From Cyanobium sp. FGCU52 (GTDB taxonomy: Bacteria; Cyanobacteriota; Cyanobacteriia; PCC-6307; Cyanobiaceae), in assembly GCA_024958715.1 (NCBI GenBank), contig JANWUS010000068.1, positions 1-61,670 on the forward strand: a stretch of 61,670 nt of DNA. The letters are read 5' to 3'. The number at the start of each line of letters is the position of its first letter. Position 1 is the stretch's first letter. Below, piece after piece: positions 1 to 61,670 of the stretch. A program made the translations under genes and the position numbers. The notes below the pieces were generated by a model. It ran no database searches, was not told the DNA's origin, and was given only the letters and a program-made list of their open reading frames with translations.

Positions 1-319
1 GCCTTGGGCGCGCCGGAAAAGCCCGCAAACGTAATTCAGCAAGCCCTACGTAGTTTATTGAGGTACTAGGCTTTTCGCCGCCATTCGATCCTATTCCAAA
101 TTGGCTAAGGAGACAAAAGAAATCATTTCCATACTTTCCTGCACACATCACGTCTCTGTGCTGATCAAGAACTGATCTCGATATTGTTGTAAGCCTGACA
201 GTGAAGTCTTCGCCTGGTTTTATCAGATGGGAGTCATGACGAATGTATGGTGAGCTAAGCTGGACGGTATCATCAGATGAACCAATAGGGGCCCAAGCAA
301 TAGTTGTCATCAGTTTCAT
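1..319 (-). CDS. Unrecognised protein, 5' part only (runs off the left edge)
   Basis: Reading the minus strand from the ATG at 319 gives 106 codons without a stop up to the window edge; the C-terminus lies outside. An in-frame TAA sits just six codons upstream of the ATG, so the start is bounded to ATG 319 or ATG 310. The product begins MKLMTTIAWAPIGSSDD and is soluble-looking, with no signal peptide or membrane segment in the visible part. I do not recognise the family. It lies 136 bp downstream of the membrane-anchored protein at 456-1181, on the same strand and in the same lower-GC stretch, so the two may be one transcription unit. The long open frame in ordinary-GC DNA supports a real gene, but function is unknown. 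Confidence 0.6.
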   Translation of the reverse strand, partial: MKLMTTIAWAPIGSSDDTVQLSSPYIRHDSHLIKPGEDFTVRLTTISRSVLDQHRDVMCAGKYGNDFFCLLSQFGIGSNGGEKPSTSINYVGLAELRLRAFPARPR

Positions 320-455
320 GGCGAACTTCTTTATTTATACTGCCCCCCCGTGAGGCATATCGAGATGATGGAATATCTTAATTATTCATTTGCGACTTTT
401 TGCTCGCCAGCCTGCAGTGCTTGGCAGGGCCGCGTATGCTGCCCAACGCTCGCCA

Positions 456-1181
456 TCACCAGGCCGCTGAAGCTCGCCGCGCATAGGAGAGACTCTCCAG
501 GGGGCGGCTCTGGTGAATGGCGTTGTTATGCTTTGCCGCAATCTCCTGCAATTTTAAACCTAGCGTAAAGGCACCCCCAATAAGTCCGGCTAGGGCAAGA
601 AGTAGACTCCATAACTGGACAGGCTTCAATGAGCCAACGAGTTCAGCCACAGACATCTCACCTGCATTTATCCTTTGCTCCGAACTAGATTTGTACTTTA
701 AGACTTTTCCCTTCCAGTCGCTTAGTATTCCATTAAACTGAGCTGTATTTAGCTTAGATTGATCAAGAGGAACAGCAAGAACAAACCAGTCGTACCCCGG
801 CTCAAGCAAGCCTTCAGCCTTAAGGCCTTCCTCAGTGATGACAAATATGGGTAGATGCCTGGAGTAAGCCATGGCTGCTTCGATATGGTTCCATGGCGTA
901 GCAAGACTTACATTCACCAAGCTTTTCTCTTTACTTCCGCCACGCTTTTCAGTTCCACTTGGAAAGAAACTTCTCTCTAGAGCTATGACCATGATTCCCG
1001 AGCATCTGTCCATTAGCTCAGTGACGGCTTTCAACGGCGCGTCAGAACTAAAGGTGTTTCTCCCAACCGTTTGCGGCACCAAACCTTCGCTTCTGAGCCT
1101 ATCCTCGACGGCTTTTACGAAGTCCTCTTGCTTCGCGTTGCAGGTAGACACAACACTCACGAAGATTGATTTAGGTTCCAT
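456..1181 (-). CDS. Membrane-anchored protein with TIR/deoxyribosyltransferase-like Rossmannoid domain
   Basis: The product has 241 residues. Residues 1-160 look like a small alpha/beta fold: a first strand SIFVSVVST (5-13), a strand GIMVIAL (62-68), then PWNHIEAAMAYSRHLPIFVI (96-115), whose E-x-x-x-A-x-x-x-x-x-P-hydrophobic pattern recalls TIR domains and nucleoside 2-deoxyribosyltransferases. Glu101 would sit where those families keep a catalytic or substrate Glu. One strongly hydrophobic segment (about 187-211) follows, then a short basic tail, so the domain is probably tethered to the membrane. GC and codon use are unlike the genes from 1.5 kb onward, which suggests horizontal acquisition. 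A defence effector or nucleotide-sensing role is inference from fold-like motifs and architecture. The family is not firmly identified. Confidence 0.6.
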   Translation of the reverse strand: MEPKSIFVSVVSTCNAKQEDFVKAVEDRLRSEGLVPQTVGRNTFSSDAPLKAVTELMDRCSGIMVIALERSFFPSGTEKRGGSKEKSLVNVSLATPWNHIEAAMAYSRHLPIFVITEEGLKAEGLLEPGYDWFVLAVPLDQSKLNTAQFNGILSDWKGKVLKYKSSSEQRINAGEMSVAELVGSLKPVQLWSLLLALAGLIGGAFTLGLKLQEIAAKHNNAIHQSRPLESLSYARRASAAW

Positions 1182-1513
1182 TTGAGTAATGAAATTTAGT
1201 AAGCATAACGCTTATTTGATGGTTTCCGAGAACCACTCGATTTGAGCAGTCCCTTTCCGATAACGACAATTGTAGAGGAGGTTCAGAGGGCACAATCCCC
1301 CTTCCCTGCCAGTGGTTTTGCGCCCCTCCCATCCAACAGTCCTCCCTGGTTCTCGGGTCCGATAACCACTTGTGCCTGAAGATACACAAAGCCCTGGAGA
1401 TTCCACAGGACCTTACTGATCCCGTATGTGGAAGGCCACTGGCCCGTAGCCCTCCAGCCAGCACCCGTGCATCCCACCCACCCCAATGCGCAAGGTGTCG
1501 CCACTCATCCCCC
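1182..1513. other. Intergenic region at a composition boundary
   Basis: This stretch of about 330 bp separates the lower-GC left edge from the high-GC core. The first part, up to about 1280, is still AT-rich and should hold the promoter of the gene starting at 1181. The remainder is C-rich on the plus strand. I see no tRNA, no convincing hairpin terminator and no credible short gene; the open frames here have no recognisable protein character. Confidence 0.5.
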
Positions 1514-1909
1514 TCACTCCTGCACCCTTACAGGCGTCCCAATCACCACCCGCTCAAACAACCACCGCGCCGTAGCGCTGCTTGTACGGATGCAGCCATG
1601 GCTCCTCCGTACCCCGAACCGCTCACCCGCCCGCTCCTGCCACGGCGCCGGGTGGATGCACACCGCGTCCGCCTTCAGGCCGCCGCCGCCCAGGCACAGC
1701 ACATGCGGCACTCCCGGGATGCGGTAGTCGGGAGCCGTGAGCGTGGTGAGCGCATAGCGGGAGGCGATCCGGAACTCACCGGTGGGCGTGGGCGTCGCCG
1801 CCAGGCCGGTGGACACCGGCGCCGCATACAGCAGCCGGCCGGCGCCGTCGTAGGCGCTCAGCCGCTGCTGCGACAGATCGATCAGCAACGACGCGACCAG
1901 GGCAAGCAT
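1514..1909 (-). CDS. L,D-transpeptidase (YkuD family)
   Basis: A compact protein of 131 residues made up almost only of a YkuD domain. Such enzymes form 3-3 peptidoglycan cross-links or attach proteins to the wall in the periplasm, using a catalytic cysteine. The hallmark H-x(n)-SHGC-x-R is present: His86 in IHPAPW, then SHGCIR at 103-108 with nucleophile Cys106 and Arg108. The N-terminus begins almost directly with the first strand (LIDLSQQRLSAYDG). Only the few residues MLALVASLL are hydrophobic, so there is no clear signal peptide, which is odd for a periplasmic enzyme; an upstream start or another export route is possible. It follows sufS by 51 bp on the same strand. Confidence 0.88.
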   Translation of the reverse strand: MLALVASLLIDLSQQRLSAYDGAGRLLYAAPVSTGLAATPTPTGEFRIASRYALTTLTAPDYRIPGVPHVLCLGGGGLKADAVCIHPAPWQERAGERFGVRRSHGCIRTSSATARWLFERVVIGTPVRVQE

Positions 1910-1960
1910 GGCCGCACCTCCCGGTGCCTCCTGCCCTGGGTTTACCCACCTGCGCCCGCC

Positions 1961-3265
1961 TCAGGCGTGTTCGCGCAGGAAACCGATCGAACTCTCCAGC
2001 TCCTCGGCGAAGCGGTCGATCTCCTCCGGGGTGGTGGTGAAGCCCAGGCTGGCGCGCGCCGTGCCGGCCAGGCCGTAGTGACGATGCAGGGGCTGGGTGC
2101 AGTGGTGGCCGCTGCGGATGCAGATCCCGGCCGAATCCAGCAGGGCGGCGATGTCGTTCGCATGCAGGCCGTCCACATGGAACGCCGCCAGGGCCGCCCG
2201 ATCGGGCTGCTGATCCGGTGTGGGCCCCAGGATGTGCACCCCTTCGATCGCCTGCAGCCTGGTGAACAGCCGGCGGGTGAGCTGCTGCTCCCAGGCATGG
2301 ATCCGCTCCATCCCCAGCGCCTGCAGATAATCGATCGCGGCGCCCATGCCGATCGCCTCGCCGATCGCCGGCGTGCCGGCCTCGAACTTGTGGGGCAGAT
2401 CCGCCCAGGTGCTCCCATCGAGGAACACGTCCTGGATCATCTCGCCGCCGCCCAGGAACGGCGGCATCGCCTCCAGGATCTCCTCCCGCGCCCACAGGAA
2501 GCCCATCCCCGTGGGTCCGCACAGCTTGTGCGACGAACCCACCAGGAAGTCACAGCCGAGCCGGGCCACATCCACCGGCTGGTGGGGAAGGCTCTGGCAC
2601 GCATCCACCAGCACCAGCGCACCGGCGGCATGGGCCAGCGGCACCAGCGTTTCGATCGGGTTCAGACACCCCAGGGTGTTGCTCACCTGCACCACGCTCA
2701 CCAGCTTGGTGCGCTCGTTGAGCTTCGCCTTCCAATCCTCCAGATCCAGCTCGCCGCTTTCGCTCACCCCCGCATGGCGCAGCACGCAGCCGGTGCGGGC
2801 CGCCAGCAGCTGCCAGGGCACCAGGTTGCTGTGGTGCTCCATCACCGTGAGCAGCACCTCGTCGCCCGCCCGCAGGTTCGCCTCGCCCCAGGTGCGGGCC
2901 ACCAGGTTGATCGCCTCGCTGGCGTTGCGGGTGAACACGATCTCGCGCGGGCCCGCCGCCCCCACGAACGCCGCCACCTTGGCGCGCGCCGCCTCGAAGC
3001 CATCCGTCGCCCTTGCGCTCAGCTGGTGGGCGCCGCGGTGCACGTTGGCGTTGTCGTGGCCGTAGTACTGCTGCAGCGCCTCCAGCACCTGGCGCGGCTT
3101 CTGGCTGGTGGCCGCGTAATCGAGATAGATCAGGGGCTGCCCCAGGCAGGCCGTCTGGGCCAGCAGCGGAAAGTCGGGCCGCGTCAGGGCCGCCAGATCC
3201 TCCACCGCCGGCACCGCGGTTCCGGTGTCGGCCAGGGTGAGGGCGGGGGGCGGGGTGAGCGTCAT
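1961..3265 (-). CDS. sufS: SufS group II cysteine desulfurase
   Basis: PLP-dependent enzyme that takes sulfur from cysteine as a persulfide and feeds Fe-S assembly by SufBCD. The 434 residues match SufS with a short extra N-terminus of about 25 residues. The PLP-binding lysine is Lys247 in SSHKLCGPTG, and the persulfide cysteine is Cys389 in RSGHHCTQPLH, the group II pattern. The start ATG overlaps the sufD stop by 4 bp (ATGA), indicating translational coupling. No sufE lies nearby, so the sulfur acceptor protein must be encoded elsewhere. It is the last suf gene of the operon that begins with ftrC. Confidence 0.97.
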   Translation of the reverse strand: MTLTPPPALTLADTGTAVPAVEDLAALTRPDFPLLAQTACLGQPLIYLDYAATSQKPRQVLEALQQYYGHDNANVHRGAHQLSARATDGFEAARAKVAAFVGAAGPREIVFTRNASEAINLVARTWGEANLRAGDEVLLTVMEHHSNLVPWQLLAARTGCVLRHAGVSESGELDLEDWKAKLNERTKLVSVVQVSNTLGCLNPIETLVPLAHAAGALVLVDACQSLPHQPVDVARLGCDFLVGSSHKLCGPTGMGFLWAREEILEAMPPFLGGGEMIQDVFLDGSTWADLPHKFEAGTPAIGEAIGMGAAIDYLQALGMERIHAWEQQLTRRLFTRLQAIEGVHILGPTPDQQPDRAALAAFHVDGLHANDIAALLDSAGICIRSGHHCTQPLHRHYGLAGTARASLGFTTTPEEIDRFAEELESSIGFLREHA

Positions 3266-4535
3266 CGCCTGATCTCCTCCGGCCCGCCGCTGAAGGAGGG
3301 AGCCTGCCAGAGCGCCGCCCCGGCGGGAAAGTCGCCCAGGATCTCCTGGCAGTAGCCGCGCAGCAGCAGCCGGGCCGCTTCGGCCGCACCGATGCCGCGG
3401 CTGCGCAGGTAAAACAGCTCGTCTTCCTGCAGCGAGCTCACGGTGGCGCCGTGGGCGCAGCGCACGTCGTCGGCCACGATCTCCAGTTCGGGCTTGGTGT
3501 CCACCCGGGCGCGATCCGACAGCAGCAGCGAGCGGCTGAGCTGGGAGGCATCGGTGCGCTGGGCCAGGCGGGGCACCACCACCGCGCCGTTGAACACGCT
3601 GCGGCCCTGGCCATCGGCCACCACCTTGTGCAGCTGCTCCAGACGGCCCTCGGGCCCCTCGAAGCGCACGCGGCTGTGGGTGTCGGCGATCTGATGCTCG
3701 TCCACCACCTGCAGCGCCCGCAGCCGGGTTTCGGCCGCTCCCTCGCTCTGCACCACCCGCGGCTCCAGCCGCACCAGGCCCCAGCCCCGGCTCACGGTGG
3801 CCAGCGCAAAGCGGCTGCCCGGCTGCTGGCGGATCGCCAGCCGGGCCAGCAGCACCGACTCCGACCCGCCGTTGGCCACCACGCCGTGGCGCAGTTCGGC
3901 GCCGGCGCCCAGATCGGCCTCCACCAGCGCGCTGGTGAGGTTGGCGCCACTCGAACGGTGCACCTGCAGCAGTTCCAGCCGGGCCTCCGGCTCCAGCAGC
4001 AGCAGCACCCGCACCGGCAGCACGCCCGGGCCGGAGCCGGCCTCGCTCACCAGTTCCAGCACCTCGCTCACCGCGCCCCGCACCCGCAGGGCCAGCACCG
4101 GCGCGTCGCAGGCGCCCTGGAGCAGCACCGGCCAGTCGGGCGCTTTGCCCTCAGGATCCAGGCAGCGGCCGAGGGCGTCGCGGGTCTCGTCAGCGGAGAG
4201 CACCTCGATGCCGGCGGGCCAGGCGATGGCCGCCAGGGTCTCGGGCCGGCCGTCCAGCACCACCCGGTGATGCCCTTCCGCCACCGGCGGCAGCTCGGGC
4301 AGCGCCTCGGGCGCCAGCAGCTGGGGGGCCACGGCGGCGATCGGGGCCGTGTCGGTGAAGCGCCAGTCGTCCTGGCGGCGGGAGGGCAGGCCGGCGGCCG
4401 CCAGCGCCGCCCGGGCGGACAGGGTGATCTCGGGCCGGAGGCCGGCGGGGGCCGGCAGGGCGCCCAGCAGGGCAGCCACCCAGGGATGGACCGGGGCGGC
4501 CACGGGGGCGGAGGTGGTGAGAGGAGCCGCCACCA

Positions 4536-4539
<4 letters not shown>
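3262..4539 (-). CDS. sufD: SufD, Fe-S cluster assembly scaffold subunit
   Basis: Subunit of the SufBC2D scaffold, which builds Fe-S clusters in the cytosol. The 425-residue product has a variable alpha-helical N-terminus including a WRFTD motif near residue 60, a beta-helix core, and the conserved C-terminal part with [25 protein letters not shown]-type sequence (about residues 350-380) shared by SufB and SufD. The conserved His in RCAHGAT is present. It overlaps sufC upstream and sufS downstream by 4 bp each, so the three are probably co-translated. Confidence 0.96.
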
Positions 4540-5324
<785 letters not shown>

Positions 5325-5376
5325 GGCGGGGCGAAAAGAAAAGGAAGGGAAATGGAGGGAATCGGCAAACGGGAGC

Positions 5377-6816
<1,440 letters not shown>

Positions 6817-6825
6817 GACTCGTTC

Positions 6826-7182
6826 TCAGCTCGATGTATGGGCCTTGATTTCCTCGATGGAAATCGTCTGGCTCTCACCCCGGAAGGGGTTGTCCTCGGT
6901 GAGGAAGAGCATGCAGTGGCATTCCTTGCGCTCCCGCATCGGCACGCAGGGGCAGTTCCAGAACGCCTGGGCCACCTCCGCCTCCTTGTCCTCGTAGTGG
7001 CGGCAGGGGCAGAGGGCGCCGCCCAGCTCGTCCTTGTGGCGGGCGAGCCCTTCGAGAACCACCGCCGTCACGCCCGGATCGCTGCAGAAATAGGTGCCGG
7101 TGCGCTGGGCGTAGGTTTCCGCGAACTTGCGGATCACTTCCAGGCTGTCGGAACCCGAGGGCGTGGCGGTGGCTTCGGACAT
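6826..7182 (-). CDS. ftrC: Ferredoxin:thioredoxin reductase, catalytic (beta) subunit
   Basis: This subunit carries a 4Fe-4S cluster and an adjacent redox disulfide, and passes electrons from photosynthetic ferredoxin to thioredoxin. All seven conserved cysteines can be seen in the 118 residues: Cys33, the CPC pair 58/60, the CPC pair 77/79 and the CHC pair 88/90, within NCPCVPMRERKECHCMLF. It is the first gene of the ftrC-sufBCDS run, so an Fe-S protein central to light-driven redox regulation is placed under the same promoter as the Fe-S assembly machinery. The variable subunit gene is not in this window. Confidence 0.96.
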   Translation of the reverse strand: MSEATATPSGSDSLEVIRKFAETYAQRTGTYFCSDPGVTAVVLEGLARHKDELGGALCPCRHYEDKEAEVAQAFWNCPCVPMRERKECHCMLFLTEDNPFRGESQTISIEEIKAHTSS

Positions 7183-7250
7183 GGGCAGGACAGCGAGGGG
7201 TGACGGAACAGCGGACTCGCGGGCACCCCGGCGCAGGCGGGCGGGGAATT

Positions 7251-7270
7251 ACGAAACGCTTTGGTTTCGT
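7251..7270. promoter_or_regulatory. Probable SufR operator (perfect inverted repeat)
   Basis: A perfect 7-bp inverted repeat with a 6-bp spacer, ACGAAAC-N6-GTTTCGT, lies in the 232-bp gap between the divergent ftrC and sufR starts, at about 70 bp from ftrC and 145 bp from sufR. SufR of other cyanobacteria binds palindromes of the form CAAC-N6-GTTG; this site has the same spacing and AAC/GTT inner halves. It is the only strong palindrome in the gap. Assignment as operator is inference from position, symmetry and the adjacent sufR. Confidence 0.7.
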
Positions 7271-7414
7271 TACCCGGGAGCCTAGGGCAACGCCGCGGAG
7301 CCTGTGGGCGAGGGCCCATTGTGGCCTGCCCCCGGTCCGGCGTCTCCGACATCGGCCCTCGCCAGCCCCAGAGACAGTGCCTGCGTGGCATCGTGTGGGC
7401 GTCAGGCGCCAGCC

Positions 7415-8071
7415 ATGGGCACCCCTTCCCGCACAACCAGCAGCCCGGCACCCACCCGCGACGGTGTGCTGTCTTTGTTGCTGCGCCTGGGTGAAGCCAC
7501 CGCCGCCGAGCTGGCCGAGTCCCTGGGCGTGTCCGTGCAGGTCACCCGCCGCCATCTGCGCGGTCTCGAAGACGAAGGCTTCGTGGAGGCCAGCCCCAGC
7601 GCCGAAGGCCCCGGGCGGCCCAGCAACCACTGGCGGCTCACCGATGCCGGCCACGGCCGCTTCCACGACGGCAGCGAAACCTTTGCCCTCGGCCTGCTCC
7701 ATTCCATCGCCTCGTCGATGCCCGGCGATGCGATCGAGGGGCTGCTCCAGAACCAAGCCGACGAGAAAGCCGCCGACTATCGCTCCCGCATCGGCCTCGG
7801 CCCCCTGAACGAGCGGCTCGAGCGGCTGGTGGAACTGCGCCGGGTGGAGGGCTACGTGGCCGAACTGCGGCCCGATCCTGATAGCAACGGCTGGCTGATC
7901 CATGAGTACCACTGCTCGGTGATGCGGATCGCCGAGGAGTTCCCCGTGGTCTGCGACCAGGAGCTGCAGCTGATCCGCCGCACCTTCCCCGACTGCCACA
8001 TCGAGCGCATCCACTGGCGGCTGGAGGAAGGCCATTCCTGCGGCTTCCGCCTCACGCCGCTTCCCGGCTGA
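7415..8071 (+). CDS. sufR: SufR, Fe-S-sensing transcriptional repressor of suf
   Basis: DeoR/ArsR-like winged-helix repressor that senses Fe-S status through its own cluster. The 218 residues contain an N-terminal HTH (about 15-70, including TAAELAESLGVSVQVTRRHL) and a C-terminal domain with Cys167, Cys180, Cys194 and Cys209. Their spacing is exactly C-X12-C-X13-C-X14-C, the pattern described for SufR. I chose ATG 7415; the frame stays open upstream to 7304 but that part (MGEGPLWPAPG) has no family character and would cover the promoter. It is divergent from ftrC-suf, with the probable operator between them. Confidence 0.95.
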   Translation: MGTPSRTTSSPAPTRDGVLSLLLRLGEATAAELAESLGVSVQVTRRHLRGLEDEGFVEASPSAEGPGRPSNHWRLTDAGHGRFHDGSETFALGLLHSIASSMPGDAIEGLLQNQADEKAADYRSRIGLGPLNERLERLVELRRVEGYVAELRPDPDSNGWLIHEYHCSVMRIAEEFPVVCDQELQLIRRTFPDCHIERIHWRLEEGHSCGFRLTPLPG

Positions 8072-8076
8072 CCCCC

Positions 8077-8448
8077 GTGCTCGAACCGGAGGAACTGGCC
8101 GAACTGGAGGCCACCCTGCTGCCGGCCCTCGAGCGTCACCACCTGCGCCTGCTGGCCCATGGCCTGCGCACCCTGCAGGCGATCGCCGGCCGCCGCGATG
8201 GCGCCTGCCCCGCTCCGGCGGCCATCGCCGCCTGGTGCGCCGATCAGCCCCTGATCGCTGCCGATCCCGGCTTCGCCGAGGCCTTCCGCAGCCAGATGGC
8301 CAGCGCCGCCCTCCAGCTGGAAGCGATCGCCGCTGAAGACGGCAAGCCTCCCCTCGATCTGAGCCTCGACGACCTGGCCCGCTGGGCGGTCCGCCAGGCC
8401 GACCACCGCCTCAGCTCAGCCGCGGCAGCAGACCCACCACCAGGCTGA
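8077..8448 (+). CDS. Small conserved-looking hypothetical protein downstream of sufR
   Basis: Starts with GTG 5 bp after the sufR stop and is probably co-transcribed. The 123-residue product is acidic, mostly alpha-helical by composition and cytosolic, with no metal-binding motif (two isolated cysteines at about 44 and 54). I do not recognise the family. Its 3' end overlaps the 3' end of the convergent transporter gene by 38 bp. Position after sufR hints at a link to Fe-S control, but nothing in the sequence shows it. Confidence 0.75.
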   Translation: MLEPEELAELEATLLPALERHHLRLLAHGLRTLQAIAGRRDGACPAPAAIAAWCADQPLIAADPGFAEAFRSQMASAALQLEAIAAEDGKPPLDLSLDDLARWAVRQADHRLSSAAAADPPPG

Positions 8449-9250
8449 CGCCGGCCAGCGCCACCACGGCCGCGATCACCCCCAGGATTCCGGGTCGATC
8501 GCCGTCGAGGCGCGCCAGGGGCAGGGCCATCACCGGCGCCGTGGCCAGCAGGGCCACCGCCAGCCCGCCCGGCAGGCCCGCCAGGGCGGTCTGCTGCAGC
8601 ACGATGCCGGCGCTGGTGCCCAGCAGGGTGGCCGTCAGCAGCACCGGCCAGCGCGCACGGGCGGGCCGGGGGCTGCGGCGGGGGGCGATCAGCCCCGGCA
8701 GCAGCGGCAGCAGCACCACGGAGGCCGCCGCCAGGCGCACCGTGGCCGCCTGCAGCGGCGTCGGCCCGCCGTCGGTGAGGGCGGCCCGCGAGAGCAGGGC
8801 GCCGGCGCTGCCGCACACCAGCGCCCCCAGGGCCAGCAGCACCCCGACCGCCGGACGCTCCCCCGGCAGCGGCGCCGGCGCCTCGGAGCCGCGGCGCACC
8901 ACCAGCAGCACCGCCAGGCTGATCAGCGCCAGCCCCAACCACTGCTCCGGCTTCGGCACCTCCCCCAGCAGGGCCATGCCCGCCAGGGCCGTGACCGCCG
9001 GGCCGCCGGCATCGAGGGTGAGCGTGCGGCGCGTGCCCAGCCGGCGCAACGCCGCGAAGAACAGGCCGTCGCCCAGGGCGATGCCCACGATCCCGCTCAG
9101 GGCCAGCAGCGCCAGGCTGCGCGGCGAGGCCTGCCAGGGGCCGCCCAGCACCAGGGGCAGCTGAAGGCCTACCGCCAGCAGGTTCTTGAGCAGATTCAGC
9201 TGGCCGGCGCCCAGGGAGGTGGGCAGCCGCCGCCACAGCAGGCTGGCCAC
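8411..9250 (-). CDS. EamA/DMT-superfamily transporter
   Basis: Integral membrane protein of the drug/metabolite transporter group with two EamA repeats. About nine hydrophobic helices can be counted in the 279 residues from GTG 9250, including GLFFAALRRLGTRRTLTLDAG at the end of the first repeat and SAGIVLQQTALAGLPGGLAVAL in the second. Substrate cannot be told. The start is uncertain: the in-frame codons just upstream read ALAAALCWTV, which would complete helix 1, yet they contain no ATG, GTG or TTG. The true start may use a rare codon, or a frameshift may be present. The 3' end overlaps the neighbouring convergent gene. Confidence 0.85.
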   Translation of the reverse strand: MASLLWRRLPTSLGAGQLNLLKNLLAVGLQLPLVLGGPWQASPRSLALLALSGIVGIALGDGLFFAALRRLGTRRTLTLDAGGPAVTALAGMALLGEVPKPEQWLGLALISLAVLLVVRRGSEAPAPLPGERPAVGVLLALGALVCGSAGALLSRAALTDGGPTPLQAATVRLAAASVVLLPLLPGLIAPRRSPRPARARWPVLLTATLLGTSAGIVLQQTALAGLPGGLAVALLATAPVMALPLARLDGDRPGILGVIAAVVALAGVSLVVGLLPRLS

Positions 9251-9343
9251 CGTCCAGCAGAGCGCCGCGGCCAGCGCGGCCGCCGCCGCGACCGGATCGA
9301 CGGGGCATCCCGTGGCTGTGCAGACAGGGGCGGTGATGGGGAG

Positions 9344-9391
9344 CCTCTCGGCGGACCTCTCGGTGGGCCTCTCGGTGGGCCGCTCGGCTTG
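9344..9391. repeat. 12-bp tandem repeat, about four copies
   Basis: Consecutive 12-bp units CCTCTCGGCGGA, CCTCTCGGTGGG, CCTCTCGGTGGG and a degraded CCGCTCGGCTTG lie in the gap between the divergent transporter and bilin-lyase genes. The unit is a multiple of three, so an open frame passes through it, but I read it as non-coding. Slippage in this region could explain the awkward 5' ends of both neighbours. Confidence 0.8.
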
Positions 9392-9425
9392 CGATCATCG
9401 CCCCATCCCCTTCGAGCCTGGCCCC

Positions 9426-10055
9426 GTGAGCGGATCCATCGCCGATGCCATCAGCTTCTTCCGGCTCAGCTGTGGCCGCTGGCGGTCGCAACGCAGCAGC
9501 CACCACCTGCTGCATCGCCGCGCCGAGGCCGGCGGCTCCTTCATCGAGGTGGTGGAACTGGCGGCCGACGACCCGCTGCTGATCGCCGTGGCCGGCCTCC
9601 ACGGCCAGGATCCCGCAGGCCTGGTGGGTGGCTGCCGCGTCCGCTGGAGCGGCTCCATGGCCTGGGACAAGGCGGGCGAGGCCCACGAGGGCGAGAGTGT
9701 CTTCGGCCTGATCCCCACCGATGAGCGGGGGCGGGAGGGGCTGCTGCTGCGCGACCGCGGCTACGCCGAAACCGCCCCCGTGGCCGGCCGCTTCGCCATG
9801 GACGAGCGCGATGCCCTGCTGCTCACCACCGGCTACGAAACGATGAGCAGCCTGGAGCGCTTCAGCTTCGCCGGCCCCGACGTGCGCCTGCGCACCAGCA
9901 CCGTGGAGGGCCTCTCGAACACGGCCTCCTTCTGCATCGAGACCCGGATCCACCCCGAGGGCGAGGGCGCGGCCGCAGCCGCAGCCGCAACGGCTGCCGC
10001 AGCGACTGCCGGGGTGGCGGACGAGCGGCGGGTGGTGTCCCCCCTGGGCTGGTGA
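9426..10055 (+). CDS. CpcS/CpeS-family phycobiliprotein bilin lyase
   Basis: Chromophore lyase of the lipocalin-like CpcS/CpeS (DUF1001) group, which attaches bilins to cysteine 82-type sites of phycobiliproteins. Family signatures can be read along the protein: FFRLSCGRWRSQRSSHHL near the N-terminus, GSMAWDKAGEAHEG, GLLLRDRGYAETAPVAGRF, LTTGYETMSSLERFSFA and RTSTVEGLSNTASFC. I chose GTG 9426 (MSGSIADAISFF), giving 209 residues; ATG 9336 upstream would translate the tandem repeat. The last 30 residues are a low-complexity Ala-rich tail (GCCGCA-type codon runs at about 9970-10015) that is not part of the fold. cpcG follows 114 bp downstream. Exact subtype (CpcS, CpeS or CpcU) is not resolved. 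Confidence 0.88.
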   Translation: MSGSIADAISFFRLSCGRWRSQRSSHHLLHRRAEAGGSFIEVVELAADDPLLIAVAGLHGQDPAGLVGGCRVRWSGSMAWDKAGEAHEGESVFGLIPTDERGREGLLLRDRGYAETAPVAGRFAMDERDALLLTTGYETMSSLERFSFAGPDVRLRTSTVEGLSNTASFCIETRIHPEGEGAAAAAAATAAAATAGVADERRVVSPLGW

Positions 10056-10059
10056 GGCA

Positions 10060-10073
10060 AGCCGGGCCCGGCT
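10060..10073. terminator. GC-rich palindrome after the bilin lyase gene
   Basis: AGCCGGGCCCGGCT is a perfect 14-bp palindrome 4 bp past the lyase stop. It could form a short stem or act as a protein site. There is no T-run, so a terminator role is only tentative. Confidence 0.3.
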
Positions 10074-10169
10074 GTCGCCAACGTTACGGTCTGTAAGCCC
10101 TGGCCCGGGCCGTGGAAGCCCGCCCCTGCCTCACTTCTACGATCGCCACCGACGGATGCCGGACCCCGC

Positions 10170-10931
10170 GTGGCTCTTCCCCTCCTCAAGTACGCCCCCA
10201 CCTCCCAGAACTCCCGGGTGACCCCCTTCCGGGTGGGGTCCGATGAGGATCCCCGGGCCTCTTCCATGGACAAGGCCATGGATCGCGAAGACCAGAACTT
10301 CGTGATCGAGTCGGCCTACCGCCAGATCTTCTTCCACGCCTTCAAGGTCGACCGCGACCGCACTCTCGAGAGCCAGCTGCGCGACGGCCAGATCACCGTG
10401 CGTGACTTCATCCGCTCGCTCTGCCTGTCGGACACCTTCACCCGCAGCTTCTACAACCTCAACAGCAACTACAAGGTGGCCCGCCACCTCGTGGAGAAGC
10501 TGCTGGGCCGCCCCACCCACGGCAAGTCCGAGGAGATCGCCTGGTCGGCCGTGATCATGACCAAGGGCATCAAGGGCGCCGTCGACGCCATCCTCGACAG
10601 CCAGGAATACCTCGACAACTTCGGCTACGACACCGTGCCCTATCACCGCAACCGGGTGGTGGGCTCCCGTGAGGTGGGTGAAACCCCCTTCAACATCACC
10701 TCTCCCCGCTACGACGCCTACTACCGCGGCATCCTGGGCTTCCCCCAGATCGTCTACACCGGCACCGCCAAGGCCTTCCCCCAGCGCGCCGTTCAGCGTC
10801 GCGGCGGCTTCCCCGAGGACTATCTCCCCTGGGTGCGCACCCTGCCGGCGATGCGCAGCAGCGGCGCCGCGCCCAGCAACATCGGCGGCGATTTCCTCTC
10901 CAAGGTTCCCTACCGCAGCATCGGTCGCTGA
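10170..10931 (+). CDS. cpcG: CpcG, phycobilisome rod-core linker
   Basis: Linker that joins phycocyanin rods to the allophycocyanin core on the thylakoid surface. The N-terminus MALPLLKYAPTSQNSRV and the PBS-linker domain (about residues 35-190, with QIFFHAFKVDRD, LCLSDTFTRSFYNLNSNYK and DAILDSQEYLDNFGYDTVP) are classical for CpcG. A basic C-terminus (EDYLPWVRTLPAM... VPYRSIGR) follows. The start is GTG 10170. It stands alone here, away from cpcBA, next to the bilin lyase gene. Full length at 253 residues. Confidence 0.96.
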   Translation: MALPLLKYAPTSQNSRVTPFRVGSDEDPRASSMDKAMDREDQNFVIESAYRQIFFHAFKVDRDRTLESQLRDGQITVRDFIRSLCLSDTFTRSFYNLNSNYKVARHLVEKLLGRPTHGKSEEIAWSAVIMTKGIKGAVDAILDSQEYLDNFGYDTVPYHRNRVVGSREVGETPFNITSPRYDAYYRGILGFPQIVYTGTAKAFPQRAVQRRGGFPEDYLPWVRTLPAMRSSGAAPSNIGGDFLSKVPYRSIGR

Positions 10932-10961
10932 ACCCCTGAACCGGTCCGGGTTCTCTTCGTT

Positions 10962-10991
10962 CCGCCCCTGTCGATCCGTCGGCAGGGGCGG
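10962..10991 (+). terminator. Hairpin downstream of cpcG
   Basis: CCGCCCCTG and CAGGGGCGG form a perfect 9-bp stem with a 12-nt loop, beginning 31 bp after the cpcG stop. No T-run follows, so it may be a weak terminator or an mRNA 3' stabilising structure. Confidence 0.5.
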
Positions 10992-11059
10992 TCCGTGCTT
11001 GCTGACATGCTCGGGTCCCCCAGCGCAGGTGGTGGGAGAGTCGAACAGACTGATCCCGA

Positions 11060-12154
11060 ATGAAACCTGAAGCTGTGAGCCAGAAAACCCTCACCTCCTT
11101 GGCCATGATGACGCTCCGCCAGCTGCGTCAGATCGCCAGCGACCTGGGGGTCAGCCTCTACAGCCGCAAGTCGAAGGAGGAGCTGGTCGAGGAGATCAGC
11201 ACCCGACAGGTGGAAACAGGCCTGAGCCTGGAGGCGATCGAGGCCGAGATGGCCCCCGCCCCCAGGCCCGCCGCCGAAACCCGCGTCGTCTTCCTCCCCC
11301 GCGACCCCCAGTGGGCCTACGTCTTCTGGGAGATCTCCGACCCTGACCGCGACCAGGCCCTCGCCGCCGGTGCCGATCGCCTCTGCCTCCGCGTCGCCGA
11401 CGTCACCGGCCTCGCCGGCGGCTCCGCCCATCCCCACACCCTCCAGGAGGTCGTGGTCGACGCCCACGCCACCGAGTGGTACCTCCCCGTTCCCCTCTCC
11501 GACCGCGACTACCGCGTCGAGCTCGGCTACCGCAAGGGCGGCCCCGCCGGCGGCTGGATCTCCCTCGCCTTCTCCTCCGTCGCCCGCGTCCCGGCGCTCC
11601 ATCCCTCCGAGCAGATCCTCGATCAGTTCATCCCCTTCTCCCTCGACGCCACTCCCTCCTCCACCCTCCCCGCTCCCGCCGAGCCCGCCGACGCCGGTCT
11701 GCACGAGCGCCTCTATCAAACCGCCACCGCCCGCTGGCGCCGCCTCGGCCGCGGCTCGGAGGCCTTCCACGAGTTCGAGTACGAAGACTCCGCCGCCGGT
11801 GCCTCCGCCCTCTCCGCCTCCGGCGCCGGCCTCTGGGCCTCCGGTCGCACCGAATCCGGCGCCGGCCTGGCCGCACGCCAGCGCTCCTTCTGGCTCGTCG
11901 CCGACGCCGAGCTGATCGTCTACGGCGCCACCGATCCCGCAGCCCGTCTCACCATCGGCGGCGAGGACGTGCCCCTCTCCCCCGACGGCACCTTCCGCAT
12001 CCAGGTGCCCTTCCGCGACGGCCAGCAGCTCTATCCCATCGAGGCCATCGCCGCCGACGGCGAGCAGAAGCGCTCCATCACCCTCGAGTTCCGGCGCTCC
12101 ACCCCGGAAGACCACAGCAATCCCGCCCACCAGGCGGTCACCGAGTGGTTCTGA
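11060..12154 (+). CDS. DUF4912 protein with N-terminal SAP/Rho-N-like domain
   Basis: The 364-residue product starts with a helix-extended-loop-helix of the SAP/Rho-N type (TLRQLRQIASDLGVSLYSRKSKEELVEEI, about residues 17-45), followed by a DUF4912 beta-rich domain with RDPQWAYVFWEISD (about 80-93). A proline/alanine linker leads to a second beta-rich module near the C-terminus (WLVADAELIVYGATDPAARL). The SAP-like part suggests nucleic-acid binding; the role of DUF4912 is unknown. Codon use is strongly C-ending. ATG 11060 is used; GTG 11075 is an alternative. The stop overlaps the next start (ATGA-type). Confidence 0.85.
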   Translation: MKPEAVSQKTLTSLAMMTLRQLRQIASDLGVSLYSRKSKEELVEEISTRQVETGLSLEAIEAEMAPAPRPAAETRVVFLPRDPQWAYVFWEISDPDRDQALAAGADRLCLRVADVTGLAGGSAHPHTLQEVVVDAHATEWYLPVPLSDRDYRVELGYRKGGPAGGWISLAFSSVARVPALHPSEQILDQFIPFSLDATPSSTLPAPAEPADAGLHERLYQTATARWRRLGRGSEAFHEFEYEDSAAGASALSASGAGLWASGRTESGAGLAARQRSFWLVADAELIVYGATDPAARLTIGGEDVPLSPDGTFRIQVPFRDGQQLYPIEAIAADGEQKRSITLEFRRSTPEDHSNPAHQAVTEWF

Positions 12155-12372
12155 TGGATCCGGTGGAATCCCCCTCCCGTCCGCGGACCGGGGGTGCCCT
12201 GCGGCTGGTGGTGGCCGCCACTCCCCTGGCCGGCTCGCTGCTGTTTCCGCTCCTGGTGCCTCTGCTGATGGTGCGGGTCGGCATCGGCGCCGGCGTGCTG
12301 GCGGCGGTGGTGATCGGCAGCCTCTGGTTCGCGGCGATGCTGCGCACCTCCGAGATGCCCGGTCACCACTGA
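12154..12372 (+). CDS. Small membrane protein coupled to the DUF4912 gene
   Basis: The ATG overlaps the upstream TGA by one base, so translation is probably coupled. The 72 residues begin with a short basic stretch, then two hydrophobic helices (about 18-40 and 42-62: LVVAATPLAGSLLFPLLVPLL and IGAGVLAAVVIGSLWFAAML). No motif suggests a function. It is probably a small inner- or thylakoid-membrane partner of the DUF4912 protein, which is inference from gene order only. Confidence 0.75.
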   Translation: MDPVESPSRPRTGGALRLVVAATPLAGSLLFPLLVPLLMVRVGIGAGVLAAVVIGSLWFAAMLRTSEMPGHH

Positions 12373-12452
12373 CCGTCACACCTGAATTCGGCGGGGCCCA
12401 GGCCGGCTCCGGTCGGCCCGCGGGAACGCTGAGTGCGCCCCGCCCTCCCTCC

Positions 12453-13862
12453 GTGCGGCTCCCTCCGTGGCTGGCCGGTGGCCTCGCCGGTGCCCTGTCG
12501 CTGGGGCTCACGGCCTGCCAGCCCGCCCCCGCCCGGCTGGAGGGCGCCCCGGCGGCCAGCCCGCCCCTGCCGGCGGGCATCCAGGTGGCCTTCAACCACC
12601 GCGGCGACAGCCGCTACCGCAGTCCCCTCAGCGGCCGCTGGCGCCAGGGCGACGATCTCGAGGCCCTGATCCTCGAGGCGATCCGCGGCGCCCGCCGGGA
12701 GATCCTGGTGGCGGTGCAGGAGCTCTCGCTGCCGCGGGTGGCTGAGGCCCTGGCGGAGCGGCACCGCCACGGCCTGCGGGTGCAGGTGGTGCTGGAGAAC
12801 ACCTACAGCACGCCCTGGAGCGAGCAGCATCCGATCGATCTCAGTCCCCATCAGCGCCAGCGCGTCGCCCAGCTGCGGGCCCTGGGGCACGGCGACGCGG
12901 TGGCGATCCTGCGCCGGGCCGGCGTGCCCCTGCTCGATGACACCGCCGACGGCAGCGCCGGCAGCGGCCTGATGCACCACAAGTTCCTGGTGGCCGATCG
13001 CAGCGTGGTGGTGACCGGATCGGCGAACTTCAGCCCCTCCTGCATCCACGGCGATGGCGACGATCCCCGCACCCGCGGCAACGTGAACCATCTGATGAGG
13101 CTGGAGAGCGCGGCCCTGGCCGCGGTCTTCGCCGAGGAGCACGCGCGGATGTGGGGCGATGGCCCCGGCGGGCGGCCCGACAGCCGCTTCGGGCTGGCCA
13201 AGCAGGGCGGTCCCGCCCGGCGGGTGCGGGTGGGCAGCACCCCGGTGGAGGTGCTGTTCGCACCCCATCGCCGCCGCGATCCCCATCACGGGCTGCGCTG
13301 GCTGCAGCAGCGGCTGGCGCTGGCGCGTCGCCAACTCGACCTGGCCCTGTTCGTGCTCTCCTCCCAGGATCTGGCCAATGCCCTGGCGGTGCTGCACCAG
13401 CGGAGCGTGAAGATCCGGCTGCTGGCCGATCCGGGCTTCGCCAACCGCTCGTTCTCTGAGGTGCTCGACCTGCTCGGCACCAGCCTCCCCGACCACACCT
13501 GCCGCCTGGAGCAGGGCAACCGGCCCTGGCGCCAGGCGCACGAAGGGGTGGGCACCCCCCGCCTCGCCGGCGGCGACAAGCTGCACCACAAGCTGGCCGT
13601 GATCGATGGGCGCTGGGTGATCGGCGGCTCGTTCAACTGGAGCCCCTCCGCCGCCCACACCAACGACGAAACCCTGCTGCTGTTCGATTCCCCCCTGCTG
13701 GCGCGCCACTTCCAGGCGGAGATCGACCGCCTCTGGCGCGGCGCCGAGCTGGGGGTCACGCCGCGGCTGCAGCGGAAGCTCGAGCGCCAGCGGCTGCGCT
13801 GCGGCAGCGGCAGCCTGCGCACCGGGCGGGCGAAACCTGGGCAGACGGCATCTACGATCTGA
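12453..13862 (+). CDS. Phospholipase D-like lipoprotein
   Basis: Phosphodiesterase of the PLD superfamily with two H-x-K-x4-D motifs: His175/Lys177/Asp182 in MHHKFLVAD followed by GSANFS, and His378/Lys380/Asp385 in LHHKLAVID followed by GSFNWS. Both copies are intact, so the enzyme is probably active on phospholipids or nucleic acids. A signal peptide with lipobox LTAC (Cys22) predicts a lipid-anchored periplasmic protein. The 469-residue length is usual for such secreted PLD proteins. It starts at GTG 12453. The basic C-terminal tail is unusual but has no recognised motif. Confidence 0.9.
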   Translation: MRLPPWLAGGLAGALSLGLTACQPAPARLEGAPAASPPLPAGIQVAFNHRGDSRYRSPLSGRWRQGDDLEALILEAIRGARREILVAVQELSLPRVAEALAERHRHGLRVQVVLENTYSTPWSEQHPIDLSPHQRQRVAQLRALGHGDAVAILRRAGVPLLDDTADGSAGSGLMHHKFLVADRSVVVTGSANFSPSCIHGDGDDPRTRGNVNHLMRLESAALAAVFAEEHARMWGDGPGGRPDSRFGLAKQGGPARRVRVGSTPVEVLFAPHRRRDPHHGLRWLQQRLALARRQLDLALFVLSSQDLANALAVLHQRSVKIRLLADPGFANRSFSEVLDLLGTSLPDHTCRLEQGNRPWRQAHEGVGTPRLAGGDKLHHKLAVIDGRWVIGGSFNWSPSAAHTNDETLLLFDSPLLARHFQAEIDRLWRGAELGVTPRLQRKLERQRLRCGSGSLRTGRAKPGQTASTI

Positions 13863-13886
13863 AAGGTTTCTGTTTCCCGCGAACCG

Positions 13887-14132
13887 ATGGATCCGGTGCC
13901 CAATTCCCGTATCCACTCGCCGCGGCTGGACGCCATCAACCTGATGCTGCGCGACCTGCACACGCGTCACGACGAGATCCGCCACCGCGCCGCCTTCCGC
14001 GGCTGCACCAGCGAACTGCTCACCCTCCAGCAGGAGCTGGTGGATTACCTGCTCACCAAGAAGCACGACCTGCTGGGTGTGCAGGCCCCTGCCGAAAGCG
14101 ACGCCAATCGCAACTACAACTCCTTCACCTGA
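13887..14132 (+). CDS. Small conserved-looking helical protein
   Basis: 81 residues with no membrane segment. The sequence is rich in charged helices (INLMLRDLHTRHDEIRHRAAF, TLQQELVDYLLTKKHDLLG), suggesting a short helical hairpin or coiled coil. It begins 24 bp after the PLD gene and precedes the FAD monooxygenase by 16 bp. I do not recognise the family. Confidence 0.7.
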   Translation: MDPVPNSRIHSPRLDAINLMLRDLHTRHDEIRHRAAFRGCTSELLTLQQELVDYLLTKKHDLLGVQAPAESDANRNYNSFT

Positions 14133-14148
14133 GCGCGAAGGGCTCCCG

Positions 14149-15372
14149 TTGGCACGGGTTCTGATCGTGGGGGCGGGGCCGGCGGGAGCCGGCCTGGCTC
14201 TCGCCCTCGCCCGCCGCGGCCAGGGGCAGGTGGAGCTGGTGGAAGCCAGCCCCGAGGCCCTCGGCCGCTTCCGGGGGGAAGGTCTGATGCCCAGCGGGCT
14301 GGAGGCCCTGGCGCGCCTGGAGGCCTGGCCGCTGCCGGCCGCGGTGCCCCACCGCCGCCTCTCCGGCTGGAGCTTCCAGCTGGAGGGCCGCCCGCTGTTC
14401 CAGGTCGATGAACCCTTCGGCGCGGGCCCCGCCTGCCATCTGATCGACCAGCCCTCCCTGCTGCAGCACCTGCTCAGCAAGGCGGAGGGCGCCGGCTGCC
14501 GCCTGCACCTGGGCCAGGCGGTGGTGGGCCTGGTGCGGGAACGGGACAGGGTGAGCGGCGTGGAGCTCGCCGATGGCCGCAGGCTGGAGGCCGATCTCGT
14601 GGTGGCCTGCGACGGCCGCAGCTCGACGCTGCGCCGCCTGGCCGGCCTTCCCCTGGAGGAGGAGGCGGAGCCGCTGAGGGTGCTCTGGTTCCGCCTGTCG
14701 GGGCCCGCGGCCGAGGCGATCGCCGCAAACCTGGCGGGCCGCTTCGTCACCGTGATCGGGAGCGGCGACAGCTGGGCCCTGTTCGCCTCGACCCGGGGCG
14801 GCCTGCAGCTGGGCTGGCTGGAGGGTGGCGCCGGCGTCGCCCCCGTCCCACCAACCACTCCCGCGGCCTGGCGGGAACGCTGGGCCGCGGTGGCGCCACC
14901 CGTCCTGGGGTCCCGGCTGCGGCAGCTGGCGGACGGAGACGTGGAGGGACCGCTGCGGCTCACGGTGAAGGTGGGCCTGGCCCCGTGCTGGCACGCGCCC
15001 GGGTTGCTGCTGCTGGGGGATGCGGCCCATCCGCTGAGCCCGCTGCGGGCTCAGGGTCTGAACATGGCCCTGCGCGATGCCGTGGTGGCCGGTGAGTACC
15101 TAGGCCCGGCCCTGGCGACGGCCGACGCCAGCGCCAACGCCACCGCGGCCGCCCTCGACGCGGCGGCGGCGGCGGTGACCGCCGCCCGTCTCCCCGAGCT
15201 CCGGGCCGTGCAGGCCGACCAGCGGCGGGAGGCGCAGCGGGCCGAGCTGCTGCGGAGCCAGGGCTGGCTGCGCGCCCTGCTGAGGGCCTTGGCCCCCTGG
15301 GCAGGGCCGGTGATCGCCCGGCGCTGGGTACGGGAACAGGACCGGCTGCGCCACGGGTTGCCCCTGGCCTGA
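14149..15372 (+). CDS. FAD-dependent monooxygenase (UbiH/PHBH-like)
   Basis: Class A flavoprotein hydroxylase fold. The N-terminal dinucleotide motif is [21 protein letters not shown]. The middle carries the FAD/NADPH-contact segment DLVVACDGRSSTLRR and the C-terminal third carries LLLLGDAAHPLSPLRAQGLN, the FAD ribityl motif. I chose the TTG at 14149, which places the nucleotide-binding strand at the N-terminus; the open frame extends upstream but overlaps the previous gene. 407 residues. The substrate is not evident; related cyanobacterial proteins hydroxylate quinones or isoprenoids. An Ala-rich stretch occurs near 335-350. Confidence 0.85.
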   Translation: MARVLIVGAGPAGAGLALALARRGQGQVELVEASPEALGRFRGEGLMPSGLEALARLEAWPLPAAVPHRRLSGWSFQLEGRPLFQVDEPFGAGPACHLIDQPSLLQHLLSKAEGAGCRLHLGQAVVGLVRERDRVSGVELADGRRLEADLVVACDGRSSTLRRLAGLPLEEEAEPLRVLWFRLSGPAAEAIAANLAGRFVTVIGSGDSWALFASTRGGLQLGWLEGGAGVAPVPPTTPAAWRERWAAVAPPVLGSRLRQLADGDVEGPLRLTVKVGLAPCWHAPGLLLLGDAAHPLSPLRAQGLNMALRDAVVAGEYLGPALATADASANATAAALDAAAAAVTAARLPELRAVQADQRREAQRAELLRSQGWLRALLRALAPWAGPVIARRWVREQDRLRHGLPLA

Positions 15373-15405
15373 CCCGGCAGGATGGATCCAACCCCTTAGG
15401 CCTCC

Positions 15406-15849
15406 ATGGCACGGTTCGCCGCCTTCCCCCTCCAGCGCCTGGCCCATCTCGGGATCGGCCTGCTCTGCCTGGCTCCCGCCGCTCCCCTGTGGGCCGGGCC
15501 CGACCTCGACGCCTATCCGCCGGCGGGAACCTTCCGCAAGCTGCAGCTGACCACCCTGGCCTGCGGGCGCGACAACACCGCCGAAGCCTGCAATCAGGCC
15601 CGGAGCCAGGCCGACCCCCTGCTCGACCACCGCCGGCTTTCGGGGAGCTGCAAGGACGCGCTCTGGCAGATCCGCCAGCTGGCGGTGGCCGCACCTGCCA
15701 ACAGCCTCGAGCGCCGCGATCCGATCGACAAGGCCGCCCGGGAGGTGACCGTGCTGTGCCGCCCCCCCGCGGCACCCGTCAAGGACACCAAGCAGGCGGC
15801 CCCGGCTGGTGGTGGCGGCGGCAGCTTCTCGTTCGGGGGAGGCAGGTAG
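15406..15849 (+). CDS. Small secreted protein, Cys-containing, Gly-rich end
   Basis: 147 residues with a clear signal peptide (hydrophobic LAHLGIGLLCLAPAAPLWA, cleavage near residue 30). The mature part has four cysteines (in LACGRD, EACNQ, GSCKD and VLCRP), suggesting two periplasmic disulfides. The C-terminus is a Gly-rich tail (GGGGGSFSFGGGR). Family not recognised. It converges with another small secreted protein gene 10 bp away. Confidence 0.75.
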   Translation: MARFAAFPLQRLAHLGIGLLCLAPAAPLWAGPDLDAYPPAGTFRKLQLTTLACGRDNTAEACNQARSQADPLLDHRRLSGSCKDALWQIRQLAVAAPANSLERRDPIDKAAREVTVLCRPPAAPVKDTKQAAPAGGGGGSFSFGGGR

Positions 15850-15859
15850 CCCCTGCCCC

Positions 15860-16210
15860 TCAGGGCGTGGGTGCCTGGGCAGCGGTGGGCTCGGTGAGCT
15901 CGAGGATCCGGCGCGAGGCGCCCTCCATCACATCCGGTGTGATCGGCGTGGTGGCCGCCACCTTGTCGGCCAGCCGGCAGAGCTCGCTGCGCTCGCCATT
16001 GGCGGCGCAGCTGTCGGAGAGCTTGATCATCGACCGGTTGAGGCGACCGCGCAGACAGGATTCCGCCGCCACCTTGTCGAGCACCATGCGGGCCGTGGTG
16101 CGACTGTTGGCCACCGCCTCGGGATAGGGGATCGGGGTGGCGGCACGGGCTGCGGGGGCGATCAGCAGGCCGGCGGCCAGCCAGGCCAGCCCGAGGGGGC
16201 GCAGGGTCAT
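15860..16210 (-). CDS. Small secreted protein
   Basis: I chose ATG 16210 (MTLRPLGLAWLAAGLLIAP), which gives 116 residues with a compact signal peptide ending near AARAA; ATG 16234 adds eight residues. The mature part is helical with three cysteines (ESCLRG, DSCAAN, ELCRLAD). No catalytic motif is visible. It could be a periplasmic helper or structural protein. Unrecognised. Its size, export and cysteine content resemble the convergent neighbour, but the sequences do not align convincingly. Confidence 0.72.
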   Translation of the reverse strand: MTLRPLGLAWLAAGLLIAPAARAATPIPYPEAVANSRTTARMVLDKVAAESCLRGRLNRSMIKLSDSCAANGERSELCRLADKVAATTPITPDVMEGASRRILELTEPTAAQAPTP

Positions 16211-16275
16211 CGGTACGGGTCGGGCGACGCCCAACGCTACCCAAGGAGTCGGCGGTCAAGGAGTGCCGTCCCTGA

Positions 16276-17979
<1,704 letters not shown>

Positions 17980-17993
17980 TCCGCAGCGCTGCG

Positions 17994-19721
17994 GTGGGTG
18001 CCAAGGCGAACGGGAGCGGATCCACCGGCTGGCTGCCTGGGCTGCGTCGCCTCCGCGGCTACCAGCCGTCCTGGTGGCGGGGGGATGGGCTGGCGGGCCT
18101 CACGGTGGCGGCCTACCTGGTGCCCCAGTGCCTGGCCTATGGCGAACTGGCCGGGGTGCCGCCGATCCACGGGCTGTGGGCGATCCTGCCCTCGCTTCTG
18201 CTCTATGCCCTGATCGGCTCCTCCCCGCAGCTGTCGGTGGGGCCGGAATCCACCACCGCCGTGATGACGGCGGCCACCATCGCGCCCCTGGCGGCGGGGA
18301 ATGGGCTGGCCGCCACCGAACTCAGCAGCCTGCTGGCCCTGCTGGTGGGGGTGGTGTGCTTCGTCGGCGCCTGGGCCCGACTCGGCTTCCTTGCCGATCT
18401 GCTGTCCAAGCCGATCCTGGTGGGCTACATGACCGGGGTGGCCCTGATCATGATCACCGGCCAGATCGGCAAGATCAGCGGCATGACGCTGGTGAGTGAA
18501 TCGCTGCCGGGCCAGGTGCTGGAACTGCTGCAGCACCCCGGATCGATCCACGCCCCCACCCTGCTGCTGGCGATCGGGGTGCTCGTGTTTCTGCTGCTGG
18601 TGCAGCGGCGCCATCCACAGGCCCCCGGCCCGCTGCTGGCGGTGCTGCTGGCGGTAGCCCTGGTGAGCCTGGGAAAGCTGGATCAACGCGGTGTCGCCGT
18701 GATCGGCGCGATCCCCGCCGGCCTGCCCCACCTCGCCCTGCCCACCGGCGCCTCCGCCGAGACGCTCAAGTACCTGCTCTCCGCCGCCGTGGGCATCGCC
18801 CTGGTGGGCTATTCCGACAACGTGCTCACGGCCCGCTCCTTCGCCGACCGGGGGGGCTACCGCATCGATGCCAACCAGGAACTGCTGGCGCTGGGAGCCG
18901 TGAACCTGGGCAACGGGCTGATGCAGGGCTTCCCGGTGAGCAGCAGCGGCAGCCGCACGGCGATCGGCGATTCCCTGGGCAGCCGCTCCCAGCTGTTCTC
19001 CCTGGTGGCCTTCGTGGTCGTGCTGGCGGTGCTGCTGTTCCTGCGGCCGCTGCTGGCCCTGTTTCCCATGGCCGCCCTCGGCGCCATCGTGATCTACGCC
19101 GCCCTGCGCCTGATCGACATCGGCGAGTTCCGGCGGATGCGTCGCTTCAAGCCGAGCGAATTCCGGCTGGCGCTGATCACCACGGCAGGGGTGCTGTTCA
19201 CCGACATCCTCACGGGCGTGGGGCTGGCGGTGGCGTTGTCGGTGATCGATCTGTTCGCGCGCCTGATGCGGCCCAACGATGCGGTGATGGGCGAGGTTCC
19301 CAACCTCGCCGGCCTGCATGACGTGCGCGACTGGGACGGAGCCACCACGATTCCCGGGCTGCTGATCTATCGCTACGACGCACCGCTGTGCTTCGCCAAT
19401 GCCGAGAACTTCCGCAGCCGGGCGCTGGCGGCGATCGAGGCCGAGGCCACACCGGTGCGGTGGTTCGTGCTCAATGCCGAGGCGATCGTGGAGATCGACA
19501 TCACCGCCGCCGATGTGGTGCTGGAACTCCAGCAGGGCCTGGCGGCCCGGGGCATCGTCTTCGGGATGGCCCGGGTGAAGCAGGATCTCTACCAGCAGCT
19601 GATCCGCGCCGGGCTGGTGGAGCGGATCGGAGCCGAGCGGTTCTTCCCCACCCTGCCCACGGCGGTGGCCGCCTTCACCGCCCGCACCGACGCAGGGACT
19701 CCACCAACGCCGGCGCCGTGA
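17994..19721 (+). CDS. SulP-family anion transporter with STAS domain
   Basis: SLC26/SulP-type transporter: about 12 hydrophobic segments in residues 25-430, including GLTVAAYLVPQCLAYGELAG and GSSPQLSVGPESTTAVM, then a cytoplasmic STAS domain (about 450-560). Substrates of this family include sulfate and, for cyanobacterial BicA, bicarbonate. The sequence alone does not decide which; the STAS and membrane core are complete. 575 residues, GTG start 15 bp after pgm. The stop overlaps the porin start. Confidence 0.92.
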   Translation: MGAKANGSGSTGWLPGLRRLRGYQPSWWRGDGLAGLTVAAYLVPQCLAYGELAGVPPIHGLWAILPSLLLYALIGSSPQLSVGPESTTAVMTAATIAPLAAGNGLAATELSSLLALLVGVVCFVGAWARLGFLADLLSKPILVGYMTGVALIMITGQIGKISGMTLVSESLPGQVLELLQHPGSIHAPTLLLAIGVLVFLLLVQRRHPQAPGPLLAVLLAVALVSLGKLDQRGVAVIGAIPAGLPHLALPTGASAETLKYLLSAAVGIALVGYSDNVLTARSFADRGGYRIDANQELLALGAVNLGNGLMQGFPVSSSGSRTAIGDSLGSRSQLFSLVAFVVVLAVLLFLRPLLALFPMAALGAIVIYAALRLIDIGEFRRMRRFKPSEFRLALITTAGVLFTDILTGVGLAVALSVIDLFARLMRPNDAVMGEVPNLAGLHDVRDWDGATTIPGLLIYRYDAPLCFANAENFRSRALAAIEAEATPVRWFVLNAEAIVEIDITAADVVLELQQGLAARGIVFGMARVKQDLYQQLIRAGLVERIGAERFFPTLPTAVAAFTARTDAGTPPTPAP

Positions 19722-21064
19722 TCCCTCGCGTCTGCCTGCGCGGCCTCGTCCTCGCTGGCCTGGGCTGGCTGCCGGCCCTGGGCTGGGCCTGCGCTGCGGC
19801 CGCCGAGCCCCTCGCCGCCGAGCAGCCGGAGGACTTCACCCCCACCACCATCGTGCGCTCGGAGGTGAACGCCGTGATGGGAGCCCTTCACTACCAGGGC
19901 AGCGCCGTCGATGGCAGCGCCAACACCGCCACCGGCTTTCCCCTGCTCAATGCCTTCAGCGTCAACCACGAGATCCGCTTCACCGTTGACACGAGCTTCA
20001 CGGGCCAAGACCTGTTCCGCGTGCGGCTGCGCAGCGGCAACTTCGGCCCGTCGGGCTGGTTCTCGAATCCCCCCACGCCACTCACCCGCCTGGATGTGGC
20101 CTTCGAGGAGCCGCTCTGCGCAGCGGGCGCCCAGGGCTGCAGCCGCAACCTGGTGAGCGTGAACCGCGCCTTTCTGCAGGTGCCGCTCGGCGCGGGGGTC
20201 CGGCTGAGTGCGGGCAGCCGCATCATGCAGCTCGACATGCTGCCGGTGTGGCCGAGCGTCTACAACGACGCGCCCATCCTCGAAGTGTTCCAGCGGGCAG
20301 GGGCGGCCGGCGTCTACAGCCGCCGCGTCGGCAGCGGTTTCGGGCTGTCCTGGCAACCTCAAGGGGCCTGGAAGGGCCTCTCGCTGGCCTATGCCACCGT
20401 CGCGCCCCGGGGCGACCGCGGTGACCCGGCCGAGGGTGGTCTGTACACGGCCGCAGGCGGTCAAACGAGCACCCTGCAACTGGGTTACACGCAGCCGAAC
20501 TGGAATCTCACCGCCGCCTACACCCGCACCGCTCAGGGAGCCCTGCTGCGGGGCACGCCCCTGGCCAGCCAGCTCGCCGCCGAATCCAGGGGCGGCGGGA
20601 TCGGCTCCTGGTCGCTGGCGGGCTACTGGCAGCCCGCCGCGGCCGGCTGGCTGCCGTCGATCAGCGCCGGCTTGGGCCACGACCGCTTCGCCTTCCGCAC
20701 CTACCCGGTGGCGGGGGTGAGCGGCGTGCGCACCACCTCCTGGTACGTGGGCCTGGGCTGGAGCGATCTGTTCGGGCCCGGCAGCAGCCTGTCGCTGGCG
20801 GTGGGCGCCCCCACCCACGTGAGCCGGATCGAAGGCCTGGATCCCCGCGCGATCGACGACTCGGGGCTTGCCTTCGAGCTGGCCACCCTGATCCGTCTGA
20901 GCGACACCTTCAGCCTCACCCCCGCCGTGTTCTGGCTCAGCCGGCCGCGGGGCGCGATGGCGGGAACGTCCAGCCTCGACGAGGCCCTGCTCCCCGGGCA
21001 GGGTGACGGAGTCCCCAGCCTGAGTGCCTGGGGTGCCCTTGTGCGCGCCACCTTCCGATTCTGA
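19718..21064 (+). CDS. OprB-like outer-membrane porin without SLH domain
   Basis: The GTG at 19718 overlaps the transporter stop by 4 bp. The 448-residue product has a signal peptide (CLRGLVLAGLGWLPALGWA) followed directly by FTPTTIVRSEVNAVMGALHY, the usual beginning of the OprB-like beta-barrel of cyanobacterial porins. Alternating aromatic/hydrophobic strands and a terminal Phe (VRATFRF) fit an outer-membrane barrel. The N-terminal SLH domain and coiled coil that normally anchor cyanobacterial porins to peptidoglycan are absent. Coupling to the SulP gene suggests the pair moves the same anion across both membranes, which is inference. Confidence 0.82.
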   Translation: MIPRVCLRGLVLAGLGWLPALGWACAAAAEPLAAEQPEDFTPTTIVRSEVNAVMGALHYQGSAVDGSANTATGFPLLNAFSVNHEIRFTVDTSFTGQDLFRVRLRSGNFGPSGWFSNPPTPLTRLDVAFEEPLCAAGAQGCSRNLVSVNRAFLQVPLGAGVRLSAGSRIMQLDMLPVWPSVYNDAPILEVFQRAGAAGVYSRRVGSGFGLSWQPQGAWKGLSLAYATVAPRGDRGDPAEGGLYTAAGGQTSTLQLGYTQPNWNLTAAYTRTAQGALLRGTPLASQLAAESRGGGIGSWSLAGYWQPAAAGWLPSISAGLGHDRFAFRTYPVAGVSGVRTTSWYVGLGWSDLFGPGSSLSLAVGAPTHVSRIEGLDPRAIDDSGLAFELATLIRLSDTFSLTPAVFWLSRPRGAMAGTSSLDEALLPGQGDGVPSLSAWGALVRATFRF

Positions 21065-21154
21065 TCCCGGACGCCTGAATCCTCGGCAGGATCCACGATC
21101 TGCTGGGGGGGTATGCTCGCGGAACTTGGTTCACTTCCTCCCAGGCCAGCGAAG

Positions 21155-22393
21155 ATGAACATCGAAGGTGGACAGATCGAGGTTCAATCCTTCCTGACAG
21201 TCACCCTGGGCATTCTTGTTCTTTTCCTCGGCAAGTCGCTCAATCAACGCTTTCGCATCCTCAGGGAATACACCATTCCAGAGCCGGTGAGCGGCGGGCT
21301 CTTCATCGCGGTGCTGATCAGCCTGCTGCATTTAGCCTTCGGTCTGGAGATCAGCTTCGGCCTGCGGGCCCGCGATGTGCTGCTGGTGGTCTTCTTCACC
21401 ACGGTGGGGATGAATGCCAGCTTCGCCGACCTTCGCCGTGGCGGCCGCGCCCTGGTGGTGCTGCTCGTGCTCACGATCGTGCTGATGCTGGCCCAGAACG
21501 CGCTGGGCATCAGCCTGGCCCGCTGGAGCGGACTGCCGCCGGCCTCCGGCCTGCTGGTGGGCACGGTGTCGTTGATCGGCGGCCACGGCACCACGATCGC
21601 CTGGGCGCCTCAGTTCGCCAGCGAGCATGGAGTGAGCAATGCCCTGGAGATCGGCATCGCCGCCGCCACCTTCGGCCTGATCCTGGCCAGCGCCAGCGGC
21701 GGCCCGATCGCCCGCTTCCTGATCCGCCGGCACCGCCTGGCCCTGCCCGGCGGCTCCACCGCCAGCGGAGGCACCCACAGGGACGACAAGACCAGGGCGG
21801 AGTCGGGCGAGGCGCTGATCCGCTCCCATGACTTCCTGGGGGCGGTGCTGGCGATCAACATCTGCATCATCCTCGGTTCGATTCTCCAGGATTTGATCAG
21901 GGATCTCGGGCTGTTCCTGCCTCTGTTCGTGCCCTGCCTGATCGTGGGCATCCTGCTCAGCAACCTCTTGCCGCGAAAGGGGGCGTGGCTGCCCTTCGGC
22001 TGGCCCGCGCGCACCCCGGCGGTGGATCTGATCGCCGAGATCTCCCTGGGCGCCTTCCTGGCGATGTCGCTGATGACGATCCAGTTCTGGACGCTGGTGG
22101 ATCTTGCCGGCCCGCTGCTGCTCATTCTCTTCGCCCAGTTCCTGCTGTCGCTGATGATCAATCTGTTCCTGGTGTTCCCGCTGCTCGGCGGCAATTACGA
22201 CGCCGCCGTGATCGCGGCGGGCTTCAGCGGCTTCACCCTCGGCTCCACTCCCACGGCCATGGCCAACATGACGGCCGTGACCCAGAAGTTCGGCCCCTCC
22301 TCCAAGGCCTTCATCGTGCTGCCGCTGGTGTCGGCGTTCTTCATCGATCTGTTGAATGCGGTGCTGATCCCCTATTTCCTGCATCGGGTCTGA
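21155..22393 (+). CDS. gltS: Sodium/glutamate symporter
   Basis: GltS-family Na+-dependent glutamate carrier. Two inverted halves can be seen, each with a Gly-rich re-entrant loop: GTVSLIGGHGTTIAWAP in the first and FSGFTLGSTPTAMANM in the second, the hallmark sequences of this family. About ten hydrophobic helices. I chose ATG 21155 (MNIEGGQIEVQSF), giving 412 residues; the frame is open to 21113 but that part lacks family character. It converges on the glutaminase gene, so glutamate import and glutamine-to-glutamate conversion are neighbours. Confidence 0.94.
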   Translation: MNIEGGQIEVQSFLTVTLGILVLFLGKSLNQRFRILREYTIPEPVSGGLFIAVLISLLHLAFGLEISFGLRARDVLLVVFFTTVGMNASFADLRRGGRALVVLLVLTIVLMLAQNALGISLARWSGLPPASGLLVGTVSLIGGHGTTIAWAPQFASEHGVSNALEIGIAAATFGLILASASGGPIARFLIRRHRLALPGGSTASGGTHRDDKTRAESGEALIRSHDFLGAVLAINICIILGSILQDLIRDLGLFLPLFVPCLIVGILLSNLLPRKGAWLPFGWPARTPAVDLIAEISLGAFLAMSLMTIQFWTLVDLAGPLLLILFAQFLLSLMINLFLVFPLLGGNYDAAVIAAGFSGFTLGSTPTAMANMTAVTQKFGPSSKAFIVLPLVSAFFIDLLNAVLIPYFLHRV

Positions 22394-22400
22394 GATCAGG

Positions 22401-22415
22401 GCCAGATCGCCTGGC
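22401..22415. terminator. Weak hairpin between gltS and glsA
   Basis: GCCAG-ATCGC-CTGGC, a 5-bp stem in the 42-bp gap between the two convergent genes. No T-run; termination is only suggested by position. Confidence 0.25.
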
Positions 22416-22435
22416 TTAGCCCCGCCGCGATTCCC

Positions 22436-23419
22436 TCACCCGGGCAGGGCCGGTGCAGAGGCCAGCAGATGCAAACCCAGCCGCTCCGACAGAAATGCCG
22501 CGGTGAGCTGGCCCCGCACACTGTTGCCAGCGCCGTCCAGGGGCGGCGAATAGGTGGCCAGGCCGCCCTTGCCGGGAGCCACGGTGATCATGCCGCCCGA
22601 CACGCCGCTCTTGCCGGGCAGGCCGATGTCGTAGATCCAGTCGCCGGAGGTTTCGTACAGGCCCGCGGTCACCATCACCGCCAGCACGGCCCGGCAGATC
22701 GGGGCGGCCACCACCTGCTCGCCGCTACGGGGATGGCGTCCCCCGTTGGCGAGGGTGGCGGCCATCAGCGCCAGATCATGGGTGGTGACGCTCAGGGCGC
22801 ACTGACGGGTGTAGAGATCGGTGCTGGCCTCGGGGTCGAACCAGATGCCCCCCTGCTCCTCCAGCAGGTTGGCGATGCCCAGGTTGCGGCGGTTCGTGGC
22901 CAGCTCCGACGCATACACCTCCTCATCCACCACCAGGGGGCGGCCGGCGAAGCGGGAGAAGCCTGCCGCGATGAAGGCCCACTTCGCCTCCGTGCTCTCG
23001 CCCGGCACCAGGCTCGTGGCGGCGATCGCTCCGGCATTCACCATCGGGTTGGAGAGGCCATCCTCTGCCCGCTCCACCGCCTGGACCGCATTGAACGGCA
23101 GGCCCGTGCTGTTCACCCCCAGCTTGTCACGCACCTCCCGCTCGCCGATCGCCTCGCAGATCAGTGCGTACAGAAACGGCTTCGACAGGCTCTGGATGCT
23201 GAAGGACTGTCCCGCTTGCCCCGCTTCGAACACCTGCCCTCCGGTGCTGGCCACCGCGATGGCGAACAGCTCCGGGTCGGCAGCGGCCAACGCCGGGATG
23301 TACGACGCCACCCTGCCCTCCCGAACAGCCTTGAAGCGCCGGTGCGCCTGCTCCACCAGGTCGGTCACCACCGCCGGGCCGGGCAGATGGCCCGTGGACA
23401 TCCAGCTCGCCATGCTCAT
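22436..23419 (-). CDS. glsA: Glutaminase
   Basis: Serine-dependent glutaminase of the beta-lactamase-like fold, converting glutamine to glutamate and ammonia in the cytosol. Family motifs: the S-x-x-K in SIQSLSKPF, then GLPFNAVQAVE, NPMVNAGAIA and, toward the end, GLPGKSGVSGGM. 327 residues is the usual length. The ATG overlaps the Anbu stop by 4 bp, so it is probably translated from the same message as Anbu. Confidence 0.95.
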   Translation of the reverse strand: MSMASWMSTGHLPGPAVVTDLVEQAHRRFKAVREGRVASYIPALAAADPELFAIAVASTGGQVFEAGQAGQSFSIQSLSKPFLYALICEAIGEREVRDKLGVNSTGLPFNAVQAVERAEDGLSNPMVNAGAIAATSLVPGESTEAKWAFIAAGFSRFAGRPLVVDEEVYASELATNRRNLGIANLLEEQGGIWFDPEASTDLYTRQCALSVTTHDLALMAATLANGGRHPRSGEQVVAAPICRAVLAVMVTAGLYETSGDWIYDIGLPGKSGVSGGMITVAPGKGGLATYSPPLDGAGNSVRGQLTAAFLSERLGLHLLASAPALPG

Positions 23420-24183
23420 CCCCTGCCGCCGCTCTCCCAGGGCATCTGAGGAAGGCGGTGCAGCGCCTCCCGCTGAGCCTCACTCCAGGTCTGGATCATC
23501 TCGTCGAGGCGCGGATCATCCGCCTCCAGCCTGATCTGATGGGCGATCGCCTTCGTTCCCGCCTTGATCACCACCAGATCGAACGGGGGGCCCACCGAGA
23601 GATTCGAGCGCTGGGTGAGCACCTGCGAAATCAGGCAGAGACGGGAGGCATCTTCGAGCGAAAGATTGGCGTGGCCCACGTTGTCGAGCGGAGGCTTGCC
23701 GTATTTGCTCTCGCCGATCTGCAGGTAAGGGGTCTCCGCGGTGGCCTGAATGGCGTTGCCCTGCGGATAGATCAGAAACAGCCCATGGGGCTCGCTGCCG
23801 ATCTGGCCCGCCAGCAGGAAGGACGCCGTGACGCTGCCGCCGCTGCGGCGAAGGGCATCCTCATACTCCCGCTGAACCGCCACGTTGATCCGCCCCACAT
23901 AGGCCGCCGCCTCGAAGAGGTAGTCGCAATGGCGAAAATCACGCCCCGCCCCCTGATCGGAAGCCTGGTCAGCCGGTCGATCGAGATCGCGGCGGATCCA
24001 GCTGACCACCTCCTGGGTGGTGGCCAGATTGCCGGCCGCCAGCAGCACGAACAACCGATCCGGCGCCGGCTGGAACACATACAGCTTGCTGTAGGTGGAG
24101 ATGTAGTCGACCCCTGCATTGGTGCGGGAATCGGAGACCAGCACCAGGCCTTTCTCCAGCCGGTAGCCAATGCCATAGGTCAT
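23416..24183 (-). CDS. Anbu, proteasome-like ancestral beta subunit peptidase
   Basis: Ntn-hydrolase fold related to the 20S proteasome beta subunit and HslV. The N-terminus MTYGIGYRLEKGLVLVSDSR followed by TNAGVDYIST is diagnostic of Anbu; Thr2 would become the N-terminal nucleophile after Met removal. LLAAGNLATTQEVVSW and the C-terminal FDLVVIKAGT also fit. 255 residues, as usual. In many bacteria Anbu is linked to ATP-grasp, alpha-E and transglutaminase genes; none is here. It instead overlaps glutaminase and sits 60 bp downstream of an RND operon. Its substrate is unknown. Confidence 0.93.
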   Translation of the reverse strand: MTYGIGYRLEKGLVLVSDSRTNAGVDYISTYSKLYVFQPAPDRLFVLLAAGNLATTQEVVSWIRRDLDRPADQASDQGAGRDFRHCDYLFEAAAYVGRINVAVQREYEDALRRSGGSVTASFLLAGQIGSEPHGLFLIYPQGNAIQATAETPYLQIGESKYGKPPLDNVGHANLSLEDASRLCLISQVLTQRSNLSVGPPFDLVVIKAGTKAIAHQIRLEADDPRLDEMIQTWSEAQREALHRLPQMPWESGGRG

Positions 24184-24243
24184 CGTTTCTCCTGAGGCCG
24201 CAGGGCGCCTGCCGAAGCTATCCCGGCCGCCAGGTTCTCCGGG

Positions 24244-24525
24244 CTACAGGCGGTCCGGAGCGCCCGGTTCCCCCAGCCGCGTCAGGGCCAGCTGGCGCAT
24301 CGTCTCCCCCCAGGCGCCGCAAGCCGAGGCGCCGCCCACCACCAGCACGACCCACTGCCACGGCAGGGGCTTGAGCAAGTCTCCGGGGGTGCGGGCGACC
24401 CGATGGGCCAGGGCGAGCAGAACGCCAGCCGCCACGCCCGCCAGCACCGCCGCCAGCAGGATGCTGCGGCGATCCACCCGCCGCTGGCGGCCGCGTCGGT
24501 AGCCGGGGGGAGTGGGCAGGGGCAT
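24244..24525 (-). CDS. Small 2-TM protein following RND pump 1
   Basis: 93 residues: a short basic N-terminus (RRGRQRRVDRR), two hydrophobic helices (about 21-43 and 55-76), and a short soluble end. It starts 1 bp from the RND stop, so it belongs to that operon. The sequence around the helices (RRSILLAAVLAGVAAGVLLAL... WGETMRQLALT) resembles the protein at 28946-29281, which occupies the same place after RND pump 2. It may be an accessory subunit comparable in position, not in sequence, to small RND partners such as AcrZ. Confidence 0.78.
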   Translation of the reverse strand: MPLPTPPGYRRGRQRRVDRRSILLAAVLAGVAAGVLLALAHRVARTPGDLLKPLPWQWVVLVVGGASACGAWGETMRQLALTRLGEPGAPDRL

Positions 24526-24526
24526 C

Positions 24527-27500
24527 TCAGGGGGCCGGCGGTTCGGCGGGCAGGGGGTCGGTGGCCTGGCTGGCGGGGAACCAGGCCACTTCCAGGTTCT
24601 TCATCAGCACGTAGAAGGAGGGCACCACGAACAGGCTGAGCACGGTGGCCACCAGCAGGCCACCGAAGATCACCGCCCCCAGGGAACGCTGGCTGAGGGC
24701 GCCGGCGCCGTCGGCCACCATCAGCGGGAAGAAGCCCGCAAGCGCAGCCATCGCCGTCATCAGGATCGGCCGCAGCCGCGACGTGGCGGCCCCCTTGGCC
24801 GCGGCCGCCGCCGTCATCCCCTGCTCCATGCGCTGGTTGGCCAGGTCCACGATCAGGATGCCGTTCTTGGCCGCCAGGCCGATCAGCGTCACCAGGCCCA
24901 CCTGGGCATACACGTTGTTCACCTGGCCGCGCAGCACCAGGAAGGCCAGGGCGCCGAGCATCGCCAGCGGCACGGTCATCAGGATGATCAGCGGATCGAT
25001 GTAGCTGCCGTACTGGGCCGAGAGCACCAGATACACCACCACGATCCCCAGCGCGAAGACCAGCACCGACAGGGAGCCCGCCTGCACCTCCGAGCGCGTG
25101 AGCGACGACCAGGCCGAACCGATGTTGTTGAAGTTCATCGCCCGGAAGGCCCCCTGCAGCGCATCGATCGCCTGGCCGCTGCTGCGGCCCGCCGCCTCGA
25201 AGCCCTGCACCAGCACCGTGCGGTAGAGGTCGTAGTGGCTCACGATCGGCGGCGCGCTGTCGAGCCGGGCCCGCACCACGTTGGAGAGCGGCACCTGCCG
25301 GCCGCTGCGGTCGTTCACATAGAGATTGTCGAGGTCCTGCACCAGGGAGCGCCGGTCGGCATCGGCCTGCACATACACCTGGCGGTACTGCTGCTGCTCG
25401 TAGGTCTGGTTCACGAAGCTGCCGCCGGTGAGGGTGCCCAGGGCCGCCATCGCCGCGCCGTAGTCGATGTCGAGCGAACCCATGCGGTCGCGGTCGACGT
25501 CGAGGCGCCACACCGGGGCATCGCTGATGAACTGGGTGTAGACCTTGTCGAAGGCGCCGGTGGTGCGGGCGCGGGCGATGAACTCGCCGGCCAGGCGCCC
25601 CAGATCGGTGGGGGTATAGCCGCCGTTGCTGAGATCGTTGAACTGGAACGACAGGCCCCCCTGGGCGCTGAACCCCGGCACCGCCGGCGGAGCGGAGGCC
25701 AGCACAAGGGCGCCGGGGATCTCGCGGAAGGCCTTGTTCATGCGCGCGATGATCGCGTCGGCGCCCTGATCGGCCCGGGTGCGCTGATCGATCGGCTTGA
25801 GGCCGAAGAAGAACAGGCCCTGGTTGACCGAACTGCCGTTGAATCCGGCCCCGCCCACCAGTTCCCCCGACACCACATCGGGCTCCTTGGCGATGATGGC
25901 CTGGGCCCTGGCCGCCACCTCCATCGTGGCCTCCAGGGACGCCTGGGGCGGCAGCTGGATGATGCCCAGCCCGTAGCCCTGATCCTCGGTGGGCACGAAG
26001 CCGGTGGGGATCACCACGAAGGCCAGGCCGGTGACCACCACGCCGCCCAGCAGAATCGCCACCAGCACCCGCCGGAAGCGGATCGCCTGATCCAGCAGGC
26101 GCTCATAACCCCGCGCCAGGCGCTCGAAGCCGGCGTTGAAGGTGGTGAAGATCGGCATCAGGAAGGTGCCCACCACCGCCCCCAGCGCCCCGAGCAGCAG
26201 GGCGGCGATCCAGCCGCCGGCGAGGGCGCCGTAGCCGGCTCCGAACACGCCGCCGATCACGGTCCAGCGCAGGCCACGGGGTTCGGTCTTGCCGCCCCCC
26301 AGCAGCAGGGCCGACTGCAGCGGCTTGCCGGTGATGGCATTGAAGGTGGACACCAGGATCGAGAACACGATCGTGAGCGCGAACTGGCGGTAGATCACCC
26401 CCGTGGCACCGGGGAAGAAGGCCACCGGCACGAACACCGCCAGCAGCACCAGGGCGGTGGCCAGGATCGCTCCGGTGAGCTCCTTCATCGCATTGGAGGC
26501 GGCCCGGAACGGCGGGTCGCCCGCCTCGATCCGGGCCGCCACCGCCTCCACCACAACGATCGCGTCATCCACCACCAGGCCCGTGGCCAGGATCACGCCG
26601 AGCAGGGTGAGCTCGTTGATCGAGAAGCCGAAGGCCTTCACGAAGATCAGCGCCCCCAGCAGGGCGATCGGCAGGGCCAGGGCCGGAACCGCCGTGGCCT
26701 TCCAGTCCTGCAGGAACAGGAAGATGATCAGCAGCACCAGCACCACGGCATCGCGCAGGGCGTCGAGGGCCCCGGAGATCGAGGCGTTGATGAAGTCGGT
26801 CTGATCGAACACCTTCTCCAGCACCACCCCGGGGGGCAGGGTGCGGCGGAAGTCGTCGAGCACCTGGTCCACGCCCCTGGCCGTGGTGATCGCGTTGGTG
26901 CCCGGCAGCTGGATCACGCCGAAGCCCACGCAGGGATAACCGCTGCGCGCATTCACCGCGGAGCTGTTGAAGTTCTGGAAGGCGTACTCCGCACGGCCCA
27001 CATCCCCCAGGCGGATCAGCCCGCCATCGGGCCCCTTGGCCAGGATCAGCTTCTCGAACTCGGCCACCGTCTTGAGGTTGCCATCCACCAGGATCGGAAA
27101 CGTGGTGCGGTTCGACGGCACCGAGGGCGGGCCGCCGATGCTGCCGGCGATCACCACCTGGTTCTGCGACTTCAGGGCCTCCACCACATCGGTGACCGAG
27201 AGGTTGAAGCGGGCCAGCCGCAACGGATCCACCCACAGCCGGAAGGAGGGGGAGCTGGCGCCGAACACATTCACCTGGCCCACGCCGGGGGACCGGGAGA
27301 GGGGATAGTCGAGATTGAGTTCGTACAGACCGTTGAGATAGCTGCGCTCGAACTGGCCTTCGGTGGAGGTGAGGTTGTAGACGAGCAGATAGCTGGTGGC
27401 GGTCTGCTGCACCGTCACGCCCTGGGCATTCACCTGCGGCGGCAGCTGGGAGGTGGCGGTCTGCACCCGGTTGAGCACGTTCACCTGATCGATGTCCGCA

Positions 27501-27802
27501 TCGGTGCCCGCCTTGAAGAAGACGTTGATCTGGCTGCTGCCCTCGCCGGTGCTGAAGGAGGTGATGTAGTCCATCCCCGGGGCGCCGTTGATGTTCTCCT
27601 CCAGCGGACCGGTCACCGCGCTCTCCACCGTGAGCGCATCGGCCCCCGGCAGGTTGGCGTTCACCTGGATCGTGGGCGGGGCGATGTTGGGGAGGTTCTC
27701 GATCGGCAGCAGCGGCAGCGCGATCAGGCCGGCCATCAGGATCAGGATGCTGCACACCGTGCTGAGCACGGGGCGGCGGATGAAGGTGTCCGACAGACTC
27801 AT
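24527..27802 (-). CDS. RND-type efflux permease 1 (HAE-1-like)
   Basis: Inner-membrane proton-driven transporter of the AcrB type, 1091 residues. N-terminal MSLSDTFIRRPVLSTVC, the ENLPNIAPPTIQV start of the porter domain, the relay Asp pair in GLVVDDAIVVVE (about 412-413) and the C-terminal AAKNGILIVDLANQ are all present. Start is ATG 27802, which overlaps the membrane-fusion gene by 4 bp. Between the two RND halves (about residues 502-553) there is an extra hydrophobic stretch that AcrB lacks, probably two additional helices. No TolC-like gene is adjacent. Hydrophobic-compound export is the family role; substrates are unknown. Confidence 0.95.
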   Translation of the reverse strand: MSLSDTFIRRPVLSTVCSILILMAGLIALPLLPIENLPNIAPPTIQVNANLPGADALTVESAVTGPLEENINGAPGMDYITSFSTGEGSSQINVFFKAGTDADIDQVNVLNRVQTATSQLPPQVNAQGVTVQQTATSYLLVYNLTSTEGQFERSYLNGLYELNLDYPLSRSPGVGQVNVFGASSPSFRLWVDPLRLARFNLSVTDVVEALKSQNQVVIAGSIGGPPSVPSNRTTFPILVDGNLKTVAEFEKLILAKGPDGGLIRLGDVGRAEYAFQNFNSSAVNARSGYPCVGFGVIQLPGTNAITTARGVDQVLDDFRRTLPPGVVLEKVFDQTDFINASISGALDALRDAVVLVLLIIFLFLQDWKATAVPALALPIALLGALIFVKAFGFSINELTLLGVILATGLVVDDAIVVVEAVAARIEAGDPPFRAASNAMKELTGAILATALVLLAVFVPVAFFPGATGVIYRQFALTIVFSILVSTFNAITGKPLQSALLLGGGKTEPRGLRWTVIGGVFGAGYGALAGGWIAALLLGALGAVVGTFLMPIFTTFNAGFERLARGYERLLDQAIRFRRVLVAILLGGVVVTGLAFVVIPTGFVPTEDQGYGLGIIQLPPQASLEATMEVAARAQAIIAKEPDVVSGELVGGAGFNGSSVNQGLFFFGLKPIDQRTRADQGADAIIARMNKAFREIPGALVLASAPPAVPGFSAQGGLSFQFNDLSNGGYTPTDLGRLAGEFIARARTTGAFDKVYTQFISDAPVWRLDVDRDRMGSLDIDYGAAMAALGTLTGGSFVNQTYEQQQYRQVYVQADADRRSLVQDLDNLYVNDRSGRQVPLSNVVRARLDSAPPIVSHYDLYRTVLVQGFEAAGRSSGQAIDALQGAFRAMNFNNIGSAWSSLTRSEVQAGSLSVLVFALGIVVVYLVLSAQYGSYIDPLIILMTVPLAMLGALAFLVLRGQVNNVYAQVGLVTLIGLAAKNGILIVDLANQRMEQGMTAAAAAKGAATSRLRPILMTAMAALAGFFPLMVADGAGALSQRSLGAVIFGGLLVATVLSLFVVPSFYVLMKNLEVAWFPASQATDPLPAEPPAP

Positions 27803-28914
27803 CGGCCCAGCATTCGCTCCTTGGGCTGCACCGACAGCCCGCTGCGCAGCTGGGCCAGGTTGCCCACGATCACCGTGTCGGCGGGGGCCAGCCCCGCCTG
27901 CACCGGAAAGGCGCCGCCCTGGAGCGTCCCGAGCCGCACCGGCACCTGCACCGCCACCGGCAGGCCCGGCAGCGGCGGCGGATCGAGGCTGCGGCCCAGG
28001 CGGCGCTTGGCCTCCTCGGCGCTCACCGCCAGAAACACGAAGGGCTGGCCGGCCTGCAGCAGCACCGCCTGCTGGGGCACCGCCAGCGAGCGGCCCTGCT
28101 GGAACACCAGGGTGGCGTTGACCCGCTGGGAGTTGCGCAGCGCCCCGTCCCGGTTGTCGAACACGGCCTTCACCAGCACGGTCTGGCGGTCCTTGTCGAG
28201 GGAGGGGGCGATGAAGTTCACCCGGCCCCGGGCGATCAGGGTGCGGCGGTCGGGGGCCCGCAGCACCACCGGCAGTCCGGGCCGCAGCCGCCACGCCAGC
28301 TCGCCCGGCACATCCAGCCGCACCCACAGCCTGGTGTTGTCGACCACGCTGGTAACCGGGCTGCCGGCCTTCACCACATCGCCCAGCTTGGCGTTGAGAT
28401 TGCCGACGAAACCGTCGATCGGCGCCACCACGTTCTTGTAGCTCAGGGTGGCCGCCGCGGCCCGCAGCTTGTCGCGGCTCTGGATCGCCTGGGTCACGTA
28501 GTAATCGCGATCCTTGGTGGAAACGGCGCCCTGCTCGTTGAGGAAGATGTAGCGCTCGGCATTCACCCGGTCCTTGCGGGCCTCGGCGAAGTCGGCGTTC
28601 ACCTGGGACTGCAGCTGGATCTGATCGAGCACGAAAAGCAGCTGGCCGCGGCGCACCTGCTGCCCTTCGAACACCGGCATCGCCACGATGCGACCGTCGA
28701 TCTCCGGGGCCATGCGCACCTCGCGGATCGCCTCGAGGGTGCTCTGGTAGTCCGCCGAATCGAGGGTGGGGATCTCCTGGGGGCGCATCAGCTGCACGGT
28801 GGGCGGCTGGGGCGCAGGCGGCTTGGCCCCCTCGCAGCCGGTGAGGGGAAGAATCGCTCCGAGCAGCGAGGCGACGAGGGCAGGGGACGTCGACCGCACT
28901 GCAGACTGCATCAC
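27799..28914 (-). CDS. RND membrane-fusion lipoprotein 1
   Basis: Periplasmic adaptor connecting the RND permease to an outer-membrane channel. Signal peptide with lipobox LTGC near residue 27. A barrel-sandwich (lipoyl-like) half motif MAPEIDGRIVAMPVFEGQQV, a helical hairpin (QLQSQVNADFAEARKDRVNAERY), then the second half-motif APIDGFVGNLNAKLGDVV. 371 residues, normal for the family. Translationally coupled to permease 1. It follows the small protein at 28946 by 31 bp, so both RND systems may be in one long transcript. Confidence 0.94.
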   Translation of the reverse strand: MMQSAVRSTSPALVASLLGAILPLTGCEGAKPPAPQPPTVQLMRPQEIPTLDSADYQSTLEAIREVRMAPEIDGRIVAMPVFEGQQVRRGQLLFVLDQIQLQSQVNADFAEARKDRVNAERYIFLNEQGAVSTKDRDYYVTQAIQSRDKLRAAAATLSYKNVVAPIDGFVGNLNAKLGDVVKAGSPVTSVVDNTRLWVRLDVPGELAWRLRPGLPVVLRAPDRRTLIARGRVNFIAPSLDKDRQTVLVKAVFDNRDGALRNSQRVNATLVFQQGRSLAVPQQAVLLQAGQPFVFLAVSAEEAKRRLGRSLDPPPLPGLPVAVQVPVRLGTLQGGAFPVQAGLAPADTVIVGNLAQLRSGLSVQPKERMLGR

Positions 28915-28945
28915 ACCCGGAGGCTATCGGCATTGAGCCGTGGCC

Positions 28946-29281
28946 TCAAGGGAGCGGGCGGTCATCCGTTGCACCCCGATGCAGCCCGGACCGCCGGCGC
29001 AGCGAGCGATGGCGGTGGTACTCGGGCTCGGGGCTGCTCTGCTGCAGCTGCCGCACACTTTCCACGGCCATGCCGGCCACCACGCCGAAGCCTCCCACCA
29101 ACACCGTGCTCCAGAAAAGGCTGTAGGAATTCACCCGCACCGGCGTGTTGGCCACGACTGAGCGCAGGAACAGGGCGATCGCCAGGCCGCCTGTCCCGGC
29201 GATCAGGCCGGCGGCCACCACCCGCCGGCCACTCAGGGGCCGCGAGGGCGGCGCGGGTGCTGGGGGAGGTGTGGGGTTCAT
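28946..29281 (-). CDS. Small 2-TM protein following RND pump 2
   Basis: 111 residues; ATG overlaps the RND 2 stop by 4 bp. A Pro-rich start leads to two hydrophobic helices (about 20-43 and 52-75), then VESVRQLQQSSPEPEYHRHRS and a basic tail. The part RRVVAAGLIAGTGGLAIALFL... VLVGGFGVVAGMAVESVRQL lines up with the small protein after pump 1, pointing to a duplicated permease-plus-small-protein unit. Function unknown. Confidence 0.78.
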   Translation of the reverse strand: MNPTPPPAPAPPSRPLSGRRVVAAGLIAGTGGLAIALFLRSVVANTPVRVNSYSLFWSTVLVGGFGVVAGMAVESVRQLQQSSPEPEYHRHRSLRRRSGLHRGATDDRPLP

Positions 29282-32200
29282 GCGTCCGTGGCTCCCGGAG
29301 CCGGGGCGGGCTCACCTGGCTCGGACCCCACCAGCTGCTTCATCACCACGTAGAACACCGGCACCACGAACAGCGACAGCACGGTGGCCACCGCCAGGCC
29401 GCCGAACACCACGGTGCCGAGGGAAGCCTGCCCGCGAGCACCGGCGCCGCTGGCCAGCACCAGCGGCAGGAAGCCGAACAGGGAGGAGATCGCCGTCATC
29501 AGGATCGGGCGGAAGCGGGAGCGGGCCGCCTCCGAGGCTGCCTGCAGGGGCGTGGCACCCTCAGCCATGAGCTGGTTGGCCATGTCCACGATCAGGATGC
29601 CGTTCTTGGCCGCCAGCCCGATCAGCATCACCAGACCCACCTGGGCAAAGATGTTGAGCACCTCGCCGCGGGCCGCCAGGAACATCAGCGCCCCCAACAT
29701 GGCGGTGGGTACCGTCATCAGAATGATCAAGGGATCGGTATAGCTTTCGTATTGCGCGGCAAGCACCAGATAAGCTGTGAGAATGCCGAGGGAGAACACC
29801 ACGATCGCCAGGGCACCGGCATTGATCTCCTCCCGGGAGATGCCGGTCCAGTCAAAGCCCACCCCGTTGATCGAGAGCTCCTCGAACAGCCTGCGGATGT
29901 CGTTGATCGCCTGGCCGGAACTGCGCCCTGGGGCTGGACCGCCCTCCACCATGATCGAGCGGAACAAGTTGAAGCGTGGGATCACCAAGGGGCCCGTGAC
30001 CGGTTCGATCCGAATGAACTCCGAGAGCGGAACCGGTTCGCCGGCACCGTTCTTCGTGTAGAGCGCTTCAAGCTGTTCGGGGGTGGCGCGGAATGCCTCA
30101 TCGGCCTGCACGAACACCCGGCGCACCCGGCCTCCCTCGAAGGTGTCGTTCACGTAGAAGGAGCCGATGTTGAAGCTGAAGGCCTGCATCGCGGTCTGGA
30201 AATCCACCCCGAGCGAGGCCATGCGATCGCGGTCCACCAGGATCTGCAGCTGCGGCGCCTCGGGGGAGAACTGGGTGAACACCCGATCGAACAGGCCGCT
30301 GCCATTGGCGTTGCCGATCAGCCGCTGGGCCGTCTCGAAGAACTGAGGGTCGGCCAGGGCCCCGCCGCTGCGGTTGAGCATCTGGAACTCGAAGCCGCTG
30401 CCGGTGCCGTAGCCCGGAATCGCCGGAGGCTCGATCACGATGACCCGCCCCTCCTGAATCGCCGCGAACTTGCGGTTGAGGCGCTGCACGACGGCGTTCA
30501 CCGACTGCCCGGCGTCAGGACGATCGCTCCAGTTGCGGGTACCGAAGAAAAAGAGGCCGCGGTTCGGCGCATTGCCGGCCAGGCTGGCGCCACTGAAGAT
30601 CGTGGCGCTCTCGATCTCCTTCTCCTCGCGCAGGATCGCCGCTACCCGCTGGTTGATCCGGCGCATGTTCTCCAGCGAGCCGCCATCGGGGGCTTGCACG
30701 ATGCCGATGGCGTAGCCCTGGTCCTCCACCGGCACGAAGCCAGAGGCGATGGTGTTGAAGGCGACGGCGGTGAGGGCGATGCCACCCACCAGGGCGGCCA
30801 TGATCAGGGTGCGGTGTGAGAGCACCCAGCCAAGGCCGCGGTGGTAGCCGCGCTCCGTGCGGTCGTAGCCGCGGTTGAACCAACGGAACAGCTCCGGCGT
30901 TCCCCACCCGAACAGGCCGCCGACCAGGGTGAAGGCAAGCACCGTGAACGGGCTTGTCACACCGCCGAGCACCATCCCCGCCACGGCGCCTCCGATGACG
31001 AAGGGAAGCCGCATTGGCAGGCCGATAAGCAGCTGCAGCAGGAACCCGAGCAGGAGACCTGCGGCCAGGGCGCCGATGGCGGCCAGGGCACCTCCTCCGC
31101 CGGCGGCCAACAGACCGTAGATGAAGCCCAGGGCAGCCCCGGCGATGGCGTAGGTGCGACGTCCGGGGGGCTCCCCCTCCCGCGCCAGCAGCAGGGCCGA
31201 GAGCATGGGCGAGAAGGAAATGGCGTTGAAGGTGGAGATCGTGACCGCGAAGAGGATGGTGGCGGCGAACTGTTTGTAGATCGTGCCGGTGGCGCCGGGG
31301 AAGAACAGCACTGGCACAAACACCGCAAACAGCACCAGGCTGGTGGCGATCACCGCCGCGAAGAGTTCGTCCATGGTGGCCTTGGCCGCCGCGAGCGCGC
31401 TCATGCCGGCGGCCTTCTTGGTGGCGGTGTTCTCGATCACCGTGATCGCGTCGTCCACCACCAGACCGGTGGCCAGCACCAGCCCGAAAAGGGTGAGCTG
31501 GTTGATCGTGAAGCCGAAGATCTGGACCCCCATGAAGGTGCCCACCAGGGCCACCGGAATGGCGATCGCCGGCACCAGGGTGGCCTTCCAGTCCTGCAGG
31601 AACAGGAACAGGATCAGCACCACCAGCACCACGGCATCACGCAGGGCCGAGGTGACCCCCTTGATCGATGCCGTGATGAAGTCGGTGATGTCGTAGATCT
31701 TCTGCATCTGCATGCCCACCGGCATGGTGTCGGCGAACTCCTTGAGCACCTCCTCCACCCCCCGGGACACCTCCAGGGCGTTGCTGCCGCTGAGCTGATA
31801 GATGGCCATCCCCACCGAGGGCACACCGCGCAGATCGGTGGCTTCCACCGCGAAGGTGTCCCCCCCGAGGCTCACCCGGCCCACATCCCGCAACCGCACC
31901 AGGCCACCCTCGGCTGTGGAGCGCAGGATCAGATTCTCGAAGTCCTCAGTGGTGCGCAGCCGCCCCTGCAGCTGCACCGTGAAGGTGAACTGCTGGCCAG
32001 CTGGCGCGGGAGCACCACCGATCTGACCCACGGGCACGAGGCGGTTCTGGCTGCGCAGGGCCTGCACCACATCCGTGGCGGTGAGTTTGTTGGCGGCAAG
32101 GCGAACCGGATCGAGCCAGAGCCGGAAAGCCAGCTGGCGATTGCCGAAATACTGCAGATCGCCAACACCCGGCACCCGCCGGATGGCATCGGTGAGGTTC

Positions 32201-32691
32201 TGATCGAGAAGGCCGCTGATCGTTTCGAGGCTATAGAGGTTCTTGGGGTCTTCGCTAGTGAAGTTGTAGACGAGCAGGATCGAGTTCGAGGCCTGGTTCA
32301 CCGTGATGCCCGATTGCCTCACCTCCTCCGGCAGGCTGGGCTGGGCCAGGGCCACCCGGTTCTGCACGTTCACCTGGTTGATGTCGCGATCACTGCCGCT
32401 GGCGAACGACACCCTGATCGCGCTGGTGCCATCGGCAGCGCTGGTGGAGGAGATGTAGTCCATGTTCTCCACCCCGTTGATCTGCTGCTCCAGCACACTC
32501 GTCACACCCTGCTCCACGCTCACCGCATCGGCCCCCACGTAGCGGGAGGTGACCTGCACGGTGGGGGGAGCGATGTCGGGCAGGTTCTCGATCGGCAGGA
32601 TCGGAATGGCGATCAACCCCGCAATCACGATCAGCAGGCTGCACACCGTGGTGAGCACGGGGCGAACGATGAAGTTATTGGAAAGCGACAT
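29278..32691 (-). CDS. RND-type efflux permease 2 (HAE-1-like)
   Basis: Second AcrB-like permease, 1137 residues. ENLPDIAPPTVQVTSRYVGA opens the porter domain, GLVVDDAITVIEN (about 409-421) carries the proton-relay Asp pair, and AAKNGILIVDMANQ lies near the C-terminus. A block of about 100 residues (503-601), strongly hydrophobic with three to four possible helices and rich in Gly and Ala, is inserted between the two halves. This insert is longer than in permease 1. It is coupled to the small 2-TM protein (4-bp overlap) and follows its adaptor by 12 bp. Confidence 0.95.
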   Translation of the reverse strand: MSLSNNFIVRPVLTTVCSLLIVIAGLIAIPILPIENLPDIAPPTVQVTSRYVGADAVSVEQGVTSVLEQQINGVENMDYISSTSAADGTSAIRVSFASGSDRDINQVNVQNRVALAQPSLPEEVRQSGITVNQASNSILLVYNFTSEDPKNLYSLETISGLLDQNLTDAIRRVPGVGDLQYFGNRQLAFRLWLDPVRLAANKLTATDVVQALRSQNRLVPVGQIGGAPAPAGQQFTFTVQLQGRLRTTEDFENLILRSTAEGGLVRLRDVGRVSLGGDTFAVEATDLRGVPSVGMAIYQLSGSNALEVSRGVEEVLKEFADTMPVGMQMQKIYDITDFITASIKGVTSALRDAVVLVVLILFLFLQDWKATLVPAIAIPVALVGTFMGVQIFGFTINQLTLFGLVLATGLVVDDAITVIENTATKKAAGMSALAAAKATMDELFAAVIATSLVLFAVFVPVLFFPGATGTIYKQFAATILFAVTISTFNAISFSPMLSALLLAREGEPPGRRTYAIAGAALGFIYGLLAAGGGGALAAIGALAAGLLLGFLLQLLIGLPMRLPFVIGGAVAGMVLGGVTSPFTVLAFTLVGGLFGWGTPELFRWFNRGYDRTERGYHRGLGWVLSHRTLIMAALVGGIALTAVAFNTIASGFVPVEDQGYAIGIVQAPDGGSLENMRRINQRVAAILREEKEIESATIFSGASLAGNAPNRGLFFFGTRNWSDRPDAGQSVNAVVQRLNRKFAAIQEGRVIVIEPPAIPGYGTGSGFEFQMLNRSGGALADPQFFETAQRLIGNANGSGLFDRVFTQFSPEAPQLQILVDRDRMASLGVDFQTAMQAFSFNIGSFYVNDTFEGGRVRRVFVQADEAFRATPEQLEALYTKNGAGEPVPLSEFIRIEPVTGPLVIPRFNLFRSIMVEGGPAPGRSSGQAINDIRRLFEELSINGVGFDWTGISREEINAGALAIVVFSLGILTAYLVLAAQYESYTDPLIILMTVPTAMLGALMFLAARGEVLNIFAQVGLVMLIGLAAKNGILIVDMANQLMAEGATPLQAASEAARSRFRPILMTAISSLFGFLPLVLASGAGARGQASLGTVVFGGLAVATVLSLFVVPVFYVVMKQLVGSEPGEPAPAPGATDA

Positions 32692-32703
32692 GTGGGCTCG
32701 GTC

Positions 32704-33855
32704 CTAGTTCACCTTCACCGGGCTTCCATGGCGCAGGCCGATCAGGTTGGAGGTGATCACCGTGGCGGTGGCGGGCAGGCCGCTGAGCACCGGATAGCGG
32801 TCGCGCTGCAGCGGCCCCAGCTGCACCGGCGTCTGCAGGGCGAAGCTGGTGCCGGCCGGCAGCTTGCGCAGCGCGGCGAGATCGGCCCTTCCGGGGCGCG
32901 CCTCCAGACCGGCCAGGCTGCCCACCTCGAACACGAAGCTCTGCCCCGAGATCTGGGTGACGGCGGCGAAGGGCACCGACAGCTGGCGGCGGGCATCCAG
33001 AACCAGGCGGGTGCGGGTGCGCAGGCCGTTGCGCAGAACGCCCTGGGGGTTGTCGAATTCGGCCTTGGCCAGCAGGGCCTGGGTGCCGGGCACCACGCCG
33101 GGATCGATTGAGCGCACCGGGGCCTCGGCCAGCGGCCGCCCACTGGCGGGGTCCATCAGGATCACGGGCTGGCCGACGCGCAGCCGGGCGGAATACACGG
33201 CCGGCACGTCGACCCGGGCCACCAGCCGGTCGTTGCGGATGATCCGGGTGAACGGGGCGCCCGCCTGGATCACGTCCCCCTGCTTAACCTGCACATCGCC
33301 CACGATGCCGCTGATGGGGGCCCGCAGATCCCGGAAGGCCAGATCAGCCCTGCGGGCGATCAACTCCTGGCGCGCGGAAATGAACTGCTGACGGAACTCG
33401 TCGCGCTGGAAGGCACTGGCGGCGCCCTGACGCACCAGGTATTCGTAACGGCGGTAGTTGAGCAGGTTGGTCTGCACCTGCGCCTCCAGCCGGGCCACGT
33501 CGGCCCGGGCCTGGGTCTGGTCGAGCACCAGCAGCAGCTGGCCCGCCGCCACCGGATCCCCCTGGCGCACCAGCAGGCGTTCGATGCGGCCCGAGGCCTG
33601 GGCCGCAAGCTGCACATCCTCGAGCGACTCGAGGGTGCTGACCGTGTCCACGTTGTCGGTGAACAGGGCCGGAGCCGCCTGCTCGGTCTGCACCGGCAGG
33701 ATGCGGGGGGGCTGGGCCTGTTCGCCGGGCTTGCAGGCACCCAGCAGACCGGCCGTGGCGAGAAGGGTGACCAGCCCAAGCGACGCCGCAGCCCCGCGGG
33801 AGTGGAGGGAAGGCCTTCGCGCGGCGGGGACGAACGGAACGGAATCGCCGGGCAC
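32704..33855 (-). CDS. RND membrane-fusion lipoprotein 2
   Basis: Periplasmic adaptor of pump 2, 383 residues. The signal peptide has a long basic N-region, with lipobox LLGAC at about residue 41. LAAQASGRIERLLVRQGDPV and APISGIVGDVQVKQGDVI form the split lipoyl motif around a helical hairpin. It probably starts at GTG 33855. The C-terminus ends GLRHGSPVKVN, typical for MFPs. It lies 43 bp downstream of the antiporter gene. Confidence 0.94.
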   Translation of the reverse strand: MPGDSVPFVPAARRPSLHSRGAAASLGLVTLLATAGLLGACKPGEQAQPPRILPVQTEQAAPALFTDNVDTVSTLESLEDVQLAAQASGRIERLLVRQGDPVAAGQLLLVLDQTQARADVARLEAQVQTNLLNYRRYEYLVRQGAASAFQRDEFRQQFISARQELIARRADLAFRDLRAPISGIVGDVQVKQGDVIQAGAPFTRIIRNDRLVARVDVPAVYSARLRVGQPVILMDPASGRPLAEAPVRSIDPGVVPGTQALLAKAEFDNPQGVLRNGLRTRTRLVLDARRQLSVPFAAVTQISGQSFVFEVGSLAGLEARPGRADLAALRKLPAGTSFALQTPVQLGPLQRDRYPVLSGLPATATVITSNLIGLRHGSPVKVN

Positions 33856-33898
33856 GGTCTGGCTTCGCTTCCGCCGACGTTACTGGCGATCCGGTGGA

Positions 33899-35254
33899 TC
33901 AGGGGGGCCCGGGAGACACCAGGGCAGGCTGCCCGTCCTCACCGGCCTGGCCGGAGAGCACCAGCCGCAGCAGCACCGGCGCCAGGAAGGTGGTGCCGAT
34001 CACCATCACCAGGATCGCGGCCTCCAGGGGAGGGGTGAGCAGGCCCGTCTGGGAGCCCAGTCCCAGGAAGATCAGGCCCACCTCGCCGCGAGGCAGCATG
34101 CCCAGCCCCACCGCCAGCCGGTTGGTGGGTTCGGCGCTGCGATAGCTCCAGCCCGCCGCCACCTTGCTCACGATCGCTGCCAGCAGCAGGAACGCGGCCA
34201 TGATCAGCCCCTCACGGTTGGCCGGGTCCAGGGGGTTGAGCGCCGCCAGATCCATGCCGGTGCCGATCAGCACGAAGAACATGGTGGCGAACAGGGCCAC
34301 GATCGGGGTCATGGCCTCCTCGATCGCATGGCGATGGCGCGAGGCGCTGAGCACCAGCCCGCCGGCGAAGGCCCCGAGCGCGGCCTCCAGCCCGATCGCC
34401 TGGGCCGCGAGGCAGGCGAGGGTGAGCACCACGAAGGCCGCGGCCACCACCTCACCGGGTGCCTTCAGCTGATCGAGCAGCCAGTCGAAGGCCGGCGCCG
34501 CGGTGCGGCCCAGCACTAGCGACACTACCACGAACACCGCGGCGGCCAGCAGCAGCTTCAGCACGGGCCCGAGGCTGAAGCTCCCCCCTGCCCCCAGCGC
34601 CACCACCACCGCCAGGATCACGATGCCGAGGATGTCGTCGAGCACGGCCGCGCCGATCACCATCTGCCCCTCGCGGCACTTGAGGAACTTCAGCTCCCCG
34701 AGCACGCTGGCGGTGATGCCGATGCTGGTGGCGGTCATCGCCGCCCCGGCGAAGATCGCGGCCATCAGCGGCACGTGGAACAACTGATACAGGCCGAAGG
34801 TGCCGAGGGCGAACGGCAGCAGCACCCCGGTCAGGGCCACGGTGGTGGCCTGCACCCCCACCGCCAGCAGCTCGTCGAGATCGCACTCCAGCCCGGTGAG
34901 GAACAGCAGGCTGAACAGGCCGAGCTGGGCGATGGCCTTGAGATTGGGGAAGCTGTGGTCGTAGAGATCCCGCACCTGCTCGGGGGTGATCGCGGTCAGC
35001 GAGGCGACGCCGCGCACCATCAGCCCGTTCAGTTCGGCATGGGCGTCGGGGGGGAGGATCAGGTGCAGCCCCGACACGCCGATCAGCACCCCCGCCACCA
35101 GCTCGCCAAGGATCGTGGGCAGTTGCAGGCGCACCATCACTTCCGCCATGGCCCGCGCCGCCAGCACGATCACCAGGAAACGGCCCACCTGCAGGATCGT
35201 CTCCGCCGCCTCCAGCTGGTGACCCCCGACATCGAGCAGCAGGGGGGAAAGCAT
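33899..35254 (-). CDS. CPA2-family cation:proton antiporter
   Basis: 451 residues with about 12 helices. Key features of Na+(K+)/H+ exchangers of the CPA2 type: ILGELVAGVLIG in an early helix, FLTGLECDLDELL, and the GAAVLDDILGIVILAVV helix with adjacent Asp residues that bind the cation. There is no C-terminal TrkA-N domain. Role would be Na+/K+ and pH homeostasis at the plasma or thylakoid membrane. It is the first gene of the minus-strand run 35254-22436. It is separated by 115 bp from a divergent small gene. Confidence 0.92.
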   Translation of the reverse strand: MLSPLLLDVGGHQLEAAETILQVGRFLVIVLAARAMAEVMVRLQLPTILGELVAGVLIGVSGLHLILPPDAHAELNGLMVRGVASLTAITPEQVRDLYDHSFPNLKAIAQLGLFSLLFLTGLECDLDELLAVGVQATTVALTGVLLPFALGTFGLYQLFHVPLMAAIFAGAAMTATSIGITASVLGELKFLKCREGQMVIGAAVLDDILGIVILAVVVALGAGGSFSLGPVLKLLLAAAVFVVVSLVLGRTAAPAFDWLLDQLKAPGEVVAAAFVVLTLACLAAQAIGLEAALGAFAGGLVLSASRHRHAIEEAMTPIVALFATMFFVLIGTGMDLAALNPLDPANREGLIMAAFLLLAAIVSKVAAGWSYRSAEPTNRLAVGLGMLPRGEVGLIFLGLGSQTGLLTPPLEAAILVMVIGTTFLAPVLLRLVLSGQAGEDGQPALVSPGPP

Positions 35255-35369
35255 GGGCCGTCGTCCGGGTCGGAGGTGCCGAGCCGGAACGTAATGGATC
35301 CGGGCGCTGGCGGCGGTGCCCGTCGCCGCGGCGGCCGGAACCCGGGAACAGGCGGCCTAGGCTGGGTTG

Positions 35370-35561
35370 ATGGCAGCCCGTGAGCACGCCGAGCGCCGTC
35401 GGCGGCGCCCCTTCCCGCCGATCGCATCGGGCCAGCGGTCGCGGATGCCCCTGGTGCTGGTCGCCCTCGGCGGGCTGCTGCTGTTCACCCTGCCGATGCT
35501 GTTGCCTTCCCATCCCCAGGGGGAACGGCTGAAGATCCGCCGGGAACTGCGCAAGTTCTGA
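35370..35561 (+). CDS. Small single-TM protein
   Basis: 63 residues: an Arg-rich N-terminus (REHAERRRRRPFPP), one helix (MPLVLVALGGLLLFTLPMLL) and a short charged C-terminus ending RRELRKF. It lies 15 bp before rarA and is probably co-transcribed. ATG 35370 is preferred over an overlapping TTG 35367. Unrecognised. Confidence 0.7.
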   Translation: MAAREHAERRRRRPFPPIASGQRSRMPLVLVALGGLLLFTLPMLLPSHPQGERLKIRRELRKF

Positions 35562-35576
35562 TCCGCGCAGTGCCCC

Positions 35577-37862
35577 ATGAGCGATCTGTTCAGCCACCGG
35601 CGCGAGGTCACCCTGAGCCGGATCGCGCCCCTGGCCGATCGGCTCCGGCCGCGCAGCCTCGATGATTTCGTGGGCCAGGAGGCGATCCTCGGCCCCGGCC
35701 GCCTGCTGCGGCGGGCGATCGCCGCCGATCGGGTCGGCAACCTGATCCTGCACGGCCCGCCCGGCACCGGCAAGACCACCCTGGCCCGCATCATCGCGGG
35801 CTGCACCCGCGCCCACTTCAGCAGCCTCAACGCCGTGCTGGCGGGGGTGAAGGACCTGCGCACCGAGGTGGACGCCGCCAAGCAGCGCCTGGAACTCCAC
35901 GGCCTGCGCACGATCCTGTTCATCGACGAGGTGCACCGCTTCAACACCGCCCAGCAGGACGCCCTGCTGCCCTGGGTGGAGAACGGCACCGTCACCCTGA
36001 TCGGCGCCACCACCGAGAACCCCTTCTTCGAGGTGAACAAGGCGCTGGTCAGCCGCTCGCGCCTGTTCCGCCTCCAGCCCCTCCAGCCCGACGACCTGCG
36101 TCGGCTGCTGGAGCGGGCCCTCAGCGACCGCGAACGGGGCTACGGCGAACGGTCCGTGGTGATCGCCCCCGAGGCGGCCGCCCATCTCATCGACGTGGCC
36201 GGCGGCGATGCCCGCAGCCTGCTCAACGCCCTGGAACTGGCGGTGGAAACGACTCCGCCAGACGCACAGGGCGTGATCACGATCGATCTGGCGATCGCCG
36301 AGGAGTCGATCCAGCAGCGGGCAGTGCTCTACGACAAGCAGGGCGATGCCCACTTCGACACCATCAGCGCCTTCATCAAGTCGCTGCGGGGCTCGGATCC
36401 GGATGCGGCGCTGTTCTGGCTGGCGCGGATGGTGGAGGCGGGCGAGAACCCGCGCTTCATCTTCCGCCGCATGCTGATTGCCGCCGGCGAGGATGTGGGC
36501 CTGGCGGATCCCCAGGCGATCGTGGTGGTGGAGGCCTGCGCCGCCGCCTTCGACCGCATCGGCCTGCCGGAAGGGCTCTATCCCCTGGCCCACGCCGCCC
36601 TCTATCTGGCGGGCACCGAGAAGAGCAACAGCAGCCTGGGCTTCTTCGATGCGATCCGCATGGTGCGCAGCGCCGCCGACCAGCGGGTGCCTTCCCATCT
36701 GCGGGATGCCAACCGCGACGGCAAGGCCTTCGGCGATGGCGTGGGCTACCGCTACCCCCATGCCTACGCTGAGCACTGGGTGGCTCAGCAGTACCTACCC
36801 ACCGCCGTGCAGGGAGAGGTGTTCTGGCAGCCGGGAGCCCTGGGCTGGGAAGGGGCCCTGCGTCCGCGGCTGCAGCAGCGCCGGGCCGCCCAGCTGGCCG
36901 CCGCCGCCGAAACCGCCCTCGATCAGCCGGAACAGCTCAGCAGTGGGCCCGACGATCCCCAGCTGGAACGCTGGCTGCGGCGCCAGGCCGCCGCCGAGGG
37001 CGAGCGGCTCGAGGCCCTGCGCCTGCGCTTCTGGCAGGCCGGCCTGCCCGGGCGGCTGGATCGGGTGCTGGTGATCGAGGCCCGTTCACTGCTCTGGGCC
37101 CTCGATCCTCTCCAGCAGGCGCTGGAGGGCGAGGTGGTGATCGCTGTGGCCGATGCCGCGGCGGGGGAACGGCTGGAGGCCCAGCTCCAGATCCTGGATC
37201 AGCTGCAACGGCCCCGGCTGCTGGTGCTGCCCCCGGACGAACCGGAGCAGCTGGCCCGTGAGCTCGGGGAACCGCCGCCCGAGGGTCGCTTCGAGTGGCT
37301 GGTGGCCCGCCAGCCCTTCCGCGGCAAGGGCCCGGCAGAGATCGAAACCTGGCTCGACGTTCTGGACCAGTGGCTGGCGGCGAAGGCCGAGGTGCGGCTG
37401 CTGTGCAGCAGGCCGCTGCTGGGGCCGGCCGGCAGCCTGAGGGAATGGCAGCGCAGCGGCGACGACAACGGGCAGGCAAGCCTGATAGAACTCGAGCAGA
37501 GCTGGCTGAGCGACCAGCATCAGGAAGCCGGGCTCGTGGCCGAAGGGCTGGCACGCCGCGGCTGGCAGGTGCAGCACGAGAGCTGGCGGGAACACCTTTC
37601 CCTGAACCTGAGCGCCACCCTCCTTCAGCGCTGGTTCGCCGCCGGGGCGCCCTACCGACGCTGGCTGGAGACCCGTCTGGAACAGCCGGCCATCGAGGCG
37701 CTGCGCGAACGGTTCCGGGCCGCGCTGGGGGCCGCCCTGCCCCAGCCCCTGGAGCACACCCTGCTGCGGGCCCACCGGGAGCGGGACAACCGCGAGGCCG
37801 GAAGCCGGCGCGCAGACATGAAAAAGCCCCGGGCGGGCCGGGGCGGAAAGGAGAAACGCTGA
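35577..37862 (+). CDS. rarA: RarA/MgsA-type AAA+ ATPase with cyanobacterial C-terminal extension
   Basis: Replication-fork and recombination-associated clamp-loader-like ATPase. Residues 1-440 are RarA: LRPRSLDDFVGQEAIL, Walker A GPPGTGKTT, Walker B FIDEVHRF, sensor 1 GATTENPFF, and the tetramerisation part NSSLGFFDAIRMVR. Residues about 470-735 are an extra domain of alpha/beta character (LDRVLVIEARSLLWALDPL..., LLVLPPDEPEQLA) that looks like a degenerate methyltransferase-like Rossmann fold. RarA of E. coli stops near 445 residues. This fusion is known in cyanobacteria (a RarA/unknown-domain fusion), but the added domain has no assigned function. The last codons overlap a terminator for the opposite strand. 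Confidence 0.93.
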   Translation: MSDLFSHRREVTLSRIAPLADRLRPRSLDDFVGQEAILGPGRLLRRAIAADRVGNLILHGPPGTGKTTLARIIAGCTRAHFSSLNAVLAGVKDLRTEVDAAKQRLELHGLRTILFIDEVHRFNTAQQDALLPWVENGTVTLIGATTENPFFEVNKALVSRSRLFRLQPLQPDDLRRLLERALSDRERGYGERSVVIAPEAAAHLIDVAGGDARSLLNALELAVETTPPDAQGVITIDLAIAEESIQQRAVLYDKQGDAHFDTISAFIKSLRGSDPDAALFWLARMVEAGENPRFIFRRMLIAAGEDVGLADPQAIVVVEACAAAFDRIGLPEGLYPLAHAALYLAGTEKSNSSLGFFDAIRMVRSAADQRVPSHLRDANRDGKAFGDGVGYRYPHAYAEHWVAQQYLPTAVQGEVFWQPGALGWEGALRPRLQQRRAAQLAAAAETALDQPEQLSSGPDDPQLERWLRRQAAAEGERLEALRLRFWQAGLPGRLDRVLVIEARSLLWALDPLQQALEGEVVIAVADAAAGERLEAQLQILDQLQRPRLLVLPPDEPEQLARELGEPPPEGRFEWLVARQPFRGKGPAEIETWLDVLDQWLAAKAEVRLLCSRPLLGPAGSLREWQRSGDDNGQASLIELEQSWLSDQHQEAGLVAEGLARRGWQVQHESWREHLSLNLSATLLQRWFAAGAPYRRWLETRLEQPAIEALRERFRAALGAALPQPLEHTLLRAHRERDNREAGSRRADMKKPRAGRGGKEKR
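37821..37844 (-). terminator. Rho-independent terminator inside the 3' end of rarA
   Basis: On the minus strand GCCCCGG-N5-CCGGGGC (7-bp stem) is followed by five T. It lies about 50 bp past the stop of the minus-strand gene at 37896-38558, and would end that transcript. On the plus strand the same bases encode KKPRAGRG near the RarA C-terminus. Confidence 0.8.
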
Positions 37863-37895
37863 GGGCGGCTGGGAGAACCGCAGCCGCCCCTCCGA

Positions 37896-38558
37896 TCACC
37901 AGAGGCCGCGGATGGGCTCGGGAGCGGGACCTGTAGCCGGGGCGGGAGCCGGACGCTCAGCCACGGGGTCGGCCACCTGGTTGGCCTGGATGCAGGCGGG
38001 CAGGAACACGTACCAGGAGAAGAGGGAGGTGCACTGGGCGGTTCCCTCTTGGCAACGACCCTCGGCGCAGATGTTCTGGGCACCGGTGTAGGTGTTGCAG
38101 AAATCAGCCAAACGGAAGTCGGTGGGCAGGGCCTTCATGATCCCGGCCGAGGAGATGGAGCCGTCGGCAGCATCCTTGATGATCGCCGAGCGCAGGGCCT
38201 GAACGGCATACTTGTCGAGGGAGTAGTAGGGGAAGTAGCTGGCGGAGGCGTTCTTGAGGAACTTGACGCCGTTGTCGGAATACAGGAAGCGGGTAACGCC
38301 AACGAGATCAACGTCGTAGGTCTTGGTCATGCCGGTGCGCACCTCATCGGCGGACCAACCGGAACGGGACAGGCCACCCTGGAGGCCGCGATCGGTGACC
38401 TCACCGGTTTCCAGGAAGGTGTTGAAGGCGCCCTGGTTGGTGGACCAGACGGCGCCGCCGGTGTTCCAGCGGACAGGATTGGTGGCCGCCGAGGCGGGCA
38501 GGGCGACGGCGGTGGCGGCCGTTCCCACGAGAAGGCCAGCGAGCAGACGCTTGAGCAC
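37896..38558 (-). CDS. Secreted DUF1400-like protein
   Basis: 220 residues with a signal peptide (RLLAGLLVGTAATAVALPASA, cleavage near 24). The mature part contains VTRFLYSDNGVKFLKN and QALRSAIIKDAADGSIS, which look like the DUF1400 domain that normally precedes an alpha/beta hydrolase in cyanobacterial secreted proteins. Here the hydrolase domain is missing. Five cysteines (FCNTY, NICAEGRCQ, AQCTS, PACIQ) and a Pro-rich tail complete the protein. Start GTG 38558. It is monocistronic, with its own terminator. The DUF1400 match is by eye and moderate. Confidence 0.7.
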   Translation of the reverse strand: MLKRLLAGLLVGTAATAVALPASAATNPVRWNTGGAVWSTNQGAFNTFLETGEVTDRGLQGGLSRSGWSADEVRTGMTKTYDVDLVGVTRFLYSDNGVKFLKNASASYFPYYSLDKYAVQALRSAIIKDAADGSISSAGIMKALPTDFRLADFCNTYTGAQNICAEGRCQEGTAQCTSLFSWYVFLPACIQANQVADPVAERPAPAPATGPAPEPIRGLW

Positions 38559-38684
38559 GGGAAGACGAGGGGGACTTCACGGGCAATGTAGCCACGTGAT
38601 GGCGAAAAGACCTCCACCAGTGTCCAATTGCTGGTCCGCCCCGCCTCGCCCCTAGGCTCTCGCGCATCCGCTTCCACGCCCCAG

Positions 38685-39152
38685 ATGCCCCTGCAGATCG
38701 GCGACGACGCCCCCGACTTCACCCTGCCGGATCAGAACGGAGAACCGGTGTCCCTGGCCTCGCTGCGCGGCCGGAGGGTCGTCATTTACTTCTACCCCAA
38801 GGACGACACCCCGGGCTGCACGAAGGAAGCCTGCAACTTCCGTGATCGCTGGAGCGACCTTCAGGAGCATGGCATCCAGGTGCTCGGCATCAGCAAGGAC
38901 GGCGGCACCAGCCATGAGCGCTTCATCCGCAAATACGAGCTGCCCTTCACCCTGCTGACTGATGAGGAGCCCTGCCCGGTGGCCACGGCCTACGAGAGCT
39001 ATGGACTCAAGAAATTCATGGGCCGGGAATACATGGGCATGATGCGCCACACCTTCGTGATCGATCCCGAGGGGAAGCTGGAGCGGATCTACCGCAAGGT
39101 GAAGGCGGAAACGATGGCCGATGAGATCCTCAGCGATCTCGCTCTGGCCTGA
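38685..39152 (+). CDS. PrxQ/Bcp-type peroxiredoxin
   Basis: Thiol peroxidase that reduces peroxides using thioredoxin. The peroxidatic Cys45 and resolving Cys50 are in DTPGCTKEACNF, the atypical 2-Cys PrxQ arrangement. 155 residues from ATG 38685 (MPLQIGDDAPDFTLPD); the frame is open farther upstream without homology. The 3' end overlaps the convergent coaX by 23 bp. Confidence 0.94.
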   Translation: MPLQIGDDAPDFTLPDQNGEPVSLASLRGRRVVIYFYPKDDTPGCTKEACNFRDRWSDLQEHGIQVLGISKDGGTSHERFIRKYELPFTLLTDEEPCPVATAYESYGLKKFMGREYMGMMRHTFVIDPEGKLERIYRKVKAETMADEILSDLALA

Positions 39153-39861
39153 GCGGTCGCAGGGCCGCCAGCGCCTCCAGGCAGAGGGCCGGCCGCAGCA
39201 GGGGAACCGGGGCCCGGTCGGCCAGTCCCTCGGCGATCAGCGGCAGCAGCTGCTCCCCGTCCCCGCCGGTGAGCACCAGCCCCACCTCCGGCTCCCGCTG
39301 GGCCACCTCGAGGGTGGCGGCCACCACGGCCGCCGCCATCCCCCGGCGCACCCCCACCGCCATGGCCGCGGCCGTTTCCTGCGGCCACGACTCGGCGCCC
39401 TGATCCGGGAGATCGGCAACCGCCCCGTTCGGGAGCGGCGGGGGAAGATCCTGCGTCCCGGCGGCCATCGCCCGAAGCTGGAGGGCCAGACCGGCCATCA
39501 GCCGCCCCCCGGCGAACCTCCCGGAGCCGTCGACCCGGGTGAGGCTGAGCACGGTGCCGGCATCGGCCACAAGCACCGGGCCGCCCCGTTCCCTCCAGGC
39601 CAGCCAACCGGCCAGGGCGCGATCGATCCCCAGCCAGGGCGGTGCCTCGCGCAGGGGCACATCGGCCAGCAGAAGGCGCCGCTCCTGCGGCAGGTCCGCC
39701 CCGGCCGGCACGGGACCCACGGCGGCCCAGGCATGGACCGGCTCCACGGGGGCTGAAGTGGGTGCCGCATGCCAGCTGATCAGTTCGCCGTCCTGGAGCC
39801 CGGCCCAGTGCCAGCGACTGTTTCCGATCAGCAACCAGCGGGCGGCGGAGCCGCCGTCCAC
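39130..39861 (-). CDS. coaX: Type III pantothenate kinase
   Basis: First step of coenzyme A synthesis (pantothenate to 4'-phosphopantothenate). ASKHA fold motifs: the N-terminal phosphate loop WLLIGNSRWHW, VADAGTVLSLTRVD in the middle and VLTGGDGEQLLP near the C-terminus. The first loop usually reads D-I/V-G-N-T; here the Asp is replaced (LLIGNS), as may be usual in cyanobacterial forms. 243 residues. It starts 1 bp from the cysH stop and overlaps the PrxQ gene 3' end. Confidence 0.85.
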   Translation of the reverse strand: MDGGSAARWLLIGNSRWHWAGLQDGELISWHAAPTSAPVEPVHAWAAVGPVPAGADLPQERRLLLADVPLREAPPWLGIDRALAGWLAWRERGGPVLVADAGTVLSLTRVDGSGRFAGGRLMAGLALQLRAMAAGTQDLPPPLPNGAVADLPDQGAESWPQETAAAMAVGVRRGMAAAVVAATLEVAQREPEVGLVLTGGDGEQLLPLIAEGLADRAPVPLLRPALCLEALAALRPLRPERDR

Positions 39862-39862
39862 C

Positions 39863-40675
39863 TCAGATGCCCTCGCCCATCAGCCCGGGGAGGTGGATGC
39901 CGCACTCCTGCTTCAGTCCGCCGAAGCGGGTGGCGCGCCCACTCACGCCGCCGTCGTCGGGGGCGCTGGTGTGCCAGTCGCCCACGGTGGAGTAGCCCTG
40001 CTCGAACAGGGGATGCTGGGGCAGATCGTGCTCCTGCATGTAATAGAAGACATCCCGGCGGCTCCAGGAGAGCAGCGGCCGCAGCGACCAGAGCCCCCGC
40101 ACCGGGTCCAGCACGTCCATCGTCCGGCGGTGATCGGTCTGCTGGCCGCGCACGCCACTGGCCCAGCAGCTCACCCCCAGATCCAGAAAGGCGCGATCGA
40201 GGGGTTCGACCTTGCGCAGGCGGTTGTAGAGCTGCAGGTCGTTCAGGCTGCCTGATTCCCAGAGCCGGCCGTGGAGCGCCTCCATGCGGGCCGGGCTCAT
40301 CGTCGCCTGGGCCACATGCAACCGGAAGGACAGCCGCTCCTGCAGCTGCTCGGCGTAGTGATACGTCTCGGGGGGGAGGTAGCCGGTGTCCACCCAGATC
40401 ACCGGCAGCGGGGCACCTTCGGCGGCCAGCTCGCTGGCCATGTGCAGCAGCACGGCCGACTGGATGCCGAAACTGGTGGTGAGGGCGAAGCGCTCGCCGA
40501 AGCAGTCCACCGCCCAGCGCAGGCGCTCGAGGGGGCTCAGGGGCTCGAGGGCGCTGCGGGCAGCGACGGGATCCACAGGGCTTGCCAGGCGATCGAGGGG
40601 GAGCCGATCGGCCGGGGCGGGCACGGAGGAAGGCGTGGCGATCCCGGCAGGACCTTGAACAGGTGCAGTCACCAT
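39863..40675 (-). CDS. cysH: Phosphoadenylyl-sulfate (PAPS) reductase
   Basis: Reduces PAPS to sulfite with thioredoxin in assimilatory sulfate reduction. TTSFGIQSAVLLHM and WVDTGYLPPETY form the PP-loop-like nucleotide site, and the catalytic Cys is in KQECGIHLPGL near the C-terminus. The paired cysteines that bind a 4Fe-4S cluster in APS reductases are absent (LYNRLRKVEPL where those have CC-x-x-RKVEPL), so PAPS is the expected substrate. 270 residues with a Pro/Ala-rich N-terminal extension. Divergent from ndbB by 68 bp; operon with coaX. Confidence 0.93.
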   Translation of the reverse strand: MVTAPVQGPAGIATPSSVPAPADRLPLDRLASPVDPVAARSALEPLSPLERLRWAVDCFGERFALTTSFGIQSAVLLHMASELAAEGAPLPVIWVDTGYLPPETYHYAEQLQERLSFRLHVAQATMSPARMEALHGRLWESGSLNDLQLYNRLRKVEPLDRAFLDLGVSCWASGVRGQQTDHRRTMDVLDPVRGLWSLRPLLSWSRRDVFYYMQEHDLPQHPLFEQGYSTVGDWHTSAPDDGGVSGRATRFGGLKQECGIHLPGLMGEGI

Positions 40676-40743
40676 GGTTCCATCATGGCCCCTGGAGGAC
40701 CAGCCTGCTTAGGGTGCCGCAACACGCTGGGCAACGGGCCGTC

Positions 40744-41982
40744 ATGCCAAGAGCGGATCAGCCGGGCTCGGGCAGCGTCGTCATCGCAGGAGGGGGCTTT
40801 GCGGGCCTCTACACGGCGCTGGCCCTGGCCGGGCGGCCATCGCCGCCGCCGATCCTGCTGATCGAGCCGGGGGAGAGGTTCCTGTTCCTGCCCCTGCTGT
40901 ACGAACTGCTCAGCGGTGAACTCCATCCCTGGGAGATCGCCCCCCGCTACGACGCCCTGCTGGCGGGCCGGGGCGTGGCCTGGTTGCAGGACCGGGTCGA
41001 GAGGATCGATACAAGCTCCCGCACCCTGCTCACCCGCCGCGGACGCACGCTCCCCTATGGACGTCTGGTGCTGGCGACCGGAGCCGGGGAGAACCGCTTC
41101 GGGATTCCCGGGGCCGACAGCCACGCCCTCGGCTTCCGCAGCCTGGCCGATGTGGATCGCCTGCGTCAGCTGGTCGAGCGGCTGAAGCGCGAACCGAGGC
41201 CGCTGCAGCGGCTGGTGGTGGTGGGCGGAGGCCCCACCGGCGTGGAGCTGGCCTGCAAACTGGCCGACCTGCTGACGGGAGCGGCGGGGGTGGAGGTGAT
41301 CGAGCAGGGGCCCACCCTGCTGCCGGACGGCAAGGCCTTCAGCCGCGACCAGGCCCAGCGGGCCCTGCAGCGCCGCGACGTGCGGGTGCGCACCGGCACC
41401 CGGGTGCTCGCGGTAGACACCGATGGCGTGAAGCTGGGCAGGCCGGGTTCCAGCGCTGAGGCAGCGATGGAACGGCTGGGCGCCGCCGGCGTGATCTGGA
41501 CCGCCGGCCTGGCCTTTCATCCCCCCACGATCCTGCCGGAGCCCGCCCGCGATCCCGTGGGCCGCCTGCTCTGCGACGCCACCCTGGCTCTGCCGGGCGA
41601 CGGCGGTGTGTTCGTCGCCGGCGACCTGGCCCGGCCCTCCGCGCCCACGGGGTCGGACGACCCGGCCGCGGTTCTGCCCGCCAATGCCCAGGTGGCGTTC
41701 CAGCAGGCTCCCCTGCTGGCCGACAACCTGCTGCGGTCCCTGGCGGGCGAGCCACTCGCACCCTTCCGCTGGCAGGACCTGGGCGAAATGATGAGCCTCG
41801 GCCGCGGCGACGCCTGCCTCACCGCCGGGGGGCTCACCCTGGCGGGCCCCCTGGCCTTCCGGCTGCGCCGGCTGGCCTACCTCGCCCGCATGCCGGGCCT
41901 CAACCAGCAACTGCGCGCCGCCGCGGGCTGGCTGGCCGAGGCCTGGCCCAGCGCCTCCACCCCGCCGCCGCCCCATGGCTGA
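40744..41982 (+). CDS. Type II NADH dehydrogenase (NDH-2)
   Basis: Single-subunit flavoprotein that passes electrons from NAD(P)H to quinone without pumping. Two Rossmann motifs: VVIAGGGFAGLYTALAL near the N-terminus for FAD and LVVVGGGPTGVELACKLA (about 157-174) for NAD(P)H. GVFVAGDLAR and PANAQVAFQQA are the usual C-terminal FAD-binding part. 412 residues from ATG 40744. The last 8 bp overlap the next gene. Cyanobacterial homologues (Ndb proteins) are thought to sense the redox state of the quinone pool. Confidence 0.92.
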   Translation: MPRADQPGSGSVVIAGGGFAGLYTALALAGRPSPPPILLIEPGERFLFLPLLYELLSGELHPWEIAPRYDALLAGRGVAWLQDRVERIDTSSRTLLTRRGRTLPYGRLVLATGAGENRFGIPGADSHALGFRSLADVDRLRQLVERLKREPRPLQRLVVVGGGPTGVELACKLADLLTGAAGVEVIEQGPTLLPDGKAFSRDQAQRALQRRDVRVRTGTRVLAVDTDGVKLGRPGSSAEAAMERLGAAGVIWTAGLAFHPPTILPEPARDPVGRLLCDATLALPGDGGVFVAGDLARPSAPTGSDDPAAVLPANAQVAFQQAPLLADNLLRSLAGEPLAPFRWQDLGEMMSLGRGDACLTAGGLTLAGPLAFRLRRLAYLARMPGLNQQLRAAAGWLAEAWPSASTPPPPHG

Positions 41983-42625
41983 CGCCACTGCCTGGCCCCG
42001 TCCCCGGGCGCTCCTGCTCGACGCCATGGGCACCCTGATCGGTCTGCGGGCCTCGGTGGGCACCACCTATGCCGAGGCCGCGGCCCGCCACGGCCTGCAG
42101 GTGGAGCCCGGGGCGATCGACCGGAGCTTCCCCGGCGTGCTGCGGGCCGCCCCACCCCTGGCCTTCCCCAACCTGGAGGCGTCCGCCCTGGCCGAAGCGG
42201 AGCTGGGCTGGTGGGCAGCCCGCATCGACGAGGTGCTGGTCGCGGCAGGGGGCGAAGCGGCGCCGGCGGACCTGCACCGGGAGCTGTTCGAGCTCTACGG
42301 CGATCCAGGCCGCTGGCGGGTCTACGACGACGTGGCCGATCGCCTGCCGCGCTGGCGGGATCAGGGACTGCGGCTGGCGGTGGTGAGCAATTTCGACCGG
42401 CGGCTCGAGGGTCTGCTGGAGGGGCTCGGCCTGGCACCCCTGATCGACGCGGTGGTGGTCTCCAGCCGCTGTGGTGCCGCCAAGCCGTCCGCCACCCCCT
42501 TCCTCCAGGCGCTGGCCGCCCTGGAGGTGGAGCCCGGCGAGGCCTGGCACGTGGGCGACAGTCCGGAGGATGCGGCCGGTGCCCGGGCCGCCGGCCTGCC
42601 CTGCCTGCTGGTGCGGCGCCCTTGA
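41975..42625 (+). CDS. HAD-superfamily hydrolase with Asp-to-Met change in motif I
   Basis: 216 residues. HAD motif I is LLLDAMGTL: the nucleophile Asp is kept, but the second Asp of DxDxT is Met. Motif II is VVSNFD, motif III the Lys in CGAAKPSATPF, and motif IV HVGDSPEDAAGAR. A helical cap lies between about 30 and 100. The missing acid/base Asp suggests altered chemistry or a group like HDHD3. It overlaps ndbB by 8 bp and its stop overlaps the hflX start, so the three genes are tightly coupled. Confidence 0.88.
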   Translation: MADATAWPRPRALLLDAMGTLIGLRASVGTTYAEAAARHGLQVEPGAIDRSFPGVLRAAPPLAFPNLEASALAEAELGWWAARIDEVLVAAGGEAAPADLHRELFELYGDPGRWRVYDDVADRLPRWRDQGLRLAVVSNFDRRLEGLLEGLGLAPLIDAVVVSSRCGAAKPSATPFLQALAALEVEPGEAWHVGDSPEDAAGARAAGLPCLLVRRP

Positions 42626-44310
42626 GACAGGCCGTCCTGAGCGGACGCACCGAGGGGCTGCGGCCCTCCCAGCGGCGCCGCCTGGAGCGCCTGGCCCATC
42701 GCCGCCATCCCCCCGACGTGGTGGCCGAGCGGCTGGCCCTGCAGCGGCTGGCGGAGGAGAGCCGGGAGCTGGAGCTGCCCCTCACCCTGGTGCTCGATGG
42801 CCGCGGACTCTGCCGCCTGCTCTGGATCGGGCCGCTCGAGCAGGCTGGCCGGCCGGCGGAACGGCTGGGGGGATCGCCGCGGCGGCGCGGGGGCAGCTGC
42901 CGGCTGATCACCTGTGCCGGTGCCGGCCGGGGCGGAGCCCCGCCGCCCGGCGAGCAGGAGGGGATCGTGGCCCTCGACCTCGAGCCGGAGTTCTGGCTGC
43001 GCTTCCCCTGGAAGGCCGCGCCGGGGGGCGACTGGCCGGCGGCGCTCTGGCTGCCGGCGGCCCGCGGCGAGCAGGCCTGGCAGTGCAAGGAGAGCGGGCT
43101 CCTCTTCGACCTCTGCGACCGCGACCCCGTCTTGATCGCCACGGCCGAGGATCAGCCGCCGCCGCCGGCCGCCGCCGCCGGATCCACCGGCGCGGAACGG
43201 GTGGTGCTGCTCACCCTCACCAGCGGGGATGCCGGCAGGAACCGGGAGCGGTTGGCGGAGCTGGAGGGGCTGGTGCGCAGCGCCGGCGCCAGGCCGGTGG
43301 GGGTGATCGAGCAGCGCCGCTCCGGTGACTCGCCCCAGACGATCTGGGGGGAGGGCAAGCTGCGCGAGGCCGCCCTGGAGGCCCGGCGCCTGGGAGCGGA
43401 TCTGGTGGTCACCGACCGGGAGCTCACACCGGTGCAGGGACGGAACCTGGAGAGGCTGCTCGATCTGCCGGTGACCGATCGCAGCGAACTGATCCTCGAC
43501 ATCTTCGCCCAGCGGGCCGCCAGCGCCGCCGGGCGCCTGCAGGTGGAGCTGGCCCAGCTGCGCTACCGCCTGCCGCGGCTGAGCGGCCGCGGCCGCAGCC
43601 TCTCCCGCCAGGGCGGCGGCATCGGCACCAGAGGCCCGGGTGAGACCCAGCTGGAGAAGGACCGGCGCGCCATCGCACGTCGCATCGAGCGGCTGCAGCG
43701 CGAGGTGCGGCGGCTGGGGGAACACCGGGCGCGCCTGCGGCAGGGACGCCGCGACCACACCCGGCTGGCGCTGGTGGGCTACACCAACGCCGGCAAGAGC
43801 TCCCTGCTGAATGCCCTCGGTCGGGCCGGGGAGGCGGGGGCGGTGCTGGCGGAGAACAAGCTGTTCGCCACCCTCGACCCCACCACCCGCCGCGTCGATC
43901 TGCCCGACCCGGAGGGGGGCCCGCCCCTCTCCCTGCTGGTCACGGACACGGTGGGCTTCATCCGCGAGCTTCCGCCCCAGCTGATCGAGGCCTTCCGCTC
44001 CACCTTCGAGGAGGCCCTCGATGCCGATGGCCTGCTGCTGGTGGTGGATCTGGCGGATCCGGCCTGGCCGGAGCAGCTGGCGGCGGTGCGGAGCATCCTC
44101 AGCAGCCTCGAGGCCCGGGTGCCCTGCCGGGTGATCGGCAACCAGATCGACCGCTGCCCCGCCGGCGAACTGGAGCGGGCCCGGGCCCTGGAGCCCGACA
44201 TGCTGTTCGTCTCCGCCACCGGCGATCTGGGCCTGCAGAATCTGCGGCGGGAACTTCGCAACTGGCCGTCGCCAACCGGCGCTCGGGCTGTGCCAACATC
44301 CTTCGCTTGA
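42622..44310 (+). CDS. hflX: GTPase HflX with long N-terminal extension
   Basis: Ribosome-associated GTPase that splits stalled ribosomes. The central HflX part (about 195-375) has GVIEQRRSGDSPQTIWGEGK, the Gly-rich GGIGTRGPGETQLEKDRR, then the G domain with Walker A GYTNAGKSSLLNA, switch DTVGFIRELPP and G4 NQID. Residues 1-190 form an extension not found in E. coli HflX. I chose TTG 42622, which overlaps the HAD stop (TTGA); the frame continues upstream inside the HAD gene. 562 residues. Confidence 0.92.
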   Translation: MRQAVLSGRTEGLRPSQRRRLERLAHRRHPPDVVAERLALQRLAEESRELELPLTLVLDGRGLCRLLWIGPLEQAGRPAERLGGSPRRRGGSCRLITCAGAGRGGAPPPGEQEGIVALDLEPEFWLRFPWKAAPGGDWPAALWLPAARGEQAWQCKESGLLFDLCDRDPVLIATAEDQPPPPAAAAGSTGAERVVLLTLTSGDAGRNRERLAELEGLVRSAGARPVGVIEQRRSGDSPQTIWGEGKLREAALEARRLGADLVVTDRELTPVQGRNLERLLDLPVTDRSELILDIFAQRAASAAGRLQVELAQLRYRLPRLSGRGRSLSRQGGGIGTRGPGETQLEKDRRAIARRIERLQREVRRLGEHRARLRQGRRDHTRLALVGYTNAGKSSLLNALGRAGEAGAVLAENKLFATLDPTTRRVDLPDPEGGPPLSLLVTDTVGFIRELPPQLIEAFRSTFEEALDADGLLLVVDLADPAWPEQLAAVRSILSSLEARVPCRVIGNQIDRCPAGELERARALEPDMLFVSATGDLGLQNLRRELRNWPSPTGARAVPTSFA

Positions 44311-44340
44311 GTCCGTTCGCGCCTTCGCGCCTTCCCTTCC

Positions 44341-44976
44341 ATGGCCCTGCAACTCGGCGATACCGTTCCCGACTTCACCCAGGAATCCCAGCTGGGGCCG
44401 ATCAACCTCTACGACTTCGCCGGCGACAGCTGGGTGGTGCTGTTCTCCCACCCCGCCGACTACACGCCGGTATGCACCACCGAACTGGGTGAAGTGGCCC
44501 GCCTGCGGCCGGAGTGGGAGAAGCGCAACGTCAAAACGATCGCCCTGAGCGTGGATTCGGCCGAGAGCCACAAGGGCTGGATCGGCGACATCAACGAAAC
44601 CCAGAACACCACGGTCGATTACCCGATCCTCGCCGACGCCGACAAGAAGGTGAGCGATCTCTACGGGATGATCCACCCCAACGCCCTCAACAACCTCACG
44701 GTGCGTTCGGTGTTCATCATCGATCCCAACAAGAAGCTGCGGCTTCAGATCACCTATCCCGCCAGCACCGGCCGCAACTTCGATGAGATCCTGCGCGTGA
44801 TCGATTCGCTGCAGCTCACCGACTACCACCAGGTGGCCACGCCTGTGAACTGGAAGGACGGCGAGGATTGCGTCGTGGTGCCCTCCATCCCCACCGAGGA
44901 CGCCCGCGCCAAGTTCCCCAAGGGCGTCACCGAGATCCGGCCCTACCTGCGCATGACCCCTCAGCCGAACAAGTGA
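44341..44976 (+). CDS. 1-Cys (Prx6-type) peroxiredoxin
   Basis: Peroxidase with a single peroxidatic Cys45 in ADYTPVCTTELG; the long C-terminal domain (residues about 165-211, VNWKDGEDCVVVPSIP) identifies the Prx6/1-Cys group. A second cysteine (DCVV) is present in that domain but not at a 2-Cys resolving position. 211 residues, usual length. It begins 30 bp after hflX and 10 bp before ktrB, in the same direction. Confidence 0.95.
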   Translation: MALQLGDTVPDFTQESQLGPINLYDFAGDSWVVLFSHPADYTPVCTTELGEVARLRPEWEKRNVKTIALSVDSAESHKGWIGDINETQNTTVDYPILADADKKVSDLYGMIHPNALNNLTVRSVFIIDPNKKLRLQITYPASTGRNFDEILRVIDSLQLTDYHQVATPVNWKDGEDCVVVPSIPTEDARAKFPKGVTEIRPYLRMTPQPNK

Positions 44977-44986
44977 GCCTTCGGCA

Positions 44987-46366
44987 TTGAGTCAGCGGAC
45001 CCACTGGCGGCACCGACTCACGGTGCCGCAGTTCACCGTGGTCACCGGCCTGCTGGTGATCACGGCCGGCACGTTTGTGCTGGCCAGCCCCCTCTGCTCC
45101 ACCGATGATGTGGGCCTCTGGGAGGCTCTGTTCACGGTCACCTCGGCCATCACGGTGACGGGTCTTTCGATCATCGATGTGGGGAAGGATCTCACCCCCT
45201 TCGGCCAGGTCGCCCTGGCCGCCCTGATCATGGTGGGCGGCCTCGGCCTGATGGCGATCACCACGTTCCTGCAGGGCTTCGTGCAGGGCCGCTCCGGCCT
45301 GCGCCAGCGCCTCGACAAAGGCCGGGCCCTCGATGAGTTCGGGGTGGGGGGGATCGGCCCCACCTTCAACTCGATCCTGATCACCGCCAGCTGCGTGATG
45401 GGGATCGGCACGGTGATCCTCTACAGCTTCGGTTTCACCGACATCGAGAACCCCGGCCAGCGCCTCTGGGCCGCTGCCTTCCACTGCATCAGCGCCTACA
45501 ACAACGCCGGCTTCGGGCTCTGGAGCGACAGCCTGGTGGGCTACAAGGCCAATCCGGTGGTGAACGGGGTGATCGGCTCCTTGATCGTGATCGGGGGCAT
45601 CGGCTGGCGGGTCACCAACGATCTGTGGACCAAGCGCTTCCAGCTGCAGCGCCTCCGCAGGCTGAGCCTGCACACGCGGCTGGTGGTGCGCAGTACGGCC
45701 CTGCTGATCGCGGTGGGGGCCCTCGGCCTGCTGTTCACCGAAACCTTCGCCCCCGATGGGGTGATCTCCACGCTGTCGCTGTGGGAGAAGCTGCAGGTCA
45801 CGCTCTTCCAGTCGATCACCACCCGCACCGCCGGCTTCAACACGGTGCCCCTCTCGATCGAAACCCTCTCCGACGCCGGCCTGCTGCTGATCATCGTGCT
45901 GATGTTCATCGGCGCCAGCCCCGGCGGCACCGGCGGCGGCATCAAGACCACCACCTTCGCCGTGCTGATGGGCGCCACCCGCTCCACCCTGGAGGATCGC
46001 CAGGAGGTGATCATCCGCCGGCGCCAGATCCCCGGCGAACTGGTGCTCAAGGCCGTGGGCGTCACCCTGGCCTCGGGCCTGTTCGTGCTGCTGATGACCC
46101 TGCTGCTCGGGCTGGGCCCCACCGCCGGCGGCGACCCCGTGAGCGGCACCTACAGCTTTCTCGAGAAGCTGTTCACCGCCATGTCGGCCTTCTGCACCGT
46201 GGGGCTGGATGTGGGGGTGACGGCCAACCTCAACCGCTGGGGCCAGCTGGTGCTGATCGTCGGCATGTTCGTGGGGCGCCTCGGCATCCTGCTGCTGCTG
46301 GCGGCGCTCTACGGCAACCGTCCCCAGAATCGGGTCGGTTTCCCCCGTGAAGAGGTGTATCTGTGA
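44987..46366 (+). CDS. ktrB: KtrB-type K+ transporter, membrane subunit
   Basis: Na+-dependent K+ uptake channel-like subunit of the Trk/Ktr/HKT group, 459 residues. Four membrane-pore-membrane repeats with selectivity-filter regions are visible: SAITVTGLS, CISAYNNAGFG, SITTRTAGFNT and MSAFCTVGLDVG. TTG start at 44987. It overlaps ktrA by 4 bp, forming the complete transporter plus regulatory subunit. K+ uptake would serve osmotic and light-dark adaptation. Confidence 0.95.
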   Translation: MSQRTHWRHRLTVPQFTVVTGLLVITAGTFVLASPLCSTDDVGLWEALFTVTSAITVTGLSIIDVGKDLTPFGQVALAALIMVGGLGLMAITTFLQGFVQGRSGLRQRLDKGRALDEFGVGGIGPTFNSILITASCVMGIGTVILYSFGFTDIENPGQRLWAAAFHCISAYNNAGFGLWSDSLVGYKANPVVNGVIGSLIVIGGIGWRVTNDLWTKRFQLQRLRRLSLHTRLVVRSTALLIAVGALGLLFTETFAPDGVISTLSLWEKLQVTLFQSITTRTAGFNTVPLSIETLSDAGLLLIIVLMFIGASPGGTGGGIKTTTFAVLMGATRSTLEDRQEVIIRRRQIPGELVLKAVGVTLASGLFVLLMTLLLGLGPTAGGDPVSGTYSFLEKLFTAMSAFCTVGLDVGVTANLNRWGQLVLIVGMFVGRLGILLLLAALYGNRPQNRVGFPREEVYL

Positions 46367-47079
46367 GCATGTCCCGATCGACGTGGTGGCAGTGGCAGGA
46401 CGACACCAGCACGGTGGCCAACAGCTTCGCGGTGATCGGGGTCGGCCGTTTCGGCAGCGCCGTCTGCCGGGAACTGCTGCGGGCCGGAGCGGAGGTGCTG
46501 GCGATCGACATGAGCCAGCGGGCGATCGACGAACTTCGCCAGATCGACGGTGCGATCGAAGCCCGGATCGTGGACTGCACCGACGAGGAGGCCCTGAGAG
46601 CCGCCGGGGTGCTGGATGTGGGCACCGTGGTGGTGGCGATCAGCGAACCGATCGAGGCGAGCATCACCGCCACCCTGATCGTGAAGGACAGCAAGGACAG
46701 CCGGGTGTCTCAGGTGATCTCGCGGGCCACCAGCGATCTCCACGAAAAGATGCTGCGTCGCGTCGGCGCCGACCGGGTGGTGTTCCCCTCGAAGATGCAG
46801 GGCACCCGCCTCGGTCAGGAGCTGGTGCGGCCCAACCTGCTGGAGAGGCTGCGCCTCGACGACAGCAACAGCATCGAGGAGATCAAGGTGCCGGCCGAGT
46901 TCGTCGGCCATTCCCTGCGTGATCTCAACCTGCGTAAGAACTACAACGTCAGCGTGCTGGCGGCCGGCCCCGAGAACCGGCTCACGGTCAACCCACCGGC
47001 CTCGCACGTGCTGAACAGCAACGAACTTCTGGTGGTGATGGGCAGCTGCGCGGCGCTCGAATCCCTCCCCTCCCGCTGA
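46363..47079 (+). CDS. ktrA: KtrA-type K+ uptake regulatory subunit (RCK)
   Basis: Cytosolic ring-forming subunit gating KtrB. An RCK_N (TrkA-N) domain with FAVIGVGRFGSAVCREL binds adenine nucleotides, with the acidic residue closing the ribose site in VLAIDMS. RCK_C (TrkA-C) follows from about residue 155 (IEEIKVPAEFVGHSLRDLNLRKNY). 238 residues from GTG 46363, overlapping ktrB; ATG 46369 is an alternative. Confidence 0.95.
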   Translation: MSMSRSTWWQWQDDTSTVANSFAVIGVGRFGSAVCRELLRAGAEVLAIDMSQRAIDELRQIDGAIEARIVDCTDEEALRAAGVLDVGTVVVAISEPIEASITATLIVKDSKDSRVSQVISRATSDLHEKMLRRVGADRVVFPSKMQGTRLGQELVRPNLLERLRLDDSNSIEEIKVPAEFVGHSLRDLNLRKNYNVSVLAAGPENRLTVNPPASHVLNSNELLVVMGSCAALESLPSR

Positions 47080-47083
47080 GCCG

Positions 47084-48238
47084 ATGCGGGTGCTCGGCCT
47101 GATGAGCGGCACCAGCGCCGACGGGATCGACGCCGTTCTGGCGGAGTTCTCGGGCCGGCCGGATCGGCCCCGCTGGCGGATCCTGGCCAGTGCGGCCACG
47201 CCCTACCCCGCCGACCTGCATCAGCGCCTGGTGGCGGCGGGCCAGGGACAACCCCTCGCCGCCGCCGAGGTTCTCGATCTGGCGGAGGCCCTCACCGAGG
47301 CCCAGGCCGCCGCGGCCCGGGCGGCCGATCCCGACGGCCGCTCGGAGCTGGTGGGCTGCCATGGGCAGACCCTGTGGCATCGCCCCCCGGAGGCCGGACG
47401 CCGCGGCCTCAGCTGGCAGTTGCTGCTGGGGCCGCTGCTGGCCCAGCTGCTGGAGCGCCCGGTGGTGTTCGACTTCCGCAGCGCCGATCTGGCCCTCGGC
47501 GGTCAGGGGGCGCCCCTGGTTCCGGCTGCCGACGCCGCCCTGCTGGGCGGGATCGGCGGCTGGCGGGCCCTGCTCAACCTGGGCGGCATCGCCAACCTCA
47601 CCCTGCTGCCCCCGAGCAGCGGGCCTGAGCGCAGCGCGCCTGTCCAGGGCTGGGACTGCGGTCCGGCCAACACGCTGCTGGATCTGGCCGTGCAGCAGTT
47701 CAGCGACGGCCAGCGTCGCTTCGATGCCGACGGCGCCTGGGCCCGCAGCGGCCGCATCGACGAGGCCAGGATCCAGGCCTGGCTCCAGGAGCCCTACTTC
47801 CGCCAGGCGCCGCCGAAATCCACGGGCCGGGAGCTGTTCGGACGCAGCGATCTGCACAGGCGCCTGGAGGAACTGGCGGAGGGACACCCCGGCAAGACAC
47901 CGCCTCCGGCGGACGCCCTGGCCACCCTCACGGCCTTCACCGCTGCGGCCGTGGCGGCCGATCTCGAGCGGGGCACCCGCCCCCTGGAGCTGCTGGTGGC
48001 CGGTGGCGGCGCCCGCAACGGCTTTCTGATGGAGCAGCTGCGCCTGCGCTGCCGGGGCACCGCCGTGCTGCCGCTGGCGGATCTGGGCATCGCCGACGAG
48101 CAGCGGGAGGCCCTGGCCTTTGCCCTGCTGGCCTGGTGGCACCAGCAGGGGCATCCCGGCTCCCTGCCCTCGGTCACGGGGGCGGCGCGCCCTTCGGTGC
48201 TGGGGGTGCGCGCCGCCCCTCCTGGCCTGGGCACCTAG
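47084..48238 (+). CDS. anmK: Anhydro-N-acetylmuramic acid kinase
   Basis: Phosphorylates and opens 1,6-anhydroMurNAc for peptidoglycan recycling. Diagnostic N-terminus RVLGLMSGTSADGIDAVLAEF; then VFDFRSADLALGGQGAPLVP, LNLGGIANLTLL and WDCGPANTLLD. The C-terminal VAGGGARNGFLMEQL closes the ATP site. 384 residues. 4 bp after ktrA; last gene of the plus-strand run begun by ndbB. Confidence 0.95.
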   Translation: MRVLGLMSGTSADGIDAVLAEFSGRPDRPRWRILASAATPYPADLHQRLVAAGQGQPLAAAEVLDLAEALTEAQAAAARAADPDGRSELVGCHGQTLWHRPPEAGRRGLSWQLLLGPLLAQLLERPVVFDFRSADLALGGQGAPLVPAADAALLGGIGGWRALLNLGGIANLTLLPPSSGPERSAPVQGWDCGPANTLLDLAVQQFSDGQRRFDADGAWARSGRIDEARIQAWLQEPYFRQAPPKSTGRELFGRSDLHRRLEELAEGHPGKTPPPADALATLTAFTAAAVAADLERGTRPLELLVAGGGARNGFLMEQLRLRCRGTAVLPLADLGIADEQREALAFALLAWWHQQGHPGSLPSVTGAARPSVLGVRAAPPGLGT

Positions 48239-48254
48239 CGACCAGGGCAGCGCG

Positions 48255-48572
48255 CTAGCGGTAGGGGCGCTGCAGCCGAACCCGGCGGGGGGCCCCCCGC
48301 AGCCGCTTGGGCTGGGCCTGCCCCTGGCGCTCCAGTTCGGCGCGGAATCCCTCGGTGCCGGCGGGGGCGGGAGGCCCGGCCGCAGGCTCGGCGCGACGCT
48401 GGCGCTCCAGCCGCTCCACCCCCTGCTGGATCAGCACCTTGGCCATGTTGCTCACCGTGCGCGAATCCTCCTCGGCCAGGGCGGACAGGCGCTCGCACAG
48501 ATCCTCCGGAAGCACCACCTGGATCCGGGGTGACTTCGGGCGTCCGCTGGAGGAGGTCTGACGGGTGGGCAC
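48255..48572 (-). CDS. Ribbon-helix-helix-like DNA-binding protein
   Basis: 105 residues from GTG 48572. The segment SPRIQVVLPEDLCERLSALAEEDSRTVSNMAKVLIQQGVERL (about 12-53) matches the beta strand-helix-helix of CopG/MetJ-type repressors, here without a linked toxin gene. The C-terminal 50 residues are Pro/Arg/Gln-rich and basic, possibly for extra DNA contact. It is divergent from the gene at 48718, and its upstream region (about 48600-48660) is the only AT-rich patch nearby, so autoregulation of a divergent promoter is plausible. Confidence 0.78.
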   Translation of the reverse strand: MPTRQTSSSGRPKSPRIQVVLPEDLCERLSALAEEDSRTVSNMAKVLIQQGVERLERQRRAEPAAGPPAPAGTEGFRAELERQGQAQPKRLRGAPRRVRLQRPYR

Positions 48573-48717
48573 GGCCGCGGGCTGCCCCGGGGTAGGAGGG
48601 GATAGGAAAAAGTGTACAGAGACTGTCTTGGGTAGTATCCAGCAGTATGCTTGGGGAACCAGCCGGCCCCCCCATCTCCGCGCCGGCCGCGACGGCCACC
48701 CGAACGCTTTTCCCGCC

Positions 48718-49020
48718 ATGGCCCGTACCACCACCCCCCGCGCCCGCACGGCCGACACCGCCGCCCGAGCCCGGGCGGCGAAGCGCCGTCGCACGGCCGA
48801 ACGCAGCGACGTGCTGGTGTCGGCGGTGATCAGCACCTACCTGCTCACCCACCTGCACCACGTGCTCCAGCGCGCCGAGTACGGCGCCGAACAGGAGGGC
48901 CGCCAGTCCCTCGCCGCCAACTACGCCCAGCTGCGCAAGGTGCTCTGCCTCGACGCCCGCAGCATGGAGGACGCCTCCGCCAGCGGCACCGACGACGACC
49001 AGCGGGCCACCGCCGCCTGA
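48718..49020 (+). CDS. Unrecognised small protein divergent from the RHH regulator
   Basis: 100 residues from ATG 48718. The N-terminus is highly basic (ARTADTAARARAAKRRRTAERSD), then a helical core (VLVSAVISTYLLTHLHHVLQRAEYGAEQE) and an acidic, Asp-rich end. Basic start and acidic end suggest nucleic-acid or protein interaction, but no known domain is seen. The frame is open farther upstream (48565) but the upstream part overlaps the regulator gene and the AT-rich promoter patch. Confidence 0.7.
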   Translation: MARTTTPRARTADTAARARAAKRRRTAERSDVLVSAVISTYLLTHLHHVLQRAEYGAEQEGRQSLAANYAQLRKVLCLDARSMEDASASGTDDDQRATAA

Positions 49021-49085
49021 AGCCTCCCCTGACGGAACGCCGGCCCCGACATAGCGTCGGAACGGTTCCCGTCCGCGTCGATGCG

Positions 49086-49319
49086 ATGACCAGCCCCAAC
49101 GCCGCCTCGCTCTACGAGCGCATCAGCGCCGACCAGGAGCTGACCCAGTCCCTGTTCCGCCAGGCCCTGCAGGATCCCTCCGGCGCCCTGCGCCGCATCG
49201 TGGCCCTCGGCGAGGCTGAAGGGCTTCCCGTCACCGTGGAGCAGGTGCGCGACCATCTCGCCTCCCTCGACGACGGCGCCACCAAGCAGTGGCTGCTCAA
49301 GGCCCGCGGCGGTCTCTGA
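49086..49319 (+). CDS. Nif11-like small protein
   Basis: 77 residues. LYERISADQELTQSLFRQALQ followed by IVALGEAEGLPVTVEQVRDHL follows the Nif11 pattern: a short helix with D-x-x-L, then A-x-x-G hydrophobic and V/T-x-E-x-V. In picocyanobacteria Nif11 domains serve as leader peptides of lanthipeptide precursors, but this protein has no Gly-Gly cleavage site followed by a Cys/Ser/Thr-rich core and ends LKARGGL. It is therefore probably a stand-alone Nif11 protein. Moderate confidence in the family. Confidence 0.65.
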   Translation: MTSPNAASLYERISADQELTQSLFRQALQDPSGALRRIVALGEAEGLPVTVEQVRDHLASLDDGATKQWLLKARGGL

Positions 49320-49556
49320 TCAGGTTCGCAACGGGCCCGATGGTGAGGTGGCGACCTCCCGATCGGCCGCTGAACCGCGGGGCACGGCAGCCGCGAGGAT
49401 CCGATCCGCAGGAACGAACACCCGCTCGGAGCGCGCCGGCCGATGGCGACGATCCACGCCGCCTCCCTGGGCCCAGCTGAAGAACAGCCAGTAACTCACG
49501 ATCGCCAGACCGGCGGCCACGACCAGCGCGGCAACCTGCTCGAGGCGCTTGATCAT
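49320..49556 (-). CDS. Small single-TM protein
   Basis: 78 residues: MIKRLEQ, then one helix (VAALVVAAGLAIVSYWLFFSWA), then a basic, disordered-looking tail. Its stop abuts the stop of the convergent Nif11-like gene (0 bp between). It is divergent from the ABC-F gene by 47 bp. Unrecognised; the coherent signal-anchor at the N-terminus is the main support. Confidence 0.55.
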   Translation of the reverse strand: MIKRLEQVAALVVAAGLAIVSYWLFFSWAQGGGVDRRHRPARSERVFVPADRILAAAVPRGSAADREVATSPSGPLRT

Positions 49557-49603
49557 CGGGCGGGCAGCCTGCGCGGCATCCCAGTCTGCCTGCCGGCACG
49601 CCG

Positions 49604-51421
<1,818 letters not shown>

Positions 51422-51480
51422 ACCCGAAGTCGCGCTTAATACAACTTCATCGAGCTCTAGGCAAGAGCGCTCATTTCACT

Positions 51481-51514
51481 GGTGTTGCTGTCCCTGTGTG
51501 CATAGGCTGACACC
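51481..51514 (+). other. Possible structured 5' leader
   Basis: GGTGTT (51481-51486) can pair with GACACC (51509-51514), with a further CCT/AGG pair inside, 20 bp before the ATG at 51535. It might be a translational control hairpin; no known riboswitch class is recognised. Confidence 0.25.
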
Positions 51515-51534
51515 ACAACCTTCGGAGTCTCCCC

Positions 51535-51729
51535 ATGGGCCTTGCGCACGCAGCCTTCGGCAGCTGGGACCCGCTGGCGGCCTCGATGGCCACGGCGGGG
51601 GCAGAAACGGCGTCCTCGCAGGAAAGCTGGGATGTTGTGGAGACGTATTTCGAGTGCATCACCACCTGCTCCCTCGAGGACGGGGAGTGCGTGACCCGCT
51701 GCGTGGAGGCCCTGCGCGAGGGGAGCTGA
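51535..51729 (+). CDS. Small twin-CX3C protein
   Basis: 64 residues. The N-terminal 30 are Ala/Ser-rich without a clear signal peptide. The C-terminal half has YFECITTC followed by ECVTRCVEALR: two CX3C pairs separated by six residues, on what is likely a helical hairpin. The same layout is used by small mitochondrial Tim chaperones and CHCH-like proteins, though there spacing is larger (X9-X16). It could form two disulfides or bind a metal. An SD-like GGAG lies about 7 bp upstream. Family not recognised; the gene is flanked by more than 100 bp on each side. Confidence 0.72.
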   Translation: MGLAHAAFGSWDPLAASMATAGAETASSQESWDVVETYFECITTCSLEDGECVTRCVEALREGS

Positions 51730-51846
51730 ACCGGTTCCGCGACCGGATTCGCTGACCCAGGCGTTACACCTGTCGCATCGGCTACGTGGTGCCTTGAAAC
51801 AGTTCGTAGCGTTGGGTCCGTCCGACGATCCATCGCCGAGCCCGCC

Positions 51847-52116
51847 ATGTCCGAACCCCTCGCCCTCAGCATCGGCCAGCAATTCGAACTCGAGCGCATG
51901 AGCCGGGCCATCGACGCCACCGGCGACCCCCAGACCCTTCGCGGCCTGGCCAAGCAGTTGCTGCAGGCCTGGCACAGCCAGAAGGCCGCCACCCAATGGG
52001 TGATGCGTCAGCACCTGGGCGCCCCCACTCCGGTGGCCTCGGCGCTGGCGCTCGACCCCGCTTCCCTGGATGCCCTCAAGCCGGCCCCCCGTCCCGGCTC
52101 CATGGACGTGCTCTGA
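51847..52116 (+). CDS. Small helical protein, unrecognised
   Basis: 89 residues, cytosolic by composition. A helical core IGQQFELERMSRAIDATGDPQTLRGLAKQLLQAWHSQKAATQWVM (about 9-53) is followed by a Pro/Ala-rich C-terminus. The Trp/Gln/His-containing helix is distinctive but not one I can assign. It converges with the HtrA gene 18 bp away. ATG 51847. Confidence 0.72.
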   Translation: MSEPLALSIGQQFELERMSRAIDATGDPQTLRGLAKQLLQAWHSQKAATQWVMRQHLGAPTPVASALALDPASLDALKPAPRPGSMDVL

Positions 52117-52134
52117 AACCGGCGGGTGCCCCGA

Positions 52135-53262
52135 TCAGCCGGGGCCCCGGCGCACCATCTCGGCCGGGATCACCTGAAGATCCTGGCGGTTGCCATTGCG
52201 GTTGATGGTCAGGTCGAGGGGACGCCCGATGGCAGCCCTCTCCACGGCCGTCACCACGTCGGCGGGGCCACCCACCCCGCGCCCCCCCACAGCCACGATC
52301 ACGTCCCCGCGCCGCAGGCCCGCCCGTTCCGCAGGACCGCCCGGCTGAACAGCAGAAACCAGTGCCCCACCCTGGGCCGGGTTGCCGGATGTGTCACGCA
52401 CGTTGTCGAGGCCCACGCCGATCATCGGATGGCTCACACGGCCCGTGCTGAGCAGCTGCCCAGCGATGTTTCGGGCCCGGTTGATCGGGATGGCGAAGCC
52501 CAGGCCGGCGCCGGGGCCGGTGCGCACCAGGGTGTTGATGCCCACCACTTCTCCGTCGGCGTTCAGAAGCGGACCTCCCGAGTTGCCGGGGTTGATGGCG
52601 GCATCGGTCTGGATCAGGTCGAGCCGCTTGTCGGTGATGCCGAGTTTGGTGGCGTTGCGGTTGAGGCTGCTGACGATCCCCAGGGTCACGGTGTTGTCGA
52701 GCCCGTAGGGATTCCCCACCGCGATCGCCCAGTCACCCACCTGCAGGCTGTCGGAGTTGCCCAGCGGGGCCACCGGCCAGGGGCCACCGCCGTTGAGCCT
52801 CACCACCGCCAGGTCGGTGAGGCGATCCAGCCCCACCACTTGACCCTCCACCCTGCGGCCGTTCTGCAGACCCACGGTGACCTTGTCACTGCGTTCGACC
52901 ACGTGGGCGTTGGTGAGGATCAGGCCGTCCGCCTGGAAGATGAAGCCACTGCCCTGGCCGCGTTCGGTCCGCTGGGAGGGCCCGGCCTGGGGCAGCCCGA
53001 AGAACTGGCGGAACAGGGGATCGCTCAGCAGCCCCCTCGGAAGGCCGCCCCCCTGAACGGCCACGGTGCGCTCGGTGTCGATGGTCACCACGGCGGGGCC
53101 CGCGCGGCGCACGGCCTCGGCCACGAAGGAACTGCGCGACAGGGCCGCACTGGCGGCCGCATGGGCGGGCACGCCCGCCAGCGGCAGGGGCAGGGCGGCG
53201 GCAACGCCGAGGGCAGCCGCCAGTCCAGCGACAGGGAAGGAAACGGCGCGGTGGAACGACAT
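52135..53262 (-). CDS. HtrA/Deg-type periplasmic serine protease with PDZ domain
   Basis: Quality-control protease (HhoA/HhoB/HtrA family). Signal peptide at 1-35 (cleavage near AHA-AA). Catalytic triad His120 (LTNAHVVE), Asp150 (TDLAVVRL) and Ser228 (NPGNSGGPL) is complete. One C-terminal PDZ domain (about 275-365) contains [22 protein letters not shown]. 375 residues, one PDZ, as is usual for cyanobacterial Deg proteins. It is divergent from a small membrane-protein gene. Confidence 0.95.
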
Positions 53263-53375
53263 CGCGCGGATACGGCGAGGAGAGAATCAAAACCGTAGGC
53301 AAGGCCCCGACCGGCGGGAAGGGAGGGCAAACCGCACGCCATCCCCCTAAGATCCGTAAAGAAACGTATCGAAAC

Positions 53376-53483
53376 ATGGACACCAGCCGTTTGCTCCTTG
53401 CCTTCCTTGCCTTCGGGGCTGCCTGTACCACCCTCTGGGCCTGGATGCTCTCCGCCGCCGGCTCCCGATCGGACCAGCGATGA
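53376..53483 (+). CDS. 35-residue single-TM protein
   Basis: ATG 53376 to TGA 53483. The product MDTSRLLLAFLAFGAACTTL continues with a Trp and ends in GSRSDQR: one hydrophobic helix with a short positively charged C-terminus. Position 46 bp before the DUF2973 gene suggests a shared transcript. A TAAGAT hexamer at 53348-53353 could be the -10 element of the promoter. The coherent TM pattern and sensible start support a gene, but it is very short. Confidence 0.5.
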   Translation: MDTSRLLLAFLAFGAACTTLWAWMLSAAGSRSDQR

Positions 53484-53529
53484 TGCCCTGAGGCGCGCGG
53501 CCCCCCTCCCCCGGCGCCGGGATCGCACC

Positions 53530-53817
53530 GTGCCGTCCTTCCTCGCCGATCTGTTCCCCTTCCTCTACGGACTCTGCTTCCTGCTGCTGCTGGCGCAGGC
53601 CTTCCGGATCATGGCCAAGGGCTTCCGGGCCATGGGGCAACCCGGCTTCTCCGAACCTGGGCCGACCCCCGATCCCCCCACGGCGGATCGCACCGGCAGG
53701 CTCACGATCCACCCCGAACTGCTCGACGCCGAGGGCCGGCTCACCGGGGAAGACCTGCTCACCGTGCGCTTCGGCGGCGACAACGAGCAGCCGTCCCTGC
53801 CCGGGGATGGCCCCTGA
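53530..53817 (+). CDS. DUF2973 protein
   Basis: 95 residues from GTG 53530. A membrane helix (FLYGLCFLLLLAQAFRIM) is followed by a cytosolic part with DRTGRLTIHPELLDAEGRLTGEDLLTVRF, the conserved core of DUF2973, a small family found in cyanobacteria. Function unknown. Often seen near photosynthesis or house-keeping genes, which does not help here. The open frame extends upstream to 53398 but that part does not fit the family. Confidence 0.8.
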   Translation: MPSFLADLFPFLYGLCFLLLLAQAFRIMAKGFRAMGQPGFSEPGPTPDPPTADRTGRLTIHPELLDAEGRLTGEDLLTVRFGGDNEQPSLPGDGP

Positions 53818-53895
53818 AGCCCGGTCCGGCGGAGGCTGGGGAGGAACACCGCTGAATAGGCTCATCGGTGTCGACGCACTACCCGGCAGAACCTG

Positions 53896-54282
53896 ATGGT
53901 TGACCAGAGAACCCGAATCGTGGCTGCGGTGCTTCGTGGTCTGAAGCTGCCGCCCCGCTTCCGGCTGAAGCTGGTCAAGGACGATCCGATCCGGCTGGAG
54001 CTGAGCATCACGCCGGCCTACGGCAAGGATCCGATCCTGGTGGGCATCGTCGAGTCCCAGGATCTGGTGGCGCGCCGCGACCGCGAAGGGCGGATCCCCC
54101 GCGACCTGCAGGGCACCTGGGACTGGACCGTTCGCCACGGCAAGGTGAGCACCGGCGGCTGGAACCCCTATCTCAAGGAAGCCCTGCAGACCATGTTCGA
54201 AACCGGCCTGCCGGCGATCGTCTACGAGGAGACCACCGGCGAGGCCTATCACCCGGTGGACGGCATCCGCCACGTGCGTTGA
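53896..54282 (+). CDS. Conserved-looking hypothetical protein before hrpB
   Basis: 128 residues, no membrane segment or signal peptide. A short alternating strand pattern (PPRFRLKLVKDDPIRLELS; DPILVGIVESQDLVAR) is followed by GTWDWTVRHGKVSTGGWNPYL and an acidic end. Looks like a compact beta-rich fold. No motif for catalysis. It starts 78 bp after DUF2973 and ends 15 bp before hrpB. Not recognised. Confidence 0.7.
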   Translation: MVDQRTRIVAAVLRGLKLPPRFRLKLVKDDPIRLELSITPAYGKDPILVGIVESQDLVARRDREGRIPRDLQGTWDWTVRHGKVSTGGWNPYLKEALQTMFETGLPAIVYEETTGEAYHPVDGIRHVR

Positions 54283-54297
54283 GCCCGGGGGCGCCCG

Positions 54298-56862
54298 ATG
54301 ACGGTCCCGCCCCTGCCGATCGACGACCAGCTGGAGGCCATCGCCACCGCTCTGGTGCCCGGAGCCACCCTGCTGCTGCAGGCTCCCCCCGGCGCGGGCA
54401 AGACCACGCGCGTGCCTCTGGCCCTGCTGGAGGCCATCGGGTCCGAGGGTTCGATCCTGATGATCGAGCCGCGCCGGCTTTCGGCCCGCGGCGCCGCCAC
54501 CCGGCTGGCCCGCGGCCTGGGGGAGCGGGTGGGCGAGCGGGTGGGCTACAGCGTGCGGCTGGAATCCCGCACCTCCGCCTCCACCCGGGTGGAGGTGGTG
54601 ACGGGCGGGATCTTCCTGCGCCGGCTTCAGGCCGATCCGGCCCTGGAGGGGGTGGCCTGCGTGATCTTCGACGAGTTTCACGAGCGCGGCGCCGAGGCCG
54701 ATCTGGGCCTGGCCCTGGTGCGTCAGGCCCGCAGCCTCCTGCGCCCGGACCTGCGCGTGCTGGTGATGTCGGCCACCCTCGATCTGGAACCCCTGGCCGG
54801 ATCCCTCGACGGTGCCGCGGTGATCACCAGCGAGGGCCGCAGCCACCCGGTGGCCGTGAGCCACCAGCCGCCCCGGCCGGATGAATCGCTGCCCCGGCAG
54901 GTGGTGCGGGCCCTGGAAAGCCACTGGCTGGAGGCCGACGGTCCCCCCTCCACGGTGGCCCTGGTCTTCCTGCCGGGCCAGCGCGAGATCCGGGCCACCC
55001 AGCGAGCCATCGCCGAAAGGGACTGGGCCGCCGGGCTGCCGGTCTGTCCGCTGCACGGTCAGCTCCCCCTGACGGCCCAGGTCGAAGCCATCGGCCCTGG
55101 CCAGGGGGGCGGCGCCCGGGTGGTGCTCGCCACCTCCATCGCCGAGAGCTCACTCACGATCGAGGGGGTGGAACTGGTGGTGGACAGTGGCCTCTCGCGC
55201 CGCAGCCGCTTCGATCCCGGCACCGGCATGGACGGCCTGGTGACCCTGCCGGCCAGCCTGGCCAGTGCGGAGCAGCGCCGGGGCCGGGCCGGCCGCCTGG
55301 GGCCGGGCCGCTGCGTGCGGCTGTGGTCGCCGGCGGAGTCCCAGCGCCGGCCCGCCTTCGACCCCCCGGAGCTGCTCGAAGTCGACCCCGTGCCGATGGC
55401 CCTGCAACTGGCGGCCTGGGGGGCTCCAGCCGGGGAGGGCCTGCCATGGATCACCCCGCCGCCCCGGGCCACGCTGCAGGAGGCCCTGGAGGTGCTCCGC
55501 AGGCTCGGGGCCCTTGAGGAGGGAGGCAACGTGAGCCGCCACGGCCGGGCGCTGGCGGGTCTGGGCCTGCACCCGCGCCTGGGCCACATGCTGCTGCAGG
55601 CCTCGCCCCGGGGCTGGCTGCCCATCGCCGCAGGCCTGGCCGTTCTGCTGAGCGAACGGGATCCGCTCGATCGCCAGGAGGCCGGCTCCGATCTGATGGC
55701 CCGGCTCGACTGGCTCCGCGCCAGCGACCGACGCGACGAACACCGGCGTCGCCCGCTGCAGCTGCTGCAGGCCCAGCTGCTGCGCCAGGTGCGTGCCGCC
55801 CTCCGCGACGCCGCCCTCGGCGACACCGCCGCAGGGACGCCCGCCCCGGCGGAACCGGGCCCCGAGGACACGATCGCCGCCCGGCTGCTGGCCTGGGCCT
55901 TCCCGGAGCGGATCGCCCTCTCCCGGGGCCAGGGCGACGGCCGCTTCCTGCTGCGCAGCGGTCGCGGGGCCCGCCTCCATCCCACCGATCCGTTGGCGGG
56001 TGCCGCGGCCCTGGCCGTGGCCACCGTGGACGGGGAGGGCAGCGAGGCCCGCATCCTCCTGGCCACCGCCTTGCCCGACGCCGTGCGGGAGGAGCTGGCG
56101 GCCGCCGAGGCGCGGATCCACTGCGAAGCCCGCTGGGACGAGGCGAGCGAACGGGTGCGCTGCGAGCGGTTGCTGCGGCTGGATGCCCTGGTGCTGGAGC
56201 GCACCCCCTGGCCCGACGCCGAACCGGAGGCGGTGCGCGCCGCCCTGGGGGAGGGGCTGCGGCTGATGGGGCTGGAGGCCCTGCCCTGGACGCCCCGCAG
56301 CCGGCAGCTGCAGCGCCGCCTGGCCCTTGCGCACCGCCATCTGGGTGCTCCCTGGCCCGACCGCTCGCTGGAGACGCTGACCGCCGATCCCGAGGTCTGG
56401 CTCGGCCCCCAGCTCGACGGCCTGCTCAGCCGGCAGGATCTCCAACGGCTCGATCTGGTGGAGGCCCTCTGGCAAGGGGTCCCCTGGGACCAGCGGCAGC
56501 GTCTGGATGCCTGGCTGCCCGAGGAGCTGCCCATTCCCTCCGGGCGGCGGGCGCGCATCGAGTACGGCGAGGAGGAAGGGGTGCTGGCGGTCAAGCTGCA
56601 GGAACTGTTCGGCTGCCCGGCCCTGCCGCCCCTGCTGGAGGGCCGGGTTCCCCTCACCGTGCACCTGCTCACCCCGGCGGGCCGGCCGGCGGCGATCACC
56701 CGCGATCTGGCGGGCTTCTGGACCACGGGCTATGCCGAGGTGCGGCGGGAGCTGCGGGGCCGCTACCCCCGCCATCCCTGGCCGGAGGATCCCCGCACCG
56801 CGGTGGCCACGGCCCTCACCCAGGCGGGCCTGCGCCGCTCCGCCGGGGGCCAACAACCCTGA
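54298..56862 (+). CDS. hrpB: HrpB, DEAH-type ATP-dependent helicase
   Basis: RNA helicase-like protein, 854 residues. Walker A PPGAGKTT at 30-37, the DEFH box in VIFDEFHERG (DEAH replaced by DEFH), motif III SATLD, and motif VI QRRGRAGRLGPG near 325 are present, followed by HA2 and the HrpB-specific C-terminal domain (GRRARIEYGEEEGVLAVKLQELFG). Full length for the family. Substrate and role are unknown in cyanobacteria. It follows the hypothetical gene by 15 bp. Confidence 0.94.
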   Translation: MTVPPLPIDDQLEAIATALVPGATLLLQAPPGAGKTTRVPLALLEAIGSEGSILMIEPRRLSARGAATRLARGLGERVGERVGYSVRLESRTSASTRVEVVTGGIFLRRLQADPALEGVACVIFDEFHERGAEADLGLALVRQARSLLRPDLRVLVMSATLDLEPLAGSLDGAAVITSEGRSHPVAVSHQPPRPDESLPRQVVRALESHWLEADGPPSTVALVFLPGQREIRATQRAIAERDWAAGLPVCPLHGQLPLTAQVEAIGPGQGGGARVVLATSIAESSLTIEGVELVVDSGLSRRSRFDPGTGMDGLVTLPASLASAEQRRGRAGRLGPGRCVRLWSPAESQRRPAFDPPELLEVDPVPMALQLAAWGAPAGEGLPWITPPPRATLQEALEVLRRLGALEEGGNVSRHGRALAGLGLHPRLGHMLLQASPRGWLPIAAGLAVLLSERDPLDRQEAGSDLMARLDWLRASDRRDEHRRRPLQLLQAQLLRQVRAALRDAALGDTAAGTPAPAEPGPEDTIAARLLAWAFPERIALSRGQGDGRFLLRSGRGARLHPTDPLAGAAALAVATVDGEGSEARILLATALPDAVREELAAAEARIHCEARWDEASERVRCERLLRLDALVLERTPWPDAEPEAVRAALGEGLRLMGLEALPWTPRSRQLQRRLALAHRHLGAPWPDRSLETLTADPEVWLGPQLDGLLSRQDLQRLDLVEALWQGVPWDQRQRLDAWLPEELPIPSGRRARIEYGEEEGVLAVKLQELFGCPALPPLLEGRVPLTVHLLTPAGRPAAITRDLAGFWTTGYAEVRRELRGRYPRHPWPEDPRTAVATALTQAGLRRSAGGQQP

Positions 56863-56869
56863 GGGTGTG

Positions 56870-56897
56870 GCCGGCTGGGGCATGGCCCCACCCCGGC
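56870..56897. terminator. Hairpin between convergent hrpB and HAD genes
   Basis: GCCGG (56870-56874) pairs with CCGGC (56893-56897) and GGGGC (56877-56881) with GCCCC (56885-56889), with a 3-nt loop and small internal bulges. It fills the 35-bp gap between convergent genes. No T-run, so it would act as a weak bidirectional terminator. Confidence 0.45.
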
Positions 56898-57716
56898 TCA
56901 GTCGGCCAGATCGCCGAGCAGGGAGCCGAAGCCGAAGTGCCGCAGGCCTTCCACGATGCCTTCGCAGCCTTCCCCCCGGGCCCGGTACACCCTCGGCAGC
57001 CTGGGCAGGGCCGCCACCAGGCCGGCTTCGGCGTTGCCGACCATCACCCCTTGCAAGCCCGTCTCGAACATCGCCAGGTCGTTGAGGGTGTCGCCGGCGG
57101 TGACCACCCGCTCGGCCTCCACCTCGAGCCACTCCAGCAGGGCCAGCAGGGTGGAGCCCTTGTTCACCCCGGCCGGGAGGATGTCGAGGTACTTGTTGTC
57201 CGAGACCAGGCAGTCCACGCCATGGGCCTCGATCGCCGCCAGGCGACCCCGGTCGAGGGCCTCCGGATCGATGTAGTAGGCCAGCCGCCGATCGGCGGTG
57301 ACGGGCTGGGGAGAGAGGCCGGGCAGGCCCGCCAGCAGCGGCAGCAGCACCTCGGGGCGCCCCTGCCAGGCGGCCTCGATCGGCTCCACCGCCAGGGGCA
57401 CCAGGTCCAGGCTGGCCCCGCAGGCCACCGAACACCCGACGTCGCCGATCACCAGATGGGGGGGGTGGAGACCGAGGCGGTCCTCCTCCTGCAGCAGGCG
57501 GGCCACCGAGCGCAGATCCCGCCCGGTGCAGAAGATGTGCAGCACCCGCTCACGCTGCTCCACGAGCCAGGCATAGAGCCGGCGCCGCCAGGCGCTGCTG
57601 CCGCCCAGCAGGGTGCCATCCAGATCGGTCACCAGCACCAGCTCCGGCTGGTGAGGCAACCGCGCCTGGAGCTGGTTCTGCAGGAGGGCGCGGCGGGCTC
57701 GAGCGGACTGGGTCAC
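56898..57716 (-). CDS. HAD-IIB phosphatase, sucrose-6-phosphate phosphatase-like
   Basis: 272 residues from GTG 57716. Motif I LVTDLDGTLLGG, motif II FCTGRDL, motif III Lys in NKGSTLLALLEWL, and motif IV AGDTLNDLAMF are complete, with a C2-type cap between. The pattern fits sucrose-6-phosphate phosphatase and mannosyl/glucosyl-3-phosphoglycerate phosphatases, which finish synthesis of compatible solutes. No sugar-phosphate synthase gene is adjacent, so the substrate is open. The frame continues upstream to 57869 but that part is Arg/Pro-rich and probably not translated. Confidence 0.85.
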   Translation of the reverse strand: MTQSARARRALLQNQLQARLPHQPELVLVTDLDGTLLGGSSAWRRRLYAWLVEQRERVLHIFCTGRDLRSVARLLQEEDRLGLHPPHLVIGDVGCSVACGASLDLVPLAVEPIEAAWQGRPEVLLPLLAGLPGLSPQPVTADRRLAYYIDPEALDRGRLAAIEAHGVDCLVSDNKYLDILPAGVNKGSTLLALLEWLEVEAERVVTAGDTLNDLAMFETGLQGVMVGNAEAGLVAALPRLPRVYRARGEGCEGIVEGLRHFGFGSLLGDLAD

Positions 57717-57835
57717 GGGCTGCCCTGCCCCAGGGGGCCGGTGGTGCGTCGGAGCCGGATTCTGGCCCGCTGGAGACCGGATGGGTCGGAGGTGCCCCCG
57801 TAGGCTGAAGCTCCTTCTCCGGTGCCCCGTCCTCC

Positions 57836-58039
57836 GTGCCCGCTGACCACCCCCAGCATGCCCCTGCACGGCTGTTCCCGGACAACCGGCGGGACGGAGC
57901 CCGGCTGCTGAGCATGGGCCTGGTGATCACCGGCGCGGCCCTCGTGCGCTTCGACCATCCCGCCGGACGGGCCATCGCCCTGATCTTCGGTTTGCTGTCG
58001 CTGGTCGGCTGGGGCTGCTACCGGCGCCTGAGCCACTGA
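57836..58039 (+). CDS. Small 2-TM protein before xseA
   Basis: 67 residues from GTG 57836: a polar start, then two short hydrophobic segments (LLSMGLVITGAALV and AIALIFGLLSLVGWGCY) and a basic end. It ends 2 bp before xseA and is likely co-transcribed with it. Function not evident. Confidence 0.65.
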   Translation: MPADHPQHAPARLFPDNRRDGARLLSMGLVITGAALVRFDHPAGRAIALIFGLLSLVGWGCYRRLSH

Positions 58040-58041
58040 GC

Positions 58042-59226
58042 GTGGTTTCCCCCCGCGAGAACGATGGCGCCCTTCCCCGCTTCAGCGTCGCCGAACTGAA
58101 CGGGGCGATCGCCAACCTGCTGGATCGGGGCTTCGCGCCACGGTTCCTGCTCGAGGCCACCGTCAGCAGGCCCCAGCTCAAGAAGGGGCACCTCTGGCTC
58201 ACCCTCACCGATGGGGAAGCCTCGATCCAGGCGGTGGTCTGGGCGTCCCAGCTCCAGCGGCTGCGCTTCATCCCCGAGGAAGGGGATGGGGTGGTGGTGG
58301 TGGGCCGGCTCAACCTGTGGGTGGCGCGCGCCAGCCTGAGTGTGCAGGTGCTGGACATCCGGCCCAGCCTCGGTGCCGTGCTGCGCCAGTTCGAACGGGT
58401 ACGCACCCTTCTGGAGCCCGAGGGTCTGTTCGCGCCTGAGCGCAAGCGACCCCTGCCCCCGTTCCCGAGCCGCATCGCCCTGCTCACGGGAGCGCCCAGT
58501 TCCGCCCTGGCCGACATGCTGCGCACCGCACGGGAGCGCTGGCCAGCGACGAGGCTGCTGGTGGTTCCGATCCCGGTCCAGGGCTCCGTGGAGGAGCGGA
58601 TCGTGCAGGCGATCGAACGGATCGGCAGCCGGGCCGCCAGCCTGGGGCTTGACGCCCTGGTGCTGGCCCGCGGCGGTGGCAGCCGTGAAGACCTGGCGGT
58701 GTTCGACGGGGAGCGGCTGGCCCGCAGCCTGGCGGCCTGTCCGGTGCCCGTGGTCTGTGGGCTGGGCCATGAAGACGACACCACCATCGCCGATCTGGTG
58801 GCGGACTACCGCGCCGCCACCCCCACCGCCGCGGTGGTGGCCCTGCTGCCGGACCGTGAGGCCACCCTCTCCGCCCTGCGCCAGGGGCGATGGCACCTGC
58901 GCCAGCGGCTGCAGCTGCGCCTGGAGGCGGAACGCCGCCGGCTCGTGGAGGGTCGGCGTCAGCTGCAGCAGTGGCATCCCCTGCGGCTGCTGCAGCAGCG
59001 GCGGGACTGGCTGAGCCAGCAGCGCCGCCTGCTCGAAGCCCTGTCACCGACGCACGTGCTGGCGAGGGGTTTCGCGCTGCTCCGCGATGGCAAGGGGCAG
59101 ATCGTCCGTGGGGTGGGCAGCCTCGGCCCGGATGACACCATCCGCGTGGACCTGATCGACGGCACGGTGGATGCCCGGGTGACGGCCATTCATCCCACAT
59201 CCGCCCCCCCTGTCGCTCCGCCCTGA
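58042..59226 (+). CDS. xseA: Exodeoxyribonuclease VII large subunit
   Basis: Catalytic subunit of ExoVII, degrading single-stranded DNA. N-terminal OB fold (residues about 12-115, SVAELNGAIANLLDRGFAPRF... VSRPQLKKGHLWLTLTD) and the catalytic region with ARGGGSREDLAVFDGERLARSLA and GLGHEDDTTIADLVADYRAATPTAA. C-terminal helices and TLARGF-like HVLARGFALL. 394 residues. GTG start. xseB follows after 60 bp. Confidence 0.96.
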   Translation: MVSPRENDGALPRFSVAELNGAIANLLDRGFAPRFLLEATVSRPQLKKGHLWLTLTDGEASIQAVVWASQLQRLRFIPEEGDGVVVVGRLNLWVARASLSVQVLDIRPSLGAVLRQFERVRTLLEPEGLFAPERKRPLPPFPSRIALLTGAPSSALADMLRTARERWPATRLLVVPIPVQGSVEERIVQAIERIGSRAASLGLDALVLARGGGSREDLAVFDGERLARSLAACPVPVVCGLGHEDDTTIADLVADYRAATPTAAVVALLPDREATLSALRQGRWHLRQRLQLRLEAERRRLVEGRRQLQQWHPLRLLQQRRDWLSQQRRLLEALSPTHVLARGFALLRDGKGQIVRGVGSLGPDDTIRVDLIDGTVDARVTAIHPTSAPPVAPP

Positions 59227-59286
59227 TCGCGTCCCGCTCCTTCCCCGTCTCGCCGCCACTGCCCTCGCCACCGCGCCACCGCCAGG

Positions 59287-59580
59287 ATGCCCCGCTCCCC
59301 CCGCCAACCCAAGGAAACCCCGGATTCGGCAGAGTCCGCTGCCAGCGCCGAGGAGCGGCTGGCGGCGACTCTCAGCTTCCGGCAGGCCCAGGCCGCCCTC
59401 GAGCTGTGCCTGGCCGAGCTTCAGGCCGGCGACCTCGACGTGGAGGCGATGGCCGGTCTTTACCGCCGTGCCCTGGCCTGTAGCGCACGCTGTGAGGCTC
59501 TGCTTCAGCAGGTGGAGCAGGAGGTGATGCAATGGGATGCCGAACGGCCCGACGACGCCCCCGAACCCTTCGTGTCATGA
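59287..59580 (+). CDS. xseB: Exodeoxyribonuclease VII small subunit
   Basis: 97 residues. The family core LSFRQAQAALELCLAELQAGDLDVEAMAGLYRRALACSARCEALL (about 29-75) matches XseB, which forms helical caps on XseA. An N-terminal charged extension of 20 residues and acidic tail are extra. Its stop overlaps the next ATG by 1-3 bp. Confidence 0.93.
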   Translation: MPRSPRQPKETPDSAESAASAEERLAATLSFRQAQAALELCLAELQAGDLDVEAMAGLYRRALACSARCEALLQQVEQEVMQWDAERPDDAPEPFVS

Positions 59581-59972
59581 CACCGCCCCCACCGGCTTCC
59601 GCCACGGCCTCCGGCCTCAACCGCTCCGCCTGGCTGCAGGTGCTCTACCTGACCCTCGCCGTCGCCGGAGCCCTGCTCACCTGGGACGCGAATCTGGAAT
59701 TCATCCGCCAGAGCGGCGCAGCCTTCGATCTGGGGCAGTTCGTGCAACAGGCCAATGCCAACCCCGCCGCCCGCTCACTCTCGCGGGATCTGGCGGTGGG
59801 AGCCACGGCGGTCACGATCTGGATGGTGAGCGAAAGCCGGCGGCTCGGCATCCGCGGGCTGGCATGGGTGCTGCTGTCCTGCGTCACGATCGCCTTCGCC
59901 TGCGGGGCTCCTTTGTTCCTGTTCCTGAGGGAGCGGCGTCTCCAGGAACTGAGCCGTCAACCCGAAGGCTGA
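59577..59972 (+). CDS. DUF2834 membrane protein
   Basis: 131 residues from ATG 59577, overlapping xseB. About three hydrophobic helices: VLYLTLAVAGALLTW, a middle one near DLAVGATAVTIWMV, and a C-terminal one ending APLFLFLRERRLQ. NLEFIRQSG and the WMVSESRRLGIRG motif are characteristic of DUF2834. Function unknown. The 3' end overlaps the convergent zinc-ribbon gene by 16 bp. Confidence 0.8.
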   Translation: MTPPPPASATASGLNRSAWLQVLYLTLAVAGALLTWDANLEFIRQSGAAFDLGQFVQQANANPAARSLSRDLAVGATAVTIWMVSESRRLGIRGLAWVLLSCVTIAFACGAPLFLFLRERRLQELSRQPEG

Positions 59973-60346
59973 TCCCGGGGGGGCACGGCATCAACGTCGA
60001 CAGCCTCGACGTTGATGGTCACGTCGCGCGGGTCGATCACCCCGGAGGAGCCGAACCCATCCCCCCAGCCAGCGGCTTCGGAACCCTGCCCGGCCGCGAA
60101 AACCGTGCCGCAACCCGGGCAGACCGGCACACCAAGACTGGAAAGGCCGCACTCGGGGCAGGTTCGCAGGCGGCGCTTGAGCACCTGCCAGCCGATGAAG
60201 GCGGCGCCACCGGCCAGTACCGGAAGCAACAGGAGTGTGAGGGTGAGGCCGCCAAGAAGATCGATCAGCAACCGTCCGGCAGGGCCCGGGAGGAGAAGAA
60301 GAACGGCAGCCAGCAGAATCCAGACCCAAGGGAAGGAGCGGGTCAT
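59957..60346 (-). CDS. Membrane protein with C-terminal zinc ribbon
   Basis: 129 residues from ATG 60346, sharing one base with the upstream stop. Two hydrophobic helices in the first 60 residues (VWILLAAVLLLLPGPAGRLL and LTLTLLLLPVLAGGAAFIGW), then CPECG and CPGCG separated by nine residues (about 72-90), a rubredoxin-type zinc ribbon facing the cytosol. The tail is acidic (DPRDVTINVEAVDVDAV). Third gene of the YihY operon. Family not recognised. Confidence 0.78.
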   Translation of the reverse strand: MTRSFPWVWILLAAVLLLLPGPAGRLLIDLLGGLTLTLLLLPVLAGGAAFIGWQVLKRRLRTCPECGLSSLGVPVCPGCGTVFAAGQGSEAAGWGDGFGSSGVIDPRDVTINVEAVDVDAVPPRDQPSG

Positions 60347-60588
60347 CAGCGTTGGAAACGGGGGTCGTTCTCGAACCAGCGCTCCAGAGCGGCCATCCCC
60401 TCGATGCCCGCCCAAGCCAGCAGAACGGCGAGGGCGGCCCAGGCCAGCACCACGGCGCCGGCCAGCAGCAAGGGAAGCAGCGTCAGCATGGCGATCCCCG
60501 CCAGCACCAGAGCGCCGACAGCGGTGCAGACGAACAGCACAGGGGCCGTGAACGGCCGAAAACGGACCAGGGGCAGGGGCTTTGTCAC
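60346..60588 (-). CDS. Small 2-TM protein
   Basis: 80 residues; start overlaps the YihY stop by 4 bp. Two long hydrophobic helices (APVLFVCTAVGALVLAGIAML and LLLAGAVVLAWAALAVLLAW) and a charged end (LERWFENDPRFQR). It links the YihY and zinc-ribbon genes in a tightly overlapping three-gene unit. Function not known. Confidence 0.75.
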   Translation of the reverse strand: MTKPLPLVRFRPFTAPVLFVCTAVGALVLAGIAMLTLLPLLLAGAVVLAWAALAVLLAWAGIEGMAALERWFENDPRFQR

Positions 60589-61556
60589 GGACGCATCGGA
60601 TCGTCAGGAGTCCATCCTGACCGCCTCCAACGACGGCGTCCGCTGAAGGAGGGTGCGGATCGCCCCCCCGGCTGCTGAAGGGCAAGCACCACCGCCAGGC
60701 ACTGGCCGTAATACAGGATCACCCCCACGAGCCAGACCCACAGAGTGAGGACCAGCACCCCGCCAACAACGCCGTAAGTCTGGAATCGAAGTCCCAGCAG
60801 GAAGAGGGTGCGACCGAGCAGCAGGTTCAGCAGGGTGATCGACACCCCCACGAGCAAGGCTCCCGGCAGCAGGGGGCGCCAGGGAATCCGGCGGGAAGGG
60901 AGCAGCCACAGAAAGATGAGCGTGGCGCCGATGCTGAGGGCCAGCGAAACCGAGAGATCCACCCCGACCGACACCGAACCGAACCAGCCCCACGGTTTGG
61001 GGAGATTCTCCAGTAACCATGCACGCAGGGCGTCGGATCCCATGAACCGGATCGTGCTCACGAACTGGTCGAGCAGGAACGCCAGGGCGATGAAGGCCAG
61101 GAGCACGATGGCCTTGAGACGCAGCAGCACGAAGCGGCGGACCAGCCGAGGCCAGGGCAGGGGCGACTGGCCCCAGGGCCGGTTCCACCAGAGGCGATCA
61201 GCTCCCCTCTGAAGGGTGAGATAGATGTTGCAGGCCGTGAGCATCAGCAACACCACCCCCAGGACGCCTGCCCCCACCCCCTGGTTGGTAAAGCGGCGAA
61301 GGGTGTCTTCGAACATCGGCATCGCGGCTTCCGGAAGCACCAGCGCCACCAACTGCGACAGCTGGGACAGAAGTTCACGATCGCGCCCGAGCACCCGCGA
61401 CACCAGCGACAGGGCAATCAGCAGAGCGGGGAAGAACGACTGAAGGGTGTGGTAAGCGAAGGCGGCGCTCAGGTCGACACAATCGGCCTTCAGCCACAAG
61501 CGATAGGCCTGCCACCACGGCAACCAACGCGGAGCATCCGTGCTGGGGATGGCCAT
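60585..61556 (-). CDS. YihY/BrkB-family membrane protein
   Basis: Integral membrane protein, 323 residues from ATG 61556 (MAIPSTDAPRW); ATG 61574 would add six. DLSAAFAYHTLQSFFPALLIAL is the conserved first helix (usually AAALAYY-S-LFS-AP), and the protein has about six helices, including the late FQTYGVVGGVLVLTLWVWLVGVILYYGQ. Early annotation as RNase BN is now discarded; transport function is not established. A basic C-terminal tail (RRRWRRSGW) follows. First gene of a three-gene operon. Confidence 0.88.
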   Translation of the reverse strand: MAIPSTDAPRWLPWWQAYRLWLKADCVDLSAAFAYHTLQSFFPALLIALSLVSRVLGRDRELLSQLSQLVALVLPEAAMPMFEDTLRRFTNQGVGAGVLGVVLLMLTACNIYLTLQRGADRLWWNRPWGQSPLPWPRLVRRFVLLRLKAIVLLAFIALAFLLDQFVSTIRFMGSDALRAWLLENLPKPWGWFGSVSVGVDLSVSLALSIGATLIFLWLLPSRRIPWRPLLPGALLVGVSITLLNLLLGRTLFLLGLRFQTYGVVGGVLVLTLWVWLVGVILYYGQCLAVVLALQQPGGRSAPSFSGRRRWRRSGWTPDDPMRP

Positions 61557-61640
61557 CAACCCACTGCCTGGCAAGGGAGTGTGGTGCTGCTCATGTCATC
61601 GTCGCTGCCCCAACCAGCAGTATCCCGAAAAAGCAGCCAA

Positions 61641-61667
61641 CAAAAAAGCCACCCCAGCGGGTGGCTT
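61641..61667 (-). terminator. Rho-independent terminator at the right edge
   Basis: GCCACCC-CAGC-GGGTGGC forms a 7-bp stem. On the minus strand it is followed by six T (A run at 61642-61647), so it ends a transcript coming from beyond the right edge; on the plus strand only TT follows. The 61575-61640 interval holds nothing else that I can see except the yihY promoter region. Confidence 0.8.
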
Positions 61668-61670
61668 CCT

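Follow-up and report, generated by a model that had tools for sequence, protein, structure and literature searches.

The substrates and role of the peptidase Anbu are a puzzle despite several solved structures, and passages of Fuchs et al. 2017 name its physiological substrates and interactors as a key task (PMC5666114). The same passages record that Anbu is raised in nitrogen-limited Pseudomonas putida (PMC5666114), and in those of Piasecka et al. the Anbu proteins showed no detectable amidase activity towards any substrate tried (PMC6376114). In Cyanobium sp. FGCU52, a 61,670-nucleotide contig (the whole stretch analysed here, termed the window) carries an Anbu gene next to genes for a glutaminase and a glutamate symporter, from which a preliminary description proposed a link between Anbu and glutamine or glutamate metabolism. 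No published report of an Anbu-glutaminase link was found in literature searches. What does this arrangement say about the job of Anbu?

The Anbu-glsA-gltS locus of Cyanobium sp. FGCU52

The existence and arrangement of the three genes, as first noted, were confirmed by the sequence, its open reading frames and family searches. The Anbu gene (23416..24183, minus strand) encodes a type-A protein of 255 aa that begins Met-Thr and contains Asp17 and Lys32 (mature numbering). It matched five distinct solved sequences in the PDB (5loy at 1.5e-62, covering residues 2-250; 5nyj at 3.6e-52; 5nyf, 5nyw and 5lox) and had no match to Pfam or NCBIfam at E 0.001; 5nyw and 5lox are deposited as 'Peptidase'. 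Behind it on the same strand lies glsA-I (22436..23419), encoding a glutaminase A of 327 aa identified by Pfam Glutaminase PF04960 (E 8.1e-101; 337 bits against a cut-off of 27) and NCBIfam NF009020 (423 bits against 395). Its residues 77-80 read SLSK, an example of the SxxK sequence that we take to be the motif of serine-dependent glutaminase A. The overlap of the two genes noted in the preliminary description spans 4 bp (ATGA, 23416..23419, minus strand) and contains both the TGA that ends Anbu and the ATG that opens glsA; glsA converges, also as described, on gltS (21155..22393, plus strand), with 42 bp between them. The product of gltS is a sodium/glutamate symporter (TIGR00210, 412.6 bits against a cut-off of 310.75).

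On the 5′ side of Anbu, across a 60-bp gap and in the same direction, is an open reading frame of 93 aa without a family match (24244..24525, minus strand), which recurs in two other loci (L092 and L136). Further upstream and again co-directional is a gene for an AcrB-type RND transporter (24527..27799, start approximate, minus strand; Pfam ACR_tran, 1.2e-281); an RND gene lies close to many type-A loci.

Conserved residues and Anbu types

The N-terminal Thr nucleophile of Anbu, Asp17 and Lys32/33 were present in 121, 122 and 122, respectively, of 122 aligned rows, a set in which nine rows duplicate a locus already included; the match of the one row without the Thr (L118) begins at residue 6. 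Among 44 aligned glsA-I proteins, S77 and K80 are invariant. Anbu proteins were assigned to type A by an identity of 63% or more. An altered S1 pocket in type A was considered and rejected: the positions separating types A and B, under a cut of our own, were only mature 6, 85, 93 and 190, with none in the stretch 17-56, which we take, numbering by analogy, to be the pocket region. Also rejected was the reading of in-frame stops in type-C Anbu matches as marks of pseudogenes: in the aligned type-C rows (L146, L148-L150) the stop falls around residue 243, close to where the protein normally ends. Stops in the early or middle part of the gene occurred at two loci of type A, L112 and L118.

Anbu and glsA-I are partners within the Cyanobiaceae

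In a first draw across the phylum, glsA stood behind Anbu in all six type-A loci, the window included. In a draw of 400 genomes of the family, 39 of the 44 near-full glsA-I genes lay within 150 bp of an Anbu gene, 37 of them beside a type-A Anbu and two at the hrcA locus; of the remaining five, two were cut by contig edges and three were apart from Anbu. Other glutaminases in the same genomes served as a control, and none of these 81 adjoined a listed Anbu (19 were on a contig with an Anbu, the nearest at 125 kb, and 62 were not). Both totals exclude 14 partial glutaminase rows. Adjacency by chance was rejected because of this control. Presence across genomes followed the same pattern, with glsA-I in 41/49 genomes carrying a type-A Anbu, 3/34 carrying other Anbu and 0/317 lacking Anbu; other glutaminases were unbiased between the first two groups (32/49 versus 19/34, p 0.49) and occurred in 12/317 Anbu-less genomes. 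The sampled genomes are related by descent, and these counts are therefore non-independent. The glutaminase of type glsA-I is a near-exclusive partner of Anbu.

The preliminary description had named separation of the two genes in nearly all relatives as what would speak against its link. Within the family they mostly adjoin, as counted above, but in the other cyanobacteria sampled they do not: glsA was near none of 24 Anbu loci read with flanks of about 1.5 kb (only ~250 bases downstream at L013), nor was it found in longer flanks of ten other cyanobacterial Anbu loci, nine of them among the 24. Outside the family, three glsA-I-like genes (59-66%, compared by eye) were seen among the matches listed, none of them near Anbu. 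The Anbu-glsA pairing, which is not a chance one, is confined in these samples to one cyanobacterial family, here named the Cyanobiaceae.

The overlap itself proved variable. Where glsA follows a type-A Anbu (37 loci), the 4-bp overlap was the only start found in ten; in the other 27 it was one option in two, the nearest start was 2 to 62 bp beyond the end of Anbu in 23, and no start was found in two. Strict conservation of the overlap, which the preliminary description had put forward for checking, was rejected on these counts. Of 52 type-A loci, 15 lacked an adjacent near-full glsA (12 with no match, two with remnants and one at a contig edge). An interrupted Anbu stands beside an intact glsA in two genomes (G521 and G537), and an intact Anbu beside glsA remnants in four (G689, G445, G479 and G424), showing that either gene can decay alone.

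A strict NtcA site (GTAN8TAC) was found in none of 48 regions upstream of Anbu at type-A loci, and at 6 of 769 gene starts overall. Nitrogen control is therefore unsupported, and NtcA control of the type-A loci was rejected.

Upstream context and origin of the pair

On the Anbu tree, copies from the hrcA region (L158, L159, L160, L139 and L133), which have glsA or its remnants, branch below the split between types A and B; type B is without glsA and type A is mostly with it. This topology suggests that glsA was first placed downstream of Anbu in the hrcA region, with copying of the pair as a later event. Import of glsA-I already linked to Anbu from proteobacteria was rejected: the nearest outside relatives listed, from Cupriavidus and Roseomonas at about 60%, are on plasmid-collection records other than the 26 that matched Anbu, and the one neighbourhood that was read contained no Anbu.

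Such a history raises the alternative that the linkage reflects descent: a single event would have brought glsA in behind Anbu at the hrcA region, the segment would then have been copied, and the adjacency would never have been broken although the two genes work apart. A single capture is enough on the tree, the genes decay independently (with the 15 type-A loci above lacking a near-full adjacent glsA), and the surroundings of the window pair (RND, gltS, porin-like and phosphoglucomutase genes) are common to many relatives. However, glsA is the constant downstream neighbour of linked Anbu while the upstream gene is of at least seven kinds, which include HrcA, the 93-aa reading frame, RND, a LysM protein, RimK, an aminotransferase and a 177-aa protein, and the pair is usually intact even in a different region of the genome. 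Furthermore, of the 39 genomes with the pair, 28 have a gltS no more than 6 kb downstream of glsA-I, and this gltS differs in both form and orientation: a ~48% gltS is co-directional in 23, and a gltS of the window type is convergent in five. Together with the absence of any link between Anbu and the 81 other glutaminases, these observations tell against linkage by descent, which we hold to be a serious alternative though less likely than not.

A candidate module for glutamine and glutamate recovery

Our preferred reading, held tentatively, is that anbuA-glsA(-gltS) constitutes a small accessory gene module of the Cyanobiaceae for recovering glutamine and glutamate. The AnbuA particle, which would take the open split-ring (lock-washer) form that marks Anbu, would act as an N-terminal threonine peptidase, cut proteins or peptides and free glutamine or glutamate, either as such or in short peptides. 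GlsA would convert free glutamine to glutamate and ammonia. Balancing the pool by moving glutamate with sodium would fall to GltS or, in some genomes, to a different amino-acid permease. Here we infer co-transcription, the activity and substrates of Anbu, which way GltS transports, and regulation of any kind. The observed basis of the module is the identity of the genes, the conservation of their catalytic residues, the pairing beside varied upstream genes, the repeated presence of gltS and the almost exclusive attachment of glsA-I to Anbu. With the few RimK, permease, aminotransferase and N-formylglutamate-amidohydrolase-like neighbours, these comparisons lend support to the originally proposed link between Anbu and glutamine or glutamate metabolism, but within one family only. 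Of the neighbourhoods seen, only the three RimK loci hint at the narrower suggestion of the preliminary description, that Anbu may process glutamyl-modified peptides. Connecting Anbu to a transporter and to one soluble, easily assayed enzyme yields a short list of testable substrates and phenotypes, and makes the pairing with glsA-I a testable clue to its job.

The same genes could instead serve ion or pH balance, with GlsA giving glutamate and ammonia, GltS carrying glutamate together with sodium when cells face salt or acid stress, and Anbu clearing damaged proteins in those conditions. The sodium-coupled GltS in 28/39 genomes is consistent with this, as is the AI-2E family gene that in many loci separates glsA from gltS; some members of this family are Na+/H+ antiporters according to the passage cited (PMC7221264). 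However, the search found no AI-2E gene adjoining the pair in the window, and a role in ion or pH balance seems to us quite unlikely.

Glutamate ligases beside Anbu

A RimK-family alpha-L-glutamate ligase lies directly 5′ of Anbu in three loci (genomes G501, G529 and G489). The ligase of L103 was tested and is above the TIGR00768 cut-off, those of L104 and L114 share 90% and 88% identity with that of L103, and an amino-acid permease is beside the ligase in two of the three loci. A stop in the L104 match was rejected as a disruption, being at position 366 of 374, near the end. The order of a RimK-family ligase followed by a peptidase-family gene in these relatives resembles RimABK, and by analogy a RimK-type ligase might add glutamates to a protein or metabolite that Anbu would trim, with GlsA and GltS feeding or draining the pool. 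In the passages cited, RimB strips glutamates from RimK-modified, polyglutamated RpsF, and is a retropepsin-like aspartic endopeptidase (PMC11957791), whereas Anbu is a threonine Ntn hydrolase relative. Turnover of poly- or oligo-glutamate would also agree with the proposal, credited to Iyer et al. 2009 by two later papers, that Anbu takes part in peptide synthesis or tagging (PMC5666114, PMC6376114), although Fuchs et al. there consider peptide synthesis less likely (PMC5666114). Moreover, of 16 genomes tested, only six had a close RimK and only three had it adjacent to Anbu; no glutamate ligase lies beside Anbu at the window locus, and the single PF08443 match of the window genome (62.7 bits) is ~27 kb from that genome's type-B Anbu, on a contig other than the window's. 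We regard this turnover as improbable.

A related idea is that amide ligases, of the RimK type in some genomes, attach glutamate or glutamine units which Anbu takes off again and which the glutaminase and GltS recycle. An ancestral relative of the proteasome would then drive a cycle of reversible glutamylation or of storage peptides; we consider this a long shot.

Comparison with known systems

In E. coli, GlsA(YbaS) and GadC constitute a system of glutamine-dependent acid resistance. The window likewise combines a glutaminase with an amino-acid transporter, but its GltS is a sodium/glutamate symporter and its Anbu is without a counterpart in the E. coli system.

The canonical Anbu operon (ATP-grasp, Alpha-E, transglutaminase and Anbu) shares with the window the Anbu family and its catalytic residues. 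Unlike that operon, the window has GlsA, GltS, the 93-aa reading frame and the RND transporter as the immediate neighbours of Anbu; none of these neighbours is an ATP-grasp, Alpha-E or transglutaminase gene, and the one Alpha-E match of the genome is on contig C82. Contexts like the canonical one occur at other loci, where Anbu is near Alpha-E (L170 and L177), a DUF2126 amidoligase (L172) or transglutaminases. In a few genomes an amino-acid permease or aminotransferase lies next to or near Anbu, and in a few an N-formylglutamate-amidohydrolase-like gene together with a transglutaminase.

The Anbu locus of the window

In the window, Anbu, identified from its ORF and from matches to solved structures, is encoded on the minus strand (24183 to 23416), and its TGA overlaps the ATG of the glutaminase gene glsA (minus strand, ending at 22436) by four bases (23416-23419). 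The sodium/glutamate symporter gene gltS (21155-22393, plus strand) converges on glsA with 42 bp between them. Both glsA and gltS matched Pfam and NCBIfam models above cut-offs, and the three-gene layout of the preliminary description was borne out by the ORF coordinates and sequence. Window Anbu itself had no Pfam or NCBIfam match at E 0.001; of the five sequences that it matched among solved structures, three carry the name Anbu, and 5nyw and 5lox are entered as 'Peptidase', although PMC8665760 gives 5lox as Anbu. The best named match of window Anbu was from Cyanobium sp. FGCU6 (93% identical). On the 5′ side of Anbu lie two co-oriented genes, a 93-aa ORF that matches no family and one for an AcrB-type RND transporter.

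The window is contig C68 of a 3.48 Mb genome that encodes a second Anbu, 59% identical, on contig C6 (40840-41616; loci L002 and L039), which is of type B as defined below. At this second locus Anbu lies ~20 bp beyond the end of an HrcA match and is followed downstream by a convergent gene for a PLP-dependent enzyme.

Anbu is paired with one type of glutaminase within the Cyanobiaceae

An Anbu match was present in at least 83 of 400 genomes drawn from the window's family, taken from the names of matches to be the Cyanobiaceae. Proteins were grouped by identity to window Anbu as type A (~63-93%), type B (~55-62%) or type C (~40%), and 52 type-A loci were read. Glutaminases at least 69% identical to the window enzyme were designated glsA-I and counted in the same draw, leaving out 14 partial glutaminase rows, some of which are remnants adjoining Anbu. 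Of 44 near-full glsA-I copies (the one in genome G692 being interrupted), 39 lie within 150 bp of Anbu, 37 beside type A and two at the hrcA locus (L158, L159). Two others begin at a contig edge, one is 6 kb from Anbu, and two are on contigs without Anbu among the matches listed. None of the 81 other glutaminases in this draw was next to Anbu among the matches listed: 19 share a contig with a listed Anbu (nearest 125 kb) and 62 do not.

Counted by genome, glsA-I was found in 41/49 with type-A Anbu, 3/34 with other Anbu and 0/317 without a listed Anbu (Fisher value 5e-12, purely descriptive because the genomes share kinship), with type A assigned here by identity, although the Anbu tree sets L133 (genome G424) and L134 (the second copy in G441) outside the A clade. 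The corresponding figures for other glutaminases were 32/49, 19/34 and 12/317.

Anbu and glsA are co-oriented in all 37 type-A pairs. The stop/start overlap of the window is shared in part: a 4-bp overlap occurs in 10 pairs and is possible in 2 more, but in 23 the nearest glsA start is 2-62 bp further on, and in 2 none was found. Adjacency held within the family; outside it no pair was seen, glsA being absent from the examined flanks of all 24 Anbu loci from other cyanobacteria and from longer flanks at 10 non-family loci (9 among the 24). Three glsA-I-like genes elsewhere in the phylum, among the matches listed, were not near Anbu.

Further observations count against a link. Twelve of the 52 type-A loci have no glsA match (L064, L094, L095, L099, L102, L106, L107, L112, L125, L132, L134, L136), with Anbu broken in L112 and L136; L100 and L133 retain only glsA remnants, and L093 is truncated by a contig edge. 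Broken Anbu beside intact glsA and the reverse both occur, no strict NtcA site was found upstream of type-A Anbu, and few fixed positions in the alignment distinguish types A and B. At L094 and L095, the ORF called for Anbu shares 23 bp with the gene of a 464-aa protein (L094:6749-8143) that has membrane-like stretches and matches nothing in Pfam or NCBIfam.

History of the pair

In a tree of 112 Anbu proteins, types A and B fell together into a single clade (100/99), which a long branch separates from type C and other cyanobacterial Anbu; the tree was rooted at its midpoint, on which the branching order within this clade depends. In the type-B loci read, Anbu follows an HrcA match ending 3 to 84 bp upstream and usually converges with a downstream gene for a PLP-dependent enzyme. 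Branching below the A/B split are the hrcA-region copies with glsA (L158, L159) or with remnants of it (L160, L139, L133), and also L134, L141 and L186, which lack glsA. Past the split, the 21 type-B rows have no glsA, and most of the 48 type-A rows have it. From this branching, the simplest reading would be that glsA was captured once behind Anbu near hrcA, that the pair was copied elsewhere, and that glsA was lost at the old site. This history is complicated by L133 and L099, which lie beyond the PLP-enzyme gene rather than between it and hrcA, L099 being a member of the A clade.

On the glsA tree, the placement of the hrcA-locus copies is unsettled (82/48). The closest outside relatives of glsA-I among the matches listed are plasmid-collection genes of Roseomonas and Cupriavidus (~60%), and the one Roseomonas glsA neighbourhood read contained no Anbu. 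Linked pairs have at least seven kinds of 5′ neighbour (HrcA, the 93-aa ORF, RND, a LysM protein, RimK, an aminotransferase and a 177-aa protein without a Pfam match), yet glsA is constant on the 3′ side of Anbu.

gltS and other glutamate-related neighbours

Among 39 pair-bearing genomes, gltS lies within 6 kb 3′ of glsA-I in 28, co-directional in 23 (~48% identical to window gltS) and convergent as in the window in 5. It is reduced to an upstream fragment in one, and in 10 is absent from that contig or far away, including G680, whose contig ends in glsA. Match spacing between glsA and gltS is 72-83 bp in G527, G489 and G537. At L032 (G270) gltS matches in two pieces, and the ~3 kb that separates them contains two other ORFs. 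At L136 (G497), a degraded Anbu without a glsA match adjoins a full-length convergent gltS match; here the pair seems to have decayed and gltS to have been retained. Between glsA, or an AI-2E gene, and gltS there is often a gene for a ~171-aa protein (L034:5350-5865; cluster of 21) whose start is signal-like and which matches no family.

Other glutamate-related neighbours were selected post hoc, after inspection. A RimK-family glutamate ligase gene lies 5′ of Anbu in L103, L104 and L114 (TIGR00768, 211.5 bits vs a cut-off of 143.4 for L103, the one scored), and a close RimK of this kind was present in 6/16 genomes tested. An amino-acid permease gene is divergent from RimK in L103 and L104, and an aminotransferase gene from Anbu in L115 and L118 (one of two scanned in each case). 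In L129 and L130 an N-formylglutamate-amidohydrolase-like match, the sole one in each genome, and a transglutaminase lie ~1.7-2.1 kb from the type-A pair. Neighbours without an evident glutamate link also occur (phosphoglycerate kinase, LysM, radical SAM and cNMP-binding proteins).

Putative role of the module

The preliminary description had suggested a tie between Anbu and glutamine/glutamate metabolism. The gene identities and their linkage are established, and glutamine and glutamate salvage is the most likely role of the Anbu-glsA(-gltS) module, whose activity, substrates and regulation we infer. Anbu would free glutamine or glutamate from proteins or peptides, GlsA would deamidate the glutamine, and GltS or another permease would transport glutamate. 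The rise of Anbu in Pseudomonas putida under nitrogen limitation fits this salvage reading, and protein degradation was preferred to peptide synthesis as its role (Fuchs et al., PMC5666114). The peptidase step is putative, since Piasecka et al. saw no Anbu amidase activity on the substrates tried (PMC6376114). A polyglutamate cycle analogous to that of RimK and its partner protease RimB (PMC11957791) would be the most daring interpretation compatible with the data. No earlier report of an Anbu-glutaminase link was found in listings of open-access papers or in passages of three papers on Anbu, of which two lack the word glutaminase and the third has it once; the conserved partnership of an already known protein family would be new.

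Anbu neighbourhoods of other types

Just upstream of type-C Anbu, an N-formylglutamate-amidohydrolase-like gene was found in 9/11 loci and a transglutaminase in 8/11. Anbu follows the former gene in L043-L045, L143, L144 and L147-L150, where transglutaminase is mostly present and no ATP-grasp or Alpha-E gene was among the scanned neighbours. In another cyanobacterium (L171, 34%) an HrcA-like gene is directly upstream of Anbu, and in L172, from another cyanobacterial family, a DUF2126 putative amidoligase (3404-5713) lies ~0.3 kb 5′ of Anbu. On an Azospirillum brasilense plasmid (L199), ABC transporter genes adjoin Anbu and amidohydrolase and hydroxyisourate hydrolase genes lie a few kb off, possibly a nitrogen-scavenging context.
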